From NCBI RefSeq assembly GCF_015291625.1, contig NZ_CP030047.1:1302001-1366000 (forward strand): 64,000 nucleotides of DNA. Direction: 5' to 3'. A program made the position numbers and the translations under genes. The DNA is from Bradyrhizobium sp. CCBAU 53421 (lineage in GTDB: Bacteria > Pseudomonadota > Alphaproteobacteria > Rhizobiales > Xanthobacteraceae). This document shows positions 1-64,000 of the stretch, piece by piece. Below the pieces are notes generated by a model. The model did not search any database, was not told the DNA's origin, and saw nothing but the letters and a program-made list of their open reading frames with translations. Numbering within the stretch: position 1 is the first letter of the stretch; every line of letters starts with the position of its first letter.

Positions 1-60
1 AAGGGCACGCTGCTCGCCTTCGGAACGGAAGATGGTGACGCGGGCATCCTGGAAATGTAA
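1..60 (+). CDS. C-terminal fragment of an unidentified protein
   Basis: Frame 1 is open from the window edge to a TAA at 58-60 and gives 19 residues ending in GILEM. The next gene starts 33 bases later on the same strand. The fragment is too short to assign a family. It could be the real C-terminus of a gene left of the window or a chance open frame. Confidence 0.35.
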   Translation, partial: KGTLLAFGTEDGDAGILEM

Positions 61-93
61 GAGATCGCTGCATCCACCCGGGACTGCAGCGTT

Positions 94-810
94 ATGCGAT
101 TTCTCACCACATTCCAGCTCGCCGACTTCCTCGACACGCTGGTCAGCCTGACGTCAGCCTTTGTGCTCGGCACGCTGATCGGGGCCGAGCGGCAGTACCG
201 GCAGCGCACCGCGGGGCTGCGCACCAATGTGCTGGTCGCGGTCGGCGCGGCCGCCTTCGTCGACCTCGCGATGCATCTTGCGGGCGCCGACGGCGCGGTG
301 CGGGTGATCGCCTATGTGGTGTCGGGGATCGGCTTCCTCGGCGCCGGCGTCATCATGAAGCAGGGCATGGACGTGCGTGGCCTCAACACCGCGGCGACGC
401 TGTGGGCCTCGGCCGCGGTCGGCTCCTGTGCCGGCGCCGATCTGGTTGCGCAGGCGGCGGCGCTGACCGTGTTCGTGATCGCCGGCAACACGCTGCTGCG
501 TCCGCTGGTCAACGCCATCAACCGCATCCCGCTGAACGAGAAGGCGCTGGAGGCGACCTATTACTTCAAGCTCGCGGTGACCCCCGAGGCGTTGCCCGAC
601 ATGCGCGACCGCCTGGTCGAGAAGCTCGAGGCAGCGAACTATCCGGTCGCCGATGTCAACGTGGTCGAGGCCGGCGACGACTTCCTCGAGATCGTGGCGG
701 AGCTGGTCTCGACCGCGGTCGAACCCAACGAGCTGAATGCCGTGGTGGTCGACCTGCAGCATCAGCCCGGCGTGCGGCACGCGACCTGGGAAATCAGCAC
801 AACGGATTGA
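94..810 (+). CDS. MgtC/SapB family membrane protein
   Basis: This 238-residue protein has the MgtC/SapB layout. About four hydrophobic segments lie in the first ~145 residues, with the family-typical stretches LIGAERQ and GLRTNVLVAVGAA near the N-terminus and GIGFLGAGVI followed by GLNTAATLWA in the middle. A soluble C-terminal domain follows (about 150-238) that looks ACT-like. MgtC proteins sit in the inner membrane and are linked to growth in low magnesium and to inhibition of F-type ATPase in some pathogens. They are not Mg transporters themselves. The ATG at 94 places the first helix near the N-terminus. No Mg-sensing leader is visible in the short upstream gap. Confidence 0.88.
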   Translation: MRFLTTFQLADFLDTLVSLTSAFVLGTLIGAERQYRQRTAGLRTNVLVAVGAAAFVDLAMHLAGADGAVRVIAYVVSGIGFLGAGVIMKQGMDVRGLNTAATLWASAAVGSCAGADLVAQAAALTVFVIAGNTLLRPLVNAINRIPLNEKALEATYYFKLAVTPEALPDMRDRLVEKLEAANYPVADVNVVEAGDDFLEIVAELVSTAVEPNELNAVVVDLQHQPGVRHATWEISTTD

Positions 811-891
811 CGCGAGGTTCCCGCGCGGCTGCGCTCAGGAACCATGCGTCGGCCGGATCGTTGACCTCGCTGACAATCGCGGGTGAACGAG

Positions 892-1224
892 ATGGCTGCG
901 GATCGGACCAGGCTGCGAAACGACATGCTGATCGCGTCCACATTGGTGGCGGCGGGCGTTGCGATCGCAGCGCTGTCGATACACGCGATCAACGCCGGCC
1001 CGCCGCAGGAGATGGCGCAGGCAACGCAGCCGTTGCAGGCGACGCCTACGCCGGAGCCGCAGAAGACGACAGCGCCGGCCGAGTCGAAGCCGGGCGGCGA
1101 GCGGCCCACCACGCCGGCGCCGGAGCCGGCGCGTCCCGACGCTGAGGCGCAGAAGGCCGGGGCCAAGCCGGTGCTGCCGCCGGCGCCCGCCGAGAAGACC
1201 GCGCCACCGATCGAGAAGAAGTAG
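892..1224 (+). CDS. Small membrane-anchored Pro/Ala-rich protein
   Basis: A 110-residue protein with one hydrophobic segment at about residues 12-32. A long Pro/Ala/Glu/Lys-rich tail follows and ends in EKK. The tail is low complexity and probably disordered in the periplasm. I recognise no domain. A GTG at 883 in the same frame would add three residues; the ATG at 892 is preferred. The gene follows the MgtC-like gene by 81 bases on the same strand and could share its transcript. The function is unknown. Confidence 0.6.
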   Translation: MAADRTRLRNDMLIASTLVAAGVAIAALSIHAINAGPPQEMAQATQPLQATPTPEPQKTTAPAESKPGGERPTTPAPEPARPDAEAQKAGAKPVLPPAPAEKTAPPIEKK

Positions 1225-1354
1225 CCGCGAGCCGGTCCGTCGAGGACCTGCATTGTGACGCGCATTTGACTGATGCTGCCGATTATACGGTCTCGCCTCC
1301 GCCGCCCGCGCCCGCCATAATCCCTCGTCTTGCCAACGACAGATGGGGCCTTTC

Positions 1355-2095
1355 ATGAAGATCGAGGACGTCCGGCGCACCGCCTATTCGATGCCGCTCA
1401 CCAACCCGTCGTTTCCGCCGGGGCCGTACCGGTTCTTCGACCGCGAATATTTCATCATCACCTACAAGACCGACCCCGAAGCACTTGCGGCCGTGGTGCC
1501 GGAGCCGCTCGAGGTCGCCGAGCCTGTCGTGAAGTATGAATTCATCCGCATGCCGGACTCGACCGGCTTCGGCGACTACACCGAGACCGGGCAGGTGATC
1601 CCGGTCCGCTTCAGGGGCGAGGTGGGTGCCTATACCCACGCGATGTATCTCGACGACGAGGCCCCGATCGCCGGTGGCCGCGAGCTGTGGGGATTTCCGA
1701 AGAAGCTGGCGCGGCCCAAGATCGCGGTCGAGAGCGACGTGCTGGTCGGCTCGCTGCATTACGGCTCGGTGCTCTGCGCTTCCGCCACCATGGGCTACAA
1801 GTACCGCAAGGTCGAGCACGAGACGGTCCTGAACGCGATGAAGGCGCCGAACTTCATCCTGAAGATCATCCCGCATGTCGACGGCAGCCCGCGGATCTGC
1901 GAGCTGGTGCGCTTTCATCTCGACGACATCGTGCTGAAGGAAGCCTGGACCGGCCCCGCCGCGCTCGGCCTGTTTCCGCACGCGCTATGCGACGTCGCCC
2001 GCCTGCCGGTGCGCGAGGTGGTCTCCGCGCTGCACTACAAGGCGGACCTGACGCTCGGGCTCGGCTCGGTGGCGTTCGACTATATGGCGCGGTGA
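1355..2095 (+). CDS. adc: Acetoacetate decarboxylase family protein
   Basis: The 246-residue protein matches acetoacetate decarboxylase, which converts acetoacetate to acetone and CO2 through a Schiff-base lysine. The characteristic [13 protein letters not shown] segment around residue 110 holds the paired lysines of the active site, and the N-terminal PPGPYRF and YEFIRMP segments also fit the family. An ATG at 1343 would add four residues; the ATG at 1355 has a GGGG-containing site just upstream. The gene stands alone. A short palindrome separates it from the convergent homospermidine synthase gene. Substrate preference beyond acetoacetate cannot be read from the sequence. Confidence 0.9.
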
Positions 2096-2101
2096 ACGGC
2101 T

Positions 2102-2141
2102 GTCATTCCGGGTCTGGCCCTTCAGGCCATCCCGGAATGAC
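2102..2141. repeat. Short palindrome between convergent genes
   Basis: GTCATTCCGGG on the left and CCCGGAATGAC on the right form an 11-bp perfect inverted repeat around an 18-base core. The core itself contains the complementary TGGCC and GGCCA. It lies between the 3' ends of adc and hss and could act as a bidirectional terminator. The same arm sequence bounds a longer element at 20488-20579, so it is a dispersed family. Confidence 0.75.
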
Positions 2142-2208
2142 GAGAGCCAGCCCCTCTCGCCGGCTACTGTGCATGGGGTTGTTTTCGAGATTTTGCCTGG
2201 AAGGCCTC

Positions 2209-3654
2209 TCAGCGCACCAGGATATTCTTGAACTGCCAGGGATCGCTGGTGTCGATGTCTTCCGGGAACAGTCCCGGACGATCCGTCAGCGGGGTCCAAT
2301 CGGTGTAGAAACCCTTCACCGGGCCGAGATACGGCAGCTGGATCTCCAGCAGGCGATCGAAGTCCATCTCGTCGGCTTCGACGATGCCTTCGTTCGGGTT
2401 CTCCAGCGCCCACACCATGCCGCCGAGCACGGCGGAGGTCACCTGCAGGCCGGTCGCGTTCTGATAGGGCGCGAGCTTGCGGGTCTCTTCGATGGAGAGC
2501 TGCGAGCCGTACCAGTAGGCATTGTTGTCGTGGCCGAACAGCAGCACGCCGAGCTCGTCGATGCCATCGACGATCTCGTTCTCGTCGAGGATGTGGTGCT
2601 TCTCCTGCATCCTGGCTGCGCGGCCGAACATTTCATGCAGCGACAGCACGGCATCGTCAGCCGGATGATAGGCATAATGGCAGGTCGGCCGATAGATCGC
2701 CGTGCCCGATGCGTCGCGCACCGTGAAGTAATCGGCGATCGAGATCGACTCGTTGTGGGTGACGAGGAAGCCGTACTGCGCGCCGCGAGTCGGGCACCAG
2801 GTCCGCACGCGCGTGTTGGCGCCGGGCTGCATCAGATAGATGGCCGCGCCGCAGCCGGCCTCGTGGGTATGCGCATTCTCGGGCATCCATTTTTCATGGG
2901 TGCCCCAGCCGAGTTCGGACGGCTGCACGCCTTCCGACAGGAAACCTTCCACCGACCAGGTGTTGACGAAAACATCGGGCTCCTTCGGCGACTTGGAGCG
3001 CTGGGTGTCGCGCTCGGCGATGTGGATGCCCTTGACGCCGGCCTGCCGCATCAGGTCCGCCCATTCGGCCTTGGTCTTCGGCTTGGGAGCATTGAGCTTC
3101 AGATCGGCGGCGACATTGAGCAGCGCCTGCTTGACGAAGAACGAGACCATGCCGGGATTGGCGCCGCAGCAGGAGACGGCCGTGGTCGAGCCCGCGGGAC
3201 GCGCCTTCTTGGCGGCCAGCGTCACTTCTCGCAGCGCGTAATTGGAGCGCGCCTCGGGACCCTTCGAGGAATCGAAATAGAAGCCGAGCCAGGGCTCGTT
3301 GACGGTGTCGATGTAAAGCGCGCCGACCTCGTTGCAGAGCTCCATGATGTCGGTCGAGCCGGTATCGACCGACAGATTGACGCAGAAGCCCTGGCCGCCG
3401 CCTTCGGTGAGCAGCGGGGTCAGCAACTCGCGATAATTGTCCTTGGTCACGGCCTGCTGGATGAACTTGACGTTCTGCTTCTCGCAATGTGCCTTGCGGC
3501 CCTCATCCTTGGGATCGATCACGGTGACGCGCGACTTGTCGTAATCGAGATGACGCTCGATCATCGGCAATGTGCCTTTGCCGATCGAGCCGAAGCCGAT
3601 CATGACAATGGGGCCGGTGATTTTCGCGTAGATCTGCGAGGAGGGGCTCATCAT
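2209..3654 (-). CDS. hss: Homospermidine synthase
   Basis: The 481-residue protein is an NAD-dependent homospermidine synthase, which makes sym-homospermidine from two putrescines (or from spermidine and putrescine) in the cytoplasm. The N-terminus has the dinucleotide-binding stretch IVMIGFGSIGKGTLP followed by an acidic VTVIDP strand end. The length and the internal segments (CCGANPG, GWGTHEKWMP) fit the bacterial family. ATG codons lie at 3654 and 3651; the GGAG at the start suits the second slightly better. The enzyme supplying putrescine is encoded at 5112-6254 on the same strand, which supports a shared polyamine role. Confidence 0.95.
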   Translation of the reverse strand: MMSPSSQIYAKITGPIVMIGFGSIGKGTLPMIERHLDYDKSRVTVIDPKDEGRKAHCEKQNVKFIQQAVTKDNYRELLTPLLTEGGGQGFCVNLSVDTGSTDIMELCNEVGALYIDTVNEPWLGFYFDSSKGPEARSNYALREVTLAAKKARPAGSTTAVSCCGANPGMVSFFVKQALLNVAADLKLNAPKPKTKAEWADLMRQAGVKGIHIAERDTQRSKSPKEPDVFVNTWSVEGFLSEGVQPSELGWGTHEKWMPENAHTHEAGCGAAIYLMQPGANTRVRTWCPTRGAQYGFLVTHNESISIADYFTVRDASGTAIYRPTCHYAYHPADDAVLSLHEMFGRAARMQEKHHILDENEIVDGIDELGVLLFGHDNNAYWYGSQLSIEETRKLAPYQNATGLQVTSAVLGGMVWALENPNEGIVEADEMDFDRLLEIQLPYLGPVKGFYTDWTPLTDRPGLFPEDIDTSDPWQFKNILVR

Positions 3655-3691
3655 TTTCTCCAGGAGAGTGCCTAGCGGCGGATAGAGTGGA

Positions 3692-4081
3692 TCAGGGGGT
3701 ACGTTGCTTCGCGGTGACTTCGATCTCGACCTTCATCTCGGGCTTGTAGAGCCCCGCGACGATCAGCAGCGTTGCGGCCGGGCGGATGTCGCCGAGAACC
3801 TCGCCGCAGACCGCGAAATGGGCTTCCACGTCACTGATGTCGGTGAGGTAGTAGGTCGCACGCACGATGTCGGCCATCGCAAAGCCTCCCTCTTTCAGGG
3901 CAGCCTCGATGGTCTTGAAGCAGTTCCGTGACTGGCTCGTGACATCTGATGGCATGGTCATCATGGTGTAGTCATAGCCGGTGGTTCCGGCGACGAAGGC
4001 GAAGTCGCCATCGATTACGGCGCGGCTATAGCCCGCGGTCTTCTCGAACGGCGAGCCGGTGGAAATCAGGCGGCGGGACAT
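3692..4081 (-). CDS. RidA family protein
   Basis: The 129-residue product is of RidA/YjgF type. It begins MSRRLISTGSPFEKTAGYSRA and carries the conserved segments VAGTTGYD, QSRNCFKTIEAALKEGG and ATYYLTDISD, and it ends near a KVEIEVTA strand. RidA proteins deaminate reactive enamine/imine intermediates made by PLP enzymes, and some paralogues act on other small molecules. The frame runs open upstream to 4312, but the family starts at the ATG at 4081. The gene lies 38 bases upstream of hss and close to a PLP decarboxylase, which is a reasonable setting for an imine-clearing protein. Confidence 0.88.
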   Translation of the reverse strand: MSRRLISTGSPFEKTAGYSRAVIDGDFAFVAGTTGYDYTMMTMPSDVTSQSRNCFKTIEAALKEGGFAMADIVRATYYLTDISDVEAHFAVCGEVLGDIRPAATLLIVAGLYKPEMKVEIEVTAKQRTP

Positions 4082-4185
4082 CTGGGACCTCGGCTGAAAT
4101 GGCTTTGCGCGGGGTTTACGGGCATTTTTAGCGCCCGCGCAACCCCTTGGAGTTTGCCCCGGGATTCTGACCCGGCGGCCGCCGG

Positions 4186-4353
4186 TTAGTGGGACTGCAG
4201 CGTGGTGTCCGGCGGCGACGGCGGCGTGCCGGTCCAGCGCCGGATCAGGATGTCCCTGACGATCATGACCGAGATCAGGACCAGCATGACCGTGGTGACG
4301 AGGCCGCGCCAACGCGGGCGCGCGCCATCGGTTGCGGGAAGGTGCTCCGACAT
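4186..4353 (-). CDS. Small single-pass membrane protein (55 aa)
   Basis: A short reading frame starts with ATG at 4353 and ends with TAA. It encodes a 55-residue protein with a charged N-terminus containing ARPRWRG, one hydrophobic helix (LVTTVMLVLISVMIVRDILI) and a polar Pro/Thr-rich tail. The positive-inside layout suggests the N-terminus is in the cytoplasm. It sits between the acetyltransferase and RidA genes on the same strand, 10 bases after the acetyltransferase stop, so co-transcription is likely. The function is unknown. It is easy to miss because of its size. Confidence 0.6.
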   Translation of the reverse strand: MSEHLPATDGARPRWRGLVTTVMLVLISVMIVRDILIRRWTGTPPSPPDTTLQSH

Positions 4354-4363
4354 GGCCGCCGCC

Positions 4364-4981
4364 TTACGCCGCGTGCGGCACGGCGAACGGTGCCTTCCGG
4401 TTGCGGGTTGCCTTGGTCGTTGCCTTGATCTTGGGCAGCGGTGCGCCGGACGGCGAGATCATGCCCCATGCGCCGTCAAGCGCGCCCTCGACCAGCTCGA
4501 GGCCGAGCAGCCGGTCGCGCTCGAAAGCGCCGGGCAGCGACAGCTCGCCGGTCTTGCCGGCGGAGAAGCCGAAACGGGCGTAGTAGGGCGCATCGCCGAG
4601 CAGGATCACAGCCCCATGGCCGCGGGCCTTCGCTACGGCCAGCGCGCGCTGCGTCAGCGCGGCGCCGACGCCGAGGCCGCGGCAGTCGTCATCGACGGCC
4701 AGCGGCCCCAGCATCAGCGCGCTGCGGCCCCCCGCGCTGACGTGCCACAGCCGCACGGTTCCAACCAGCCGGCCGTCCTGGCGCACGGCCGCAAGGCTCA
4801 GGCCTTGGGCGGGCGCACGTCCGTCGCGCAGGCGCTGGCAAGTGCGGGCATGGCGGTTCTCGCCAAAGCAGGCATCCAGCAGCGCTTCGCGCGCGACGAC
4901 GTCCGAGGCACGCTCCGCACGGATCGCGAACGGGGCGGCTTCCCGGATGAGGGCAACGGGGGTGTTCCGTTTTGCAGTCAT
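4364..4981 (-). CDS. GNAT family N-acetyltransferase
   Basis: This 205-residue protein has the GNAT fold signatures: motif A with the acetyl-CoA loop CRGLGVGAAL at about residues 98-108, preceded by the beta-strand LMLGPLAVDDD, and later ILLGDAPYYARFGFSAG, typical of the subfamily of predicted N-acetyltransferases related to YhbS. It transfers acetyl from acetyl-CoA to an amine; the substrate is unknown. The C-terminal ~30 residues are Lys/Arg/Ala-rich and outside the core domain. It probably forms a unit with the small membrane protein downstream. Confidence 0.85.
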   Translation of the reverse strand: MTAKRNTPVALIREAAPFAIRAERASDVVAREALLDACFGENRHARTCQRLRDGRAPAQGLSLAAVRQDGRLVGTVRLWHVSAGGRSALMLGPLAVDDDCRGLGVGAALTQRALAVAKARGHGAVILLGDAPYYARFGFSAGKTGELSLPGAFERDRLLGLELVEGALDGAWGMISPSGAPLPKIKATTKATRNRKAPFAVPHAA

Positions 4982-5060
4982 GGCACGTCAGTCCCCGCTT
5001 GCAACGGCATGGCGTAAGCCGCGGCAAGCGTCGTTCAGGAAAATCAAAAATGATCGGGAA

Positions 5061-5081
5061 GGAGCCGGCGGGGCCGGCTCC
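5061..5081 (-). terminator. Probable terminator after the decarboxylase gene
   Basis: GGAGCCGGC and GCCGGCTCC form a perfect 9-bp stem with a 3-base loop, 31 bases past the stop codon of the minus-strand decarboxylase gene. A T-rich tract (ATTTTTG) follows about 10 bases further on the minus strand. The gap between stem and T-tract makes intrinsic termination plausible rather than certain. Confidence 0.5.
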
Positions 5082-5111
5082 CGGTTCATCAGGCCTCGAA
5101 AAGGAGGCGGC

Positions 5112-6254
5112 TTAGATGTGGTAGGTCTTCAGCGGCGGAATGCCGTTGAACGCCACCGACGAATAGGTCGACGTATAGGCGCCGGTGCCTTCGATCAGCA
5201 GCTTGTCGCCGATCTCGAGCGTCACCGGGAGCGGATACGGCAGCTTCTCGTACAGCACGTCGGCGCTATCGCAGGTCGGGCCCGCGAGCACGCACGGCGT
5301 CATGTCCGCGCCGTCATGCGGCGTGCGGATGGCATAACGGATCGACTCGTCCATCGTCTCGGCGAGACCGCCGAACTTGCCGATGTCGAGATAGACCCAG
5401 CGCACCTCGTCCTCGTCGCTCTTGCGCGAGATCAGCACGACCTCGGTCTCGATCACGCCCGCATTGCCGACCATGCCGCGGCCCGGCTCGATGATCGTCT
5501 CCGGGATCTGGTTGCCGAAATGCTTGCGCAGCGCGCGGAAGATCGACCGGCCATATTGCAGAACCGGCGGAACGTCCTTGAGATACTTGGTCGGGAAGCC
5601 ACCGCCCATGTTGACCATGGTGAGGTTGATCCCGCGCTCGGCGCAGTCACGGAACACGGTCGACGCCATCGCCAGCGCACGGTCCCACGCCTTCACCTTG
5701 CGCTGCTGCGAGCCGACATGGAACGAGATGCCGCACGGCTCCAGCCCAAGGCGCTTGGCGAGGTCGAGCACCTCGACCGCCATCTCCGGATCGCAGCCGA
5801 ACTTGCGCGACAGCGGCCACTCGGCGCCGGCGCAATCATAGAGGATGCGGCAGAACACCCTGGCGCCGGGAGCGGCGCGCGCGACCTTCTCGACCTCGGC
5901 GGCGCAATCGACCGCGAACAGGCGAATGCCGAGCGCGAAGGCACGCGCGATGTCGCGCTCCTTCTTGATCGTGTTGCCATAGGAGATGCGGTCCGGCGTC
6001 GCACCGGCGGCCAGCGCCATCTCGATCTCCGCGACGGTCGCGGTGTCGAAGCAGGAGCCGAGCGAGGCCAGCAGCGACAGCACTTGGGGCGCAGGGTTGG
6101 CCTTCACGGCGTAGAACACGCGGCTGTCCGGCAGCGCCTTCGCGAAGGTCTGGTAGTTGTCGCGCACGACTTCGAGATCGACGACGAGGCACGGCTCGGT
6201 GTCGAGACCATCCTGGCGGCGGTTGCGCAGGAATTCCTGGATACGTTCAGTCAT
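5112..6254 (-). CDS. Lysine/ornithine decarboxylase, fold type III PLP enzyme
   Basis: The 380-residue protein belongs to the alanine-racemase-fold (type III) ornithine/lysine decarboxylases. FYAVKANP near residue 50 carries the PLP-binding lysine, SFHVGSQ and NMGGGFP bind the phosphate, and GPTCDSADV supplies the catalytic cysteine. It would make putrescine (or cadaverine) in the cytoplasm for the homospermidine synthase downstream. The frame extends to 6293, but the ATG at 6254 begins the usual MTERIQEFL start. A long structured leader precedes it (see 6490-6735), suggesting control at the RNA level. Confidence 0.92.
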   Translation of the reverse strand: MTERIQEFLRNRRQDGLDTEPCLVVDLEVVRDNYQTFAKALPDSRVFYAVKANPAPQVLSLLASLGSCFDTATVAEIEMALAAGATPDRISYGNTIKKERDIARAFALGIRLFAVDCAAEVEKVARAAPGARVFCRILYDCAGAEWPLSRKFGCDPEMAVEVLDLAKRLGLEPCGISFHVGSQQRKVKAWDRALAMASTVFRDCAERGINLTMVNMGGGFPTKYLKDVPPVLQYGRSIFRALRKHFGNQIPETIIEPGRGMVGNAGVIETEVVLISRKSDEDEVRWVYLDIGKFGGLAETMDESIRYAIRTPHDGADMTPCVLAGPTCDSADVLYEKLPYPLPVTLEIGDKLLIEGTGAYTSTYSSVAFNGIPPLKTYHI

Positions 6255-6489
6255 GGCACTCTCCAACGGCCCCAGCGACGGGATCCGCATCAACGTGACG
6301 TCGGGTCAAAGCGCTTCGGCCACATCGCGCGATGGAGGCGCGTTGAGGCCAAGAGACTCAAACCAGACTGTGCTGCCGTGGATTGGTTGGGAGAGTTTCC
6401 CGCCCGCACACCTGGCAATGAAGGACAAGCCTTTTCAGTAGCCCGCGCCGGCGTTGGACTGCCGGTAGAGACCAAAAAAGCCCGATCCG

Positions 6490-6735
6490 TCGTTGCTTTA
6501 AGTCGCGTCCCCCGTTGAGAGCGGGGTGCGCCGGTTCGCCTCCGGCTGCCAGTCACGGTTGCAAAGAGTGGTGAGACCTTCAACGGCATCCCTGGAGAGA
6601 GATGCTGGCCGCCTCGTGTCCTGACGGACGTAAGCGACCCTCGGTTCTTCCACCCCTTGGCGGCTGTCCGGCCTCTTGTCCGGATACCTACCGACTGACA
6701 CACGACCACAGGCACGTGCGAAATTGGGCAAGGCA
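6490..6735 (-). ncRNA. Structured leader of the decarboxylase gene, candidate speF RNA
   Basis: The 660-base gap upstream of the decarboxylase has no convincing gene but holds several consecutive hairpins on the minus strand: GCATCTCT/AGGGATGC (8 bp), GCCGG/CCGGC around AGGCGAA, and CCCCG/CGGGG around CTCTCAA. A run of six T follows at about 6474-6479 (minus strand). A TTGCGC...TTATTT pair about 16 bases apart lies near the 5' end and could be the promoter. The speF RNA motif is a known alphaproteobacterial element upstream of ornithine decarboxylase genes. Position and structure fit it, but I could not compare with the covariance model, so the identity is inferred and the boundaries are approximate. 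Confidence 0.5.
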
Positions 6736-6914
6736 GGAAATAAGTCTTTTGAATTCGCGGCGCAAGAATTTTTTTGCGATAGCGACAAATTTCCCTAACG
6801 CGTGCTTGCGATCTCGTGCGCAGCAGGCGTTGAAGATGAACGGCTGTTAAGAATGACTAACGAAGCGTGTGCGTTTTAGCCCTGTGCCGCAGCGCTTTCT
6901 TGAATCGCTTCAGC

Positions 6915-7175
6915 TCACGCGCGACGCGTGAACGGTTCGACGCGCTGAGCTGCGCGGATGAAGGCGATCATGATCAGGACGCCGACGCCGAACAGCGTGG
7001 CCTGCAGGATGTGTGCGCCGAGATCACCGAGCCCAAGCGCGATCGCGAGTGCCCAGCCGCCGGCGAAGGCCGCGCCGAACACTTCCGCGCCGATCAGGAT
7101 CGCCGCCGAGATGACGGTGATGACGCTCGGCCAGGCGATGGCGCGGTTGCCTGAGGTGGAAGGCTGCATGGTCAT
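6915..7175 (-). CDS. Small two-helix membrane protein
   Basis: The 86-residue product starts at the ATG at 7175, eight bases after an AGGA. It has two to three hydrophobic stretches (AWPSVITVISAAILIGAEVFGAAFAGGWALAIALGL and ATLFGVGVLIMIAFI) and a basic C-terminus, VEPFTRRA. I recognise no family. It is divergent from the oligopeptidase gene at 7306. The function is unknown. Confidence 0.6.
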   Translation of the reverse strand: MTMQPSTSGNRAIAWPSVITVISAAILIGAEVFGAAFAGGWALAIALGLGDLGAHILQATLFGVGVLIMIAFIRAAQRVEPFTRRA

Positions 7176-7305
7176 GAAATAGGTCCTGTTCAGGGGGCGC
7201 AATCTCTCCGAAAAGTGCCCATCTATCAAGCGCAAAAGGCCCAAAAATGCCGTATCGCGTGATATAGATTGGGCCGCATTTTCAAGGCGAAAAACGGGAC
7301 ATTCG

Positions 7306-9381
7306 ATGTCAGAAACCAGCGCAGAGGCTCAAGCCAACCCCCTCCTGAAGGCGTGGCAGACGCCGCTCGAGACGCCGCCTTTCGCCGAGATCAAGCCGGA
7401 GCATTTCCTGCCCGCCTTCGAGCAGGCCTTCGCCGACCATTCGGCTGAAGTGGCTGCGATCACCCACGATCCGGCGCTGCCCGACTTCGACAACACCATC
7501 ACGGCGCTGGAGCGTTCCGGCAAGCTGCTGTCGAAGGTCTCGGCCGTGTTCTACGATCTGGTCTCGGCCCATTCGAGCCCGGCGATCCTGGAGATCGACA
7601 AGGAGGTGTCGCCCCGAATGGCGCGGCACTGGAATCCGATCATGATGAACGCTGTGCTGTTTGGCCGCATCGCCATGCTGCATGAAAAGCGCGCCTCGCT
7701 CGGCCTGACCGGCGAGCAGATGCGGCTCCTGGAGCGCACCTACACCCGCTTCCGCCGCTCCGGCGCCGGGCTCGACGACGCGGCCAAGGCCCGCATGGCC
7801 GAGATCAACGAGCGCCTCGCCCATCTCGGCACCTCGTTCAGCCACCATCTGCTCGGCGACGAGCAGGAGTGGTCCATGGAGCTCGGCGAGGGCGATCGCG
7901 CCGGCCTGTCCGACACATTTGTGGCGGCGGCCAAGGCTGCGGCGGAAGAGCGCGGCATGGCCGGCAAGGCGATCGTGACGCTGTCGCGCTCCTCGGTCGA
8001 GCCGTTCCTGCAGAGCTCGTCGCGGCGCGACCTGCGCGAGAAGGTCTACAAGGCCTTCACGGCCCGCGGCGACAACGGCAACGCCAACGACAACAATGCG
8101 ACCATCGTGGAGATCCTCAGGCTGCGCGAGGAGACCGCGAAGATCCTGGGCTTCCCGACCTACGCCGCCTATCGCCTCGAGGATTCCATGGCCAAGACGC
8201 CGGAGGCGGTGCGCGGCCTGCTGGAGCGGGTCTGGAAGCCGGCGCGGGCGCGGGCGCTCGCCGACCGCGATGCGCTGCAGGCGCTGATCACCGAAGAGGG
8301 CGGCAATTTCACTTTGGCGGCCTGGGACTGGCGCTACTACGCCGAGAAGCTGCGCCAGGCCAAAGCCAATTTCGACGATTCCGCGATCAAGCCGTACCTG
8401 GTGCTCGATCACATGATCGAGGCCGCGTTCGATTGCGCCACCCGCCTGTTCGGCGTCACCTTCGCCGAGCGCAAGGACGTCCCGGTGTGGCATCCGGATG
8501 TGCGGGTCTGGGAGGTCAAGGGCCGCGACGGCCAGCACAAGGCGCTGTTCTACGGCGATTACTTCGCGCGGCCGTCGAAGCGCTCCGGCGCCTGGATGAC
8601 TTCACTGCGCGATCAGCAGAAGCTCGACGGCGACGTCGCGCCGCTGGTCATCAATGTCTGCAACTTCGCCAAGGGCGCCGACGGCGCGCCGTCGCTGCTG
8701 TCGCCGGACGAAGCGCGGACCCTGTTCCACGAGTTCGGCCATGGCCTGCACGGCATGCTCTCCAACGTGACCTATCCGTCGCTGTCGGGCACCTCAGTGT
8801 TCACCGACTTCGTCGAGCTGCCCTCGCAACTCTACGAGCACTGGCAGGAGCGGCCCGAGGTGCTGCAGCGCTTCGCCCGCCACTACCAGACCGGAGAGGC
8901 GCTGCCCGACGACCTGCTCAAGCGCTTCCTCGCCGCGCGCAAGTTCAACCAGGGCTTTGCCACCGTGGAGTTCGTCTCCTCGGCGCTGGTCGACCTCGAA
9001 TTCCACACCCAGCCGGCGGCGGCGAGCTGGGACGTCCGCGCCTTCGAGCAGAAGGAGCTGGAGAAGATCGGTATGCCCGCCGAGATCTCGCTGCGGCACC
9101 GGCCGACCCAGTTCGGCCACATCTTCTCCGGCGACCACTATGCGTCCGGCTACTACAGCTACATGTGGTCGGAGGTGATGGACGCCGATGCGTTCGGCGC
9201 CTTCGAGGAGGCCGGCGACATCTTCGATCCCGCGACCGCCAAGCGGCTGCATGACGACATCTATTCGTCGGGCGGCTCGCGCGATCCGGAGGAGGCCTAT
9301 GTCGCGTTCCGCGGCCGCGAGCCCGAGCCGGATGCGCTGCTGCGCCGGCGCGGCCTGCTCGAGACGCCTGAGGCGGCCTGA
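7306..9381 (+). CDS. M3 family oligopeptidase / peptidyl-dipeptidase
   Basis: The 691-residue protein is a zinc metallopeptidase of family M3 (oligopeptidase A / Dcp type), which degrades short peptides in the cytoplasm. The HEFGH zinc motif is at residues 475-479. The third ligand region follows in the expected FTDFVELPSQLYEHW context, and the C-terminal FSGDHYASGYYSYMWSEVMDADAF segment is diagnostic of the family. Length agrees with full-size members. No signal peptide is present. The gene is monocistronic or weakly linked to the DUF1007 gene two bases downstream. Confidence 0.95.
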   Translation: MSETSAEAQANPLLKAWQTPLETPPFAEIKPEHFLPAFEQAFADHSAEVAAITHDPALPDFDNTITALERSGKLLSKVSAVFYDLVSAHSSPAILEIDKEVSPRMARHWNPIMMNAVLFGRIAMLHEKRASLGLTGEQMRLLERTYTRFRRSGAGLDDAAKARMAEINERLAHLGTSFSHHLLGDEQEWSMELGEGDRAGLSDTFVAAAKAAAEERGMAGKAIVTLSRSSVEPFLQSSSRRDLREKVYKAFTARGDNGNANDNNATIVEILRLREETAKILGFPTYAAYRLEDSMAKTPEAVRGLLERVWKPARARALADRDALQALITEEGGNFTLAAWDWRYYAEKLRQAKANFDDSAIKPYLVLDHMIEAAFDCATRLFGVTFAERKDVPVWHPDVRVWEVKGRDGQHKALFYGDYFARPSKRSGAWMTSLRDQQKLDGDVAPLVINVCNFAKGADGAPSLLSPDEARTLFHEFGHGLHGMLSNVTYPSLSGTSVFTDFVELPSQLYEHWQERPEVLQRFARHYQTGEALPDDLLKRFLAARKFNQGFATVEFVSSALVDLEFHTQPAAASWDVRAFEQKELEKIGMPAEISLRHRPTQFGHIFSGDHYASGYYSYMWSEVMDADAFGAFEEAGDIFDPATAKRLHDDIYSSGGSRDPEEAYVAFRGREPEPDALLRRRGLLETPEAA

Positions 9382-9383
9382 CG

Positions 9384-10034
9384 GTGCGGCAGCCCGTGAA
9401 TCGCCTGGTCGCCTGGCTCGTGCTTGCGGTGTCCGTCGCGCTCGGCACGGCGGCCGCCGAGGCCCATCCGCATGTCTGGATCGTCGCCAAAAGCGAACTG
9501 ATCTACGCGCCCGACGGCACCATCACCGCGGTCCGCCACGCCTGGACCTTCGACGACATGTTCTCGACCTATGCGCTGCAGGGCATCGAGGCCAAGGTGA
9601 AGGGGACCTACAGCCGCGAGGAGCTCGCGCCGCTGGCGCAGACCAATGTCGAGTCGCTGAAGGAATACGCCTACTTCACCTTCGCCAAGGGCGACGGCAA
9701 GAAGCAGAAGTTCACCGAGCCGGTCGACTACTTCCTCGAATACAAGGATTCGGCGCTGACACTGCACTTCACCCTGCCGGTGAAGACGCCGTTCAAGGCG
9801 AGGCAGCTCGCGCTCGAAGTGTTCGACCCGACCTACTTCATCGACTTCCAGTTCGCGGAGAAGGAGCCGGTCAAGCTGGTCGGCGCCGCTACCGACTGCA
9901 AGATGCAGTTCGAGCGGCCGAATAGTGACGGCACTGCCGCCGCGCAGAAGCTCGGCGAGCAGAACTTCCTCGACGGCGGCAACGCCAATTTCGGCATGAT
10001 GTTCGCCAACAAGATCACGGTGGATTGTCCATGA
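9384..10034 (+). CDS. DUF1007 family exported protein
   Basis: The 216-residue protein starts at a GTG two bases after the oligopeptidase stop and has a signal peptide ending near AAAEAHPHVW. DUF1007 members begin their mature part with this AHPHVW segment, which could bind metal. They are typically encoded next to NicO-type nickel/cobalt exporters, as here: the next gene overlaps the stop codon (ATGA). It therefore probably acts as the periplasmic partner of the transporter. The exact role of DUF1007 is not established. Confidence 0.85.
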   Translation: MRQPVNRLVAWLVLAVSVALGTAAAEAHPHVWIVAKSELIYAPDGTITAVRHAWTFDDMFSTYALQGIEAKVKGTYSREELAPLAQTNVESLKEYAYFTFAKGDGKKQKFTEPVDYFLEYKDSALTLHFTLPVKTPFKARQLALEVFDPTYFIDFQFAEKEPVKLVGAATDCKMQFERPNSDGTAAAQKLGEQNFLDGGNANFGMMFANKITVDCP

Positions 10035-11143
10035 TGCCGATCGCCTCCCGCGCGATGCGTGGCCTTGCCATGTCCGCTGCGGTCTTGGTCGCAGTCGCGG
10101 TGCTCGACGGTGCGGTTCATGCGCTGCTGGCACAGAATCCGTTCGGCGCGCCGCGCGCGGCGGAGCCGCAGGGCGGCATTGTCGGCTGGCTGTTGGCAAA
10201 GCAGTCGGAGTTCTATCGCGAGATCTCGCAGGCGATCCGCGCCGCGAAATCCGACGGTTCGGCGGTCTGGACGCTGCTCGTGATCTCGTTTGCCTACGGG
10301 ATTTTCCATGCCGCCGGCCCCGGCCACGGCAAGGCGGTGATCTCGTCCTATATGGTCGCCAATCGCGAGACCGCGCGGCGCGGCATCGTGCTGTCGTTCG
10401 CCTCGGCGCTGATGCAGTCGCTGGTCGCCGTTCTGATCGTCGGGGTCTGCGCCTGGCTGCTCAACGCGACGGCGAAGACCATGTGCGGGGCGGAGAAGGC
10501 GATCGAGATCGCAAGCTACGCGCTGATCGCAGCATTCGGCGCCCGGCTGGTCTGGGTCAAGGGCGGCGGCTTCTTCCGCGCGCTGCAGGCGCCGCGGCCG
10601 GCGCTGGCGATGGCCGGCGCGCATCATCACGACCACGGCCACCATGACCACGATCACCATGGCCATGATCACCATCATCGCCACGCGCATGACGATCATG
10701 GCCATCATCATCACGGCCACGGTCACGAGCATGACGCGCAGCACGTGCATGACGAGCATTGCGGCCATTCGCACGGGCCGACGCCGGCCGAGCTCGCCGG
10801 TCCCGGCGGCTGGCGGCGCGGCCTCGGCGCGATCCTGACCGTAGGAATCCGCCCGTGCTCGGGAGCGATCCTGGTGCTGGTGTTCGCGCTGGCGCAGGGC
10901 CTGTTCTGGGCCGGTATCGCCGCGACCTTCGTGATGGGGCTCGGGACTGCCATCACCGTGGCGGCAATCGCGCTGGTCGCGGTGTCGGCGCGCGGCCTGG
11001 CCGAGCGGCTGAGTGCGGCGCGCGACGGCGGCGGCACGGTGATCATGCGTGGCCTGGAGTTCGCCGCCGCGGGCCTCGTGCTGCTGTTCGGACTCGGGCT
11101 GTTGTTCGGTTACGTCGCGGCCGAGCGGGCGACGTGCCTGTAG
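10031..11143 (+). CDS. NicO/RcnA-like nickel-cobalt exporter with His-rich loop
   Basis: The ~370-residue membrane protein matches the NicO/RcnA family, which exports Ni2+ or Co2+ across the inner membrane. It has about six transmembrane helices, the conserved FHAAGPGHGKAVISSYMVAN segment in the first half, and GIRPCSGAILVLVFALAQG in the second. Between them is a cytoplasmic or periplasmic loop of roughly 45 residues made almost only of His, Asp, Gly and Glu, expected to bind metal. The ATG at 10031 overlaps the DUF1007 stop codon, so the two are translationally coupled. I see no metal-responsive repressor next to it. Confidence 0.92.
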   Translation: MMPIASRAMRGLAMSAAVLVAVAVLDGAVHALLAQNPFGAPRAAEPQGGIVGWLLAKQSEFYREISQAIRAAKSDGSAVWTLLVISFAYGIFHAAGPGHGKAVISSYMVANRETARRGIVLSFASALMQSLVAVLIVGVCAWLLNATAKTMCGAEKAIEIASYALIAAFGARLVWVKGGGFFRALQAPRPALAMAGAHHHDHGHHDHDHHGHDHHHRHAHDDHGHHHHGHGHEHDAQHVHDEHCGHSHGPTPAELAGPGGWRRGLGAILTVGIRPCSGAILVLVFALAQGLFWAGIAATFVMGLGTAITVAAIALVAVSARGLAERLSAARDGGGTVIMRGLEFAAAGLVLLFGLGLLFGYVAAERATCL

Positions 11144-11161
11144 GGCTCCACTCTACGTGAT

Positions 11162-11261
11162 CCGTCACCCTGAGGAGCGCGTAGCGCGTCTCGAAGGGTC
11201 GACGGCCACCGGCCGGGCCGTGCATCCTTCGAGACGCGCTACGCGCTCCTCAGGATGACGG
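11162..11261. repeat. 100-bp intergenic palindrome
   Basis: Two 36-base arms, starting CCGTCACCCTGAGGAGCGCG and ending GCGCTCCTCAGGATGACGG, are inverted around a 28-base centre (11198-11225). They differ by about one base pair. The element lies between the 3' ends of the NicO and MAPEG genes. It looks like one of the dispersed palindromic elements of Bradyrhizobium-type genomes and can fold into a long hairpin on either strand. Confidence 0.8.
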
Positions 11262-11280
11262 TGAGGGAGCAAACTGACGC

Positions 11281-11679
11281 TCAACTCGTCAGATAGCCCC
11301 TGATCGCCGGCAGCAGGAAGATCGCGATGTTGATCGCAAAGCCGATGCTCCAGAGGATCGAGCGCAGCGTCGGGCGGTTGCCGATATAGGTGAAGACGTA
11401 GGCGATCCGCACGATCAGGAACAGCACGGCGAGCTCGTCGATCAGCCGCAGCGGGCCGACGCGGAATTCGGCGAGCAGCACGGCGAAGGCGAAGAACGGG
11501 AAGGCCTCGATGCCGTTCTGGTGGGCGCCGAGCGCCCGCGAGCGGATCGGGTCGTCGTAGAAATCCGGATCGCGAGGTTTCGAATTGTCGAAACCGCGGA
11601 TGCCGGCCCATTTCACCGATACGATCGTCAGCAGCGAGAGCAGCAGCGTCCCGAAGACGCACCATTCGGCGATCGTCAT
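11281..11679 (-). CDS. MAPEG family membrane protein
   Basis: The 132-residue protein has four predicted helices and MAPEG hallmarks: AHQNGIEAFPFFAFAVLLAE in the second helix region and YVFTYIGNRPTLRSILWSIGF later. MAPEG members include glutathione-dependent membrane enzymes, but most bacterial ones are uncharacterised. The ATG at 11679 follows a strong GGAGGAACC ribosome site; the upstream frame to 11808 runs through a dispersed repeat and is rejected. No partner gene is adjacent. Confidence 0.85.
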   Translation of the reverse strand: MTIAEWCVFGTLLLSLLTIVSVKWAGIRGFDNSKPRDPDFYDDPIRSRALGAHQNGIEAFPFFAFAVLLAEFRVGPLRLIDELAVLFLIVRIAYVFTYIGNRPTLRSILWSIGFAINIAIFLLPAIRGYLTS

Positions 11680-11692
11680 GGTTCCTCCCAGA

Positions 11693-11750
11693 AGCGTTTT
11701 CGAGCGAAGTGGGACCCGGTTCGCGTCAAGAAAACGCGTCAAAACAAAAG
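11693..11750. repeat. 58-bp dispersed repeat, copy 1
   Basis: The element runs from AGCGTTTTCGAGCGAAGTGG to AAAACGCGTCAAAACAAAAG. It has complementary ends (GCGTTTTC / GAAAACGC), so it can form a hairpin. A second copy with the same order and spacing lies at 31796-31853. Both lie between genes. Confidence 0.8.
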
Positions 11751-11858
11751 CTCTGCTTCGGGACGGGAACGTAGCCAACCGGCACTCGGCTTGACAAGGT
11801 TGGAGCAACGCGCGAAGCCCAAAGCCCCCAAGCGAAGGACTTCAGGCGCAAGGCCATC

Positions 11859-12896
11859 ATGAGCACGGTGATCCCGTTCGAGAGCGCGAAGCCTGCCGCG
11901 GCGCCGAAGCCGGAGCGCGTCGGCGTGCTGCTGGTCAATCTCGGCACGCCGGATACGGCGGATGCCGCCGGCGTGCGGGTCTATCTAAGGGAATTCCTGT
12001 CCGATCCGCGGGTGATCGAGGACCAGGGCCTGCTTTGGAAGCTGATCCTCAACGGCATCATCCTGCGCGTGCGCCCGGCCCGCAAGGCGCAGGACTATCT
12101 GAAGATCTGGAACACCGAGAAGAACGAGTCGCCGCTGAAGACCATCACGCGCTCGCAGGCCGACAAGCTGGCGGAGGCGATCGCCGATCATGACCATGTC
12201 GTGATCGACTGGGCGATGCGCTACGGCAATCCGTCGATCAAGGAGCGCATCGAGGCGCTTGCGGCACAGGGCTGCGGCCGGCTGCTGCTGGTGCCGCTCT
12301 ATCCGCAATATTCGGCGGCGACGTCGGCGACCGTCTGCGACGAGGCGTTTCGCGTGCTGGCCGGCATGCGCGCGCAGCCGATCCTGCGGGTGACGCCGCC
12401 TTACTACGATGATCCTGATTACATCGAGGCGCTCGCGGTCTCGATCAACGCGCATCTCGCGACATTGCCGTTCCAGCCCGAGATCATCCTCGCCTCGTTC
12501 CACGGCATGCCGAAGGAATATGTCGACAAGGGCGATCCCTATCAGGTGCAGTGCATCGCCACGACCAACGCGCTGCGCAAGCGGCTCGGGCTCGATCCTT
12601 CGCGGCTGATCCTGACCTTCCAGTCGCGCTTCGGCAATGCCGAGTGGCTGCAGCCCTATACCGACAAGACGGTCGAGAAGCTGGCCAGGGACGGCGTGCG
12701 GCGAATGGCCGTGGTGACGCCCGGCTTCTCCGCGGATTGCCTGGAGACGTTGGAGGAAATCGCGCAGGAGAACGCCGAGATCTTCCGGCACAATGGCGGC
12801 GAGCAGTTCGCAGCCGTCCCCTGCCTCAACGACAGCGACGGCGGCATGGACGTGATCCGCCAGCTCGTGCTGCGCGAGCTTCAGGGCTGGATCTGA
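11859..12896 (+). CDS. hemH: Ferrochelatase
   Basis: The 345-residue protein is ferrochelatase, which inserts Fe2+ into protoporphyrin IX at the last step of haem synthesis. The N-terminal GVLLVNLGTPDTA, the LLLVPLYPQYSAATSAT strand and the metal/porphyrin-site segment ASFHGMPKEYVDKGDPY are all present, as is the later FQSRFGNAEWLQPYTDKTVE. The C-terminal VVTPGFSADCLETLEEI is family-typical. Start at ATG 11859. The gene stands alone; no iron-responsive (Irr/Fur) box is evident to me upstream. Confidence 0.96.
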   Translation: MSTVIPFESAKPAAAPKPERVGVLLVNLGTPDTADAAGVRVYLREFLSDPRVIEDQGLLWKLILNGIILRVRPARKAQDYLKIWNTEKNESPLKTITRSQADKLAEAIADHDHVVIDWAMRYGNPSIKERIEALAAQGCGRLLLVPLYPQYSAATSATVCDEAFRVLAGMRAQPILRVTPPYYDDPDYIEALAVSINAHLATLPFQPEIILASFHGMPKEYVDKGDPYQVQCIATTNALRKRLGLDPSRLILTFQSRFGNAEWLQPYTDKTVEKLARDGVRRMAVVTPGFSADCLETLEEIAQENAEIFRHNGGEQFAAVPCLNDSDGGMDVIRQLVLRELQGWI

Positions 12897-13079
12897 GAAT
12901 ACCGGATCTGATTGTTAACGATCGGTGACGGCGGACGCGGCTATTCGCTCGCCCCTGGTAGTCGGACAGCAGCTTCCTATGTGCTAGGGAGAACAACAGC
13001 CGGCTGAACCGGCGAAGCGGTCCTGCCGACCAATGCACGACCGCGCTGGCGACGGTCTCGCTGGGCCCTGGAGGACTTC

Positions 13080-14081
13080 ATGACTGGCTTCGACGTTTTC
13101 GCGATCGCATTTGTTCTTCTCGTCATCGTCACGCTGTTCGCCGGGATCAAGACCGTTCCGCAGGGCTTCGACTGGACCATCGAGCGGTTCGGCAAATACA
13201 CCCGCACGCTGTCGCCCGGCCTCAATCTCATCGTGCCGTATTTCGATCGCATCGGGCGCAAGATCAACATGATGGAGCAGGTGATCAACATCCCCGAGCA
13301 GGAGGTGATCACCAAGGACAACGCCACCGTCACGGTGGACGGCGTCGCCTTCTACCAGGTGTTCGATGCCGCGAAAGCGAGCTACGAGGTTGCCAATCTC
13401 AACCAGGCTATCACCGTCCTGACCATGACCAACATCCGCTCGGTGATGGGCTCGATGGATCTCGACCAGGTGCTGTCGCATCGCGACGAGATCAACGAGC
13501 GGCTGCTGCGCGTGGTCGACGCCGCGGTGTCGCCGTGGGGCGTCAAGGTCAACCGCATCGAGATCAAGGACATCGTGCCGCCGGCCGACCTCGTCGAGGC
13601 GATGGGCCGGCAGATGAAGGCCGAGCGCGTCAAGCGCGCCGACATCTTGCAAGCGGAAGGTCAGCGGCAGTCCGAGATCCTGCGCGCCGAAGGCGCCAAG
13701 CAGGGCCAGATCCTCCAGGCCGAGGGCCGCCGCGAGGCCGCCTTCCGCGACGCCGAGGCGCGCGAGCGTCTCGCCGAGGCCGAGGCCAAGGCGACCCAGA
13801 TGGTGTCGGAGTCGATCGCCAAGGGCGATGTCGCCGCGCTGAACTATTTCATCGCCGACAAGTACATCAAGGCGTTCGGCCAACTCGCGGAGTCGCCGAA
13901 CCAGAAGGTCCTGATGCTGCCGATCGAGACCTCGAGCGTGCTGGGCTCGCTGGCCGGCATCGGCGAGATCGCCCGCGCCACCTTCGGCGAGAGCGCGGCA
14001 TCCGCCACGGCCGCGGCCCGGCGCGGCGGCTCGGTGCCGCCGGCAGGTCCCACCCCGCCGCCGCCGGTGCCGCAGCGGTAA
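13080..14081 (+). CDS. SPFH/Band 7 membrane protein (QmcA/stomatin type)
   Basis: The 333-residue protein has one N-terminal helix (residues 5-22) followed by a Band 7/SPFH domain: [26 protein letters not shown] is the standard start of the domain. A coiled-coil region rich in [19 protein letters not shown] follows, then a low-complexity tail ending in Pro/Gly. Such proteins form oligomeric scaffolds in membrane microdomains and may modulate FtsH-type proteolysis. It is paired with an NfeD-like gene 41 bases downstream, the classic stomatin-NfeD arrangement. A GGAGGA precedes the ATG. Confidence 0.92.
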
Positions 14082-14122
14082 GGGTGTGATGGCATCGCGC
14101 ACGCAATGATAGAGGTCACGTC

Positions 14123-14569
14123 ATGGCCGAGATGTTTTCGACATTGGGTACCTGGAACTGGCTGATCTTCGGCTTCATCCTGATGGCGCTGGAGCTCGCG
14201 GCGCCCGGGGTGTTCCTGTTCTGGCTCGGGCTCGCGGCGCTCCTGGTCGGCCTGCTGTCGTTCGTGTTCACACCGTCCTGGCAGATGCAGCTCCTGATGT
14301 TCGCGGTGTTCGCCGCGCTCGCGGTACCGGCGTGGCGGCATTTCGCGAAGGGAGCCACCGAGGCGAGCAAGACCAACCCGTTCCTCAACCGCCGCAACGA
14401 AGCGCTGGTCGGCCGCGAATTCACGCTGGAGAGGCCGATCGTCGATGGATCGGGCACGGTGCGGATCGACGACACGGTCTGGCGCGTCGCCGGCCCCGAT
14501 GCGCCGGCCGGCAGCCGGGTGAAGGTAGTCCGCGCCGACGGCGCCAGCCTGACGGTGGCCGCGGTCTAG
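14123..14569 (+). CDS. NfeD family protein
   Basis: The 148-residue protein has two or three helices in its first ~70 residues and a C-terminal OB-fold domain beginning near NRRNEALVGREFTLERPIVDGSGTVRID, as in short NfeD (YbbK-type) proteins. Partner genes of this type sit beside SPFH genes and are thought to act together in the membrane; the OB domain lies in the cytoplasm. No ClpP-like protease domain is present, which fits the short class. Confidence 0.9.
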   Translation: MAEMFSTLGTWNWLIFGFILMALELAAPGVFLFWLGLAALLVGLLSFVFTPSWQMQLLMFAVFAALAVPAWRHFAKGATEASKTNPFLNRRNEALVGREFTLERPIVDGSGTVRIDDTVWRVAGPDAPAGSRVKVVRADGASLTVAAV

Positions 14570-14597
14570 CCCTTATCGAGCGACGCTCTTGCTTTCA

Positions 14598-14757
14598 CCT
14601 CTCCCCGCCTGCGGGGAGAGGTCGGATCGCATCGTCAGATGCGATCCGGGTGAGGGGGTACAGGTCCCAACGATCGGCTCGCTCGCGGAGGGAGCCCCTC
14701 ACCCCAACCCTCTAAGAGCGAGCTTCGCTCGTCTCGACCCGTAAGAACGGGGAGAGG
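14598..14757. repeat. Compound palindromic intergenic element
   Basis: CCTCTCCCC and GGGGAGAGG form a hairpin at 14598-14621. GGATCGCATC and GATGCGATCC follow, and a last block with complementary CCCCTCACCC and GGGTGAGGGG sides ends in GGGGAGAGGG at about 14757. The unit separates the convergent NfeD and HxlR genes. It resembles the dispersed elements common between genes in Rhizobiales. Confidence 0.7.
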
Positions 14758-14764
14758 GAGAAAA

Positions 14765-15091
14765 TTAGAGCTTGCTCCAGCGCTCGGCGAAGCGGTTGAG
14801 CGGGGTGAAGGTCTGGAACAGCTCCCGGCCGAGCGCGGTGAGGCTGTAACCATCCTCCGTCAGCTCGACGAACCCCGACTCGCGCAGCTCGGTCAACCGC
14901 GTCTGCAGGATGGTCGGTGAGGCCTCGTCGCAGGCGGTGCGCAGCGCGCGCGAGGTCAGCGCGCTCTCGCGCAGCTCCCAGACGATGCGCAAGGTCCAGC
15001 GCCGCCCCAACAGATCGAGCAGCGCCATGATCGGGCGGCCGGTCCGCGAGCCGCGGACGCCGGGTCTTGCGGTCGGAGCCTGCTGCGCCAT
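14765..15091 (-). CDS. HxlR family winged-helix transcriptional regulator
   Basis: The 108-residue protein has the HxlR winged helix: GRPIMALLDLLGRRWTLRIVWEL at residues 18-40, recognition helix SPTILQTRLTEL, and a wing around VELTEDGYSLTALGREL. It lacks the Cys seen near the N-terminus of redox-sensing members. The divergent neighbour is an AhpD/carboxymuconolactone decarboxylase-like gene, and two identical palindromes lie between them (15143-15181). Self-regulation and control of the neighbour are therefore likely. Confidence 0.88.
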   Translation of the reverse strand: MAQQAPTARPGVRGSRTGRPIMALLDLLGRRWTLRIVWELRESALTSRALRTACDEASPTILQTRLTELRESGFVELTEDGYSLTALGRELFQTFTPLNRFAERWSKL

Positions 15092-15142
15092 GTCGCGAAT
15101 CCCTCTTCAATATCGCTTGCGCGAATCTCTCTTGCGGCGATC

Positions 15143-15181
15143 GCTACAGATATTGTAGCGTTTCGCTACAGTAAATGTAGC
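15143..15181. promoter_or_regulatory. Tandem operator between the HxlR and AhpD-like genes
   Basis: GCTACA-N5-TGTAGC occurs twice, at 15143-15159 and 15165-15181, with five bases between copies, so every half-site is five bases from the next and the centres are 22 bp apart (two helical turns). The second copy ends 14 bases before the ATG at 15196. The placement suggests binding of two dimers of the divergently encoded HxlR regulator. The binder is inferred. Confidence 0.7.
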
Positions 15182-15195
15182 AACGAGATCAGCCC

Positions 15196-15735
15196 ATGTC
15201 ACGCATTGCGCCACTCGATCCGCCCTACGCGGCGGACGTTCAACAGCATTTCGACCGCATCATGCGCGGAAAGCCGCCGCTGGTGCTGTTCCGCATGATG
15301 GCGGCCCATCCGCGCGCTTGGGAGAAGTTCCGCGGCGGCGGCCTGCTCGACCGCGGGCCGCTGCCGTTGCGGGAGCGCGAGATCGTGATCGACCGCACCT
15401 GCGCGCTCAACAAATGCGAATACGAATGGGGCGTACATGTCACCGCGTTCGGCGCCGCCGCCGCCCTGTCGGAGCAGCAGGTCCACGCCACCGTGCGCGG
15501 TGCGGCCGATGCCGATTGCTGGTCGCCGGCCGAACAGGCGTTGATCGCCGCGGTCGATGCGCTGCATGCGCGCGCGACGCTGGATGATGCGGAATACGCG
15601 TCCCTGTCGGCGCATTACGACGACGATCAGGTGCTGGAGATCATCCTGCTGTGCGGCTTCTACCGCACCGTCTCCTACCTCGCCAACGCGCTGGCCCTGC
15701 CGCTGGAGGCGACGGCGGCAAGATTTCCGACATAA
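15196..15735 (+). CDS. Carboxymuconolactone decarboxylase / AhpD-like protein
   Basis: The 179-residue protein is an all-helical AhpD/CMD-type protein. The core motif LREREIVIDRTCALNKCEYEWGVHVTAFG holds two Cys five apart and a His seven residues after the second, as in many CMD-family peroxidase-like proteins. A later YDDDQVLEIILLCGFYRTVSYLANAL helix is also typical. Members include disulphide reductases and decarboxylases; the substrate here is unknown. Divergence from an HxlR regulator and the tandem operator suggest induction by a reactive or aromatic compound. Confidence 0.85.
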   Translation: MSRIAPLDPPYAADVQQHFDRIMRGKPPLVLFRMMAAHPRAWEKFRGGGLLDRGPLPLREREIVIDRTCALNKCEYEWGVHVTAFGAAAALSEQQVHATVRGAADADCWSPAEQALIAAVDALHARATLDDAEYASLSAHYDDDQVLEIILLCGFYRTVSYLANALALPLEATAARFPT

Positions 15736-15739
15736 CCGT

Positions 15740-15858
15740 CGTCATTGCGAGGAGCGAAGCGACGAAGCAATCCATGCCTCCGCAAGAGAAGAGATGGATT
15801 GCTTCGCGGAGCCTGTCATCGGGCGCGTGTTCGCGCGACCCGTTGGCTCGCAACGACG
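15740..15858. repeat. Dispersed palindromic element (CGTCATTGCGAGGAGCGAAG type)
   Basis: The left arm starts CGTCATTGCGAGGAGCGAAG and continues to AAGCAATCCA. The inner right arm TGGATTGCTTCGC begins at 15795, and the far end is TTGGCTCGCAACGAC. The inner AAGCAATCCA/TGGATTGCTT pairing is perfect. This sequence type is a widespread intergenic repeat in alphaproteobacteria. It separates the AhpD-like and KdsD genes, which converge. Confidence 0.8.
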
Positions 15859-15872
15859 GAGCGAAGCGTGGC

Positions 15873-16883
15873 CTACGCCACGCCGGCGCGCAGCAGATCG
15901 TGCAGATGGATGATGCCGACCGGCTTCTTCGCATCGGTCACGATCAGCGTCGTGATCTTCGAGGCGTTGAGCAGCTCCAGCGCTTCGCCGGCCAGCGTGT
16001 CGCGGCCGATCGTCTTCGGGGTTTTGGTCATGACCTCGTCGACCGACAGCGTCAGCAGGTCAGCGCGCGTCAGCTGCCGGCGCAAATCGCCGTCGGTGAC
16101 GATGCCGGCGAGATGGCCGTGGCGGTCGACGATGCCGACGCAGCCAAAGCCCTTGGATGTCATCTCGACCAGCGCGTCCGACATCTTGGTGCCGAGCGGC
16201 TTCAGCGGCAGCGCGTCGCCGCTGTGCATGAGGTCGCGGGCATATTTCAGCAGCGCGCCGAGCTTGCCGCCCGGATGCAGCACGCTGAAATCGGTCGAGG
16301 TGAAGCCGCGGCCTTCGAGCAGCGCGATCGCCAGCGCATCGCCGAGCGCCAGCATCATCAGCGAGGAGGTGGTCGGGGCGAGATTGTGCGGGCAGGCCTC
16401 GCGGGCCTTGGGCAGCGTCAGCTGCACGTCGGCCGCCTTGCTCAGCGTCGAGTCCTTGTCGGCGGTCATCGCGATCAGCGGGATGCCGAAGCGCGCGGCG
16501 TAGGCGATCAGGTTGCGCATCTCCGGCTGCTCGCCGGACCATGACAGCGCCAGGATCGCGTCGTCGGCCGTGATCATGCCGAGATCGCCGTGGCTCGCCT
16601 CGGCGGTGTGCACGAAGAAGGCCGGCGTGCCGGTCGAGGCGAAGGTCGCGGCGATCTTGCGGCCGATATGGCCCGACTTGCCGAGCCCGGTGACGATCAG
16701 CCGGCCCCTGGCCTTGCAGATCAGCTCGGCCGCCGCCGTGAACGCCGCGCCGAGGTCGGACTTAAGTGCCGCGGAGAGCGCAGCGACGCCGCTGGCTTCA
16801 GCATCGAGGGTGCGGAGCGCCGACTGAACGGCGCCGTCATCGGGGCCGGATGATTTGGTCATCAGCGGTTTCGGTTTGGCCAT
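15873..16883 (-). CDS. kdsD: D-arabinose-5-phosphate isomerase (KpsF/GutQ family)
   Basis: The 336-residue protein (from ATG 16883) has an N-terminal SIS domain (IVTGLGKSGHIGRKIAATFASTGTPA, with ILALSWSGEQPE) and two C-terminal CBS domains (MSDALVEMTSKGFGCVGIVD and VDEVMTKTPKTIGRDTLAGEALELL). This is the layout of arabinose-5-phosphate isomerase, which converts ribulose-5-phosphate for Kdo synthesis in LPS. The HPGGKLGALL segment between domains is diagnostic. The open frame extends to 16931, adding 16 residues. Confidence 0.93.
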   Translation of the reverse strand: MAKPKPLMTKSSGPDDGAVQSALRTLDAEASGVAALSAALKSDLGAAFTAAAELICKARGRLIVTGLGKSGHIGRKIAATFASTGTPAFFVHTAEASHGDLGMITADDAILALSWSGEQPEMRNLIAYAARFGIPLIAMTADKDSTLSKAADVQLTLPKAREACPHNLAPTTSSLMMLALGDALAIALLEGRGFTSTDFSVLHPGGKLGALLKYARDLMHSGDALPLKPLGTKMSDALVEMTSKGFGCVGIVDRHGHLAGIVTDGDLRRQLTRADLLTLSVDEVMTKTPKTIGRDTLAGEALELLNASKITTLIVTDAKKPVGIIHLHDLLRAGVA

Positions 16884-17072
16884 TTCGGATTCCAGGGGAG
16901 GGGTTTTGCACCCGGGTGTCTCCCTTAGCACGTTCGATTCCGCGATGCGACGCGCGGCGGCGGATCCTCAACGGCTCATTAACCATAATTGTTTTAACTC
17001 CATTAACGACGTTTTTCGCCGCCCGGCGAGATGCGTACGTCAAGTGCATGAATTCGTTGGGGTATTTCCATC

Positions 17073-18818
17073 GTGTGGCGGCGGCCAGCAAGCGGCCCAA
17101 ATCGGCGCGGACGCCTCGTTCGCGTGGTCTTGCCATGCCTTTTGCCGACTGCTCTTGCGCTGAGCGCGACGACCGGGACCGCCAACGCCCAGACCGTGAC
17201 GCCCGATCTGTTCAGCCCTAACCGGCAGAGCCAGATCGTCACCCAGGACTCGCCGCTGCGCCGGACCACGGCCGATGCCATGGATCCGCTCAACGGCCTG
17301 CAGCTGCCGGACGCCGATCCAAGCCGGCGTGCCTCGTCGTCGTCATCGCCGGAGCGCGTCGGACAGGTGCCGACCTATGGCCTGCCGGCCGCCAACGGCG
17401 CCGCGACATCCGGCTATGACTCGCTCAACCGGAAGCGCCTCAAGCCGAAATATTATCCGGGCCAGGCCAAGCCGAAGCCGCCGCCGGGACCGGGCTCGCC
17501 GGTGCCCACGCCGCCGCCATTGACCGCGGCCGGGCAATTGCGGCTGTCGATCCCGCCCTCGGAGACCGCCAGCAAGCCGCCGCTGCCGCCGGCGATGGCC
17601 GGCACCATCGTCGGCCAGCCGGCGCGCAGGCGGCTCAAGCTCGACGACGATCCGTTCGGTGCGGTCGGCGATTACGCCGGCTCGTTCATGGTCAAGACCG
17701 CGGTCGAGGTGATGGCGGGCTACGACACCAATCCGGGCCGCTTGAATTCGCCGCAGGGCAAGGCGTTCTACATGGTCGCGCCGGAATTCGTCGCGATGTC
17801 GGACTGGGAGCGTCACGCCGTCGTCGCCGATCTGCGCGGCTCGTTCACCGGCTACGGCTCCCAGCTGACGCCGATTGACGGCACGCCGTTGTCGGCGCCG
17901 CTCGACATCGATCGCCCGAGCTTCACCGGCCATATCGACGGCCGCATCGATGTCAGCAAGGACACGCATCTGACGGCGCAGGCCCGCATGCTGGTCTCGA
18001 CCGACAATCCCGGCAGCCCGAACGTGCAGGCCGGCCTTGCCAAATATCCGCTCTACTCCACGGTCGGCGGTACCTTCGGCATCGACCAGCATTTCAACCG
18101 CATGCAGGTCTCGCTCGGCGCCACCGTCGACCGCACCGATTATCAGTGGTCGAAGCTGACCGACGGCACCTCGTCGTCGAACGACGACCGCAACTTCTCG
18201 CAATATGGCGGCATCGGCCGCGTCAGCTACGAGCTCAACCCGGCGGTGAAGCCGTTCATCGAGGTGCAGGGCGACAGCCGCGTCCACGATCTCTTCCTCG
18301 ATCGCGCCGGTTACGCGCGCGATTCATCGGGCGGCTACGCCAAGGCCGGAACCTCGTTCGAGTTCACGCGGCTATTGTTCGGCGAGGTCTCGATCGGCTA
18401 TGCGATGCGCGACTATGCCGACACGCGGCTCAACCGGCTCGAGGGGCTGCTGACCACGGCCTCGCTGACCTGGACCGCGACGCCGTTGACCACGGCGAAA
18501 TTCTATTCCGACACCCAGCTCGGCGAGACCACGCTGCCCGGCACCTCCGGCGTGCTGTCGCGCACCTACACCGTCGAGGTCGACCACGACTTCCGCCGCT
18601 GGCTGACCGCGATCGGCAAGTTCACCTACGGCACGCTCGAGTACAAGGGCGACAACCGCAACGACACCATCTACTCGGTGTCCGCCGACCTGATCTACAA
18701 GATGACCCGCAGCCTTTGGATCAAGGGCACCATCCGCCGCGACTGGCTGGATTCGAACCTCGCGGGACAGAGCTCGGCATCGACGGTGGTGATGCTCGGC
18801 GTGCGGGTGCAGAATTAG
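17073..18818 (+). CDS. Outer-membrane beta-barrel protein
   Basis: The 581-residue protein starts at GTG 17073 and has a signal peptide ending at about TANAQ. After a Pro/Lys-rich linker (residues 95-175), the rest alternates short aromatic-rich beta strands (GYDTNPGR, FYMVAPEFVAM, GSFTGYGSQL, KTHLTAQARM-like). This matches outer-membrane beta-barrel proteins of the BBP2 type, often linked to exopolysaccharide loci. The last residues, VVMLGVRVQN, end a strand. No export partner gene is adjacent, so a specific role cannot be given. Confidence 0.75.
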   Translation: MWRRPASGPNRRGRLVRVVLPCLLPTALALSATTGTANAQTVTPDLFSPNRQSQIVTQDSPLRRTTADAMDPLNGLQLPDADPSRRASSSSSPERVGQVPTYGLPAANGAATSGYDSLNRKRLKPKYYPGQAKPKPPPGPGSPVPTPPPLTAAGQLRLSIPPSETASKPPLPPAMAGTIVGQPARRRLKLDDDPFGAVGDYAGSFMVKTAVEVMAGYDTNPGRLNSPQGKAFYMVAPEFVAMSDWERHAVVADLRGSFTGYGSQLTPIDGTPLSAPLDIDRPSFTGHIDGRIDVSKDTHLTAQARMLVSTDNPGSPNVQAGLAKYPLYSTVGGTFGIDQHFNRMQVSLGATVDRTDYQWSKLTDGTSSSNDDRNFSQYGGIGRVSYELNPAVKPFIEVQGDSRVHDLFLDRAGYARDSSGGYAKAGTSFEFTRLLFGEVSIGYAMRDYADTRLNRLEGLLTTASLTWTATPLTTAKFYSDTQLGETTLPGTSGVLSRTYTVEVDHDFRRWLTAIGKFTYGTLEYKGDNRNDTIYSVSADLIYKMTRSLWIKGTIRRDWLDSNLAGQSSASTVVMLGVRVQN

Positions 18819-18854
18819 CGGCGAGGATGCGCAAGCCGCATCTCAATGAGGTGT

Positions 18855-18954
18855 CGTGCCCCGCGAAGGCGGGGCACCCGGTACGCTGCGGCCTCTCCGT
18901 TCAAGCCCTGACGTCTCTGGAATACTGGATCGCCCGCTTTCGCGGGCGATGACA
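18855..18954. repeat. Dispersed intergenic palindromic element (GCCCGCTTTCGCGGGC type)
   Basis: A hairpin-forming GTGCCCCGCGAAGGCGGGGCAC starts the element and ATCGCCCGCTTTCGCGGGCGAT closes it, with the related GGTAC/TACTGG linkers between. It lies between the convergent beta-barrel and gltD genes. Both halves are strong stem-loops and may terminate transcription from either side. Confidence 0.7.
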
Positions 18955-18996
18955 GTTCGGTTTGTGATGTGCAGTCCAGCGCAACGGCCGGAGCGC

Positions 18997-20454
18997 TTAC
19001 CCCGGCAAATCCGTCTTGCCCATCAGGAAGCTGTCGATCGAGCGCGCGCACTGGCGGCCTTCGCGGATTGCCCAGACGACCAGCGACTGGCCGCGGCGCA
19101 TGTCGCCGGCGGAGAAGATTTTGGCGCGCGAGGTCTGGTAGTCGTGCAGCGAGGCGCGGACGTTGCCGCGCTGGTCGAGATCGACGCCGAGCGTCTTGAG
19201 CAGGCCCTCGTGCACCGGATGGACGAAGCCCATCGCCAGCAGCACCAGCTCGGCGTCGAGCGTGAACTCGGTGCCGGGCAGCGGCTTGAACTTGTCGTCG
19301 ACCTTGACGCAATGCAGTTTTGTCACTTTGCCGTCGACGCCTTCGAACTTCGTGGTCAGCACGGCGTATTCGCGCACCGCGCCTTCGGCCTGGCTCGACG
19401 AGGTCCGCATCTTCAGCGGCCAGTTCGGCCAGGTCACGCCCTTGTTCTCGTGCTCGGGCGGCGCCGGCATGATCTCGAGCTGAGTCACCGACTTCGCGCC
19501 CTGCCGGAACGAGGTGCCGATGCAGTCCGAACCGGTGTCGCCGCCGCCGATCACGACGACATGCTTGCCGCCGGCGAGGATGTCGGCTGTGCCGTTCAGC
19601 GGCTCGCCGGAGACGCGGCGGTTCTGCTGCGGCAGGAAGTCCATCGCGAAGTGGATGCCGGCGAGGTCGCGGCCCGGGATCGGCAGGTCGCGCGGGGCTT
19701 CCGCGCCGCCGGTCAGCGCCACGGCGTCATACTGCTTGGCGAGCTCCTGCGGGTCGATCGCACCTGGCGTCGAGCCGCCCACGGCCTTGCCGTAGTGGAA
19801 GGTGACGCCCTCGGCTTCCATCTGCTGAACGCGGCGGTCGATGATGCCCTTCTCCATCTTGAAGTCGGGAATGCCGTAGCGCAGCAGGCCGCCGGCCTTG
19901 GCGAACTTCTCGTAGACATGCACCTCGTGGCCGGCGCGCGCGAGCTGCTGCGCGGCGGCGAGGCCGGCCGGGCCGGAGCCGATCACGGCGACCTTCTTGC
20001 CGGTCTTCTGCGCAGCGATCTCCGGCTTCAGCCAGCCATTGGCCCAGGCGCGGTCGACGATCGCGCATTCGATGGTCTTGATGGTGACCGGGTTGTCGTC
20101 GATGTTCAGCGTGCAGGACGCTTCGCACGGCGCCGGGCAGATGCGGCCGGTGAACTCGGGGAAATTGTTGGTCGAGTGCAGGTTGCGCGAGGCCTCTTCC
20201 CAGTTGCCCTGATAGACGAGGTCGTTGAAATCGGGGATCTGGTTGTTGACCGGGCAGCCCGGCGTGCCCGGCGCTGTCGAGCCGGTGCCGTGGCAATAGG
20301 GGATGCCGCAATTCATGCAGCGCGCGGCCTGGTCGCGCGTGTCCTTCTCGCTCAGCGGAATGACGAACTCGTTGAAGTTCTTGAGCCGCTCGGCGACCGG
20401 CTCGTACTTGCGGTCATGCCGCTCGATCTCGAGAAAACCTGTGATCTTGCCCAT
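18997..20454 (-). CDS. gltD: Glutamate synthase small subunit
   Basis: The 485-residue protein is the beta subunit of NADPH glutamate synthase. It feeds electrons from NADPH through FAD and Fe-S clusters to the large subunit for ammonia assimilation. [11 protein letters not shown] and CPAPCEASC bind the N-terminal clusters, [28 protein letters not shown] binds FAD, and [13 protein letters not shown] binds NADPH. The start is the ATG at 20454 ([14 protein letters not shown]), seven residues inside the open frame. It lies 135 bases downstream of gltB on the same strand, with a palindromic element in the gap. Confidence 0.97.
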
Positions 20455-20487
20455 TGAAACCCGATGCCCCTGCATCTCAGTTGTTCC

Positions 20488-20579
20488 GTCATTCCGGGCT
20501 GCGCTGCGGGCGCAGACCCGGAGTCTCGTAGTGGCTTGGCGAGATTCCGTGTTCGCGCTTCGCGCGCCCCGGAATGACG
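20488..20579. repeat. Palindromic element between gltB and gltD
   Basis: The arms CGTCATTCCGGG at the left and CCCCGGAATGACG at the right enclose an internal GCGC-rich core containing TTCGCGCTTCGCGCG. Same arm family as the shorter copy at 2102-2141. It lies inside the likely gltB-gltD transcript, where it could affect RNA stability or the ratio of the two subunits. Confidence 0.8.
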
Positions 20580-20589
20580 CCTGGTGATA

Positions 20590-25326
<4,737 letters not shown>

Positions 25327-25813
25327 GTGTCCTCTCCCTTGCGTAAGGGGCCTCACCGTATTTGGCGCACCTTGGACGTTGCGGCACCCACCGGGCCACC
25401 GCTCGTCCGCCGCGAGCCGCATTTTCCTAAATTCAGGCGACGGGCGTTTCAACGTCCCCTAGGGGACGGCCCTGCCTGCAGCATTCTCGGAGCCCGGGGC
25501 GCCGAGGTCCTCCTTGCGAAGGTCTCGTTGCAATCCCCATGCCGGGATGGCCTCGAAATTGAGACAGCCTTACTGTCCTAACCTCGACCTTGCCAAATTT
25601 TTGTCTATCACACAAGCGCGAGGAAGTCCTCGCCTGCATGCTGGAAACGAACGGCTCGGCGAGCCGCCGCGCCCCCGATTCGAAGCAAACACGCCGTGAT
25701 CCGGCCCAAGGAGCGACCAAGGACCGCCGAATTTCAGACTGAAGTTTTGCCCCGGGCAAGCCGGCAAGAGAGAGCGGGAACGCTCCCAGGGCGGGGTAAC
25801 AGGAGTTACGGCG
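25327..25813. other. Intergenic region between gltB and the Ala/Pro-rich protein gene
   Basis: This 487-base gap between divergent genes should hold both promoters. I found no clear sigma-70 or sigma-54 pair, riboswitch or tRNA, and the open frames in it lack ribosome sites. A GGAG before 25814 is the only clear signal. Confidence 0.5.
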
Positions 25814-26629
25814 ATGAAGTTGTTCACAGGTTCGGTTGCAGCCGCCGCGCTCGCGCTCAGTGCAGCCTCGGCCCAGGCGCAGCTCGTGACATCACTCCGG
25901 ATCGGTAGCCCGGCTCTCGTCAGGGTATCCGACATGGACGGGCCCTACGCCGCCATGCCCGAGGTTCCGCCGCCGCCGCGCTTTGGCCGGGTCCCCAGCC
26001 TGTTGCCGCCGGTCGAGATCTACACCGTGCTGCGCGAGAACGGCTATCTGCCGCTCGGCGCCCCCCAGCAGCGCGGCTTCGTCTACACGATCTCGGTGAT
26101 CGATCAGGGCGGCGACGACGGCCGGCTGGTGATCGACGCCCGCGACGGCCACATCATCCGCTTCACCCCGGCCTATCGGCTCGGCGACAATTACGAGGAG
26201 GAGATGAGCGCGACCTACGGCCCGGTCGGCCCGATGCTGCGGCCAATCCAGGCGAGGGTGCCGCGGCCGCCGCTCCCGATCCCGCATGTCGCAAGCCGCG
26301 TGCCGAAACGCAGCCCGCTTTCGGCCAAGGCGCAGGCTCCTGCGGCGGCCCAGGCTCCTGCCCCGGCAGCCCAGGCTCCTGCTCCCGCGGCGGCCCAGGC
26401 CGCTGTCCCGCAGACAGCAGCGCCGCAGCCGGTGCCCGCCCAGGCAGCCGCACCCGCGCCAGCCGAGCAGGCGGTCGCCGCACCGAAGCCGGTCGAGGCC
26501 CAAGCAACCCAGGCCCAGGCGGCGCCGCAGGCGGTCAAGCAAGCCGAGGTCCCGACCGTCGGTCAGGCAGCTCCCCCGCCGGCGATCCTGCCGACCCAGG
26601 AGATGCCCAAGGTGCAGGGGCTGGAGTGA
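25814..26629 (+). CDS. Exported Ala/Pro/Gln-rich hypothetical protein
   Basis: The 271-residue product has a clear signal peptide (MKLFTGSVAAAALALSAASAQAQ). A folded part follows (residues 40-140) with VEIYTVLRENGYLPLGAPQQRGFVYTISVIDQGGDDGRLVIDARDG, a beta-rich segment that resembles a PepSY-like strand-helix unit. The last 110 residues are Ala/Pro/Gln-rich repeats such as AQAPAPAAQAPAPAAA. The protein is likely periplasmic. I do not recognise a named family. A strong terminator follows the stop. Confidence 0.7.
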   Translation: MKLFTGSVAAAALALSAASAQAQLVTSLRIGSPALVRVSDMDGPYAAMPEVPPPPRFGRVPSLLPPVEIYTVLRENGYLPLGAPQQRGFVYTISVIDQGGDDGRLVIDARDGHIIRFTPAYRLGDNYEEEMSATYGPVGPMLRPIQARVPRPPLPIPHVASRVPKRSPLSAKAQAPAAAQAPAPAAQAPAPAAAQAAVPQTAAPQPVPAQAAAPAPAEQAVAAPKPVEAQATQAQAAPQAVKQAEVPTVGQAAPPPAILPTQEMPKVQGLE

Positions 26630-26658
26630 GCAACGTGGCTGCGTCACCACGGCAACAA

Positions 26659-26686
26659 AAAACGCCCCGGTTTCCCGGGGCGTTTT
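26659..26686. terminator. Bidirectional rho-independent terminator
   Basis: AAAACGCCCCGG and CCGGGGCGTTTT form a perfect 12-bp stem around TTTC. A-rich and T-rich sides flank it, so it can stop transcription from the Ala/Pro-rich gene on the plus strand and from the heat-shock gene on the minus strand. Confidence 0.9.
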
Positions 26687-26724
26687 CGCGTCTAGCCAAT
26701 ATCTGCTGACGCGGGGGGCATTGC

Positions 26725-27195
26725 TTAGGCCGCGACCTTCGAACCGTCGACGACCTGGGGGGCCTTCTCGCCGCCGCCGATCGGAATGCTGCGGGGCTTC
26801 TTGGCCTCGGGAATCTCGCGGACGAGATCGACGTGGAGCAGGCCGTTCTCGAGCGAGGCGTTCTTCACCTGCACGAAGTCGGCAAGCTGGAAGACGCGCT
26901 CGAAGGCGCGCGAGGCGATACCGCGATAGAGCACTTCGGAGCCGTTGCCGGAGTTCTCGTTGGCGGATTTCTCGCCCTTGATCGTCAGCGTGTTCTCCTT
27001 CGCGACGATCGAAAGCTCGGCCTGCGAGAAGCCGGAGACCGCAACGCTGATCCGGTAAGCATTCTCGCCGGTGCGCTCGATGTTGTAGGGGGGATAGCCG
27101 GGGCTGCCGTCCGAGGTCACCTGATCGAGCAGGTTGAAGAGGCGGTCGAAGCCGACGGTGGAACGATAGAACGGAGTGAGGTCGTAGCTACGCAT
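26725..27195 (-). CDS. Small heat-shock protein, Hsp20/IbpA type
   Basis: The 156-residue protein is an alpha-crystallin-type chaperone of the IbpA class. The N-terminal MRSYDLTPFYRSTVGFDRLFNLLDQ, the NIERTGENAYRISVAVSGFSQAELSI start of the crystallin domain, GEKS, the YRGIASRAFERVFQLADFV loop and the ENGLLHVDLVREIPE strand all match. It holds unfolded proteins in soluble form during heat stress. The start is ATG 27195, after GGAGGA. The 5' leader looks like a ROSE RNA thermometer and an RpoH-type promoter lies upstream; see the separate entries. Confidence 0.95.
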   Translation of the reverse strand: MRSYDLTPFYRSTVGFDRLFNLLDQVTSDGSPGYPPYNIERTGENAYRISVAVSGFSQAELSIVAKENTLTIKGEKSANENSGNGSEVLYRGIASRAFERVFQLADFVQVKNASLENGLLHVDLVREIPEAKKPRSIPIGGGEKAPQVVDGSKVAA

Positions 27196-27305
27196 AGGGT
27201 AGTCCTCCAATGAGCGACTGTTTCAGTTACCCGCCCGCCATCGGGCCGGGCTTAGATGTGTGCAGCCTCATGTTCCGGGTCCGAAACACTGGTAGCGGCC
27301 TGCAC
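27196..27305 (-). promoter_or_regulatory. ROSE-type RNA thermometer in the hsp20 leader
   Basis: The minus-strand leader ends in TCGCTCATTGGAGGA (27203-27217) before the start codon. The U(U/C)GCU motif facing the UUGGAGGA Shine-Dalgarno region is the signature of ROSE elements, which melt on heating and free the ribosome site; in the B. japonicum hspA ROSE the same arrangement occurs. Upstream the leader has a GC-rich hairpin, AGCCCGGCCCGATGGCGGGC. The 5' end is inferred from the promoter at 27313-27340. Confidence 0.75.
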
Positions 27306-27312
27306 TGAGGTG

Positions 27313-27340
27313 ATATGGGAGGGGTCACGTCGCGTTCAAG
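27313..27340 (-). promoter_or_regulatory. RpoH (sigma-32)-type promoter for hsp20
   Basis: On the minus strand CTTGAA (27335-27340) and CCCATAT (27313-27319) are 15 bases apart. This agrees with the heat-shock sigma factor consensus CTTGAA / CCCCATNT. The start point would be near 27305, giving a leader of about 110 bases. Confidence 0.65.
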
Positions 27341-27415
27341 AGGCGGAAACCGCGTCGCTTATTTCGGCGCAGGCGTCCTTGATCTCCACCCTGTCCCACC
27401 ACGCCGGTCCCCTTC

Positions 27416-28363
27416 ATGACGCTCGTCTCGATCCCCGCCAACCCGGTTCCGGACGACGTTGTCAGTGGCACCATCAAGACACCCGACGGGGCCGAGCTGC
27501 GCTTCGCGCGCTGGGCGCCGCCGCCCGGCCGCAAGGGTACGGTTTGCGTGTTCAGCGGGCGCGGCGAGATGATCGAGAAATACTTCGAGACCGTACGCGA
27601 CCTGCGCGACCGCGGCTTTGCGGTGGCGATGATCGATTGGCGCGGGCAGGGCCATTCGTCGCGGCGGCTGCGCGATCCGCGCAAGGGTTACGTGCGCGAC
27701 TTCGCCGACTACGAGGTCGACGTCGAGACCTTCGTGCAGCAGGTGGTGCTGCCGGACTGTCCACCACCCTATTTCGCGCTGGCGCATTCGATGGGCGGCG
27801 CGGTGATGCTGCGCCTCGCGCATGCCGGCAAGCGCTGGTTCGACCGCATGGTGCTGTCGGCGCCGATGATCGACCTGCCGCGCCGCCGCGTGTCGTTCTT
27901 TCCGAGCGCGCTGCTCAGAATCATGCGCCTCGCCGGGCAGGGCGGCCGCTACGTTCCGGGCGGCAACGACGAGTTGGTCGGCCTCGCGCCCTTCATTGGC
28001 AATCCCGTCACCAGCGACCCGGTGCGCCACGCCCGCAATGCGGCGATCCTGGAGGAAGACCCGACGCTCGGCATCGCGGCGCCGACGATCGCCTGGGCCG
28101 ACACCGCGTTCACCGCGATGCGCACCTTCCGCGGCATGACGTATCCAACCGAAATCCGCCAGCCGATCCTGATGCTGGCGGCGAGCAATGACGAGGTGGT
28201 GTCGACGGCGGCGATCGAGGAGTTCGCCTATCATTTGCGCGCCGGCTCGCATCTCGTGATCGCCGGCTCCAAGCACGAGATCCTGCAGGAGCAGGACCGC
28301 TATCGCGGGCAATTCTGGGCGGCGTTCGACGCCTTCGTGCCGGGCACGCCGCTGTTCAAGTGA
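27416..28363 (+). CDS. Alpha/beta hydrolase, lysophospholipase-like
   Basis: The 315-residue protein has the alpha/beta hydrolase pattern: the FSGRGEMIEKYFETVRDLRDRGFAVAMIDWRGQGHSSR oxyanion/strand region, the nucleophile elbow ALAHSMGGAVML at about residue 125, an acidic residue in ILMLAASNDEVVS and a late His in AGSKHEIL. This layout is typical of serine monoacylglycerol lipase/lysophospholipase (PldB-like) proteins. No signal peptide, so probably cytoplasmic. It starts close to the divergent hsp20 promoter but has no clear shared control. Substrate unknown. Confidence 0.88.
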   Translation: MTLVSIPANPVPDDVVSGTIKTPDGAELRFARWAPPPGRKGTVCVFSGRGEMIEKYFETVRDLRDRGFAVAMIDWRGQGHSSRRLRDPRKGYVRDFADYEVDVETFVQQVVLPDCPPPYFALAHSMGGAVMLRLAHAGKRWFDRMVLSAPMIDLPRRRVSFFPSALLRIMRLAGQGGRYVPGGNDELVGLAPFIGNPVTSDPVRHARNAAILEEDPTLGIAAPTIAWADTAFTAMRTFRGMTYPTEIRQPILMLAASNDEVVSTAAIEEFAYHLRAGSHLVIAGSKHEILQEQDRYRGQFWAAFDAFVPGTPLFK

Positions 28364-28390
28364 GCAGTCTATTGCCGTGGAGCTCGCGGC

Positions 28391-29050
28391 TCAGCCGTTG
28401 AGCAGCGCGACGATCCGATCGGGAAAACGCTTTTCCACGAACAGGGTCCGGACCTCGGCGACGCTGAGATAGCGGTCCTTGCCTTCGCCCTTGCCCATGA
28501 TGTCGAGCAGCACCGGCCACTCGCCGAGCATCAGCAGCGGATAGTAGCAGTGCAGGATCACATAGGACGGCGGATGCTCGTCCTTGGCGCGCTGGAAGTT
28601 GGCCGCCATGAAGGTCTTGATCTCGGCGGCCGACAGCCCGCGTTCGATGCTGCCGTCGGGCGCCTTGTAGTCGCTGCCGAAGGTCGCGAGCCGCGCGATC
28701 TCGTCCTCATGCACGACGGCATACTGGTCGAGAATGCGCGAGCCGGCGCCGTGCTTGTCGAGCGGGCCGTTGCGCAGCTCGTCGAGGATCGCGCCCTGCA
28801 ACAGGCTGCGCACCTGGCTGAACGGGCCGATGCCGTTGGCCATCTGCGCGACCATGAAGATCTTGGCGCCGGCGCTGAGCGCGGGCAGGCCGCTCTTGCC
28901 GGTGGCGCGGTCGATGGTTTCGGTCAGCTCCGGCAGCGGCACGATGTGGCCGCCGACATAGTTGCCGGCGACCAGCGCACGCAGGAACGGGCAGGGATTG
29001 TCAGGGGAAACCTGCGGGGCGGTCGCCGCGTTTGCAGCCGTATCGGACAT
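28391..29050 (-). CDS. Hypothetical protein with an N-terminal Pro-Cys-Pro motif
   Basis: The 219-residue protein starts at ATG 29050. It has no signal peptide. It carries DNPCPFLRALVAGNYVGGH at residues 18-36, and PCP followed by a Leu-Ala-rich stretch is the haem-ligand motif of fungal chloroperoxidases/unspecific peroxygenases. A later LDQYAVVHEDEIARLATFG (108-125, with H114 E115 D116 E117) stands where such enzymes have an acid-base EHD or EGD triad. The similarity is by eye and partial; the rest is not obviously homologous. It lies 3' of the cyclase-TPR gene on the same strand. A conserved hypothetical is the safer label. Confidence 0.55.
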   Translation of the reverse strand: MSDTAANAATAPQVSPDNPCPFLRALVAGNYVGGHIVPLPELTETIDRATGKSGLPALSAGAKIFMVAQMANGIGPFSQVRSLLQGAILDELRNGPLDKHGAGSRILDQYAVVHEDEIARLATFGSDYKAPDGSIERGLSAAEIKTFMAANFQRAKDEHPPSYVILHCYYPLLMLGEWPVLLDIMGKGEGKDRYLSVAEVRTLFVEKRFPDRIVALLNG

Positions 29051-29110
29051 CAAACCACATCCTGAAAAGCTTCAGCTTAAAAAGCATCCATTACTGGTGG
29101 ATGAATTCGC

Positions 29111-30910
29111 TCAGGAATCAGCGGCGAATTTCGAGTTGGATGCAACCAGAGCGAGTTTGCCGAACGGGAGGCCGGCTTTCAAGAGGCCATCGCGATAGAG
29201 CGCGATGTCGGCCGGGTTCTTCCAGTGGAAATTGCGCAAGTGACGCTCGACCGTGAGGTCGGGATGGTTGGCGAGCAGCGCCTCGGCGGCCTGCGCGGCT
29301 TCGTCGGCGCGGCCGAGCTGGGCGAGCGCGGCGGCGCGCACCGCCAGGCACTGCAGATGGTTCGGGTTGAGATACAGCCCCTCGCGCGACCACGACAGCG
29401 ATGCATCATATTGCCCGAGAAGATAATGGCTGAACGCGTTCAGCGCGGCCCATTGGTAGCGCGGGTCGCTGTTGCCGCGCTGGACCGCCGTCGAGAACAG
29501 CTCGACCGCCTTGCGATGGTCGCCGATCACCATATGGCAAATCCCGAGCACGCCGCGGGCGCCCATGTCGTAGGGATTGAGCTCGATCGCCCGCTTGATG
29601 GCGTCCATCGCGGCTTCGTAATGGCCCTGCATCGCATGCAGATAGGCCAGCAGCGAAAATGCGAACGAGGAGCGCGGGTCGAGCCGGACGCTGCTCTCGG
29701 CCAGGCTGACCGACGAGGCCCACAACTCGCGCGTGCTCGGAATCCAGCCGAACTGGATGCTCTGGATCTGGATCAGCGCGAGATAGGCGCGTGCGATCGA
29801 CAGCGCGGGGTCGAGCTCGATCGCCTCCTTGAACAGCGCGATCGCGGTTTCGCAATCGACCTTGGTCTGGTGATAGTAGTGCGACAGACCCTTCAGGAAG
29901 CGATCCCACGCGGTCAGCTCGGCGTTCGGCGAGCGCGCCGGCGCCGAGGCCTCGGCACGGTAGATCTCCTGGGCCACCGCGGCGGAGAGGTTGGCGGTGA
30001 TCTCGTCCTGCATCGCGAACAGGTCGCCCATGTCGCGGTCGTAGCGGCCGGTCCACAGCTGCTCGCCCTTCTCGGGCGCGATCAACTCGGCGGAGACGCG
30101 GATCTTGTTGCCGGCACGGCGCACCGAGCCCTGAATCAGGTAGGTCGCGTCGATCTCGCGCGCGATCAGGCGGGTCGAGACGTTCTTGCCCTTGTAGGCG
30201 AAGGTCGAGTTGCGGCTCAGCACGCGGTAGAAGGATTGCAGCGACAGCGCGTGGATCAGATCCTCGGTCAGGCCGTCGGAGAAATATTCGTCCGCGCCGC
30301 CGCTCAGATTGTCGAACGGCAGCACACCGACGATCGCGGTCCGGTATTGCCCCGGCAGATGCGGGCCGTCGTCCGGCGCCTTCTCGTGGAGATCGGATCC
30401 GGCCGGCACCCAGGTCCAGACATGGACCGGTTCGGTGATGTTCTTGAAGCGGTGCGGGCCGGCATCGAGCAGGGTGACGGCAAGCCGCCGTCCCGCCTCG
30501 GTGCGGGCCTTGTCCGACACCGCGATGCCGCCGGGCACGGCGACCGTCTCGAGGCGGACCGCGATGTTGACGTCGTCGCCGAACACCTCGTCCTCGTCGG
30601 CCATGACGTCGCCCATATGGACGCCCATCCGGAAATGCATGGCGCGGTCGGCCGGCAGATGTTCGTTGCGCTCGGCCATCAGGGTCTGCATCGCGACGGC
30701 AGCCTCGATCGCCCCGATGATGCTCGGAAATTCCAGCAGGAAGCCGTCGCCGGTGTTTTTGACGATTCGGCCGCCGTGGTTGAGGATGATCGGGTAGATC
30801 GCGCTGCGGTGCGCCTTGAACGAGGCATGCGTCCCCGCCTCGTCGACACCCATCATGCGGGAATAGCCGGCGATATCAGCGCAAAGAATGGCAGCGAGCC
30901 GTCTTTCCAT
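29111..30910 (-). CDS. Adenylate/guanylate cyclase with TolB-like and TPR domains
   Basis: The 599-residue protein is a class III nucleotide cyclase. The catalytic domain covers residues 1-175, with RRLAAILCADIAGYSRMMG carrying a metal Asp, NHGGRIVKNTGDGFLLEFPS the second, and FRMGVHMGDVMADEDEVFGDDVNIAVRLE the RxG(I/V)H...NxAxRL motif. A TolB/FlgO-type domain (TAIVGVLPFDNLSGGADEYFSDGLTEDLIHALS) follows, and then several TPR repeats (NPYDMGARGVLGICHMVIGDHRKAVELF). This architecture is common in Bradyrhizobium. The signal sensed and whether cAMP or cGMP is made cannot be told from the sequence. Confidence 0.93.
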   Translation of the reverse strand: MERRLAAILCADIAGYSRMMGVDEAGTHASFKAHRSAIYPIILNHGGRIVKNTGDGFLLEFPSIIGAIEAAVAMQTLMAERNEHLPADRAMHFRMGVHMGDVMADEDEVFGDDVNIAVRLETVAVPGGIAVSDKARTEAGRRLAVTLLDAGPHRFKNITEPVHVWTWVPAGSDLHEKAPDDGPHLPGQYRTAIVGVLPFDNLSGGADEYFSDGLTEDLIHALSLQSFYRVLSRNSTFAYKGKNVSTRLIAREIDATYLIQGSVRRAGNKIRVSAELIAPEKGEQLWTGRYDRDMGDLFAMQDEITANLSAAVAQEIYRAEASAPARSPNAELTAWDRFLKGLSHYYHQTKVDCETAIALFKEAIELDPALSIARAYLALIQIQSIQFGWIPSTRELWASSVSLAESSVRLDPRSSFAFSLLAYLHAMQGHYEAAMDAIKRAIELNPYDMGARGVLGICHMVIGDHRKAVELFSTAVQRGNSDPRYQWAALNAFSHYLLGQYDASLSWSREGLYLNPNHLQCLAVRAAALAQLGRADEAAQAAEALLANHPDLTVERHLRNFHWKNPADIALYRDGLLKAGLPFGKLALVASNSKFAADS

Positions 30911-31149
30911 CTCTCCTGTGCCCTGGAATGGCCACTTAGCCGAGGTGACCGAATCCGGTACTTACAAGACAGGCCGGGTCGGGCGGAAGCTCGGTTTACG
31001 GGCACCTATAATGCATAGTAGCAGGAATTGGCATGCGACCAACGGATCGTACAGTCCGTTTCTCTACTGAATTCGTGTGTCGCCGGGATGGCGCAGCTTG
31101 GCTGACCCTCCTTTCCGGTTCGTTACTTACATAGGTCAATGTGGGCGCA

Positions 31150-31785
31150 ATGCTGGGAATTCACGAGCTTTGGCTGTTTGTCCTGTCCGGGCTGCTGCTC
31201 AACGTCACGCCGGGGCCGGATACCGCTTATATCATAGGGCGCACGATTCAGCACGGATGGCGCGGCGGCGCCGCTGCGGCGATCGGTATCAGCTGCGGCT
31301 GCCTGGTCCACGTCCTGGGCGCGGCGATCGGGCTGTCGGCGCTGCTGATGGCGTCGTCGACCGCGTTCCTGGCCGTCAAGCTGATCGGCGCGGCCTATCT
31401 GGTGCTGACCGGGCTGCAGATGCTGCTCTCGCGCGCCAGGCCGATCGCTGACATCGCCGGGCAGGGCGGCGAGACCTCGATCTCGCGTGTGTTCTGGCAG
31501 GGGGCGCTGACTAACATCCTCAATCCCAAGGTGGCGCTGTTCTTCCTGGCATTCCTGCCGCAATTCGTGGCGGCGGATTCGCCGCACAAGACGCTCGCCT
31601 TCCTGGTGCTCGGGCTGATCTTCATCACCGGCGGCACGCTGTGGTGCCTTGGCCTCGCGGCCTTTGCGGCGCGGGCCGCCGGCCGCATCCGGCAATCGAC
31701 CGGCGTGATCGCCTGGATCAACCGTTCGCTCGGCGCACTCTTCATCTATCTCGGCGTCCGCGTCGCCATGCTGGAGGCGCGCTAG
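31150..31785 (+). CDS. LysE/RhtB family exporter
   Basis: This ~212-residue membrane protein (a GTG at 31141 would add three residues) has about six helices and the family signature LLNVTPGPDTAYIIGRTIQHGW at its N-terminus, plus GALTNILNPKVALFFLAFLPQFV in the middle. LysE/RhtB transporters export amino acids (Lys, Thr, homoserine lactones) or related small molecules. The substrate cannot be inferred. No regulator of LysG type is adjacent. Confidence 0.9.
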   Translation: MLGIHELWLFVLSGLLLNVTPGPDTAYIIGRTIQHGWRGGAAAAIGISCGCLVHVLGAAIGLSALLMASSTAFLAVKLIGAAYLVLTGLQMLLSRARPIADIAGQGGETSISRVFWQGALTNILNPKVALFFLAFLPQFVAADSPHKTLAFLVLGLIFITGGTLWCLGLAAFAARAAGRIRQSTGVIAWINRSLGALFIYLGVRVAMLEAR

Positions 31786-31795
31786 TTCTCGCCTG

Positions 31796-31853
31796 CGCGT
31801 TTTCGAGCGAAGTGGCTTACCGGTTCGGGTGAAGAAAACGCCTCAAACAAGAA
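31796..31853. repeat. 58-bp dispersed repeat, copy 2
   Basis: Same arrangement as 11693-11750: GCGTTTTCGAGCGAAGTGG, then ACCGGTTCGGGTGAAGAAAA and CGCCTCAAACAAG. Complementary GCGTTTTC/GAAAACGC ends allow a hairpin. It lies between the 3' ends of the LysE and TauE genes. Confidence 0.8.
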
Positions 31854-31854
31854 T

Positions 31855-32607
31855 CTAGCCGTGGATCTTGAGCAGCGCGCTGCCGGCCAGATAGATGCCG
31901 AGCAGGATCATCGCGATCAGGAACCAGCGGCGGAAAACGTCCGGTTGCATCCGGGTGCGGACCGCCTGGCCGATGAACATGCCGATGAACGATGCCACCA
32001 TCGCCACCGCGCCCGGCAGCGCGGTGGCCGCGGTCAACAGGCCCGAGGCCGTGAGGTTGAAGGCGAGCGCCACGGTCGCGGTGGTGAAGAAGACGCCGAG
32101 CGCCTGCACCAGTTCGTCCCGCTCCATGCCGATCGCCTGCATGAACGGCATCGAGGGAATGACCTGGACGCCGGTTGCCGCCGAGATCAGCCCGGTGATG
32201 ACGCCGACGATGCCGCCGATCCATTTCTCGTCGTGCCGCCTGACCTTGAAGTTGAATCGGCTCAGGCCGACGATCGCGTAGATCACCAGCAGCGCGCCGA
32301 GCACGACGGTGCCGTAAGCCGCGTACGGCCCGGTCAACAGCCCGGCATTGATCCAGATTCCGGCGACGGTGCCGAGCATCAGCGGCCACAGCCGCCTGAG
32401 GATGTCGCGCAGATAGGGGCCGACGAAGGTCTGCCAGATGTTGGTGACGATCGCCGGCACGATCACGATTGCAATCGCCTGACCCGGCGCCATCGTGGTC
32501 GCCAGCAGTCCCATCGCGACCGTCGGCAGACCGAGGCCGAGCGTACCCTTGACGAAGCCGGCGAGCAGGAAGGCGAAGGCGATGAAGATCAGGAGATGGT
32601 CGACCAT
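31855..32607 (-). CDS. TauE/SafE-type membrane transporter
   Basis: This ~250-residue membrane protein has seven to eight helices and belongs to the TauE/SafE (DUF81) family, which export small organosulfur compounds, sulfite or related anions. The AGFVKGTLGLGLPTVAMGLL segment near the start and GVITGLISAATGVQVIPSMPFMQAIGM in the middle are the two repeats of the family. The start is the ATG at 32607; the open frame runs to 32640. It is divergent from the LysR gene, which could regulate it. Confidence 0.85.
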   Translation of the reverse strand: MVDHLLIFIAFAFLLAGFVKGTLGLGLPTVAMGLLATTMAPGQAIAIVIVPAIVTNIWQTFVGPYLRDILRRLWPLMLGTVAGIWINAGLLTGPYAAYGTVVLGALLVIYAIVGLSRFNFKVRRHDEKWIGGIVGVITGLISAATGVQVIPSMPFMQAIGMERDELVQALGVFFTTATVALAFNLTASGLLTAATALPGAVAMVASFIGMFIGQAVRTRMQPDVFRRWFLIAMILLGIYLAGSALLKIHG

Positions 32608-32698
32608 GGCTGAACATTGACCGATCGACGCGATCGGCACAATCTGGAGGTTACGGAGTTAGCCTTCGGACGGTCCGAAGGGCGGGGCGGGAAACGTC

Positions 32699-33592
32699 AT
32701 GCGGTTCGACCTGATCGACTTGCAATTGTTCATCGCAGTTTCGGATGCGCGCAGCATCACCCAGGGCGCGGCGCGCGCGAACATGGCGCTAGCCTCGGCC
32801 AGCGAGCGAATCAAGGGGCTCGAGGAGGCGCTCGGCGTCGCGCTGCTCAAGCGCGGCCGTCGCGGCGTCGAACTGACGGCGGCCGGCGAGAGCCTGCTCG
32901 GTCACGCGCGGATCGTGTTGCATAATGTCGAGGCTTTGCAGAGCGATCTCGCCGCTTATGCCAGCGGCGTCCGCGCCAACGTGCTGCTGCTCGCCAACAC
33001 TTCGGGCCTGTCGGAGCATCTGCCGCGGGCGCTGGCGGCGTTCCTGCACGAACATCCCGATATCAGCGTCGATGTCGAGGAGCGCGAGAGCACCGATATC
33101 GCGACCGCGATCGCCAGCGGCGCCGCCGATCTCGGTTTCGCCGCCGAACACGCGCTGCCCGACAGCGTCGAGCGTTTCCTGTTCAGCGAGGACCGCCTGA
33201 TGCTGGTGGCGTCGCGGCGCAGCGATCTCGGCGGCCGCCGCCAGATCGACTTCCAGGAGGTGGTCGGCCGCGATTTCGTCGGCCTCACGGCAACGTCCGC
33301 ATTGCAGGTCCATATTTCGCGGCACGCGGCAAAGCTTGGGGCGCGGCTGCGCTTCCGTGCCCGCCTGCGCGGCTTCGACGCCATCTGCCAGATGGTCGCC
33401 GCCGATGTCGGCATCGCGGTGATCCCGGAAACCGCGGCGCGGCGCTGCGCGGCGGCGATGCCGATCACGACGATCAGGATCCGCGACGCCTGGGCCAACC
33501 GCCGGCTGACGATCTGTGCGCGCAGCTTCAAGGCGCTGCCGCGCGCAGCCAAGCAGCTCGTGGAATATTTGCGCGCCGAAGCGCAACGCTGA
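32699..33592 (+). CDS. LysR family transcriptional regulator
   Basis: The 297-residue protein is a LysR-type regulator. The N-terminal winged helix covers residues 1-60 (MRFDLIDLQLFIAVSDARSITQGAARANMALASASERIKGLEEALGVALLKRGRR). The effector domain extends to the end, with the beta-strand-rich LLLANTSGLSEHL...VEERES. It starts at ATG 32699. Divergent from the TauE-type gene and 18 bases upstream of a GST gene on the same strand, so either could be a target. The ligand is unknown. Confidence 0.92.
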   Translation: MRFDLIDLQLFIAVSDARSITQGAARANMALASASERIKGLEEALGVALLKRGRRGVELTAAGESLLGHARIVLHNVEALQSDLAAYASGVRANVLLLANTSGLSEHLPRALAAFLHEHPDISVDVEERESTDIATAIASGAADLGFAAEHALPDSVERFLFSEDRLMLVASRRSDLGGRRQIDFQEVVGRDFVGLTATSALQVHISRHAAKLGARLRFRARLRGFDAICQMVAADVGIAVIPETAARRCAAAMPITTIRIRDAWANRRLTICARSFKALPRAAKQLVEYLRAEAQR

Positions 33593-33610
33593 CGAAGCGA
33601 GGAGAGTGCG

Positions 33611-34258
33611 ATGCTCAGGGTCTGGGGACGGCGCAGTTCGTTCAACGTGCAGAAGGTGATGTGGCTGATCGGCGAGCTAGATCTGGCGCATGAGCACATC
33701 GATGCCGGCGGTGCGTTCGGCGGGCTCGATGCGCCGGCGTTCCTCGCGATGAACCCGCATGGCCGCGTGCCTGTCGTGAGGGACGACGACGCGACCGTCT
33801 GGGAATCCCACGCCATCCTGCGCTACCTCGCCGCGCGCCACGGCAACGGCCGCTTCTGGTCCGACGATCCAATTGTCCGGGCCCGGGTCGATGGCTGGAT
33901 GGACTGGTCGCAGACCGCGTTGCAGCCGGATTTCCTCGGCGGCGTGTTCTGGGGATTTTTCCGCACCCCCGAGAACCAGCGCGACTGGCCGGCGATTCAC
34001 AGGGCGCTCGCCCGTTGCGAGCAGCATTTTGCGAAACTCGAACGGCTTCTCGAAGCCACGCCGTTCCTGCTCGGCGAGACGCTGTCGCTCGCGGACATCA
34101 CCGCGGGAACTTCGCTCTATCGCTATTTCGAGCTCGAGATCGCGCGACCGCCGCTGCCGGCGGTCGAGCGCTGGTATCAGGGGCTGCAGCAACGCCCGCC
34201 GTTTCGCAAGCACGTCATGATTCCGTTCGAGGAGCTGCGCGGCCGGCTCGACTACTAA
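33611..34258 (+). CDS. Glutathione S-transferase family protein
   Basis: The 215-residue protein has a thioredoxin-like N-terminal domain (MLRVWGRRSSFNVQKVMWLIGELDLAHEHID; GRVPVVRDDDATVWESHAILRYLAARH) and an all-helical C-terminal domain. The Ser/Asn residues near position 10-12 are candidate GSH-activating residues. It follows the LysR gene by 18 bases and probably shares its transcript. Its stop codon overlaps that of the convergent binding-protein gene by four bases. Substrate unknown. Confidence 0.9.
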   Translation: MLRVWGRRSSFNVQKVMWLIGELDLAHEHIDAGGAFGGLDAPAFLAMNPHGRVPVVRDDDATVWESHAILRYLAARHGNGRFWSDDPIVRARVDGWMDWSQTALQPDFLGGVFWGFFRTPENQRDWPAIHRALARCEQHFAKLERLLEATPFLLGETLSLADITAGTSLYRYFELEIARPPLPAVERWYQGLQQRPPFRKHVMIPFEELRGRLDY

Positions 34259-35253
34259 TCTTGCTTCGTCGTCACCACGCCGGCGTCCTGGATCACCTTC
34301 GCCCATCGCTTGATGTCGGCGGCGATGAAGTCGCGGAAATGGTCGGGCGTGTCGCCGGCCAGGGTCAGGCCTTGCTCGGCGAGTTTTGCCTTCACCGCCG
34401 GATCGGCCATTGCCTCGGTGGCGAGTTTGTTCAGCCTGGTGACGATCGCCGGCGGTGTTCCGGCGGGGGCGATCATGCCGTACCAGTTCTCGATGATCAG
34501 GTCGGGCATGCCGACTTCCGCCGTGGTCGGCACGTCGGGCGCGGTCGGGGCACGCTCGCGGGCGCCAAGCGCGATCGGCCGCAGCGAGCCTGCCTTGATC
34601 TGCGGCAGGATCACCGGCAGGTCGAGGAAGGTCATCTGCACCTGCCGACCCAGCAGGTCGTTCACCGCCGGCGCCGCGCCGCGATAGGGCACGTGGACGA
34701 TGTCGATCTTCGCCGTCAGCTTGAACAATTCGCAGGCCAGGTGCGGGAGGCTGCCGGGACCGGACGAGGCGAAGTTGAGCTTGCCCGGCTGCGCCTTGGC
34801 GAGCGCGACCAACTCGCTCATGTTCTTTGCCGGTACGTCGGTGGCGACAACCAGCATTTCCGGCACGGTCGCGACCAGCGTCACCGGCGCGAGATCCTTC
34901 AGCGTGTCGTAGGCGACCTTCTCCATGCTCGGGCTGATCGCCAGCGCGCCGGCGCTCGCGATCGCAACCGTGTAGCCATCGGGCGCGGCCTTTGCGACCG
35001 CATCGGTGCCGAGCACGCCGCCCTGGCCGGCGCGGTTGTCGACGACGATCGGCTGCTTTGCGAGTTCCGACATCTTCTGCCCGATCACCCGCGCGATGAT
35101 GTCGTTCGGCCCGCCGGGCGGGAACGGCACGATCAGCCGGATCGGCTTGGCCGGGAACTCCTTGGCCGGGAACTCCTGGGCCGAAGTCGCAATGGGCGCG
35201 AGAAGCAGGAGAGTGGCTGCCAGCAGCCTGTCGCACATCGTCATGTCGCCCAT
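34255..35253 (-). CDS. Tripartite tricarboxylate transporter binding protein (TctC/Bug type)
   Basis: The ~330-residue protein has a signal peptide (LLAATLLLLAPIATSAQ) and the Bug-type core: PIRLIVPFPPGGPNDIIARVIGQKM, VVDNRAGQGGVLGTDAVAKAAPDGYT and NFASSGPGSLPHLACELF. Such periplasmic proteins bind carboxylated substrates for TctAB membrane partners, which are not present here (a common orphan situation). A 15-bp tandem duplication at about 35151-35180 makes a repeated EFPAK just after the signal peptide. The start at 35253 or the ATG nine bases later is open. Confidence 0.9.
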   Translation of the reverse strand: MGDMTMCDRLLAATLLLLAPIATSAQEFPAKEFPAKPIRLIVPFPPGGPNDIIARVIGQKMSELAKQPIVVDNRAGQGGVLGTDAVAKAAPDGYTVAIASAGALAISPSMEKVAYDTLKDLAPVTLVATVPEMLVVATDVPAKNMSELVALAKAQPGKLNFASSGPGSLPHLACELFKLTAKIDIVHVPYRGAAPAVNDLLGRQVQMTFLDLPVILPQIKAGSLRPIALGARERAPTAPDVPTTAEVGMPDLIIENWYGMIAPAGTPPAIVTRLNKLATEAMADPAVKAKLAEQGLTLAGDTPDHFRDFIAADIKRWAKVIQDAGVVTTKQD

Positions 35254-35329
35254 CCCTGACGTTTCTCGTTGCGGTCAGGATGGGCGCAGATCAATCGCCC
35301 GGCAACTCAACAAATCGGGCGAACAAAGC

Positions 35330-36109
35330 TCAGGCGTTGAGCAGCTTCATCGCAGCTTCATGCACGCGCGGATCTCCGGCTGCGATGATGCGGCCGCCGC
35401 TTTGCGCCGGCTTGCCGTCCCAGGTGGTGACGACGCCGCCGGCGCCGGTGACGATCGGGATCAGGCCGGCAATGTCGTAGGGTTTCAGCTCGGTCTCGAT
35501 CACGAGGTCGAGATGGCCGGCCGCGAGCATGCAATAGGAGTAGCAGTCGCCGCCGTAGCGCGACAGGCGCGCCGCCTGCTCGACGCGGCCGAAGCGGGCG
35601 CGGTCATCCGGATTCATCAGCAGCGGGCTGGTGGTGAAGAGGGTCGCCTCCTTTAGTGAGGCGCAGCGCCGCACCGAGAGCCGCCGTTCGCCCGACGGTC
35701 CCGAGTAGTTCGCCGAGCCGTTGTCGCCGGAGAAGCGCTCGCCGATATAGGGCTGGTGCATCATGCCGAATACCGGCGTACCTTTATGCAGCAGCGCGAT
35801 CAGCGTGCCCCAGATCGGAAAGCCGGCGATGAAGGACTTGGTGCCGTCGATCGGGTCGAGCACCCAGACATAGTCGGCGTCCTCGCGCTCATTGCCGAAC
35901 TCCTCGCCGACGATACCGTGCTGAGGGAAGTTCGCCTTGATCAGCCGCCGCATCACCGCTTCCGCGGCCCGGTCGGCCTCGGTGACCGGGTCGAAATCGT
36001 TCGAACTCTTGTTGTCGACCGAGAGCGAGGTGCGGAAGAAGGGCAGGATGGTTTCGCCGGATGCGGTCGCGAGGCGGCCGATGAAGGCGGTAAAGTCGAT
36101 GACCGTCAC
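35330..36109 (-). CDS. hisN: Inositol monophosphatase family protein, probable histidinol-phosphatase
   Basis: The 259-residue protein is an inositol-monophosphatase-fold phosphatase. The metal motifs VWVLDPIDGTKSFIAGFPIWG, EEFGNE and the C-terminal LKPYDIAGLIPIVTGAGG are intact. It matches HisN-type histidinol-phosphate phosphatases, the penultimate step of histidine synthesis in many alphaproteobacteria that lack HisB phosphatase; I judge this from overall similarity. It starts at GTG 36109, seven bases after AGGGA. The suhB-type sRNA at 36469 lies upstream, transcribed the opposite way. Confidence 0.85.
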   Translation of the reverse strand: MTVIDFTAFIGRLATASGETILPFFRTSLSVDNKSSNDFDPVTEADRAAEAVMRRLIKANFPQHGIVGEEFGNEREDADYVWVLDPIDGTKSFIAGFPIWGTLIALLHKGTPVFGMMHQPYIGERFSGDNGSANYSGPSGERRLSVRRCASLKEATLFTTSPLLMNPDDRARFGRVEQAARLSRYGGDCYSYCMLAAGHLDLVIETELKPYDIAGLIPIVTGAGGVVTTWDGKPAQSGGRIIAAGDPRVHEAAMKLLNA

Positions 36110-36433
36110 GGCATGTCCCTGAAATGCACAAACGACGCGATAGATGCGTTCTTGCCTAGCTCAATCCCATGCGGCGCGCACGATTAACGGAGTGTTATCC
36201 CAGCCTGATGACCCGGTTCCGGACTTTCGATTTGGCTTCGGATTCGAAAGCTTACCCGGCTCCCAGGCGGATCACGAAGTCGCGAGTTCTGGTATACAAG
36301 CTATGCGCTGAATGCTGTCCGCTCAGGGCTTCCCTTGTAAGATATTGATCCTACATACGGAAAGCCGCTCCTGCTGGCCTGTTGCAGTTTCGCCAGACTT
36401 TCCAACATTACCCGAGAAATGTTTCGAAAGTTC

Positions 36434-36462
36434 TTGCGTTTTGTGCAGCGCGGTCGCATATT
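36434..36462 (+). promoter_or_regulatory. Sigma-70-type promoter of the small RNA
   Basis: TTGCGT (36434-36439) and CATATT (36457-36462) are 17 bases apart. A start point would fall about 36469, just before the first hairpin of the RNA described next. Confidence 0.6.
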
Positions 36463-36468
36463 GTTGCG

Positions 36469-36556
36469 GTGCGGTAGCGCCTCGCGCTATCGCTGCCCTC
36501 CTTGGGCGTTTCCTCCCTAGACTTGGGCCGCTTGTTCATTCAAGCGGCCCTTTTTT
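36469..36556 (+). ncRNA. Small RNA of suhB/MmgR (alpha-r8) type
   Basis: The RNA has three consecutive structures. Hairpin 1 is GCGGTAGCG / CGCTATCGC (36471-36479 with 36485-36493). Hairpin 2 is GCCC-TCCTT-GGGC (36495-36507), with an anti-Shine-Dalgarno loop, and it is followed by a single-stranded GTTTCCTCCCTAGACT. The terminator is GGGCCGCTTG / CAAGCGGCCC followed by six T (36525-36556). This arrangement with two CU-rich unpaired stretches matches my recollection of the suhB RNA family, which includes Sinorhizobium MmgR. The suhB motif was named for its position near an inositol-monophosphatase gene; one lies divergently upstream here. Such RNAs regulate translation by pairing to ribosome sites. 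Confidence 0.7.
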
Positions 36557-36670
36557 CTTGGGGCCGTCATTTCCGCGAGTGAACCGAGAATCCAATTCGG
36601 CGCTTGTCGCGTCGCCAGTTTGAATTCTTCGTTCATGACTTCATCTGGCACCATGGTGCCGACGATGGAT

Positions 36671-37558
36671 TTACTCCGCTGCCGCCTGGAACGGGCCGAG
36701 ATCCCCGAACGGAATCTTCGCGAGCGCATCCGCCAGCGTCGCGAAGTCGGCCGCGACCTGGGCGAAGCGCGGTCCGCGCTCGCGGTGCCGCTCATCCATA
36801 TAGACCGCGCGGTTGAGCTCGATCTGCACGGTGTGCAGGCCGCTCGCCGGGTTGCCGTAATGCTCGGTGATGAAGCCGCCGGCATAGGGCTTGTTGCGGC
36901 CGATCGAATAGCCGAGCGAGCTCATGACCTCCTCGACCAGGTCGGGCAAGAGCGGTGCGCAGCTCGTGCCGTAGCGGTCGCCGATCACGACGTCGGGCCG
37001 GCGCGGCTCGTCGCGCGACACCCCAACCGAGGGCATCGAGTGGCAATCGACCACGATCACGGTGCCGAACGCCTGATGCGCCTTGTTGATCAGCCGGCGC
37101 AGCGCGCGGTGATAGGGCTTGTAGAGCACCTCGATCCGGCGCAGCGCCTCGTCGACGTCGAGCCGCTCGCGGTAGATCTCCTGGCCGTCGCCGACCACGC
37201 GCGGGATGGTACCGAGGCCGCCGGCCACCCGCATCGAGCGCGTGTTGGCAAAGCTCGGCAGCCGCCCGGTGAACATGCGCGGGTCGAGCTCATAGGGCTC
37301 GCGGTTCACGTCGACATAGGAGCGCGGGAAGTTGACCCGGATGATCGGAAAGCCGCGATCGCTCAACCCGGCGATCAGCTCGTCCATGAAGCTGTCTTCG
37401 GAGCGGCGCAGCGCCGCCACATCGATTCGCGACGCCTCGAGGAATTCGGCCGGGTAGACCGAGCCCGAATGCGGGGAATTGAAAATGATCGGCGCACGCC
37501 AGGCCTGCGGCTCAACGATCTCGAACGGGGGCGACAACTCGCCAGCAAATTCGGTCAT
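36671..37558 (-). CDS. N-formylglutamate amidohydrolase family protein
   Basis: The ~295-residue protein belongs to the N-formylglutamate amidohydrolase family, metal-dependent hydrolases that release formate and glutamate (HutG in histidine breakdown) or act on related amides. Segments IFNSPHSGSVYPAEFLEA, IRVNFPRSYVDVNREPYELDPRMF, VIVDCHSMPS and GDRYGTSC are conserved. The ATG at 37558 (MTEFAGELSPPFE) has an AAGGGA just upstream; the open frame extends to 37639. It sits next to cpdR, an association seen in many Rhizobiales. No other hut genes are near, so a hut role is uncertain. Confidence 0.88.
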   Translation of the reverse strand: MTEFAGELSPPFEIVEPQAWRAPIIFNSPHSGSVYPAEFLEASRIDVAALRRSEDSFMDELIAGLSDRGFPIIRVNFPRSYVDVNREPYELDPRMFTGRLPSFANTRSMRVAGGLGTIPRVVGDGQEIYRERLDVDEALRRIEVLYKPYHRALRRLINKAHQAFGTVIVVDCHSMPSVGVSRDEPRRPDVVIGDRYGTSCAPLLPDLVEEVMSSLGYSIGRNKPYAGGFITEHYGNPASGLHTVQIELNRAVYMDERHRERGPRFAQVAADFATLADALAKIPFGDLGPFQAAAE

Positions 37559-37863
37559 TCCCTTGGCGCCGTCCCTTGCGTCCGCCTCGCCCCGCAGGAA
37601 CTGATTCTGCCGGAAAAGCGGAGATTTATGGGCAGGCATTGTCGGTAATCGCGATCATTCTGCCAAGTGAAAAGAGTGTGGCGCGCCGTGGAACGCGTCT
37701 TAAATGCGTGAAATGCCGCACAAGGTTGATTCGACGCGTGGTTCGGTCCACAAATCGATGGTGCGCATTTGCCACTGGCTTGACGCAAATTTCACCCGAA
37801 ATTTACCGTCTGTCGGGCTTACTGTTCGGACTGCTCCTCAAGCCGGATTCGACGATTCCTGCC

Positions 37864-38223
37864 ATGCCGAAAATACTTCTCGCCGAAGACGACACCGATA
37901 TGCGCCGCTTCCTGGTCAAGGCGCTCGAAAATGCCGGTTTCAAGGTCTCTCCACACGATAACGGCATGTCGGCCTACCAGCGGCTGCGCGAGGAGCCGTT
38001 CGAAATGCTGCTGACCGACATCGTGATGCCCGAGATGGACGGCATCGAGCTGGCGCGTCGTGCCTCGGAACTCGATCCCGACATCAAGATCATGTTCATC
38101 ACCGGCTTCGCCGCGGTGGCCCTCAATTCCGATTCGGAGGCGCCGAAAAACGCCAAGGTGCTGGCCAAGCCAGTGCACCTCAGGGAATTGGTTAGCGAAG
38201 TGAATAAGTTGTTGGCGGCCTGA
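37864..38223 (+). CDS. cpdR: Single-domain response regulator CpdR
   Basis: The 119-residue protein is a receiver domain without an output domain. Acidic residues EDD at 8-10, phospho-accepting Asp52 in LLTDIVMPEMDG, Thr in MFITGF and Lys in VLAKPVHL are all present. In alphaproteobacteria CpdR acts in the cell cycle as an adaptor for ClpXP, phosphorylated through the CckA-ChpT relay. The sequence closely follows that family (MPKILLAEDDTDMRRFLVKALE). It starts at ATG 37864; the frame extends upstream into the non-coding gap. It stands alone before tRNA-Val. Confidence 0.9.
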   Translation: MPKILLAEDDTDMRRFLVKALENAGFKVSPHDNGMSAYQRLREEPFEMLLTDIVMPEMDGIELARRASELDPDIKIMFITGFAAVALNSDSEAPKNAKVLAKPVHLRELVSEVNKLLAA

Positions 38224-38302
38224 TTCGCCAAAAAACCTTCACTTTGCATCCTTGCCTGCCCCGTCCGGGTCCGTTATAGGGACCCGATCCAAACATGGCT
38301 TT

Positions 38303-38377
38303 GGGTGCGTAGCTCAGCGGGAGAGCACTACCTTGACATGGTAGGGGTCACAGGTTCGATCCCTGTCGCACCCACCA
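38303..38377 (+). tRNA. tRNA-Val (GAC)
   Basis: A complete cloverleaf folds from 38303 to 38377. The acceptor is GGGTGCG / CGCACCC, the anticodon stem CTACC / GGTAG with loop TTGACAT (anticodon GAC at 38335-38337), the T arm ACAGG-TTCGATC-CCTGT, discriminator A and an encoded CCA tail. Confidence 0.97.
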
Positions 38378-38819
38378 CGCTTCGCCCTGACGGGCTTCGC
38401 GTGGCGCAGCCGCGCGGAGACCTTCAGGTCGAAGCGTGTCCGGCGTAGCTTGAACGAAGTGAAAGCGAAGACGGACGACCACGCCGAAGCCCAACGGGCG
38501 AAGGCGGGCCTTTGGCCGCGAGCTTCGGCTCGGAAAGCCACGCCATGAAGGCGGGCTCCTGTTTCGCGTTCGTCGCGCGACTTTCTCCGCACACTCCGTC
38601 GTCCCCGGGACCCATACTCCGCGGCGGGTCTTGTGAACGGGACTCGTCGTTTCGGCATCACTCAACAACAACCATTCGTGGGTATGCGCGGGAGCCATGC
38701 TGAACCCAGACTGCCAGGAACTCATCCGGCCGTCCCTCGTTGCCGATCGAACCAACAATTAACGATTCGGCATTAGACAAAAGACTTTCACAGTCGGCGG
38801 TCTGTACCGAGAGGCTGAA
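38378..38819. other. Region downstream of tRNA-Val without a clear gene
   Basis: The 440 bases between the tRNA and the next small gene hold a hairpin (CGCTTCGCCCTGACGGGCTTCGCG) and long open frames on the minus strand that run into the tRNA. These look like chance frames in a high-GC stretch. No integrase or tRNA-end duplicate is visible within the window. Confidence 0.5.
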
Positions 38820-39107
38820 ATGAATTTCGTCAAGGTATTGCTTGTGCTCTTCGTGCTGTTGCTCGGATGCGCCGACCTCGCGACCACCAACAAGATTCTC
38901 GAGCTCGGGTTCAGTGAAGCGAATCCGTTCATGCACATGGCTCAGACATGGTTCGGAGCCTGGTGGATGATACCCAAACTGGGCCTGACGTTTGTCGTCA
39001 TGGCGCTGCTCTGGCGCAGCAAGAACGTTTTCAATATCGCCCTTGTCGCGGCGTTCTGCTCCACGCCCGTCATCAATAACGTCCTCCTTATCGCGGGCAC
39101 GATCTGA
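38820..39107 (+). CDS. Small membrane protein, DUF5658-like
   Basis: The 95-residue protein has three hydrophobic helices and the pattern CADLATTNKILELGFSEANPFMHM, a conserved Asp-Thr-Asn/Glu-Asn-Pro motif of small DUF5658-type membrane proteins, followed by WWMIPKLGLTF. Function not established for the family. The ATG at 38820 lies just after the sequence GAGAGGCTGAA. No operon partner is clear. Confidence 0.75.
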   Translation: MNFVKVLLVLFVLLLGCADLATTNKILELGFSEANPFMHMAQTWFGAWWMIPKLGLTFVVMALLWRSKNVFNIALVAAFCSTPVINNVLLIAGTI

Positions 39108-39240
39108 ACTTTTCGGATACGCGCGACTTGGCATAGCGGGCCTTGTTGCTTGCCACGTCCCAATCTCGGGGAATGCCGGCAGCGCTCTCTCGGCCGGATG
39201 CAGTGTGCGCATTTCGCGGCACCGATCACGGGGATTCATT

Positions 39241-39417
39241 TTGACGAAGGAGCAACTCGCTCGAGACGCCGCAGATGTTTTCCGGCTGCTGCGCGCGTTT
39301 CGCTCGATCAAGGATCGAACGACGCGGGGGCGCGTGATCGAGACTGTAGAGGCAATGGCTCAAGGCGCTGCAACCGGCAAAGCACGCGACGACAAGGCCG
39401 AGAAACCCGGCGCTTGA
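39241..39417 (+). CDS. Small soluble hypothetical protein (58 aa)
   Basis: A frame starting at TTG 39241 encodes 58 residues. The helix-rich N-terminal half is TKEQLARDAADVFRLLRAFR and the tail is Lys/Ala/Asp-rich (GKARDDKAEKPGA). It has even codon use like neighbouring genes and ends before a likely terminator. The start is weak and the function unknown; it could be a chance frame. Confidence 0.45.
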   Translation: MTKEQLARDAADVFRLLRAFRSIKDRTTRGRVIETVEAMAQGAATGKARDDKAEKPGA

Positions 39418-39476
39418 GCGACGTGCGGTCGCTGCCGCACAGCCACCTCGGCCTCACTCACGAATTCAGAAAGAAA

Positions 39477-39510
39477 GACCCCAGAGCGGGAAGCGCCGGG
39501 GTCGAGTTTT
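39477..39510 (+). terminator. Possible terminator after the 58-aa gene
   Basis: GACCCC (39477-39482) and GGGGTC (39498-39503) pair around an inner GC-rich loop, and TTTT follows at 39507-39510. The loop is 15 bases long, so this is moderately convincing. Confidence 0.5.
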
Positions 39511-39902
39511 CACTTGGAAGTTTTGGCGCTGTGATCAGCAGTGCCCTTGAACGCGGCACCACGCGAATGGACCGCGTCTGCACGCTACCGTCTCGCGGCG
39601 CTGTGACAACCCGCACGGCGCGCATGGGCCCAGTCGTTGCGGAGGCCAACTGGAGGCCCCGGCATGACCCATTTGAGGCATGCCATTTGTCACGAAATGA
39701 ATAAGCTGTTCGGCTTCGCATCAGCCTCGCGGCCCGGCAATCCGGCGGCGGATCTCCAGTGCCACCTCGATGGCATCCCCAGATGCCAGGGCGTGGCCGG
39801 CAATGCCCCGTAGAATCACGCCCGGGCTACTACGCGTCGCATTTCCGCGTTGGTGCTGATACCCGTTGGCAGCTCGTCGACCGGTCGACGTCTCCCGCTG
39901 TA

Positions 39903-40028
39903 TTGGAATTCACCGTGCACACCGCGCTGAGCCTGCTTTCGATCTGGCTGCTGATCAACATGTTGTTCGTCGTGGTGATGACGCCTCCCGACGACGCTCG
40001 TCGGCCTGAACCACGCGCCAACGATTGA
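39903..40028 (+). CDS. Possible small single-pass membrane protein (41 aa)
   Basis: A TTG at 39903 (or GTG at 39915) starts a 41-residue frame with one strong hydrophobic helix (TALSLLSIWLLINMLFVVVM), followed by a polar tail TPPDDARRPEPRAND. The frame continues upstream to 39759 with no hydrophobic content. Helix-plus-tail micro-proteins are common in these genomes, but I cannot confirm this one. Confidence 0.4.
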   Translation: MEFTVHTALSLLSIWLLINMLFVVVMTPPDDARRPEPRAND

Positions 40029-40138
40029 TCGTCACCCAACGGCTTCAAGGAAAGCTCGGGGGAGGTCGTCGCTCGCGCGGTGTGTGACCGATCTGGCGCT
40101 CAGCCAGGCAACGACCATCGGTCCGCAGGAAAGACCGG

Positions 40139-40975
40139 TCAGTGCTGCAGGCTCCTGCCACTCCAGGGTGAGGGCCGCGCCGGCGCGGCCGCGGCGCCGA
40201 CCAGCGGACGCCGATTCCAGTCCAGCACGGAGTCGCTGTGCAACTGCTCGACGACCCACAGGAAATAGACCGAGGCGGGAATGCCGATCAGGTCGAACAC
40301 CAGCATCGAGCCGCTGCCGTGCGTCGTGGCATCGATGAGATGGATCAAGCCGCAGCTGAAGAATACGCCGGCCAGCGCGGTCCCCGACAGCGACCAGACA
40401 CCGGTCGCGAGATAGCGGCGCACCTGATGATCAGCCAGATACCAGCCGACCAGGCCGTAGGTCACGGTCACGAACACATTGGCGTAGAACGTGGCGGAGG
40501 CAACGTCGATCCAGCTGCTCGGATTTGCCGCGCGCGCGGCAAGATCGGCCGACGTGCAAAAGAACGGAACGTTTGCTCCGGGCTGAGCCATCGCCCAAGC
40601 TGCCAGCCAGCCTGCCGTGATGGCGAAGCCGCCGACCAGCAACACCGCGCGATGCGGCGAGACCGCCATCAGTCGCTCGCCCTGACCGCCTAATATCGTC
40701 TCGAACCGCAGGAACACGAAGGTGAGGCCTGCCGGCAGCCCGAGCAGGGTGACGGCGAGCATCGACCAGGTCACGCCTTCGCCCCGCAGCACCTGGAAGC
40801 CGTGCACGAGATGATGCGGGCCGCAGCTTGCAGCCATCATCGAAAATCCGATGCCGAAGCGGGACCAGCCGCGGTATCGATGCAGACTGACCGTTTCCCA
40901 GGCCGACAATAGCCCAAGGCCCGCGTAAGCCAGCCCGATCGCCAGATTGCTGAGACCGATGACGAGATACATCAT
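40139..40975 (-). CDS. Polytopic membrane protein with two ethylene-receptor-like copper-site modules
   Basis: The 278-residue protein has about seven helices and an internal duplication. Module 1 (residues 1-95) has SNLAIGLAYAGLGLL, then ASCGPHHLVHG and LLGLPAGLTFVFLRFE. Module 2 (160-265) has ANVFVTVTYGLVGWYL, FFSCGLIHLID and LIGIPASVYFLWVVEQ. Each gives Asn-x6-Tyr, then Cys-x3-His (N10/Y17/C51/H55 and N166/Y173/C208/H212). In plant ETR1 the copper/ethylene site is D25, Y32, C65 and H69 in helices 1-2. The Asp is Asn in both copies. It is encoded by an ATG overlapping the stop of the upstream GGDEF/EAL gene, so it is probably its input. The homology was judged by eye and not tested. Confidence 0.75.
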   Translation of the reverse strand: MMYLVIGLSNLAIGLAYAGLGLLSAWETVSLHRYRGWSRFGIGFSMMAASCGPHHLVHGFQVLRGEGVTWSMLAVTLLGLPAGLTFVFLRFETILGGQGERLMAVSPHRAVLLVGGFAITAGWLAAWAMAQPGANVPFFCTSADLAARAANPSSWIDVASATFYANVFVTVTYGLVGWYLADHQVRRYLATGVWSLSGTALAGVFFSCGLIHLIDATTHGSGSMLVFDLIGIPASVYFLWVVEQLHSDSVLDWNRRPLVGAAAAPARPSPWSGRSLQH

Positions 40976-42546
40976 CGCGAGACCGTCGCCTTGGTGCCCA
41001 TGGGAGCCCCGATGTGATCAAGGAATTCGTCGATGAAATAATGATGGCCGCGGCGCACCGGTCCTTCCACGGGTTGCGCGGCGTGCAGCGCGCGTCCCGA
41101 GCTCGGATGCCAGAGTGCCTTGGTCAGCATCGGCGCGATCTGATCGGGTGCAACGGGCCGCGAAAAGAAATAGCCCTGCGCAACGTCGCAACCCATCCGG
41201 AGCAGCATTGCGGCCTGCTCGCTCCTTTCCACGCCCTCGGCGATGGTGTGCTTGCCCATCGCATAAGCGAGGCTGAGGATCGACGACACGATCGCCGTGT
41301 CGCCGGGCTCGCTGCTGAGACCGTCGATGAAGCTGCGGTCGATCTTCAACACTTCGGCCGGCATGTCGCGCAGGCGCGACAGCGATGAGTGCTCGGTGCC
41401 GAAATCGTCGATCGCGACGAACACGCCGAGCTGCCGGATCTGATCGAGCACCTGGACGACCTCCTCCGGGGCGCTCATCATGACGCTTTCGGTGATTTCG
41501 AGACACAGCGCGGTCGGATCGACATTGGTGTCGGCGAGGACCTGGCGGAGCTCCTGGATGAAGGTCGGCTCCGCGATCTCGCGGGGCGACATGTTCACGG
41601 TCATCGCCAGCGGGCAACCCGGCATCAGCCTCGTCCACTCGGTGAGCTGGCGGCAGGACTCCTGCAATACCTGCCGTCCGATCTTGACGATCAGCCCACA
41701 TTCCTCGGCGACGGGGATGAAGTCGGCGGGCGAGATGATGCCGCGCTCGGGATGCCGCCAGCGCACCAGCGCCTCGACGCCGACGACGCATCCATCCTTC
41801 AGGCGCACCTGCGGCTGATACTCCACGAACAGCTGTGATTCCCGTAGCGCCGCCCGCAAGTCGGATTCGATTTGAACGCGCTTCTCGGCGCGCGCATGCA
41901 GCTCGTCGTTGAACTCAGCCAGCCGCGCACGGCCGCGGACCTTTGCCGCGTAGAGCGCGGTGTCCGCCTCGCGCAGCAATTGCTCGGCGGGCTTCGTGCC
42001 GGGCTTGCAGTGCGCGAGCCCGACGCTTGCCGAGACCACGACCTCCTTGCCGGAGAGCAGGATCGGTTCCGCCAGGGCGCTGAGGATCCGCCTGCCGAGT
42101 TCCGCTCCGGAGGAGTCCGAGGCGCGCGGATGCAGAACGACCATCTCGTCGCCGCCGAACCGGCTCGCCGTATCTTCCGGTCCAAGACAGCCCAGGATGC
42201 GCCGGGCCATTTCGGACAGCACCTTGTCGCCGCTGCTATGGCCGAGTGAATCGTTGACGAGCTTGAAGTTGTCGAGATCGACGAACAAAACCGCGATCCG
42301 CGCGCCGTCATCGGCTTCGCGCGCCAGTTCATGATCAAGCCGCTCGAGCAGCAGGCTGCGGGTCGGAAGGCCGGTCAGCTGGTCGTGAGCGGCCGTGTGC
42401 ATCAGGCGTGCAATGACGCCGCGCAGGCGCTCGATCTCCGAGTTTGTTCCGAGAGATGGAACAACGGAGTCACGCTCGACGCCCGAATGTTGTTCCCTGA
42501 TCGCAGTCCCGATTCGTATTGGGATATTCGGCCGCAGCCCAGCCAT
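40972..42546 (-). CDS. Diguanylate cyclase/phosphodiesterase (GGDEF-EAL) protein
   Basis: The 524-residue protein (ATG 42546; a TTG at 42603 is further upstream) has a short N-terminal coiled coil (NSEIERLRGVIARLMHTAAHDQLTGLPTR) and no other sensor domain. A GGDEF domain follows, with RFGGDEMVVLHP, where the last Phe is Met. Then comes an EAL domain with most catalytic residues: GVEALVRWRHP, NMSPREI, LEITES, AIDDFGTEHSSLSRL, VLKIDRSFI, IAEGVE and QGYFFSRP. It may act mainly as a c-di-GMP phosphodiesterase. The membrane protein gene overlaps its stop by four bases, supporting a shared signalling unit. Confidence 0.92.
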   Translation of the reverse strand: MAGLRPNIPIRIGTAIREQHSGVERDSVVPSLGTNSEIERLRGVIARLMHTAAHDQLTGLPTRSLLLERLDHELAREADDGARIAVLFVDLDNFKLVNDSLGHSSGDKVLSEMARRILGCLGPEDTASRFGGDEMVVLHPRASDSSGAELGRRILSALAEPILLSGKEVVVSASVGLAHCKPGTKPAEQLLREADTALYAAKVRGRARLAEFNDELHARAEKRVQIESDLRAALRESQLFVEYQPQVRLKDGCVVGVEALVRWRHPERGIISPADFIPVAEECGLIVKIGRQVLQESCRQLTEWTRLMPGCPLAMTVNMSPREIAEPTFIQELRQVLADTNVDPTALCLEITESVMMSAPEEVVQVLDQIRQLGVFVAIDDFGTEHSSLSRLRDMPAEVLKIDRSFIDGLSSEPGDTAIVSSILSLAYAMGKHTIAEGVERSEQAAMLLRMGCDVAQGYFFSRPVAPDQIAPMLTKALWHPSSGRALHAAQPVEGPVRRGHHYFIDEFLDHIGAPMGTKATVSR

Positions 42547-42762
42547 TCCCGTCCCCACTACCACTATAATATCCGGCGACGGTAGGCAGTTTGGAGTTTG
42601 CAAAAGGTTGCGTGAAGGCTGCTCGCGACTTTTGCGCGATAACGATTTGCAAGATGGTTACAAATCTACGACGGGCGCGCGATCCATTTGTTGCGACTTT
42701 CGTCGAGGGACCGTGGGCATGAGCGAAGCCCGCGCGCAATGCGGCGGGCTTCTGCTTGATCG

Positions 42763-43194
42763 TTACCAATGGTGCCAGCGATGATGCCAGCGCGGGTAGC
42801 CGCCGCGATAATACGCGTATGCCGGCCGCACCACGTGACGATAGCGGTAGCCGTAATAGCCCGGCTGGTATCCGCTGTAATATGTCGTGGTGTATCCGCC
42901 GCCCCAGCGATACGGCGCGTAGCCGTAGTCGTCATCATAGCCGTAGGCGCCGTAACCGGGCGCATAATAGGCGGGTGCGTAGCCATAGCCGTACCCGGGA
43001 TAGCCATAGCCGTAGCCGTAGCCGGGGCCCCAGCCATAGGCCGACGAGGCGATGCCGCCGACCACGGCGCCGGCGATCAATCCGCCCGCGAGCGCGGGGC
43101 CGAACCCGCCGCGCGCTTCGGCGGGGGTCGGGGCCGCGACAGCGCTCACCCCAAGCCCACCGACTGTTGCAAGAACAAGGGCTGTCTTCCTCAT
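42763..43194 (-). CDS. Secreted Gly/Tyr-rich hypothetical protein
   Basis: The 143-residue protein has a signal peptide (ALVLATVGGLGVSAVAAPTPAEA), a short Gly/Ala hydrophobic stretch (GPALAGGLIAGAVVGGIASSAYG) and a Gly-Tyr-Pro repeat region (YGYGYPGYGYGYAP). It ends in YPRWHHRWHHW, a His/Trp-rich tail. GY-rich exported proteins of this kind are common in Rhizobiales; the function is unknown. The short tail could bind metal. Confidence 0.75.
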   Translation of the reverse strand: MRKTALVLATVGGLGVSAVAAPTPAEARGGFGPALAGGLIAGAVVGGIASSAYGWGPGYGYGYGYPGYGYGYAPAYYAPGYGAYGYDDDYGYAPYRWGGGYTTTYYSGYQPGYYGYRYRHVVRPAYAYYRGGYPRWHHRWHHW

Positions 43195-43546
43195 GGGAAT
43201 GCTCCTCCATCATGGTTGCTCAGCCGGTCAACGGCACTGGCGGGCATTGGTTGCTGTCGCAGTGCGTCTGCAGAAGCTGGCAACCGGTTCCCCAAGTGGG
43301 ACCCGACACGGCTCACGATGACCCCGTCGCAGTTCCCCGGCACGAAATGTCGCGCCGTGCTTGTGTCGAGGAACGGCGCGGGCGGCGGCGTCGTTTTCTT
43401 GCAAGCCAGGTTCGCGGACTAGTCGCGTACGTCATGCCGCAGCTTTCGTCGGCGGTCTAGGACAGCGGCCGCGGCGGAGAGAGCACCAGCCATTGGCACC
43501 AGCTTTCGCGAACCGAACAGCCGCCAAACTTCAGGAGGAATCGGCA
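43195..43546. other. Divergent intergenic region
   Basis: The 352 bases between the Gly/Tyr-rich gene and the TTGQ-rich gene should hold two promoters. An AGGAGGAA ribosome site at 43533-43540 precedes the second. I found no convincing -35/-10 pair or palindrome. Confidence 0.45.
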
Positions 43547-45217
43547 ATGCACAGCAAGATCATCAAGAGCAAGTTTCTGCTGACGACAGCCGCGCTGCTG
43601 GCCGGCGTCAGTCTCGCATCGGCGCAGGGCATGCGCGAAGGTGGCGGCGGAAGCGTCGGCGCCGGAGCTAGCGAACGCGCGCCGTCCGCGGGCCCGTCAG
43701 CCGGACGTTCCGGCGGCGCGATGCATGAGAGTCCGGGCGCGTCGCGCAGCGAAGGCATGACGGTCGGCCGTGGCGAGGGCGGCGCACGCGAACGCGGTCG
43801 AGCTGAAGGCCAGATGGGCCGCGGCTCAGCCGAGCGCGGCGATAGCATGCGCGGCCAGACCACCGGGCAGGCCCGCGAAAGCGGCCGCGCCGAGCAGCGA
43901 GGCGGAGGACAGATTCAGCGCAGTCAGGACCGGCAGCAGCAGACCGTCGGCCAGGGCCGAAGCCAGCGCGAGCAGATGGGCCGCTCTGAGTCCCATGAAC
44001 GCGGCAGCGCCACCACGCGGCAAAGCCAGCAGCAGCAAGAGAACCGCGCCAATACCGCCAACCGCAGCCAAGGCACCACGACCGGTCAGAGCACCGAGCA
44101 GCGCAAGGGCGCGAACTCGACGACCGGCCAGAGCACAAGCGCGAGACAGAACCAGAGCCCAGCAACGGGCCAGAATACGAAAGCCGGCCCGACCACCGGC
44201 GCGGCTACCCAGCCCGGCACGACGCAGGGCCAGGTCAACTCCGGCGCCAAGTCCGGGCAGATCAATTCCGGACAGACCACCGGACAGGCCAATACATCGG
44301 CCCAGACCCAGTCGAACGCCGCGGTCCAGACCCAGGCCGGGCGCATCGTGACGGCCGAGCAGCAAAGCACGATCCAGCGCTCCGTGCTGTCGGCACGCAA
44401 CGCGCCGCGCATCAACGTCAACGCGATCAACTTCGCGGTCGATCCGGGCGTGGTGGTGCCGCGCAGGTTCAACGCCGTGTCGGTCTCCGCCTATCCGGCG
44501 CTGATCGATGCGTTCCCCTACTATCGCGACGACAGCTTCTTCGTCGTCGAGGATGAAGTCGTATTCCTCGATCGCGATCGACGAGTCGTCGACGTGGTCC
44601 CGGTTGGACCGCGGACGCGCTTCAGCCACCGTCACAGCAGCCATGATAGCTATGCGATGATGGACCTGAACCCGCAGCAGATCCGCGAGGTGCAGCAGGT
44701 GCTGATCGAACGCGGCTTGCTGGTCGGCGAGGCCGACGGCGTGCTCGGATCGCGGACCCGCGAGGCGTTGATCACGTTCCAGCGTCGGCAGGGCATCACG
44801 ACAAGCGGCAGCGTCGACACGCGCACGGTTGCCGCATTGGGCCTGTCGGATCGGATCGGCGAGGGCGCGCGACGAGAGCCGTCGACGGTCGGCCAGGGCG
44901 GAAGACAGCAGCCTGCCGAGCAGAACGCGACCGGACCAGAGAGGGACGGACAGACCACCGGTCAGGCGAGCCCGCAGAACCAGTCGACGTCCGGCCAGGC
45001 CGAACGTCAGCCGTCGGCTCAGCCGCAGGCCCAGCAGCACAATACGACCGGCCAGGCCGCGCCGCGGAGCCAGTCCACGGTCGGACAAGGCAGCGGCAGC
45101 CAGCCGGGTGCTGGTCGGGACACCCAATCCAGCCAGCCTGACCAGAACAGCAATCCGCCATCGTCCGGTGCGGGCCAGAGCACGCAGATGCCTGCGCAAA
45201 ACTCCGACCGGAAATAG
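43547..45217 (+). CDS. Secreted low-complexity TTGQ-repeat protein with peptidoglycan-binding domain
   Basis: The 556-residue protein has a signal peptide (residues 1-28, ending SLASAQG). A ~240-residue low-complexity region of Gln, Gly, Ser, Thr and Arg follows, with repeated TTGQ units. The central region INVNAINFAVDPGVVVPRRFNAVSV...FPYYRDDSFFVVEDEVVFLDRD looks folded (RcnB-like or a beta-strand unit). A PG_binding_1 domain comes next (LNPQQIREVQQVLIERGLLVGEADGVLGSRTREALITFQRRQGI), and a second Gln-rich tail ends the protein. It is probably a periplasmic or cell-wall-associated protein. The start at ATG 43547 follows AGGAGGAA. Confidence 0.75.
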   Translation: MHSKIIKSKFLLTTAALLAGVSLASAQGMREGGGGSVGAGASERAPSAGPSAGRSGGAMHESPGASRSEGMTVGRGEGGARERGRAEGQMGRGSAERGDSMRGQTTGQARESGRAEQRGGGQIQRSQDRQQQTVGQGRSQREQMGRSESHERGSATTRQSQQQQENRANTANRSQGTTTGQSTEQRKGANSTTGQSTSARQNQSPATGQNTKAGPTTGAATQPGTTQGQVNSGAKSGQINSGQTTGQANTSAQTQSNAAVQTQAGRIVTAEQQSTIQRSVLSARNAPRINVNAINFAVDPGVVVPRRFNAVSVSAYPALIDAFPYYRDDSFFVVEDEVVFLDRDRRVVDVVPVGPRTRFSHRHSSHDSYAMMDLNPQQIREVQQVLIERGLLVGEADGVLGSRTREALITFQRRQGITTSGSVDTRTVAALGLSDRIGEGARREPSTVGQGGRQQPAEQNATGPERDGQTTGQASPQNQSTSGQAERQPSAQPQAQQHNTTGQAAPRSQSTVGQGSGSQPGAGRDTQSSQPDQNSNPPSSGAGQSTQMPAQNSDRK

Positions 45218-45248
45218 GATATTGGAGTCAGAAACGGGATATTGGTGG

Positions 45249-45280
45249 AAGAGCCCCGCTGCAGAGCGGGGCTCTTTTCT
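45249..45280 (+). terminator. Rho-independent terminator after the TTGQ-repeat gene
   Basis: AAGAGCCCCGC and GCGGGGCTCTT form an 11-bp stem with loop TGCAGA, followed by TTCT. It lies about 30 bases after the stop codon at 45217. Confidence 0.85.
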
Positions 45281-45378
45281 TGAGGCATCGTGAAGGCGAT
45301 CTGGCGCGTGCCTTCCGTCAGGGGGCGTGTCAAAGTGTGATCACGGCTTTGCCGGATGCGGCGGAGGGAGAAGCTGCA

Positions 45379-45813
45379 GTGCTCGATCATATCCTGAAGT
45401 TCATGACGCTCGGGACCATCATCGTCGGCATCACCGCGATCTACACGGCGCTGCACACCAACAACCGGCGTCTGGGAGCCGATATCTTCCTCAGATATTC
45501 CGAGCGCATCTCCGATCTGCGGCGTCGCCTGCCAACGGCGGCTTTCCATGACGAGGGCGATGGCAGCACCGTTGAGATGACGCCGGACGAGCGGCGGATC
45601 GTGCATGAAGTCATCTTCTCGATATTCGAGCTCTATGAGCTCAAGGTGCATGGCTTCGTCCCGCCGGGAATCTGGAGGATCAGGGAGCCCGACATCGAGA
45701 GGGTGCTCTCGCTGCCGGTCTTCCAGCAGGAGTTGGCGGTTGTGCACGGCAGGTTCGCGAAGCATCCGCGCTTTGCGGCATGGCTCGATGGGATCGGGCA
45801 AGGCAAGGCATAG
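45379..45813 (+). CDS. Hypothetical protein with N-terminal membrane helix
   Basis: A GTG at 45379, preceded by GGAGGGAG, starts a 144-residue protein. It has an N-terminal helix (HILKFMTLGTIIVGITAIYTAL) and a soluble helical part (LRYSERISDLRRRLP; RRIVHEVIFSIFELYELKVHGFVPPGIWRIREPDIERVLSLPVFQQELAVVHGRF). I recognise no named family; the layout is that of small anchored proteins with a helical bundle. No operon partner. Confidence 0.65.
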   Translation: MLDHILKFMTLGTIIVGITAIYTALHTNNRRLGADIFLRYSERISDLRRRLPTAAFHDEGDGSTVEMTPDERRIVHEVIFSIFELYELKVHGFVPPGIWRIREPDIERVLSLPVFQQELAVVHGRFAKHPRFAAWLDGIGQGKA

Positions 45814-46529
45814 CCGGGCGGGGGCCGATCGGAGAATGCATTCTCCGTCGCTGCCGGCTCGGCGGGCGTGTTCACCAACGAATATGATAAGCCGTTGTTA
45901 CTTTCGTCATCTCGACGTTCGGATGCGAATGCCGCAGCGTGTCGCAACATGTGCGCCTCGTGTGGCGCGCGTGTTTCGTTCCCATCGATCGCATTCACGT
46001 CGCACGTGGTGGAATGCCGCATGATTAGGCAAGCGTCTTCAGGCGCGGTCAGCGCGAATCCCGTGCGCGGGATTCGCGATGTGTCATGTACCGTGCTTAA
46101 GTTGCCGCGCTCTCGTGAAATTCATTTCGTCTCAGCGCGAAGACCGGGAAAATTTTCTGAAGACTCGGCGATGATGCGTTGCCCGATCGCATCGCACGAA
46201 CGCAATTTTGGATTTCTTCACGACGCGCGTTGCCGCCCCTCTGGTTCTCGCACAGATTGTTCTCTAGACCAGTCAAGCCGACTCGGTGACGGAGCTTCCG
46301 GGCCGGATCCCGTTATGACGCGACACTGATGAATGCCATGTGTGAGCCCGACTGCCGCAGGACCCATCGGCCCTATCAGGGGCCGGTGTAAGCGGCTGAC
46401 GTCCGCATCCGAAAATGCCGCTTCCTTGTCCGCCTGAAATTCGCCTGCCCGCCAGCGGCCGGCGACGCAACCTTGGGAATGCGCCTCCGTTGAGACGACG
46501 TTCGTCGCGACAACCGGGGACGAAACTAC
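45814..46529. other. 716-base gap without a supported gene
   Basis: The stretch between the anchored protein gene and the AraC gene contains short open frames only, with no ribosome sites or family features. It includes a short palindrome, GAATCCCGTGCGCGGGATTC, at about 46057-46076. It may hold the AraC promoter and remnants of lost genes. Confidence 0.5.
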
Positions 46530-47582
46530 ATGCAAGAAGACGACAATAGGCCGGCGAGCGCAGCGAAGCTCCTGGAACAAGTTCCCTTGCCACGCGAACC
46601 CAGGAACATCAGGGACATCGTCCCGGCGGTGCCTCGGCTTTTCACGACACGGCTCTATCCGCCGTCGGAACAGTTCGAGGTATGGAAGACGCGCATGGCC
46701 TCGCTGATCGACGTGGCGCCGCCCGATGGCTACAGCCCCGGACAGGGGTTCGAGGTGGAATACCTGACCTGCAACATGGCCGACGTCGTCTTCACGTCAG
46801 GACGCGTTGCCGATCAAACATTCGCGCGCGTCGTCGAGCCCTCGCAGGGTGCGCCGGTCGATATCTGGTGGCTGTTCCGCCTGCGCTCCGGCGAAGCCCG
46901 CTTCGAAACCGCGGAGCGGCGGGTTCACGCCGGGCCAGGCGCGATGTTCCTGATCTCGCTCGATGACGACTTCCGCGGCAGCATCACCGGCTATGATGGC
47001 CTGGTGCTCGCCTTGCCGCGCCGGTCATTCGCAGACGTGGCTGATCAGCTCAACGACGCCTGCAACATTCTCCTCTCGGGCAATCTGATTGAACTGCTGT
47101 CCGACTATCTCGACAGACTCGAAACGCGCCTTGTCCTGATGTCGCCGGAGGAGTTGAGGCAAGCGGGGCGAGCGACCGCGCAGATGATCGCCGCATGCAT
47201 TCAGCTGTCCTCGGATCGGCTGGAGCAGGCGCGCGGCGCGATCGAGTCGGTGCTGTTCGAGCGTGCACGTCTTTATATAGAGACGCATCTCGGCGAGTTC
47301 GACCTCACGCCGGATCGTATTGCGCAGCAATTGCGCATCTCACGTTCTGCACTCTACCGTGCATTCGAGAACGTCGGCGGCGTCGCCGGATATATCCTCC
47401 GCAAGCGGCTGCGTGCAGCACACGCAGAACTGGTCGCATCCACGGGCAGGCAGGTGCAGGAGATCGCCTATCGTCACGGTTTCAAGCTGGCGTCGGATTT
47501 CACGCGCGCGTTTCGCCGCGAGTTCGGCGTCAGTCCGCGCGAGATGCGTGAACGCGTGCGCCGCAGGTCAACTGCCGGTTGA
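46530..47582 (+). CDS. AraC family transcriptional regulator
   Basis: The 350-residue protein has an N-terminal AraC_binding-type sensory domain (residues 25-190; FRLRSGEARFETAERRVHAGPGAMFLISLDDDFRGS) and a C-terminal double helix-turn-helix (260-345: LTPDRIAQQLRISRSALYRAFENVGGVAGYILRKRLRAAHAELV and VQEIAYRHGFKLASDFTRAFRREFGVSPREMRERVRR). The ligand and targets are unknown. The nearest downstream gene on the same strand is the large adhesin, 336 bases away, which is a possible target. Confidence 0.9.
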   Translation: MQEDDNRPASAAKLLEQVPLPREPRNIRDIVPAVPRLFTTRLYPPSEQFEVWKTRMASLIDVAPPDGYSPGQGFEVEYLTCNMADVVFTSGRVADQTFARVVEPSQGAPVDIWWLFRLRSGEARFETAERRVHAGPGAMFLISLDDDFRGSITGYDGLVLALPRRSFADVADQLNDACNILLSGNLIELLSDYLDRLETRLVLMSPEELRQAGRATAQMIAACIQLSSDRLEQARGAIESVLFERARLYIETHLGEFDLTPDRIAQQLRISRSALYRAFENVGGVAGYILRKRLRAAHAELVASTGRQVQEIAYRHGFKLASDFTRAFRREFGVSPREMRERVRRRSTAG

Positions 47583-47918
47583 AGATTCGTGGAATACCCC
47601 ACGGTGCATCGTGCAAATCATTCAACTTGTGAGACGATCTGCGCGCTATTTGGACGGCCTGCTGAGTGACGTTGTCAAATATGTGTCTATCATTTTTGTT
47701 TATGACGACTCGGGGCAAATTGATGGGGCAGTCGAGCGGGCGCGGGATGGCGAGATGCGCTCGTTGAGTTCGACACATCATCGGTCAGGACCGGGAGGCG
47801 AGCGCAGGTTGCGCGGTCTCCATATCTCCACATGCGGTCCCACAGGACACGCATGTCGGCACAGTCCGCGGCATGGCACCCCCGACGTCTGGACCAGATG
47901 TCACAAAGGGGACGCACC
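47583..47918. other. Upstream region of the adhesin gene
   Basis: The 336 bases contain no supported gene. AT-rich tracts at about 47670-47705 (ATATGTGTCTATCATTTTTG) may be promoter or binding sites for the adhesin operon. No perfect palindrome found. Confidence 0.4.
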
Positions 47919-50900
47919 ATGGCGATCGCACGCAACTCAACCGAATCGCTGACGCGTCAAGGCCGCGCCGGCTTCGTCCGGAGCTGGGTCGCAATGGGCG
48001 ACGCGGGCAGCCGTTCGCTGCGGCGCCGGCTGCTGGCGGTGCTGCGTCGGGCGCATCGGACACTGGGTGTGAAGCGCGATCGGCTGGGGCTTGGTTCGCT
48101 CGGCGCTGGCGGAGCGGTCGGCGCGCTGCTTGTCGCCATGGGGACCATGATCCCGCAGGCGGCGTTCGCGCAGGTTGCCATCGGCAATGGTGTTGTGAGC
48201 AACCCCGCCAATTGCACCAATCCCACCGCTGCAACCGCAGGCAGTACGGCTATGGGGTGCGGCGCCCACGCTGCCGGTGCCAATGCAACCGCCATTGGCT
48301 CTAGCACCAACGCGAATGGCCAGAACTCCCTGGCAATCGGCGATTCCAATACCGCAAACGGCGATGGTTCGGTCATCGTGGGCTATTCCAACTCCGTGAA
48401 CGGCCTCAATGCGATCGGTATGGGTGTGTTCGCGAACGCGACCGGCACCAACGCCCTCGCCATAGGTGGGAATGCACATTCCACCGGGGATGGATCCTCA
48501 TCTTTCGGCGTCAACACCACTGCAAATGGAGTTGGTGCCTTGGCGCTAGGCTCGACGGCGAGCGCGTCCGGTGGAGCGTCGATAGCGATTGGATTGTCCT
48601 CCGCAGCCTCATCTCCAAACGGGTCGGGCACGGCCATCGGCGTCAGCGCCAAAGCAAATGCCGGAGTTGGCGGTGGGTCTCCAATCGCCATCGGCACGAA
48701 TGCCAATGCCAGCGGGACCGCGCCTGCCGGCTTCACGTTCGAGGCGGTTGCGCTCGGCACCGGTTCAACCGCCACGGGGGCTTGGTCGACCAGTGTCGGT
48801 TCAAGCGCTTCTGCAACGGCGACCGGGGCCAGCGCCTTCGGCACGTCGGCCAATGCGTCGGCCAACCAGTCCACCGCGATTGGCAACGGAGCGGCCGCCT
48901 CGGGTATTGGGGCCGTATCGATGGGGTATCTCGCAAACGCCAGTGCTGTGAACGCAATCGCCCTGGGCCAGGGCGCGGTCGCGAACCAGAACAACACGCT
49001 TGCTTTAGGCGAGGCCTCCACTGCAAAGGGTGTGAACAGCACGGCGATCGGCGGTGGGTCGCTCTCCAGCGGGTTTCAAGCGATCTCCTTGGGCATCAAC
49101 GCGAATGGCGGAGCTGACAACGCAACCGCGATCGGAACAGCGGCTCAAGCCACCGGCATCACCTCACTCGCCGCCGGCAGCCAGGCGGCCGCGTCGGGCA
49201 CCAGTTCCGTGGCCGCCGGCAATCTCGCCAAGGCGTCGGCGGATTTCGCCGTCGCATTGGGCAACCAAGCGCAGGCGCTGAGCACCGGCGGCTCGGTTGC
49301 AATCGGATCGGGCGCGATTGTCGGCAGCACGGCGACTGGCGGCATTGCGGTCGGCAACAATGCGGCATCCACCGGCATCAGTTCGATCGCGAACGGCGTT
49401 GGGGCCAGTGCCGCCGGCACAAGCTCGCTGGCGATAGGCACTGCCGCAAATGCGAGCGCCGCCGCCAGCACTGCGGTTGGCAACACAGCCGTTGCCAGCG
49501 GCCAAAACGCCTCCGCATTCGGGTCCGGAGCGAGCGCGGCAGGAAACAACTCTCTCGCGGCCGGCGTCAGCGCCAGCGCCAGCGGAGTCACCAGCACCGC
49601 GCTCGGCATCGGTGCCAAGGCATCGGCGGCAAGCGCCATCGCTGTCGGTAACAATGCCGCGGCCAGTTCCGCCAATGCGGTGGCCGTGGGCACCAATTCG
49701 GTGGCGACCGGCGGCCAGGCCGTCTCGATCGGCGCGAACAACACCGCCTTTGGCAACGGCGCGGTGGCGATCGGCGATCCCAGCTATGCCAGCGGCACCG
49801 GCGCCTTCACCGGCGGCGCCAACAACATCGCCAACAGCGACGGCACGGCCAGCGCCACCGCCGCCAACCAGGCCAACGGCGCAGTCGCGATCGGCAACAG
49901 CAACAAGGCGATCGGGCAGGGCTCCGTGGCGCTCGGCAATAACTCCACTGCGGGCGCCAACGGCCTTGCCGGCAATATCGCACTGGGCGACGGCGCCACG
50001 GCGGCGGCGAAATCCGGCGATGTCGCGCTCGGCTCCGGCAGCGTCACGGTTGCCGCGGTCGGCACGCCAAATGCGGTGATCAATGGCATCACCTATTCGG
50101 GCTTCGCCGGCACCACGCCGGGCTCGACGGTCAGCGTCGGGGCGGTCGGCGCGGAACGCACCATCACCAACGTCGCGGCCGGGCGGATCAGCACGTCGAG
50201 CACGGACGCCATCAACGGCTCACAGCTCTACAGTGTAGCCAACACGCTCTCGAGCCAGATCACCGCCGGCGCGATCCACGACTACAGCGTCAACAGCACG
50301 ACGCCGGGAACCGACACCAACTACAACAACGCCGGAGCCACCGGCGGCAACGCGCTCGCGGCCGGCGTCAGTGCGAGCGCCGCCGGCGCGAGCAGTGTTG
50401 CGGTCGGCGCTGGCGCCGCGGCAGTGGCGTCATCCGACACGGCGCTCGGTTCGGGCGCGCGTGCCGCGTCGCTCAGCAATTCGCCGCTGACCGGGGCAAT
50501 TGCCGTCGGTGCGGGGCAGGCCACCAATGACGGCGCCATCGCGATCGGCGACGGCTTCGGCGGCGGTCCGAAGGCATCCGGTCGCGACTCGGTTGCGCTC
50601 GGCACCGGTACCACCGCGTCAGGCTCCGCATCCACCGCCGTCGGCGCGGGTTCGACGGCGTCTGGCATCAGCGCCTTTGCCGGCGGTACGTCCGCGACGG
50701 CCAGCCAGGCCAATTCGCTCGCGCTCGGCGCCAATGCCAACGCCAGCAATGCCGGCGCCGTCGCGCTCGGCTCGGGCAGCGTGACGACCGCTGCGGTCGG
50801 TACCCCTAATACGGTGATCAACGGCACCACCTACAGCTTTGCCGGCACCACGCCGGCCTCGACCGTCAGCGTCGGCGCCGTCGGTGCCGAGCGTACCATC

Positions 50901-53645
50901 ACCAACGTCGCGGCGGGACGGCTCAACAACGGCTCGACGGATGCGGTCAACGGCTCGCAGCTGTTTGCCACCAACCAGGCGGTCGACGGCCTCGCGTCCA
51001 CCGTCAACAACATCAACACCGGCGGCGGCATCAAGTATTTCCACGCCAATTCGACGCTGGCCGATTCGTCTCCGGTCGGGACGAACTCGGTTGCGATCGG
51101 CCCGGTGTCGACCGCCACCGGCGCCGGCTCCGTGTCGATCGGCAACGGCGCGACCGCCGCGAATGCCAACGATATCGCGCTCGGCTCCGGCAGCCAGACC
51201 ACCACGGCGGTCGGGACCCCGAATACGGTGATCAACGGCACCACCTACAGCTTCGCCGGCACGACGCCGCTCTCGACGGTCAGCGTCGGCGCGGTCGGCG
51301 CCGAGCGCACCATCACCAATGTCGCCGCCGGGCGGCTCAACAACGGCTCGACGGACGCGGTCAACGGCTCCCAGCTCTGGTCCACCAACCAGGCCGTCGA
51401 CGGTCTCGCGACTACCGTCAACAACATCAACAACGGCGGCGGCATCAAGTATTTCCACGCTAACTCGACGCTGGCCGATTCGTCCGCGGCGGGGACCAAC
51501 TCGGTTGCGATCGGGCCGGTGTCGACGGCGACCGGCAGCGGCTCGGTGTCGATCGGCAATGGCGCGACCGCCGCGAATGCCAATGATATCGCGCTCGGCT
51601 CGGGCAGCCAGACCACCACGGCGGTCGGCACCTCAGGCATCACCATCGGCACCACCGCCTACAGCTTCGCCGGCACGGGCCCGCTCTCGACGGTCAGCGT
51701 CGGCACGGTCGGCAACGAACGCACCATCACCAATGTCGCGGCGGGACGGATCAGCAACGGCTCGACCGATGCGATCAACGGCTCGCAGCTGTTTGCCGCC
51801 ACCTCGGCGATCGACAGCCTGTCGACCATCGTCAGCAACGGGTTGACGCATTACTACAGCGTCAACGACGGTGGCACCCAGCTTGCGAACTACACCAACA
51901 ACGGTGCGACCGGCGCGAATTCGATGGCCGCCGGCATCGCCGCATCGGCAACCGCCGCCAATTCCACGGCGCTCGGCTTCAACACCCAGGCCACGGTCGC
52001 CGACGGCGTCGCGATCGGCTCGGGTTCGATCTCCAACCGCGCGCTCGCGCCGGCTTCCGGCACGATCGGCGGCACCATCATCCCCTACAACACCACCGAT
52101 CTCGCGCTGCTCGGCGCGGTGTCGGTCGGCAATGCGACGAGCTATCGGCAGATCACCAATGTCGCCGACGGCACCCAGTCGAGCGATGCCGTCACCGTGC
52201 GGCAGCTGACCGGCGCGTTGACCTCGTTCGCGACCACGACGACGAAATACTTCCACGCCAACTCGACGCTCGCCGACTCACTCGCGGTCGGCAACAATTC
52301 CGTCGCGGTGGGACCTGCGACCGTGGTCAATGGCGACAACGGCATCGGCATGGGGTTTGGCGCAACGGTGGCGCAGACCGCGCCCGGCGGCATCGCGATC
52401 GGTCAGAACTCGGTGTCCAACTTCGCCGACTCGATCGCGTTCGGAACCAATGCGCAGGCCAGCGGCATCCAGTCGGTGTCGATCGGCGCCGGATCCCAGA
52501 CGACCAATCCGACCAGCGTTGCGCTCGGTCCGAATGCCAAGGCGACGGCGCAGGCCGGCGACGTCGCGCTCGGTGCCAATTCGACCACACAGGCGGTGGT
52601 CGCGACCAAGAACACCACGATCGGCGGCACCACCTACGCCTTCGCCGGCACGACGCCGACCTCGACCGTCAGCGTCGGCAGCGCCGGGGCGGAACGTACC
52701 GTCACCAACGTGGCCGCGGGCCAGATCAGCGCGACCTCGACGGATGCGATCAACGGCTCGCAGCTCTGGGCCACCAACACCTCGCTCGACGCTCTCTATA
52801 CCACGGTCAACAACATCTCGACCGGCGGTGGCGGCGTGAAATACTTCCACGCCAACTCGACGGCGGCGGATTCCATCGCGACCGGTGCGGAGAGCGTCGC
52901 GATCGGACCGCAGTCGGTCGCAAGCGGCGCGAACGCAGTGTCGATGGGCAACGGCTCGGCCGCATCGGGCGCCAACTCGGTCGCGATCGGCGCCGGCGCC
53001 AAGGCGACTTCGGCCAACTCGCTTGCGCTCGGCGCGAACTCGACCACAACGGCCAATCTGAGCGATGCGGCCTATACGCCCGTCGTCGGCAAGAGCGTCG
53101 CGGGGGTTGCGACCGGCGAAGTGTCGGTCGGCTCGTCCGGCGCCGAACGCCGCGTCACCAATGTTGCCGCCGGCTCGGCTGCGACCGATGCGGTCAATGT
53201 CAGCCAGCTGCAGGCGGTTTCCAGCGGCTCGATCCGCTACGACACCGATGCCTCCGGCAACACCACCAACAAGGTGACGCTGAACAGCGGCAGCAGCGGA
53301 CCGGTCACCATCAGCAACGTGGCGGCGGGCGTCGCCGGCACCGATGCGGTCAACGTCAATCAGCTCAACAGCGCGTTCCAGCAGCTCAACGGCCAGATCG
53401 GCGAGGTGCGGCAGGACGCCTGGCGCGCCGCGGCGATCGGCATGGCGGCCGCATCGCTGCGCTATGACGACCGGCCCGGCAAGATCAGCGCTTCGGCCGG
53501 CGGCGGCGTCTGGCGCAGCCAGGGCGCGCTCGCCTTCGGCATCGGCTACACCAGCGAGAACGGCCGGCTGCGCACCAACGCGGCGGCAACCACGGCTGGC
53601 GGCGATTGGGGCGTCAGCGCCGGCCTGAGCCTGACGCTCAATTGA
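47919..53645 (+). CDS. Trimeric autotransporter adhesin (YadA-like)
   Basis: The 1,908-residue protein has an extended ~84-residue signal region (twin basic segments, then GGAVGALLVAMGTMIPQAAFA). Hundreds of YadA head repeats follow (AxAIGxxAxASGxxSxAxG pattern) with several neck units (ERTITNVAAGRLNNGSTDAVNGSQL). The C-terminal coil and anchor are LNSAFQQLNGQIGEVRQDAWRAAAIGMAAASL followed by four barrel strands. Each of three chains would form the outer-membrane barrel that exports the stalk and head. The last residue is Asn rather than an aromatic residue. Three blocks of about 138 residues at 50770-51700 are near-identical. Role: attachment to host or surface. Confidence 0.95.
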   Translation: MAIARNSTESLTRQGRAGFVRSWVAMGDAGSRSLRRRLLAVLRRAHRTLGVKRDRLGLGSLGAGGAVGALLVAMGTMIPQAAFAQVAIGNGVVSNPANCTNPTAATAGSTAMGCGAHAAGANATAIGSSTNANGQNSLAIGDSNTANGDGSVIVGYSNSVNGLNAIGMGVFANATGTNALAIGGNAHSTGDGSSSFGVNTTANGVGALALGSTASASGGASIAIGLSSAASSPNGSGTAIGVSAKANAGVGGGSPIAIGTNANASGTAPAGFTFEAVALGTGSTATGAWSTSVGSSASATATGASAFGTSANASANQSTAIGNGAAASGIGAVSMGYLANASAVNAIALGQGAVANQNNTLALGEASTAKGVNSTAIGGGSLSSGFQAISLGINANGGADNATAIGTAAQATGITSLAAGSQAAASGTSSVAAGNLAKASADFAVALGNQAQALSTGGSVAIGSGAIVGSTATGGIAVGNNAASTGISSIANGVGASAAGTSSLAIGTAANASAAASTAVGNTAVASGQNASAFGSGASAAGNNSLAAGVSASASGVTSTALGIGAKASAASAIAVGNNAAASSANAVAVGTNSVATGGQAVSIGANNTAFGNGAVAIGDPSYASGTGAFTGGANNIANSDGTASATAANQANGAVAIGNSNKAIGQGSVALGNNSTAGANGLAGNIALGDGATAAAKSGDVALGSGSVTVAAVGTPNAVINGITYSGFAGTTPGSTVSVGAVGAERTITNVAAGRISTSSTDAINGSQLYSVANTLSSQITAGAIHDYSVNSTTPGTDTNYNNAGATGGNALAAGVSASAAGASSVAVGAGAAAVASSDTALGSGARAASLSNSPLTGAIAVGAGQATNDGAIAIGDGFGGGPKASGRDSVALGTGTTASGSASTAVGAGSTASGISAFAGGTSATASQANSLALGANANASNAGAVALGSGSVTTAAVGTPNTVINGTTYSFAGTTPASTVSVGAVGAERTITNVAAGRLNNGSTDAVNGSQLFATNQAVDGLASTVNNINTGGGIKYFHANSTLADSSPVGTNSVAIGPVSTATGAGSVSIGNGATAANANDIALGSGSQTTTAVGTPNTVINGTTYSFAGTTPLSTVSVGAVGAERTITNVAAGRLNNGSTDAVNGSQLWSTNQAVDGLATTVNNINNGGGIKYFHANSTLADSSAAGTNSVAIGPVSTATGSGSVSIGNGATAANANDIALGSGSQTTTAVGTSGITIGTTAYSFAGTGPLSTVSVGTVGNERTITNVAAGRISNGSTDAINGSQLFAATSAIDSLSTIVSNGLTHYYSVNDGGTQLANYTNNGATGANSMAAGIAASATAANSTALGFNTQATVADGVAIGSGSISNRALAPASGTIGGTIIPYNTTDLALLGAVSVGNATSYRQITNVADGTQSSDAVTVRQLTGALTSFATTTTKYFHANSTLADSLAVGNNSVAVGPATVVNGDNGIGMGFGATVAQTAPGGIAIGQNSVSNFADSIAFGTNAQASGIQSVSIGAGSQTTNPTSVALGPNAKATAQAGDVALGANSTTQAVVATKNTTIGGTTYAFAGTTPTSTVSVGSAGAERTVTNVAAGQISATSTDAINGSQLWATNTSLDALYTTVNNISTGGGGVKYFHANSTAADSIATGAESVAIGPQSVASGANAVSMGNGSAASGANSVAIGAGAKATSANSLALGANSTTTANLSDAAYTPVVGKSVAGVATGEVSVGSSGAERRVTNVAAGSAATDAVNVSQLQAVSSGSIRYDTDASGNTTNKVTLNSGSSGPVTISNVAAGVAGTDAVNVNQLNSAFQQLNGQIGEVRQDAWRAAAIGMAAASLRYDDRPGKISASAGGGVWRSQGALAFGIGYTSENGRLRTNAAATTAGGDWGVSAGLSLTLN
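50771..51700. repeat. 414-bp tandem repeats inside the adhesin gene
   Basis: The segment from about GTGATCAACGGCACCACC at 50814 recurs at 51228, exactly 414 bases on, and partly at 51660. Each block encodes a head fragment, a neck (TNVAAG...NGSQL) and KYFHANSTLADSS. The blocks are in frame (138 codons), so unequal crossing-over can change the adhesin length. Confidence 0.85.
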
Positions 53646-54220
53646 TCCTGACGTCGACGAGGCGGCTGGCGTGTCTGGCTCTGGCGATCTGGCTCGGCGC
53701 GGCGGCGGGCGCAAGCGCGCAAGGCGCGCCGCCGCCCGCCTATGCCGTGAAGCCGTCGGACGTCGTGGTGCCGGAAGGCGAGACGCTCGGCGAGTTCAGG
53801 CGGATGATCCAGCCGTTCAAGAACTGGACCCTGATCTGCGACGAGAGCCTGAAATCGAAGCGCCGCGTCTGCAACGTCACGCAATCGATCGTCAACGCGC
53901 AGGGCGCGGTCGCCTTCAACTGGTCGCTGATCGCGACCGCCGACGGCAAGCCGCTGATGGCGATGCGGATTCCTGCGGCCGCCGGGGTCGGCGCGCAGAT
54001 CGAGCTCGCGATGGGCGATAGTCCGGACCGCATCGTCGCGCAGACCGATCGCTGCGACGCCAATTTCTGCTTTGCCACGATCGCGATCGGCAACGTGCTG
54101 AGGCGGCACATCCGCGCGGCGACGCCGTGCCTGGTGTCCTATCCGCTTCCGCAAGGCGGGCCGATCGTGCTGGAAGCGCCGCTCGACGGACTGTCCGGCG
54201 TGCTGGCGAAACTGAAATGA
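53642..54220 (+). CDS. IalB family (invasion associated locus B) protein
   Basis: A TTG at 53642 overlapping the adhesin stop (TTGA) starts a 192-residue protein with a signal peptide (RLACLALAIWLGAAAGASAQG). The core ILICDESLKSKRRVCNVTQSIV-like strands, GKPLMAMRIPAAAGV, ELAMGDSPDRIVAQTDRCDANFCFATIAI and ATPCLVSYPLPQGGPIVLEAPLDGLSGVLAKL follow the IalB family. The conserved cysteines are probably disulphide-bonded. IalB was found in Bartonella as an erythrocyte-invasion factor, but the family is widespread. Translational coupling to the adhesin suggests a related surface role. Confidence 0.85.
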   Translation: MILTSTRRLACLALAIWLGAAAGASAQGAPPPAYAVKPSDVVVPEGETLGEFRRMIQPFKNWTLICDESLKSKRRVCNVTQSIVNAQGAVAFNWSLIATADGKPLMAMRIPAAAGVGAQIELAMGDSPDRIVAQTDRCDANFCFATIAIGNVLRRHIRAATPCLVSYPLPQGGPIVLEAPLDGLSGVLAKLK

Positions 54221-54233
54221 AGCGAGGTCGGAC

Positions 54234-54986
54234 ATGCGGATGTGGAATTCCGGCATCCGGCTCGAAACTCAAGTGCAAAGTGAAAAGGACGGATTGTCGA
54301 TGCGGCGCACCCTTGGATTGATCTTTGTTGCGGTCGTCGTGGCCGCGCTCGGTGCCGCCGGCGTCGTGGTCTACGCGCAGCAAGCGCAACCTGTACCCTT
54401 GCAGCCGGCCGCACCCGCGCCGGCCAAGAAACCTGCTGCCGCCGCTGCGAAGCCGCAGCCGCACAAGTCGCAGCCGCGGCCGCAGGAGGCGCAGACGCCG
54501 GCGGCGGCCGCGGCATCCGTGCCGCCGCAGCAGGCCGGGCAGCAGCCGACCGTGTTCGACGAACATGCACGGCAGGGCAACATCGCGACCTGCGCCAATC
54601 TGTTCGGGATGCTCGGCCGCGGCATCGCGACCAACTCCAACTACACCGCGCAGTCGCAGTGGGATGCCAAGGCCGGCAATTCGCATTCGGTGCAGTCGCT
54701 GGTCGCGCTCGCGCCAAACCAGGCGCCCCCGGGCAGCGCCGCCCAGCGCGCCGCCGGCGTCGTGTTTGCCGCGCCGGTCGGGTCGTCCTGCGAAGGCAAT
54801 CTGGTGCGGGTGACGCCGAGCGCGGAGAGCTGCCCGACGGTTGCGGCGGAACTCGCCAAGCTCAACGGGCAGAACGGCGCGCTCGGTGATCTCGCGACGA
54901 TCGCGCTGCCGAACGGTGCGCAGGTGGTGCTGATTCCGTTCGGCAATGCCTGCGTCGCGGTGACCGCGCTGCGGGTCGCCGGATAA
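54234..54986 (+). CDS. Exported Cys-containing hypothetical protein
   Basis: The 250-residue protein has a hydrophobic segment near the start (LGLIFVAVVVAALGAAGVVVYA) and a Pro/Ala/Lys/Gln-rich linker (residues 45-110). A C-terminal domain follows with Cys pairs (IATCANLFGMLGRGIATNSNYTAQSQWD, SSCEGNLVRVTPSAESCPTV, NACVAVTALRVAG). An ATG at 54300 is also possible and would put the hydrophobic segment nearer the start. I know no family. It lies 13 bases after the IalB gene, so the adhesin, IalB and this gene form an operon. Confidence 0.7.
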   Translation: MRMWNSGIRLETQVQSEKDGLSMRRTLGLIFVAVVVAALGAAGVVVYAQQAQPVPLQPAAPAPAKKPAAAAAKPQPHKSQPRPQEAQTPAAAAASVPPQQAGQQPTVFDEHARQGNIATCANLFGMLGRGIATNSNYTAQSQWDAKAGNSHSVQSLVALAPNQAPPGSAAQRAAGVVFAAPVGSSCEGNLVRVTPSAESCPTVAAELAKLNGQNGALGDLATIALPNGAQVVLIPFGNACVAVTALRVAG

Positions 54987-55017
54987 CGCCGGTGCTCGCA
55001 TACGCGAGGTTGCCCGA

Positions 55018-55758
55018 TCAGAGAACGTAGCCGCCGTCGATGGTGATGCTGGCGCCCGTGATCAGGCTTGCGCCGCGGCCTGCCAGGAAGCAGACGGCCG
55101 AGGCGACGTCGTCCGGACTGTTCAGGCGGCGCAACGGAATCCTCTCCTTCAGCAAGTCGGCCATGCCGGCGGTCATGTCGGTTGCCGTCGGTCCCGGCTG
55201 CAGGTTGTTCACGGTGATTTGCCGCGGGGCGAGGTCGAGTGCTGCGGTCTTCACGAGTGAAGCGACCGCCGCCTTCGTCATCGCATAGGCACTGCCGCCC
55301 GCGGCGCCGGTCCTGATCGCCGTGTTGCTGCCGATCGTGATGATCCGCCCGCCGTCGCGCATGGCAGCCGCGGAGGCCTGCATCGCCAGGAACACGCCGC
55401 GAATGTTCACATTGAGCAGCAGATCGAGATCGTCGGGATTGAATGACTCGATCGATCCGAGGCGAAGTACGCCCGCATTGATGACCACGACATCAAGCCG
55501 TCCGAGCTGATCGGTGGCCTCCGCGACGGCGCGGCGGATCGCGGCGGGATCGCCGCTGTCGGCGTGGATCGCGATTGCCTTGGCTCCGGCCACGGAAATC
55601 GCGTCGCACACCTCGCGTGCCTTGTCGGGCCTGCTCACATAGGTGAGGGCGACCGAGAAGGTCTCCTGGGCAAGGCGCTGGGCGATCGCGGCGCCGATCC
55701 CCCGCGAGCCGCCGAATACGAGGGCGTTACGCGGTCTTTCCGATGTTGCGTTCGTCAT
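55018..55758 (-). CDS. SDR family oxidoreductase
   Basis: The 246-residue short-chain dehydrogenase has the NAD(P) motif FGGSRGIGAAIAQRL at the N-terminus, VVINAGVLRLGSIES in the middle and the catalytic SAYAMTKAAVASLVK with Tyr-x3-Lys. It looks like FabG-type 3-oxoacyl reductases or related alcohol dehydrogenases; the substrate is unknown. It is transcribed after the TetR gene on the same strand (51 bases between them), and a perfect palindrome lies 19 bases upstream of its start codon. Confidence 0.92.
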   Translation of the reverse strand: MTNATSERPRNALVFGGSRGIGAAIAQRLAQETFSVALTYVSRPDKAREVCDAISVAGAKAIAIHADSGDPAAIRRAVAEATDQLGRLDVVVINAGVLRLGSIESFNPDDLDLLLNVNIRGVFLAMQASAAAMRDGGRIITIGSNTAIRTGAAGGSAYAMTKAAVASLVKTAALDLAPRQITVNNLQPGPTATDMTAGMADLLKERIPLRRLNSPDDVASAVCFLAGRGASLITGASITIDGGYVL

Positions 55759-55776
55759 TTACGTATCTCCTGTTTA

Positions 55777-55794
55777 TTGGAATTTTTATTCCAA
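55777..55794. promoter_or_regulatory. Palindrome before the SDR gene, possible TetR operator
   Basis: TTGGAAT and ATTCCAA (7-bp perfect arms, spacer TTTT) lie between the TetR stop and the SDR start on the minus strand. It may be an operator for the neighbouring TetR protein or a terminator-like element. It differs from the palindrome upstream of the TetR gene. Confidence 0.55.
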
Positions 55795-55809
55795 AATAGA
55801 CCAAAAAAA

Positions 55810-56376
55810 TTACGCGAGTGCCCGCAGCGCCAACTGTCCGAGTGCTCGCAATCGCCGATGGCCGGCGCCACCGCGGGCGGCGACCCGGATCCCCGCGAAG
55901 GATGCGTGGAGGAATTCGGTTGCGCTCGACGGGTCGATGTCGGCCGCCACATCGCCCTCTGCCTGAGCCTCGCGGATTCTCCCTACGATGGCCCTGGTCA
56001 GCGCGCGTCCCGCGCTGTCACGAATAGCCGCAAGCTCAGGCTTGCCGGTGCCGAATTCGCAGATCGAATTGACGCCGAGACACGCCTCCGCTGCGTCATC
56101 CACCACGCGCTCGACCATGACGCGGAGGCCGTCGACCGCGCGCCGCTCGCTTGCCAAGGCTGACAAATGGGCCTCGGTCTCCCGCGCGGCGTAGCGCTGC
56201 ACCGCGGCGAGATAGAGCTGCCACTTGCCGCCGAACGTGTCGTAGAGGCTTTGCCGGCCGATGCCGAGCGCCCGCACCAGCATTTCCGCCGACGTGCCCT
56301 CATAGCCGTGCTCGCGGAATACGCCGATCGCGGCATCGAGCGCCTCTTCCACAATGAATTCCTTCGGTCTTGCCAT
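55810..56376 (-). CDS. TetR family transcriptional regulator
   Basis: The 188-residue protein has the TetR helix-turn-helix (EEALDAAIGVFREHGYEGTSAEMLVRALGIGRQSLYDTFGGKWQLYLAAVQRY) and a helical ligand domain of typical length. It starts at ATG 56376. The SDR gene follows, so it probably represses that gene. A perfect palindrome 27 bases upstream of its start is a candidate autoregulatory operator. Confidence 0.93.
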   Translation of the reverse strand: MARPKEFIVEEALDAAIGVFREHGYEGTSAEMLVRALGIGRQSLYDTFGGKWQLYLAAVQRYAARETEAHLSALASERRAVDGLRVMVERVVDDAAEACLGVNSICEFGTGKPELAAIRDSAGRALTRAIVGRIREAQAEGDVAADIDPSSATEFLHASFAGIRVAARGGAGHRRLRALGQLALRALA

Positions 56377-56402
56377 TGCCTGAACATGACGGATTTGGAA
56401 CG

Positions 56403-56422
56403 ATCAGTCAAGAATGACTGAT
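56403..56422. promoter_or_regulatory. Palindrome upstream of the TetR gene, possible operator
   Basis: ATCAGTCA and TGACTGAT (8-bp perfect arms, spacer AGAA) lie 27 bases before the TetR start codon on the minus strand and 150 bases before the divergent AraC gene. Position and symmetry fit a TetR-family operator. Confidence 0.6.
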
Positions 56423-56571
56423 GTCGCGGTCGCGTGCGCATGCCCCGATGTCCTCCGTAACGGCCCGCTAACATCTTGGCGATCAGCCATCAAAGGGCTG
56501 GATTTCCGGCTCCGGATCGTCAATTCTGATTTGGAACTTACCATCCGTGCCATACGCGGAGGAGATGTCCC

Positions 56572-57444
56572 ATGGAGGAAGCGCGTCCGCAGCGGTTTGT
56601 CCGCGAGGTCGGCGGTGAACTTGTGTCGTCCGTCATCGCGCGGTCGAAGCCGATCAGGGTCGAGCTGCTCAGCCGCACCTCGCGGCCGCGCATGAACTGG
56701 CACTTCCGCCAGCCCGAACTGACATTGTTCTGGTTCCGCAACGGCTGCTCGCGGTTGCAGGCCACGATCAACGGCCGCCCGGTCGAATATGAGTTCTCCA
56801 GGGTAGCCAATCTCGCGCTGTTTCCCGCCGGCACCGAGATCGAGGGCGAGTGGTCGGTCGGGCCGGCGTTCGACTATGTGGTCGTCTTCGTCGACCCGAC
56901 ATTCGTGCAGAGCCGCCTCAATGGCTCGATCGAAACATCGGCGATCGCGTTCGGCCATGACCAGCTCTGCCGTGGTCTCTCCGAACTTTGCCGGGAAGCG
57001 ACCACGCCGGACAATCTGTTTGATCTGTTCGCCGAAGGCTGGGCCAGCCAGGCGCTGGCCCATATGGCGCGGCTGTCGCGCGGCGCGGAACCGGCAAAGC
57101 CGCCGAGCCGCGGCGGGCTGCCGGCGCTCAAGCTGCGCAGGATCGAGGCGTTCGTCCGGGCCAATCTCGGCGAGACGATCTCGTTGTCGGCATTGTCGGA
57201 TGTCGCCGGCCTCAGCAAGCGACATTTCCTGCGCGCGTTCCAGGAGAGCACGGGCACCAGCCCGCATCGCTATGTGCTCGGCTTGCGCATCGAGGTCGCC
57301 AAGCGTCGCCTCAGCGACACCGATGAGAGCTTGACCAGTATCGCGCTGGCGTCGGGCTTCAGCCACGCCCAGCATTTCTCGTCGACGTTCAGGCAAGTCA
57401 CGGGTGTCAGCCCGTCGGTGTTCCGGCAGCAGGGCCGGGCGTGA
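56572..57444 (+). CDS. AraC family transcriptional regulator
   Basis: The 290-residue protein has an N-terminal sensory part (residues 1-160) and a C-terminal AraC DNA-binding domain (RIEAFVRANLGETISLSALSDVAGLSKRHFLRAFQESTGTSPHRYVLGLRIEVAKRRLSD and LTSIALASGFSHAQHFSSTFRQVTGVSPSVFRQ). It is divergent from the TetR gene and precedes the CoA-transferase, SDR and GST genes on the same strand, so it is the likely activator of that cluster. Confidence 0.92.
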   Translation: MEEARPQRFVREVGGELVSSVIARSKPIRVELLSRTSRPRMNWHFRQPELTLFWFRNGCSRLQATINGRPVEYEFSRVANLALFPAGTEIEGEWSVGPAFDYVVVFVDPTFVQSRLNGSIETSAIAFGHDQLCRGLSELCREATTPDNLFDLFAEGWASQALAHMARLSRGAEPAKPPSRGGLPALKLRRIEAFVRANLGETISLSALSDVAGLSKRHFLRAFQESTGTSPHRYVLGLRIEVAKRRLSDTDESLTSIALASGFSHAQHFSSTFRQVTGVSPSVFRQQGRA

Positions 57445-57564
57445 GTTTCGGCGCTTTTTTGCAAGTCGAGGCGCTTTCCCGCAAGCGCCGGCACACCGTC
57501 CATCGTATGCCGAGGTTGCGCGCAAGGTTTGGTCGCGTCCGCGCATTGGAGAAGGAAGCAAAGC

Positions 57565-58761
57565 ATGCCAGGGCCATTGGCGGGAGTTCGCGTACTTGAT
57601 CTGACTGGAGTCGTTTCGGGCCCGTTCGCGACGATGTTCCTGGCCGATCAGGGCGCGGATGTTCTGAAGGTCGAACCGATCGGCGGCGACATTACCCGCC
57701 GCAGCCGGGCCAATGTCGACAAGACCGGCGAGTTCTCGGCGCTGTTCATCTCGTCGAACCGCGGCAAGCGTTCGCTCTCGATCGACATGAAGACCGATGC
57801 CGGCCGGGATGTGCTCGGCAAGCTGGTGATGCAGTCCGACGTGCTGGTGCAGAATTTCCGGCCCGGCACGATGGAACGTCTCGGGCTCGGTCCGGACGAG
57901 GTACGCAGGAAGAATCCACGGCTGATCTATGTCTCGATCAGCGGCGTCGGCGAAGACGGGCCGTACGCCAAGAAGCGCGTTTACGATCCAATCGTGCAGG
58001 CGCTATCGGGTTTTTGCGATATCCAGGCGCAGCCGGTGACCAACCGTCCGCAGATGATCCGGACCATCGTGGCCGACAAGACGACAGCGGTCTACGCCGC
58101 GCAGGCGATTACGGCGGCGCTGTACGCGCGGGAAAAATCCGGCAGCGGCCAGCATATCCAGGTGGCGATGCTCGATGCGATGATCGCCTATCTCTGGCCG
58201 GAAGGCATGATGCAGTACACCGTGGTCGGGCGGGAGCAGGCGACGGCCGATCCGAACGACCGGCCCGACCTCGTGTTCCAGACCTCGGACGGCTATCTCA
58301 CTTGCGGGACGATCTCCGATTCCGAGTGGCAGGGCTTCTGCAAGGCCACCGGCGATCCGGAGCTCGCCAGAGATGAACGCTTCGCCACGCCGGCGTCGCG
58401 CTCGGTCAATGCAACGGCGCGCATCAACAGGATGCAGGACTACATCGGCAGGCACACCACCGCCGAATGGCTGGCGCGGCTCGATGCGGCCGATGTGCCC
58501 TGCGCGCCGATCCTCAGACGCGGCGAGATCATTGCCAACGAGCAGGTTGTCGCCCGCGGGCTGATCGCCGAGCTCGAGCAGCCCGGCGTCGGCACCGTGC
58601 GGCAGCCCAAGCCCGCCGCACGCTTCGAGGTCGACGCCGCCGCCATCGGCGGCCCGGCCCCGCGCATCGGCCAGCATACGAGGCAGGTGCTGTCCGACCT
58701 CGGCTACGACGATGCCGCCATCGCAGAGATGATCGAGCAGAAGGCCGTGCGCGCGGTCTGA
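57565..58761 (+). CDS. CaiB/BaiF family III CoA transferase
   Basis: The 398-residue protein is a family III CoA transferase (CaiB/FrC type), moving CoA between carboxylic acids through an Asp-linked anhydride. The N-terminal PLAGVRVLDLTGVVSGPFATMFLADQGADVLKVEP, the catalytic Asp in KRVYDPIVQALSGF and QHIQVAMLDAMIAYL are all present. The start at ATG 57565 follows GAAGGAAG. It leads a short set with SDR and GST genes, so it may activate an acid substrate for degradation. Confidence 0.92.
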   Translation: MPGPLAGVRVLDLTGVVSGPFATMFLADQGADVLKVEPIGGDITRRSRANVDKTGEFSALFISSNRGKRSLSIDMKTDAGRDVLGKLVMQSDVLVQNFRPGTMERLGLGPDEVRRKNPRLIYVSISGVGEDGPYAKKRVYDPIVQALSGFCDIQAQPVTNRPQMIRTIVADKTTAVYAAQAITAALYAREKSGSGQHIQVAMLDAMIAYLWPEGMMQYTVVGREQATADPNDRPDLVFQTSDGYLTCGTISDSEWQGFCKATGDPELARDERFATPASRSVNATARINRMQDYIGRHTTAEWLARLDAADVPCAPILRRGEIIANEQVVARGLIAELEQPGVGTVRQPKPAARFEVDAAAIGGPAPRIGQHTRQVLSDLGYDDAAIAEMIEQKAVRAV

Positions 58762-58825
58762 GCGGCCGCGCCACGCAACGTCACCATTGCTGAACTGAAC
58801 AACCGCCGTCGGTGGGAGATGTCCT

Positions 58826-59569
58826 ATGGCCGAGACAAACAAGACTGCTTTGCTGGTGGGCGCGGGCGATGCGATCGGCGCCGCGGTAGCGCGGCGCTTC
58901 GCCGCCGGCGGCTACACCGTCTGCATCGCGCGGCGTGATGCGGCGAAATCGAGCGCGCTGGTGGAGGAACTGACCGGCGCCGGAAGCCGGGTGCATGCGC
59001 TCAGCGTCGACGCGCGGCGCGAGAGTGAGGTGCAGGAGCTTTGCGAACGGGTCGACCGCGAGATCGGGCCGATCGAGGTCTGCCTGTTCAATGCCGGCTC
59101 GAACGTCAAGAAGGAGCTGCACGAGACCAGCGAAAAGCTGTTCTTCAAGGCCTGGGAGCTCGCCTGCTTCGCCGGCTTCCTGGTCGGGCGGGAGGCGACC
59201 CGGCACATGCTGCGGCATGGCTGCGGCACCATGCTGTTCACCGGCGCAACCGCCAGCGTGCGCGGCAGCAGCGGCTTTGCGGCCTTCGCATCCGCCAAGT
59301 TCGGACTGCGCGCGGTCGCCCAGGCGATGGCACGCGAGCTCGGGCCGAAGAACATCCACGTCGCGCATCTGTTGATCGATGCCGGCGTCGACAGCCCGGC
59401 CATCCACCAGCGGATGAAGGCCGCCACCGGCATCGATGCAGCGGCGATCCCGCCAGACACCCTGACCCGCACGTCCTCGATCGCGGAGGCCTACTGGTTC
59501 GTGCACCAGCAGAGCCGCGACGGATGGAGCCATGAACTCGACCTGCGTCCCTCGGTCGAGAAATGGTGA
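58826..59569 (+). CDS. SDR family protein with Phe in place of the catalytic Tyr
   Basis: The 247-residue protein has an SDR fold: LLVGAGDAIGAAVARRF at the nucleotide site, VCLFNAGSN, and FAAFASAKFGLRAVAQAMARELGPKNIHV in the active-site helix. The catalytic Tyr of the Tyr-x3-Lys pair is Phe154 (K158 is present), so ordinary hydride-transfer chemistry is doubtful. The family is often annotated as a glucose or 3-oxoacyl dehydrogenase; a binding or non-redox role is possible. It lies in the AraC-CoA transferase-GST cluster. Confidence 0.88.
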   Translation: MAETNKTALLVGAGDAIGAAVARRFAAGGYTVCIARRDAAKSSALVEELTGAGSRVHALSVDARRESEVQELCERVDREIGPIEVCLFNAGSNVKKELHETSEKLFFKAWELACFAGFLVGREATRHMLRHGCGTMLFTGATASVRGSSGFAAFASAKFGLRAVAQAMARELGPKNIHVAHLLIDAGVDSPAIHQRMKAATGIDAAAIPPDTLTRTSSIAEAYWFVHQQSRDGWSHELDLRPSVEKW

Positions 59570-59573
59570 CGCC

Positions 59574-60218
59574 ATGCCGGAGACGCTGACGCTGTGGGGC
59601 GTGGGGACATCGCGGACGATCCGCGCCCATTGGGCGCTGCATGAGCTGGGGCTGGACTATCACTGCAAGCCGATCCTGCCGCGCTCGGGCGAGACCAAGA
59701 CGCCGGAATACACCTTGCTCAATCCACGGCAGAAGATTCCCCTGCTGCAGGACGGCGACTTCACGATCGGGGAGAGTGCGGCGATCGTCGCCTATCTGGC
59801 GCGCCATTACTCCAACCCGAACATCTCGCTCGTTCCGGTCGCGGAGCGCGACTTTGCGCGCTGGCTGGAGTGGTGCTTCTTCATCGTGGCTGAGCTCGAC
59901 TCGACCAGCCTCTACGTGATGCGCCGCCATGACGTCCAAGGCCTCGCCCATATCTACGGCCATGCGCCGGACGTGGTCGTGAAAGCGGCCGAGTATTTCC
60001 GCCAGCAACTCCGCCATGTCGAGGTCGCCTTGTCGGATGGGCGGCAGTATCTGATGGGCGATCAATTCACCAGCGCGGATATCCTGCTCGCGACCTGCCT
60101 GGTGTGGGCGATCGACTATGGTGTCGGGGTCTGCGAGGTCGCGACGCCTTATCTCGACCGCGTCACTGCGCGGCCGGCCTACAAGGAAAGCGTCGCGGTC
60201 AACACCGTGAAGAACTGA
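59574..60218 (+). CDS. Glutathione S-transferase family protein
   Basis: The 214-residue protein has a GST N-terminal domain (LTLWGVGTSRTIRAHWALHELGLDYHCKPILPRSGETKTPEY; NPRQKIPLLQDGDFTIGESAAIVAYLARHY) and a helical C-terminal domain (YLMGDQFTSADILLATCLVWAI). Thr/Ser at positions 11-12 may activate glutathione. It begins 4 bases after the SDR stop. The pairing with a CoA transferase and an SDR suggests breakdown of an aromatic or ether substrate, which is inference. Confidence 0.9.
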   Translation: MPETLTLWGVGTSRTIRAHWALHELGLDYHCKPILPRSGETKTPEYTLLNPRQKIPLLQDGDFTIGESAAIVAYLARHYSNPNISLVPVAERDFARWLEWCFFIVAELDSTSLYVMRRHDVQGLAHIYGHAPDVVVKAAEYFRQQLRHVEVALSDGRQYLMGDQFTSADILLATCLVWAIDYGVGVCEVATPYLDRVTARPAYKESVAVNTVKN

Positions 60219-60492
60219 CCGGTGACACGCATCAGAGCCTGGTCCGCGCCGGACCGCCGACATCGCATCGCGGCGTCAGGCCGTAGCGGCCATGCAATCC
60301 GCGCCAGAGGGCACTCAAGAGCTTGCGCATCCAACATCCCCCACGACGATCAGCGATCGTGGCATCCTGCTGACGTCGCCGCCGGAAGGACAGAGCCAAT
60401 TCTGGGCACCCCTGCGTAGTTTTTAAGCAGAGCACTCTAACGAGCACGATGCGCTCGCCGAAAAATCTCATGAGATTCAAACGCCGGTGCTG
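60219..60492. other. Gap before the sigma-54 promoter
   Basis: The 270 bases have no supported gene. A minus-strand 32-residue frame (60232-60330, starting MRKLLSALWRGLHG) is the only candidate and has a weak site. No riboswitch other than the one at 60520 is present. Confidence 0.4.
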
Positions 60493-60508
60493 TGGCACGC
60501 CTCGTGCA
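60493..60508 (+). promoter_or_regulatory. Sigma-54 (RpoN) promoter
   Basis: TGGCACG-N4-GTGCA gives GG at 60494-60495 and GC at 60506-60507 separated by exactly ten bases, the invariant -24/-12 spacing. It matches TGGCACG-N4-TTGCW except for one base. The start point would fall at about 60519, directly at the 5' end of the riboswitch. RpoN control suggests nitrogen regulation (NtrC) of the operon. Confidence 0.75.
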
Positions 60509-60519
60509 TCAATGGGGCC

Positions 60520-60641
60520 GAGTTGGCCGCTAGGGTTCCGACCTTGAGAGACAAGGTGCTGGTCCGAGAGCAGCCGCTTGCGGGGGAGACATCCCCGCAG
60601 GTGCACGGCGGGATAAAAGCCCGGGAGACCTCGTTAGCCAA
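60520..60641 (+). ncRNA. Guanidine-I (ykkC) riboswitch aptamer
   Basis: The RNA has the hallmark stretches of the ykkC/guanidine-I class in order: CTAGGGTTCCG at 60530-60540, GGTCCGAGAG at 60561-60570, and ACGGCGGGATAAAAGCCCGGGAGA in two overlapping pieces at 60605-60628. A small GGGGGAGACATCCCC hairpin lies between. Outer TTGGC (60523-60527) and GCCAA (60637-60641) close the aptamer. Guanidine-I switches bind guanidinium and turn downstream genes on. Here they are an ABC transporter and a DUF1989 gene. Confidence 0.93.
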
Positions 60642-60681
60642 GGGATTGGCGGAGCGATGGTCTTTTCGCCAGTCCCTTTTT
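60642..60681 (+). terminator. Riboswitch expression-platform terminator
   Basis: GGGATTGGCG (60642-60651) and CGCCAGTCCC (60667-60676) form a 10-bp stem with one G-U pair and a 15-base loop, followed by five T. It lies between the aptamer and the ATG at 60708. The aptamer closing arm GCCAA (60637-60641) abuts it and would compete with an extension of the stem, consistent with ligand-dependent readthrough. Confidence 0.85.
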
Positions 60682-60707
60682 GTGAAGTTTCGCAAGAGGG
60701 ATCGGCA

Positions 60708-61781
60708 ATGAACAAGTTCTCTTTATTCCTTCGCTCTATTGTCATCGGCTGCGCGGTCGTGTTTGCGGCTGCGCCCGCGGCCGACGCCGCGCCGAAGAAA
60801 AGCTTCAAGGTCGCCTGGTCGATCTATGTCGGGTGGATGCCCTGGGGCTATGCGGCCGACACCGGCATCGTGAAGAAGTGGGCCGACAAATACGGCATCG
60901 CGATCGAGGTCAAGCAGTTCAACGACTACGTCGAATCGATCAACCAGTACACCGCCGGCGGCTACGACGCCGTCACCATCACCAACATGGACGCGCTGTC
61001 GATTCCTGCCGCAGGCGGCGTCGACACCACCGCGGTCGTGATGGGCGATTTCTCCAACGGCAATGACGCGGTGATCCTGAAGAACAAGTCGGATCTCGCC
61101 GCGATCAAGGGACAGACGGTCAACCTGGTCGAGTTCTCGGTGTCGCATTATCTGCTCGCCCGGGCGCTCGAGACGAGCAAATTGAGCGAGAAAGACGTCA
61201 AGGTCGTCAACACCTCGGATGCCGATATCGCGGCTGCCTACAAGACATCAGACGTCAATGCGGTCGTGACCTGGAATCCGATCGTGACCGAGATCCTCGG
61301 CTCACCCGACGCCAAGAAGGTGTTCGATTCCTCGCAGATCCCCGGCGAGATCATGGACCTGATGGTGGTGAACACCGCGGTCGCCAAGGACAATCCGGAT
61401 TTCGCCAAGGCGCTGGTCGGCATCTGGTACGAGACGCTGTCCAGGATGACGGCGAACGATCCTGCGGCGAAGGCCGCCAAGGAGGCGATGGCCAAGGCCT
61501 CCGGCACCGATCTCGCCGGTTTCGACAGCCAGCTCTCGACCACTAAACTGTTCGACAAGGCAACCGACGCCGAAGCCTTCACACGCAGCAAGACTGTCGG
61601 GGCGACGATGGATCGGGTCCGCAAGTTCCTGTTCGAGAAGGACCTGCTCGGCAAGGGCGCGAAATCCGCCGACGCCGTCGGCATCGAACTCGCAGACAAG
61701 TCGGTGCTCGGCGACAAGTCCAACGTCAAGCTGCGCTTCGACCCGACCTTTATGGACGAAGCCGCCAAAGGGAAGCTTTGA
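60708..61781 (+). CDS. ABC transporter substrate-binding protein, guanidine/urea-carboxylase type
   Basis: The 357-residue protein has a signal peptide (residues 1-28, ending AADA), followed by KKSFKVAWSIYVGWMPWGYAADTGIVKKWADKYGIAIEVKQFNDYVESINQYTAGGYDAVTITNMDAL, an SsuA/nitrate-type binding protein. It matches the class annotated as periplasmic binding proteins of the urea carboxylase region, now linked to guanidine. It starts at ATG 60708 after AAGAGGGA. Riboswitch-controlled, it would deliver guanidine (or a related compound) to the permease at 61842. Confidence 0.9.
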   Translation: MNKFSLFLRSIVIGCAVVFAAAPAADAAPKKSFKVAWSIYVGWMPWGYAADTGIVKKWADKYGIAIEVKQFNDYVESINQYTAGGYDAVTITNMDALSIPAAGGVDTTAVVMGDFSNGNDAVILKNKSDLAAIKGQTVNLVEFSVSHYLLARALETSKLSEKDVKVVNTSDADIAAAYKTSDVNAVVTWNPIVTEILGSPDAKKVFDSSQIPGEIMDLMVVNTAVAKDNPDFAKALVGIWYETLSRMTANDPAAKAAKEAMAKASGTDLAGFDSQLSTTKLFDKATDAEAFTRSKTVGATMDRVRKFLFEKDLLGKGAKSADAVGIELADKSVLGDKSNVKLRFDPTFMDEAAKGKL

Positions 61782-61841
61782 GGGCAAACTCTGACGCCAA
61801 GCCTTGACGCGCCCAGCGCCATTCTCGAGCAGGAGCCGGAC

Positions 61842-62660
61842 ATGCGACTTGTGAACATACGGCCGGGACGGCAGACGCGATTCTATCTGCTCGCGCTGCC
61901 GTTCCTGTTGGTCGCAATCGCCTACTTCGCCGGCTCCAGCGCGCGGCTCGCGCAAAACCCGAACGACAAGCTGCTGCCGGCGCTGCCGAGCATGGTGCAG
62001 GCCGTCAAGCAGATGGCGTTCGAGGTCGATCCGCGCACCGGCAGCTACCTCATGCTGTCCGACACGGTCGCGAGCCTCGGGCGGCTGGGGGCGGCGCTCG
62101 CGATCTCGACGGTGGCGGCGCTCGTGCTCGGCATCGTGATCGGGCTGTTGCCGGGCGCCAACGCCTTGCTCGGGCCGTTCGTGTCGGTGACGTCGATGGT
62201 GCCGCCGCTGGCGCTGCTGCCGATCCTGTTCATCGTAATGGGGCTCGGGGAGAACTCCAAGATCGCGCTGATCGTGATCGGCACGCTGCCCTGCATGATC
62301 CGCGATCTCGCCATGAAGGTGCAGGAGCTGCCGCGCGAGCAGATCGTCAAGGCGCAGACGCTCGGCGCCTCGACCTGGCAGATCGCGCTGCGCGTCGCAA
62401 TGCCGCAAACCCTGCCGCGGCTGATCGACGTGCTGCGGCTGCAGCTCGGACCGGCGTGGCTGTTCCTGATCGCGGCCGAGGCGATCGCCTCCGACTCCGG
62501 GCTCGGCTACCGGATCTTCCTGGTGCGGCGCTATCTCGCGATGGACGTGATCATCCCCTACGTCGCCTGGATCACGCTCTTAGCGTTCCTGATCGATGTC
62601 GGCTTGCGCGTCATGCAGCGCAGGCTGTTTCCCTGGTTTGCCTCGGTGAGGGCGGAATGA
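61842..62660 (+). CDS. ABC transporter permease
   Basis: The 272-residue protein has about six helices and belongs to the SsuC/nitrate permease family. The binding-protein-dependent transport motif is in VKAQTLGASTWQIALRVAMPQTLPRLID (EAA-loop, about residues 185-215). It forms the membrane channel of the importer whose ATPase gene overlaps its stop codon (ATGA). Substrate inferred from the riboswitch: guanidine. Confidence 0.92.
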   Translation: MRLVNIRPGRQTRFYLLALPFLLVAIAYFAGSSARLAQNPNDKLLPALPSMVQAVKQMAFEVDPRTGSYLMLSDTVASLGRLGAALAISTVAALVLGIVIGLLPGANALLGPFVSVTSMVPPLALLPILFIVMGLGENSKIALIVIGTLPCMIRDLAMKVQELPREQIVKAQTLGASTWQIALRVAMPQTLPRLIDVLRLQLGPAWLFLIAAEAIASDSGLGYRIFLVRRYLAMDVIIPYVAWITLLAFLIDVGLRVMQRRLFPWFASVRAE

Positions 62661-63490
62661 GCGCGATCCGGTTCGACGATGTCTGGAAGGAATACGGCGA
62701 TCACATCGTGCTGGAGCGCATCACGATGGAGGTCGAGCCGCGCGCCTTCATTGCGCTGGTCGGCCCGTCCGGCTGCGGCAAGACCACGCTGCTTCGCATG
62801 CTGCTCGGCGAGGAGCAGCCGAGCCGCGGGCAGATCCTGGTCGACGGTAAGCCGCTGCCCGCCGAGCCGGATGCCGACCGCGGCGTGGTGTTCCAGCGCT
62901 ACTCGGTGTTTCCGCATCTGACCGTGCTGCAGAACGTCATGCTCGGCCGCGAACTGCGCGACGCCAGATTCACGGCCCGGCTGTTCGGCGCCGCCCGGCG
63001 CGCAGCTACCGACGATGCCATGAAGCTGCTCGCCGAGGTCGGGCTCGCCGGCCAGGAGGGCAAATATCCATCCGCGCTGTCGGGCGGCATGCAGCAGCGC
63101 CTCGCGCTGGCGCAGGCGATCATGCGCGAGCCAAAAATCCTGCTGCTCGACGAGCCGTTCGGCGCGCTCGATCCGGGCATCCGCGCCGACATCCATCTGC
63201 TCATGAAGCGGCTGTGGAACGAGACCCATCTGACCGTGGTGATGGTCACGCATGACCTCAGCGAGGCCTTCGGGCTCGCAACGCGTGTGATCGCGCTGGA
63301 GCGGCAGCGCAACCGGCCCGAGGAACGCGAGCGCTACGGCGCCACGGTGTCGCGCGACCTCGAAATATTCCCACGCCGCAGCGCCGAGCTGCGGTCATCA
63401 GTTCAACCAGCTCCGATCGGGACGACCCGGTCAGGCAAGGAGCATCAGCCGGGACGGCCCGGCGCTCTCGTCTTGAAGGAGCAACCATGA
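62657..63490 (+). CDS. ABC transporter ATP-binding protein
   Basis: The 277-residue ATPase has Walker A GPSGCGKTT, the Q-loop VVFQRYSVFPHLTVLQNV, the signature LSGGMQQRLALAQAIM, Walker B ILLLDEPFGALD and the H-loop VMVTHDLSEAF. It belongs to the nitrate/taurine ATPase class. The C-terminal ~50 residues (RPEERERYGATVSRDLEIFPRR...) extend past the core. It overlaps the permease by four bases and the DUF1989 gene by four bases, so the operon is tightly coupled. Confidence 0.95.
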   Translation: MSAIRFDDVWKEYGDHIVLERITMEVEPRAFIALVGPSGCGKTTLLRMLLGEEQPSRGQILVDGKPLPAEPDADRGVVFQRYSVFPHLTVLQNVMLGRELRDARFTARLFGAARRAATDDAMKLLAEVGLAGQEGKYPSALSGGMQQRLALAQAIMREPKILLLDEPFGALDPGIRADIHLLMKRLWNETHLTVVMVTHDLSEAFGLATRVIALERQRNRPEERERYGATVSRDLEIFPRRSAELRSSVQPAPIGTTRSGKEHQPGRPGALVLKEQP

Positions 63491-64000
63491 TCCTCACAGA
63501 GGAACAGAAGGCCGAGATCGCGGCGCATACCCGACGTTACAACGAGCTGAAGGCGGCAGGGCAAGAGCATGCGCCGCGCGCGCTGCCTCAGCCGACCTCG
63601 CGCGACGCCGCGCCGATCGCTGCCGATGCAATCATCCATCGCGAAGTGATTCCGGCCGGCTGGTACTGGACCACGCGGCTGAATCGCGGCGAGGCGCTGC
63701 GCATCGTCAATAGCTCGGGGACATCGACCGTCAGCCTGCTCGCCTGGAATGCCGCCGATCCGACCGAGCGGCTCAACCACGCCGACACCATCAAGGTGCA
63801 ATGGGCGGCGCGCCTCCAGAAAGGGCGTGTGCTGCTGTCGGACATGGGGCGGGCGCTGCTCGGCATCACCGAGGACACCAGCGCCGCGCATGACGCCGTG
63901 GTCGGCGGCTCGAGCGCGGCGACCAACCTGGCGAAATACGGTGACGGCGACTTTCGCAATACGCGCGACAATTTCATCCTGGCTGCCGCCAAGCTCGGGC
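63487..64000 (+). CDS. DUF1989 / urea carboxylase-associated protein (cut by window end)
   Basis: The frame starts at ATG 63487, overlapping the ATPase stop, and stays open to the last base (171 residues seen). The segment HREVIPAGWYWTTRLNRGEALRIVNSSGTSTVSLLAWNAADPTERLNHADTIKVQW is typical of DUF1989 proteins known as urea carboxylase-associated proteins. Two paralogues (CgdA/CgdB) form carboxyguanidine deiminase in the guanidine carboxylase pathway. This is probably the first of the pair; the second, the carboxylase and allophanate hydrolase should follow beyond the window. Confidence 0.88.
   Translation, partial: MILTEEQKAEIAAHTRRYNELKAAGQEHAPRALPQPTSRDAAPIAADAIIHREVIPAGWYWTTRLNRGEALRIVNSSGTSTVSLLAWNAADPTERLNHADTIKVQWAARLQKGRVLLSDMGRALLGITEDTSAAHDAVVGGSSAATNLAKYGDGDFRNTRDNFILAAAKLG

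What the first reader, a model, noticed from the sequence alone, without database searches (positions are those of the whole stretch)
40139..42546. Possible split ethylene (or Cu-dependent) receptor coupled to c-di-GMP
The membrane protein at 40139-40975 has two copies of a helix pair with Asn-x6-Tyr and Cys-x3-His. Module 1 is N10, Y17, C51, H55; module 2 is N166, Y173, C208, H212. In ETR1 the copper/ethylene site is D25-x6-Y32 and C65-x3-H69, and spacing from Asp to Cys is 40 residues in ETR1 against 41 and 42 here. The segments SNLAIGLAY and CGLIHLID read closely like the plant ones. The gene starts inside the stop codon of a GGDEF/EAL gene that has no sensor domain of its own. A plant-associated bacterium with an ethylene input to c-di-GMP would be notable, because ethylene limits nodulation. 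The Asp-to-Asn change in both copies could alter ligand or metal use.
Basis: partly seen in the sequence, partly recalled or inferred. Interest (0 to 1): 0.85.

Follow-up and report, generated by a model that had tools for sequence, protein, structure and literature searches.

The report
Duplicated ethylene-receptor-like membrane sensor
A soil bacterium carries a small membrane protein that looks like two copies of the plant ethylene-sensing domain fused in one chain and is encoded right behind an enzyme for the bacterial messenger c-di-GMP, so it is probably a metal-based small-molecule sensor, though ethylene itself is unproven.

Summary
The protein at 40139-40975 (-) heads a family without a Pfam model; Tyr17, Cys51, His55, Tyr173, Cys208 and His212 are all present in 271 of 272 rows. 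Its halves are a duplication. Both resemble the ethylene-receptor domain in one register: in a permissive scan, 310 mostly weak hits put the copper Cys on Cys51 (251) or Cys208 (49); reversed sequences gave 6 hits. AlphaFold predicts three helices, a linker helix, three helices; loop charges give both modules ETR1's orientation, so it looks like a single-chain pseudo-dimer. In 22 of 22 loci a GGDEF-EAL gene lies directly upstream; no other gene is shared with eleven distant loci in the flanks compared.

Ethylene is not shown. The homology is remote (below Pfam's cut-off; hhalign's own probability only 17-22%). Asp25 is usually Asn in module 1 and nearly always in module 2, and Lys91 is missing. 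A review reports that Asp-to-Asn costs ETR1 about 100-fold affinity but leaves it functional; another paper says mutating D25 abolishes binding. Most likely: a copper-based small-molecule sensor acting in trans on c-di-GMP, with ethylene a fair but unproven ligand. New variant of a known kind.

The parts
40139..40975 (-). stand-alone 7-helix sensor gene (P0001, 278 aa), two ethylene-binding-domain-like modules
40694..40972 (-). module 1 (residues 2-94; AF2 helices 2-30, 39-63, 70-94)
40811..40825 (-). C51-G-P-H54-H55 motif of module 1 (Cys/His aligned to ETR1 C65/H69)
40586..40657 (-). linker helix (residues 107-130) that turns module 2 to the same membrane orientation
40211..40495 (-). module 2 (residues 161-255; AF2 helices 161-191, 196-217, 222-255)
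40340..40354 (-). C208-x3-H212 motif of module 2
40163..40234 (-). conserved cytoplasmic C-terminal tail of the sensor (residues 248-271), candidate docking element
   Evidence: role inferred
40972..40975 (-). ATGA overlap of GGDEF-EAL stop and sensor start (translational coupling inferred); 4-nt overlap in 21 of 22 loci, measured from the aligned first codon, which is CTG in L045
40972..42546 (-). GGDEF-EAL partner gene (524 aa from ATG; frame open from TTG 42603)
41926..42393 (-). GGDEF domain, GGDE followed by M/L/V/I in the partners aligned
41155..41862 (-). EAL domain, catalytic motifs kept (motif assignment recalled)
40999..41055 (-). conserved C-terminal tail of the partner (R..H..FIDEFL.HIGAPM), candidate docking peptide
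   Evidence: role inferred

Best explanation
The two genes form a membrane-sensor / c-di-GMP-enzyme pair. The sensor is one chain with two ethylene-binding-domain-like three-helix modules, held in the same orientation by a linker helix. It is thus a single-chain version of the ETR1 transmembrane dimer. Each module probably holds a Cu(I) ion between its Cys and His (C51/H55 and C208/H212). A small copper-binding molecule (ethylene at low affinity, another unsaturated or gaseous ligand, or copper/redox state) would shift the helix bundle. The conserved cytoplasmic tail would pass this to the upstream-encoded GGDEF-EAL protein, which has no recognised sensor domain of its own, and change c-di-GMP synthesis or breakdown. 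Supported by computation: the duplication, the remote homology to the ethylene domain, the conserved residues, the predicted topology and the gene coupling. Inferred: copper binding, physical docking, and the ligand.
For: Homology: an HMM of 24 ethylene domains, run without filters and reported to E 1000, gave 310 domain hits in 272 rows. Its copper Cys column falls on C51 in 251 hits and C208 in 49; His likewise on H55/H212; Asp on N10 and N166; Tyr on Y17 and Y173; no other position had 3 or more. Reversed sequences gave 6 hits, top 3.1 bits against 12.0. hhalign of module 1 and of the merged repeat against the ethylene domain scored 23.5 and 24.5, with 0 of 200 permutations as high (maxima 18.1 and 18.9) and, for module 1, 0 of 60 in an earlier run (maximum 20.5). 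Pfam ETR1_N is the family hit by most members, 18 of 105, best E 5.8e-4, and 5 of 19 in a smaller set; it matches module 1 in P0160, P0164, P0135 and module 2 in P0189. Duplication. Model with pLDDT 83.4, pTM 0.80 and a 3+1+3 helix pattern; positive-inside charges. Coupling: 22 of 22 loci. In the window's genus, 20 of 20 partner orthologues found lie next to a sensor, and 21 of 22 sensor hits have the partner, the exception being a 66-residue fragment. No ORF outside the pair is shared with 11 distant loci. EAL motif residues and a special C-tail are invariant in 15 of 15 partners aligned (window plus 14 of the 22 loci). Precedent: NO-sensing H-NOX proteins act on GGDEF/EAL partner proteins (PMC8846402, passages).
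Against: The homology is remote: hhalign's own probability is only 17% (module 1), 22% (merged) and 4% (whole protein), and a global alignment scores 12.4. The best Pfam score, 20.5 bits, is below the 27-bit cut-off, and 6 of the 10 relatives I picked for that scan had no ETR1_N hit; the window protein has no Pfam hit at E<=1. Of the 310 HMM hits only 30 exceed 5 bits, 58 rows have a best hit below E 1, and the rows are related, so the hits are not independent. Module 2 alone gave no significant hhalign match: wrong register, 1 of 60 permutations as high, and 16.5 against the reversed profile versus 18.5. The third helix aligns poorly. Other families also give weak hits (34 in all; DUF6163 10 of 105; HisKA_4TM best E 0.0035). 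Half of the 22 loci are near-identical Bradyrhizobium (11 at 91% or more). Metal binding, docking and ligand are untested. PDB fold searches gave no informative match.
Confidence: 0.63

Rival explanations
1. It is a true ethylene receptor: both modules bind Cu(I) and ethylene, and plant or microbial ethylene sets c-di-GMP through the partner.
For: Homology in register to the ethylene domain; Tyr, Cys and His kept; Asp-to-Asn in ETR1 is reported to leave a functional receptor with about 100-fold lower affinity, and natural variants exist (PMC13012798, passage); ethylene reduces biofilm in Azospirillum, which has the receptor AzoEtr1 (PMC11819568, passages).
Against: The same Azospirillum paper says mutating C65 or D25 eliminates ethylene binding in ETR1. 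Asp25 is Asn (or Ser/His in module 1) and Lys91, its proposed partner, has no Lys counterpart in any of 272 rows on module 1's third helix or at 224-242 of module 2; Pro36 is Gly in both, and Ile62 is Ala or Phe. Extra invariant His54 and near-invariant His58 have no counterpart in the ethylene domains aligned. Relatives are not confined to Bradyrhizobium (named; habitats not looked up). The host already has a canonical ethylene-domain kinase.
Confidence: 0.32
2. It is a copper or redox sensor: the Cys/His clusters (C51/H54/H55/H58 and C208/H212) sense metal level or oxidation directly.
For: Invariant Cys and clustered His; change of the Asp and Lys linked to ethylene affinity.
Against: The same Cys/His pair serves as a cofactor site in ETR1; nothing here shows metal binding; neighbours were not systematically annotated for copper genes, so context says nothing either way.
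Confidence: 0.25
3. The two modules hold a haem between helices (bis-His or Cys/His) and sense O2, NO or CO.
For: Invariant His on equivalent helices of a pseudo-symmetric bundle; NO sensing by haem partner proteins is known in c-di-GMP control (PMC8846402, passages).
Against: Cys-x3-His in this register is the copper site of ETR1 (PMC6586836, passages); no haem-protein family is among those listed (one search lists 25 of 34).
Confidence: 0.1
4. The protein is only a membrane anchor or scaffold for the GGDEF-EAL enzyme, with no ligand.
For: The enzyme shows no membrane domain in Pfam and is paired in each of the 22 loci examined.
Against: A plain anchor would not be expected to keep Tyr, Cys and His in both modules of 271 of 272 rows.
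Confidence: 0.1

Closest known systems
Ethylene-binding domain of ETR1 / SynEtr1 / AzoEtr1 (Pfam PF25487 ETR1_N)
   Same: Three-helix membrane module, N-out, positive loop after helix 1; Tyr, Cys and His at aligned places; Cys-x3-His copper site; Asp-to-Cys spacing 40 against 41 and 42 here.
   Different: Two modules in one chain with a linker helix; no attached kinase; Asp25 mostly Asn, Lys91 absent, Pro36 is Gly; score below the family cut-off; extra conserved His54, His58, Cys140 and Asp228.
H-NOX with GGDEF/EAL partner (e.g. SwH-NOX and SwDGC)
   Same: A stand-alone sensor protein acting on a separate GGDEF-EAL enzyme (PMC8846402, passages).
   Different: H-NOX is haem-based and soluble (recalled); this is a membrane protein with a proposed Cu site. 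Works like, not a member.
MHYT domain
   Same: Integral membrane sensor common in GGDEF/EAL proteins (PMC8846402, passage).
   Different: Six predicted helices with Met-His-Tyr-Thr motifs; the window protein has no Pfam match.
EBD histidine kinase of the same genome (L003)
   Same: Canonical ethylene domain in the same cell.
   Different: Single module fused to HisKA-HATPase-REC; unlinked gene; keeps Asp and Lys.

Membership tests
Ethylene-binding domain (PF25487 ETR1_N) | score above Pfam's curated cut-off (27 bits) | tested here: not met
   window protein no hit at E<=1; best relative 20.5 bits
Ethylene-binding domain (PF25487 ETR1_N) | sequence homology in register with the ethylene domain | tested here: met
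   with controls; remote, hhalign probability 17-22%
Ethylene-binding domain (PF25487 ETR1_N) | copper ligands Cys65 and His69 | tested here: met
   residues C51/H55 and C208/H212 in 272 of 272 rows; copper itself not tested
Ethylene-binding domain (PF25487 ETR1_N) | Asp25 (22 of 24 sampled domains) | tested here: not met
   module 1 Asn 226, Ser 29, His 13 of 272; module 2 Asn 270 of 272
Ethylene-binding domain (PF25487 ETR1_N) | Lys91 on helix 3 (20 of 24 sampled domains) | tested here: not met
   no Lys in 272 rows at 66-94 or 224-242; Lys in module 2 at 219 (5 rows) and 243 (194 rows); helix-3 register is weak
Ethylene-binding domain (PF25487 ETR1_N) | three transmembrane helices, N-out C-in | tested here: met
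   AF2 model and positive-inside charges, per module; predictions only
Ethylene-binding domain (PF25487 ETR1_N) | saturable ethylene binding | not testable with these tools
   needs 14C-ethylene
Ethylene receptor (EBD plus histidine kinase) | kinase or kinase-like output in the same protein | tested here: not met
   278-aa stand-alone protein; the 10 canonical EBD proteins scanned (of 24) all carry kinase domains
MHYT sensor domain | Pfam match | tested here: not met
   no Pfam family at E<=1 for the window protein
GGDEF-EAL c-di-GMP enzyme (partner) | GGDEF and EAL domains with catalytic residues | tested here: met
   Pfam; EAL E258, N318, E350, D380, D381, K401, E437 invariant in 15 of 15 (assignment recalled); GGDE kept, fifth residue M/L/V/I; activity not tested
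Known solved membrane folds | structural match in the PDB | tested here: inconclusive

The most novel reading that the evidence does not exclude
A second, previously unrecognised branch of ethylene-type (olefin/Cu(I)) receptors: a single-chain pseudo-dimer built by duplication of the ethylene-binding domain, working in trans on a GGDEF-EAL enzyme. It would be a two-gene 'hormone gas to c-di-GMP' module spread over Alpha- and Betaproteobacteria. The Asn in place of Asp would tune it to high local ethylene or to a related ligand.
Probability: 0.32. Interest if true: 0.9.

Novelty: new variant of a known kind. Interest (0 to 1): 0.72.

Why it matters
The bacterial ethylene receptors I read about, and the ten canonical ones scanned here, are three-helix domains fused to kinases. 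A natural single-chain double copy would show how the fold can be rebuilt, and could help structural work, since no solved chain matched the ethylene-domain profile. It would add a metal-based membrane input to c-di-GMP control. If ethylene is the ligand, it would link a plant hormone to c-di-GMP in soil bacteria by a route other than a kinase.

Tried and rejected
Unrelated-fold idea: PDB sequence searches of the protein and family and fold searches gave nothing informative; the one family-profile hit below E 0.001 was 8qag (E 5.1e-4), built from two stretches of E 0.12 and 28, which I set aside. Plasmid carriage: no match in PLSDB. Chance alignment: rejected by permutation and reversal controls. 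Module 2 alone against the ethylene domain by hhalign was not convincing; the case for it rests on the duplication, the HMM register and P0189. Other conserved neighbours: none shared with the 11 distant loci among ORFs of 90 or more codons at E<=1e-20, in flanks that are short for some (L045 4.3 kb, L048 9.9 kb). Wider relatives, own genome counted: 1 of 385 class genomes and 3 of 398 phylum genomes, one of them (G164) a weak hit with stops inside. The scan that gave the 22 named loci used two short peptide patterns and so finds close relatives only. The ethylene domain itself was not folded, because its loci came from the genome search, which is not on the folding tool's list. Structure of the partner was not finished at ten collecting calls and is not used. 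Papers on ethylene domain or receptor plus c-di-GMP terms: the listings (10 of 385 papers listed in 84, 15 of 25 in 72) and the general ones (10 of 53 listed) showed no description of this pair; they cover open-licence PMC only.

Rows dropped or cut before counts: of 26 ethylene-domain places, L020 (my reading frame failed) and L028 (26 residues) were left out, leaving 24; L034, whose frame runs on to 425 codons, was cut to 278 residues. The 272 rows are 250 proteins plus 22 locus translations, 267 distinct. Only the best 120 hits of each of three protein searches could be read (of 374, 531 and 1177).
Full report
What is in the window. On the minus strand a GGDEF-EAL gene (40972-42546 from an in-frame ATG; the frame is open from a TTG at 42603) is followed by a 278-aa membrane protein gene (40139-40975), the two overlapping by ATGA. 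Pfam finds GGDEF and EAL in the first and nothing in the second at E<=1; NCBIfam gives nothing for the second and PHROGs one chance-level hit, E 0.2. The window lies in a 9.26-Mb single-contig genome that is not named; 14 of the 22 named related loci carry the name Bradyrhizobium, which is why I speak of that genus.

The family. Three protein searches gave 374, 531 and 1177 relatives at E<=0.001, of which the best 120 each could be read. Sources name Bradyrhizobium, Paucibacter/Roseateles, Chitinibacter, Pelomonas, Inhella, Rudaea and Ralstonia insidiosa; Inhella and Roseateles are Betaproteobacteria and Rudaea a gammaproteobacterium. In 272 rows (250 proteins plus 22 locus translations, 267 distinct) C51, H54, H55, C140, Y173, C208, H212 and D228 are 272/272; Y17 and H58 271/272; N166 270/272; N10 is Asn in 226, Ser in 29, His in 13. 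The family is rare in sampled genomes, own genome counted: 2 of 60 relatives, 22 of 265 of the genus, 1 of 385 of the class, 3 of 398 of the phylum, one of these a weak broken hit.

A duplication. hhalign of half 1 (1-105) against half 2 (150-262) scores 39.7, probability 91%, P 1.3e-6. Sixty permutations of columns within hydropathy classes reach at most 19.6. C51 lines up with C208 and H55 with H212.

Homology to the ethylene-binding domain. Twenty-four ethylene domains were taken from the PF25487 search (23 of 299 phylum genomes have one). Module 1 against their profile scores 23.5 and the merged two-module profile 24.5 (P about 0.001; hhalign probability 17% and 22%); 0 of 200 permutations reach either (maxima 18.1 and 18.9), and 0 of 60 in an earlier run for module 1 (maximum 20.5). 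Module 2 alone was not convincing: best local match in a wrong register, 1 of 60 permutations as high, reversed profile 16.5 against 18.5. The ethylene-domain HMM run unfiltered over all 272 rows, reported to E 1000, gave 310 hits, 30 of them above 5 bits. The column of ETR1 Cys65 fell on C51 in 251 and on C208 in 49, His69 likewise on H55 and H212, Asp25 on N10 (116) and N166 (52), Tyr32 on Y17 (134) and Y173 (52), and no other position had three or more. Reversed rows gave 6 hits, top 3.1 bits against 12.0. The rows are related, so these are not independent events. In Pfam, ETR1_N is the family hit by most members, 18 of 105, best E 5.8e-4; 33 other families also give weak hits, the next being DUF6163 (10, best 0.011) and DUF4328 (8). 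Of ten relatives picked for a closer look, P0160, P0164 and P0135 match with module 1 and P0189 with module 2 (166-224, E 0.022), all under the 27-bit cut-off; six do not match. I read this as true but remote homology of both modules, better shown for module 1.

Fold and topology. AlphaFold2 on 105 rows gives pLDDT 83.4, pTM 0.80, and helices 2-30, 39-63, 70-94, 107-130, 161-191, 196-217 and 222-255. Charged loops (family mean K+R 3.0, 3.3, 2.4 and C-tail 4.9, against 0.0, 1.0 and 0.3 on the other side) put the N-terminus outside and the C-terminus inside, as in ethylene domains (3.7 and 2.0 against 0.2). The linker helix therefore gives both modules the same orientation, which is what a single-chain copy of the ETR1 homodimer needs; a published ETR1 model has one Cu(I) per monomer at C65/H69 buried in the dimer interface (PMC6586836, passages). 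PDB searches gave no informative match; this is inconclusive.

What is changed at the site. Of the seven ETR1 residues needed for binding (I35, P36, I62, C65, H69 and the count of seven seen in passages of PMC6586836; Asp25 in PMC12643061 and PMC11819568; Tyr32 recalled), the modules keep Tyr, Cys and His; Asp is mostly Asn; Ile35 is Leu or Val; Pro36 is Gly; Ile62 is Ala or Phe. Lys91, predicted to bond with Asp25 (PMC11819568, passage) and present in 20 of 24 sampled domains, has no Lys counterpart in any row at 66-94 or 224-242, though the helix-3 register is weak. One paper says mutation of D25 eliminates binding in ETR1; a 2026 review says Asp-to-Asn gives a functional receptor with about 100-fold lower affinity and that natural variants exist (PMC13012798, passage). 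So the Asn argues for weaker ethylene binding or another ligand, not against copper. H54, H58, C140 and D228 are extra conserved residues.

Coupling to c-di-GMP. In 22 of 22 loci from named genomes the partner gene is directly upstream on the same strand, overlapping 4 nt in 21 (measured from the aligned first codon, CTG in L045) and 8 nt apart in one (L049). Eleven of these loci are at 91% sensor identity or more; the others include Inhella, Roseateles, Bosea, a Rhizobium and a gammaproteobacterial MAG at 53-69%. In the genus, 20 of 257 genomes have a partner orthologue at E<=1e-200 and all 20 lie beside a sensor; of the 22 sensor genomes, G892 also has it adjacent and G801 has only a 66-residue sensor fragment and no orthologue. 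In a comparison of the window with 15 loci, ORFs shared with the 11 distant ones are the two genes and frames overlapping them. The partner keeps the EAL motif residues and GGDE in 15 of 15 aligned (window plus 14 of the 22 loci), with M/L/V/I at the fifth GGDEF place, and ends in an invariant tail R..H..FIDEFL.HIGAPM after a variable linker; 28 other GGDEF-EAL matches in two genomes align no further than residue 515 of 543, before that tail. Both conserved tails are candidate docking parts; that is inference.

Known context. Ethylene domains in bacteria are known (SynEtr1; in Azospirillum, ethylene and loss of AzoEtr1 reduce biofilm and root colonisation; PMC11819568, abstract and passages). 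The ten canonical ethylene-domain proteins scanned here, of 24, all carry kinase domains, including one in this genome. A gene for a diguanylate-cyclase-domain protein is grouped with GeiEtr2 in Geitlerinema (PMC6682694, passage). A review of c-di-GMP sensing has no mention of ethylene or copper (term counts zero) but describes H-NOX sensors that act on GGDEF/EAL partner proteins (PMC8846402, passages). The search listings, some showing only part of the papers found, held no description of this pair.

Verdict. A duplicated, stand-alone, ethylene-domain-like membrane sensor coupled to a c-di-GMP enzyme. It is remotely homologous to the ethylene-binding domain but is not filed as a member, because the curated score, Asp25 and Lys91 were tested and not met. 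Copper binding is likely, the ligand is open, and ethylene is one candidate among several.

Noticed in passing
L003 (G000:C1:2125470-2125760): The same genome encodes a canonical ethylene-binding-domain hybrid kinase (ETR1_N-HisKA-HATPase-REC) far from the window.
   Followed up: partly
window 40999-41055: The partner's C-terminal tail (FIDEFL.HIGAPM) is invariant in 15 aligned partners from Alpha- and Betaproteobacteria after a variable linker and could mark this enzyme subfamily.
   Followed up: partly
G928, G897: Two same-genus genomes carry the partner gene with one in-frame stop; left as found.
   Followed up: no
G801:C39:22928-23125: Only the last 66 residues of the sensor match, without a partner orthologue: a possible remnant of loss.
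   Followed up: partly
window 42763-43194: Small Gly/Tyr-rich protein ORF upstream of the pair with no Pfam match.
   Followed up: no
P0039 (Bradyrhizobium jicamae): One source names this family member 'DUF998 domain-containing', though Pfam gave the window protein no such hit.
   Followed up: no
PMC4686702: Komagataeibacter xylinus raises cellulose output with ethylene although no receptor had been reported (passages); no locus of this family from that genus was among the 22 found.
   Followed up: no
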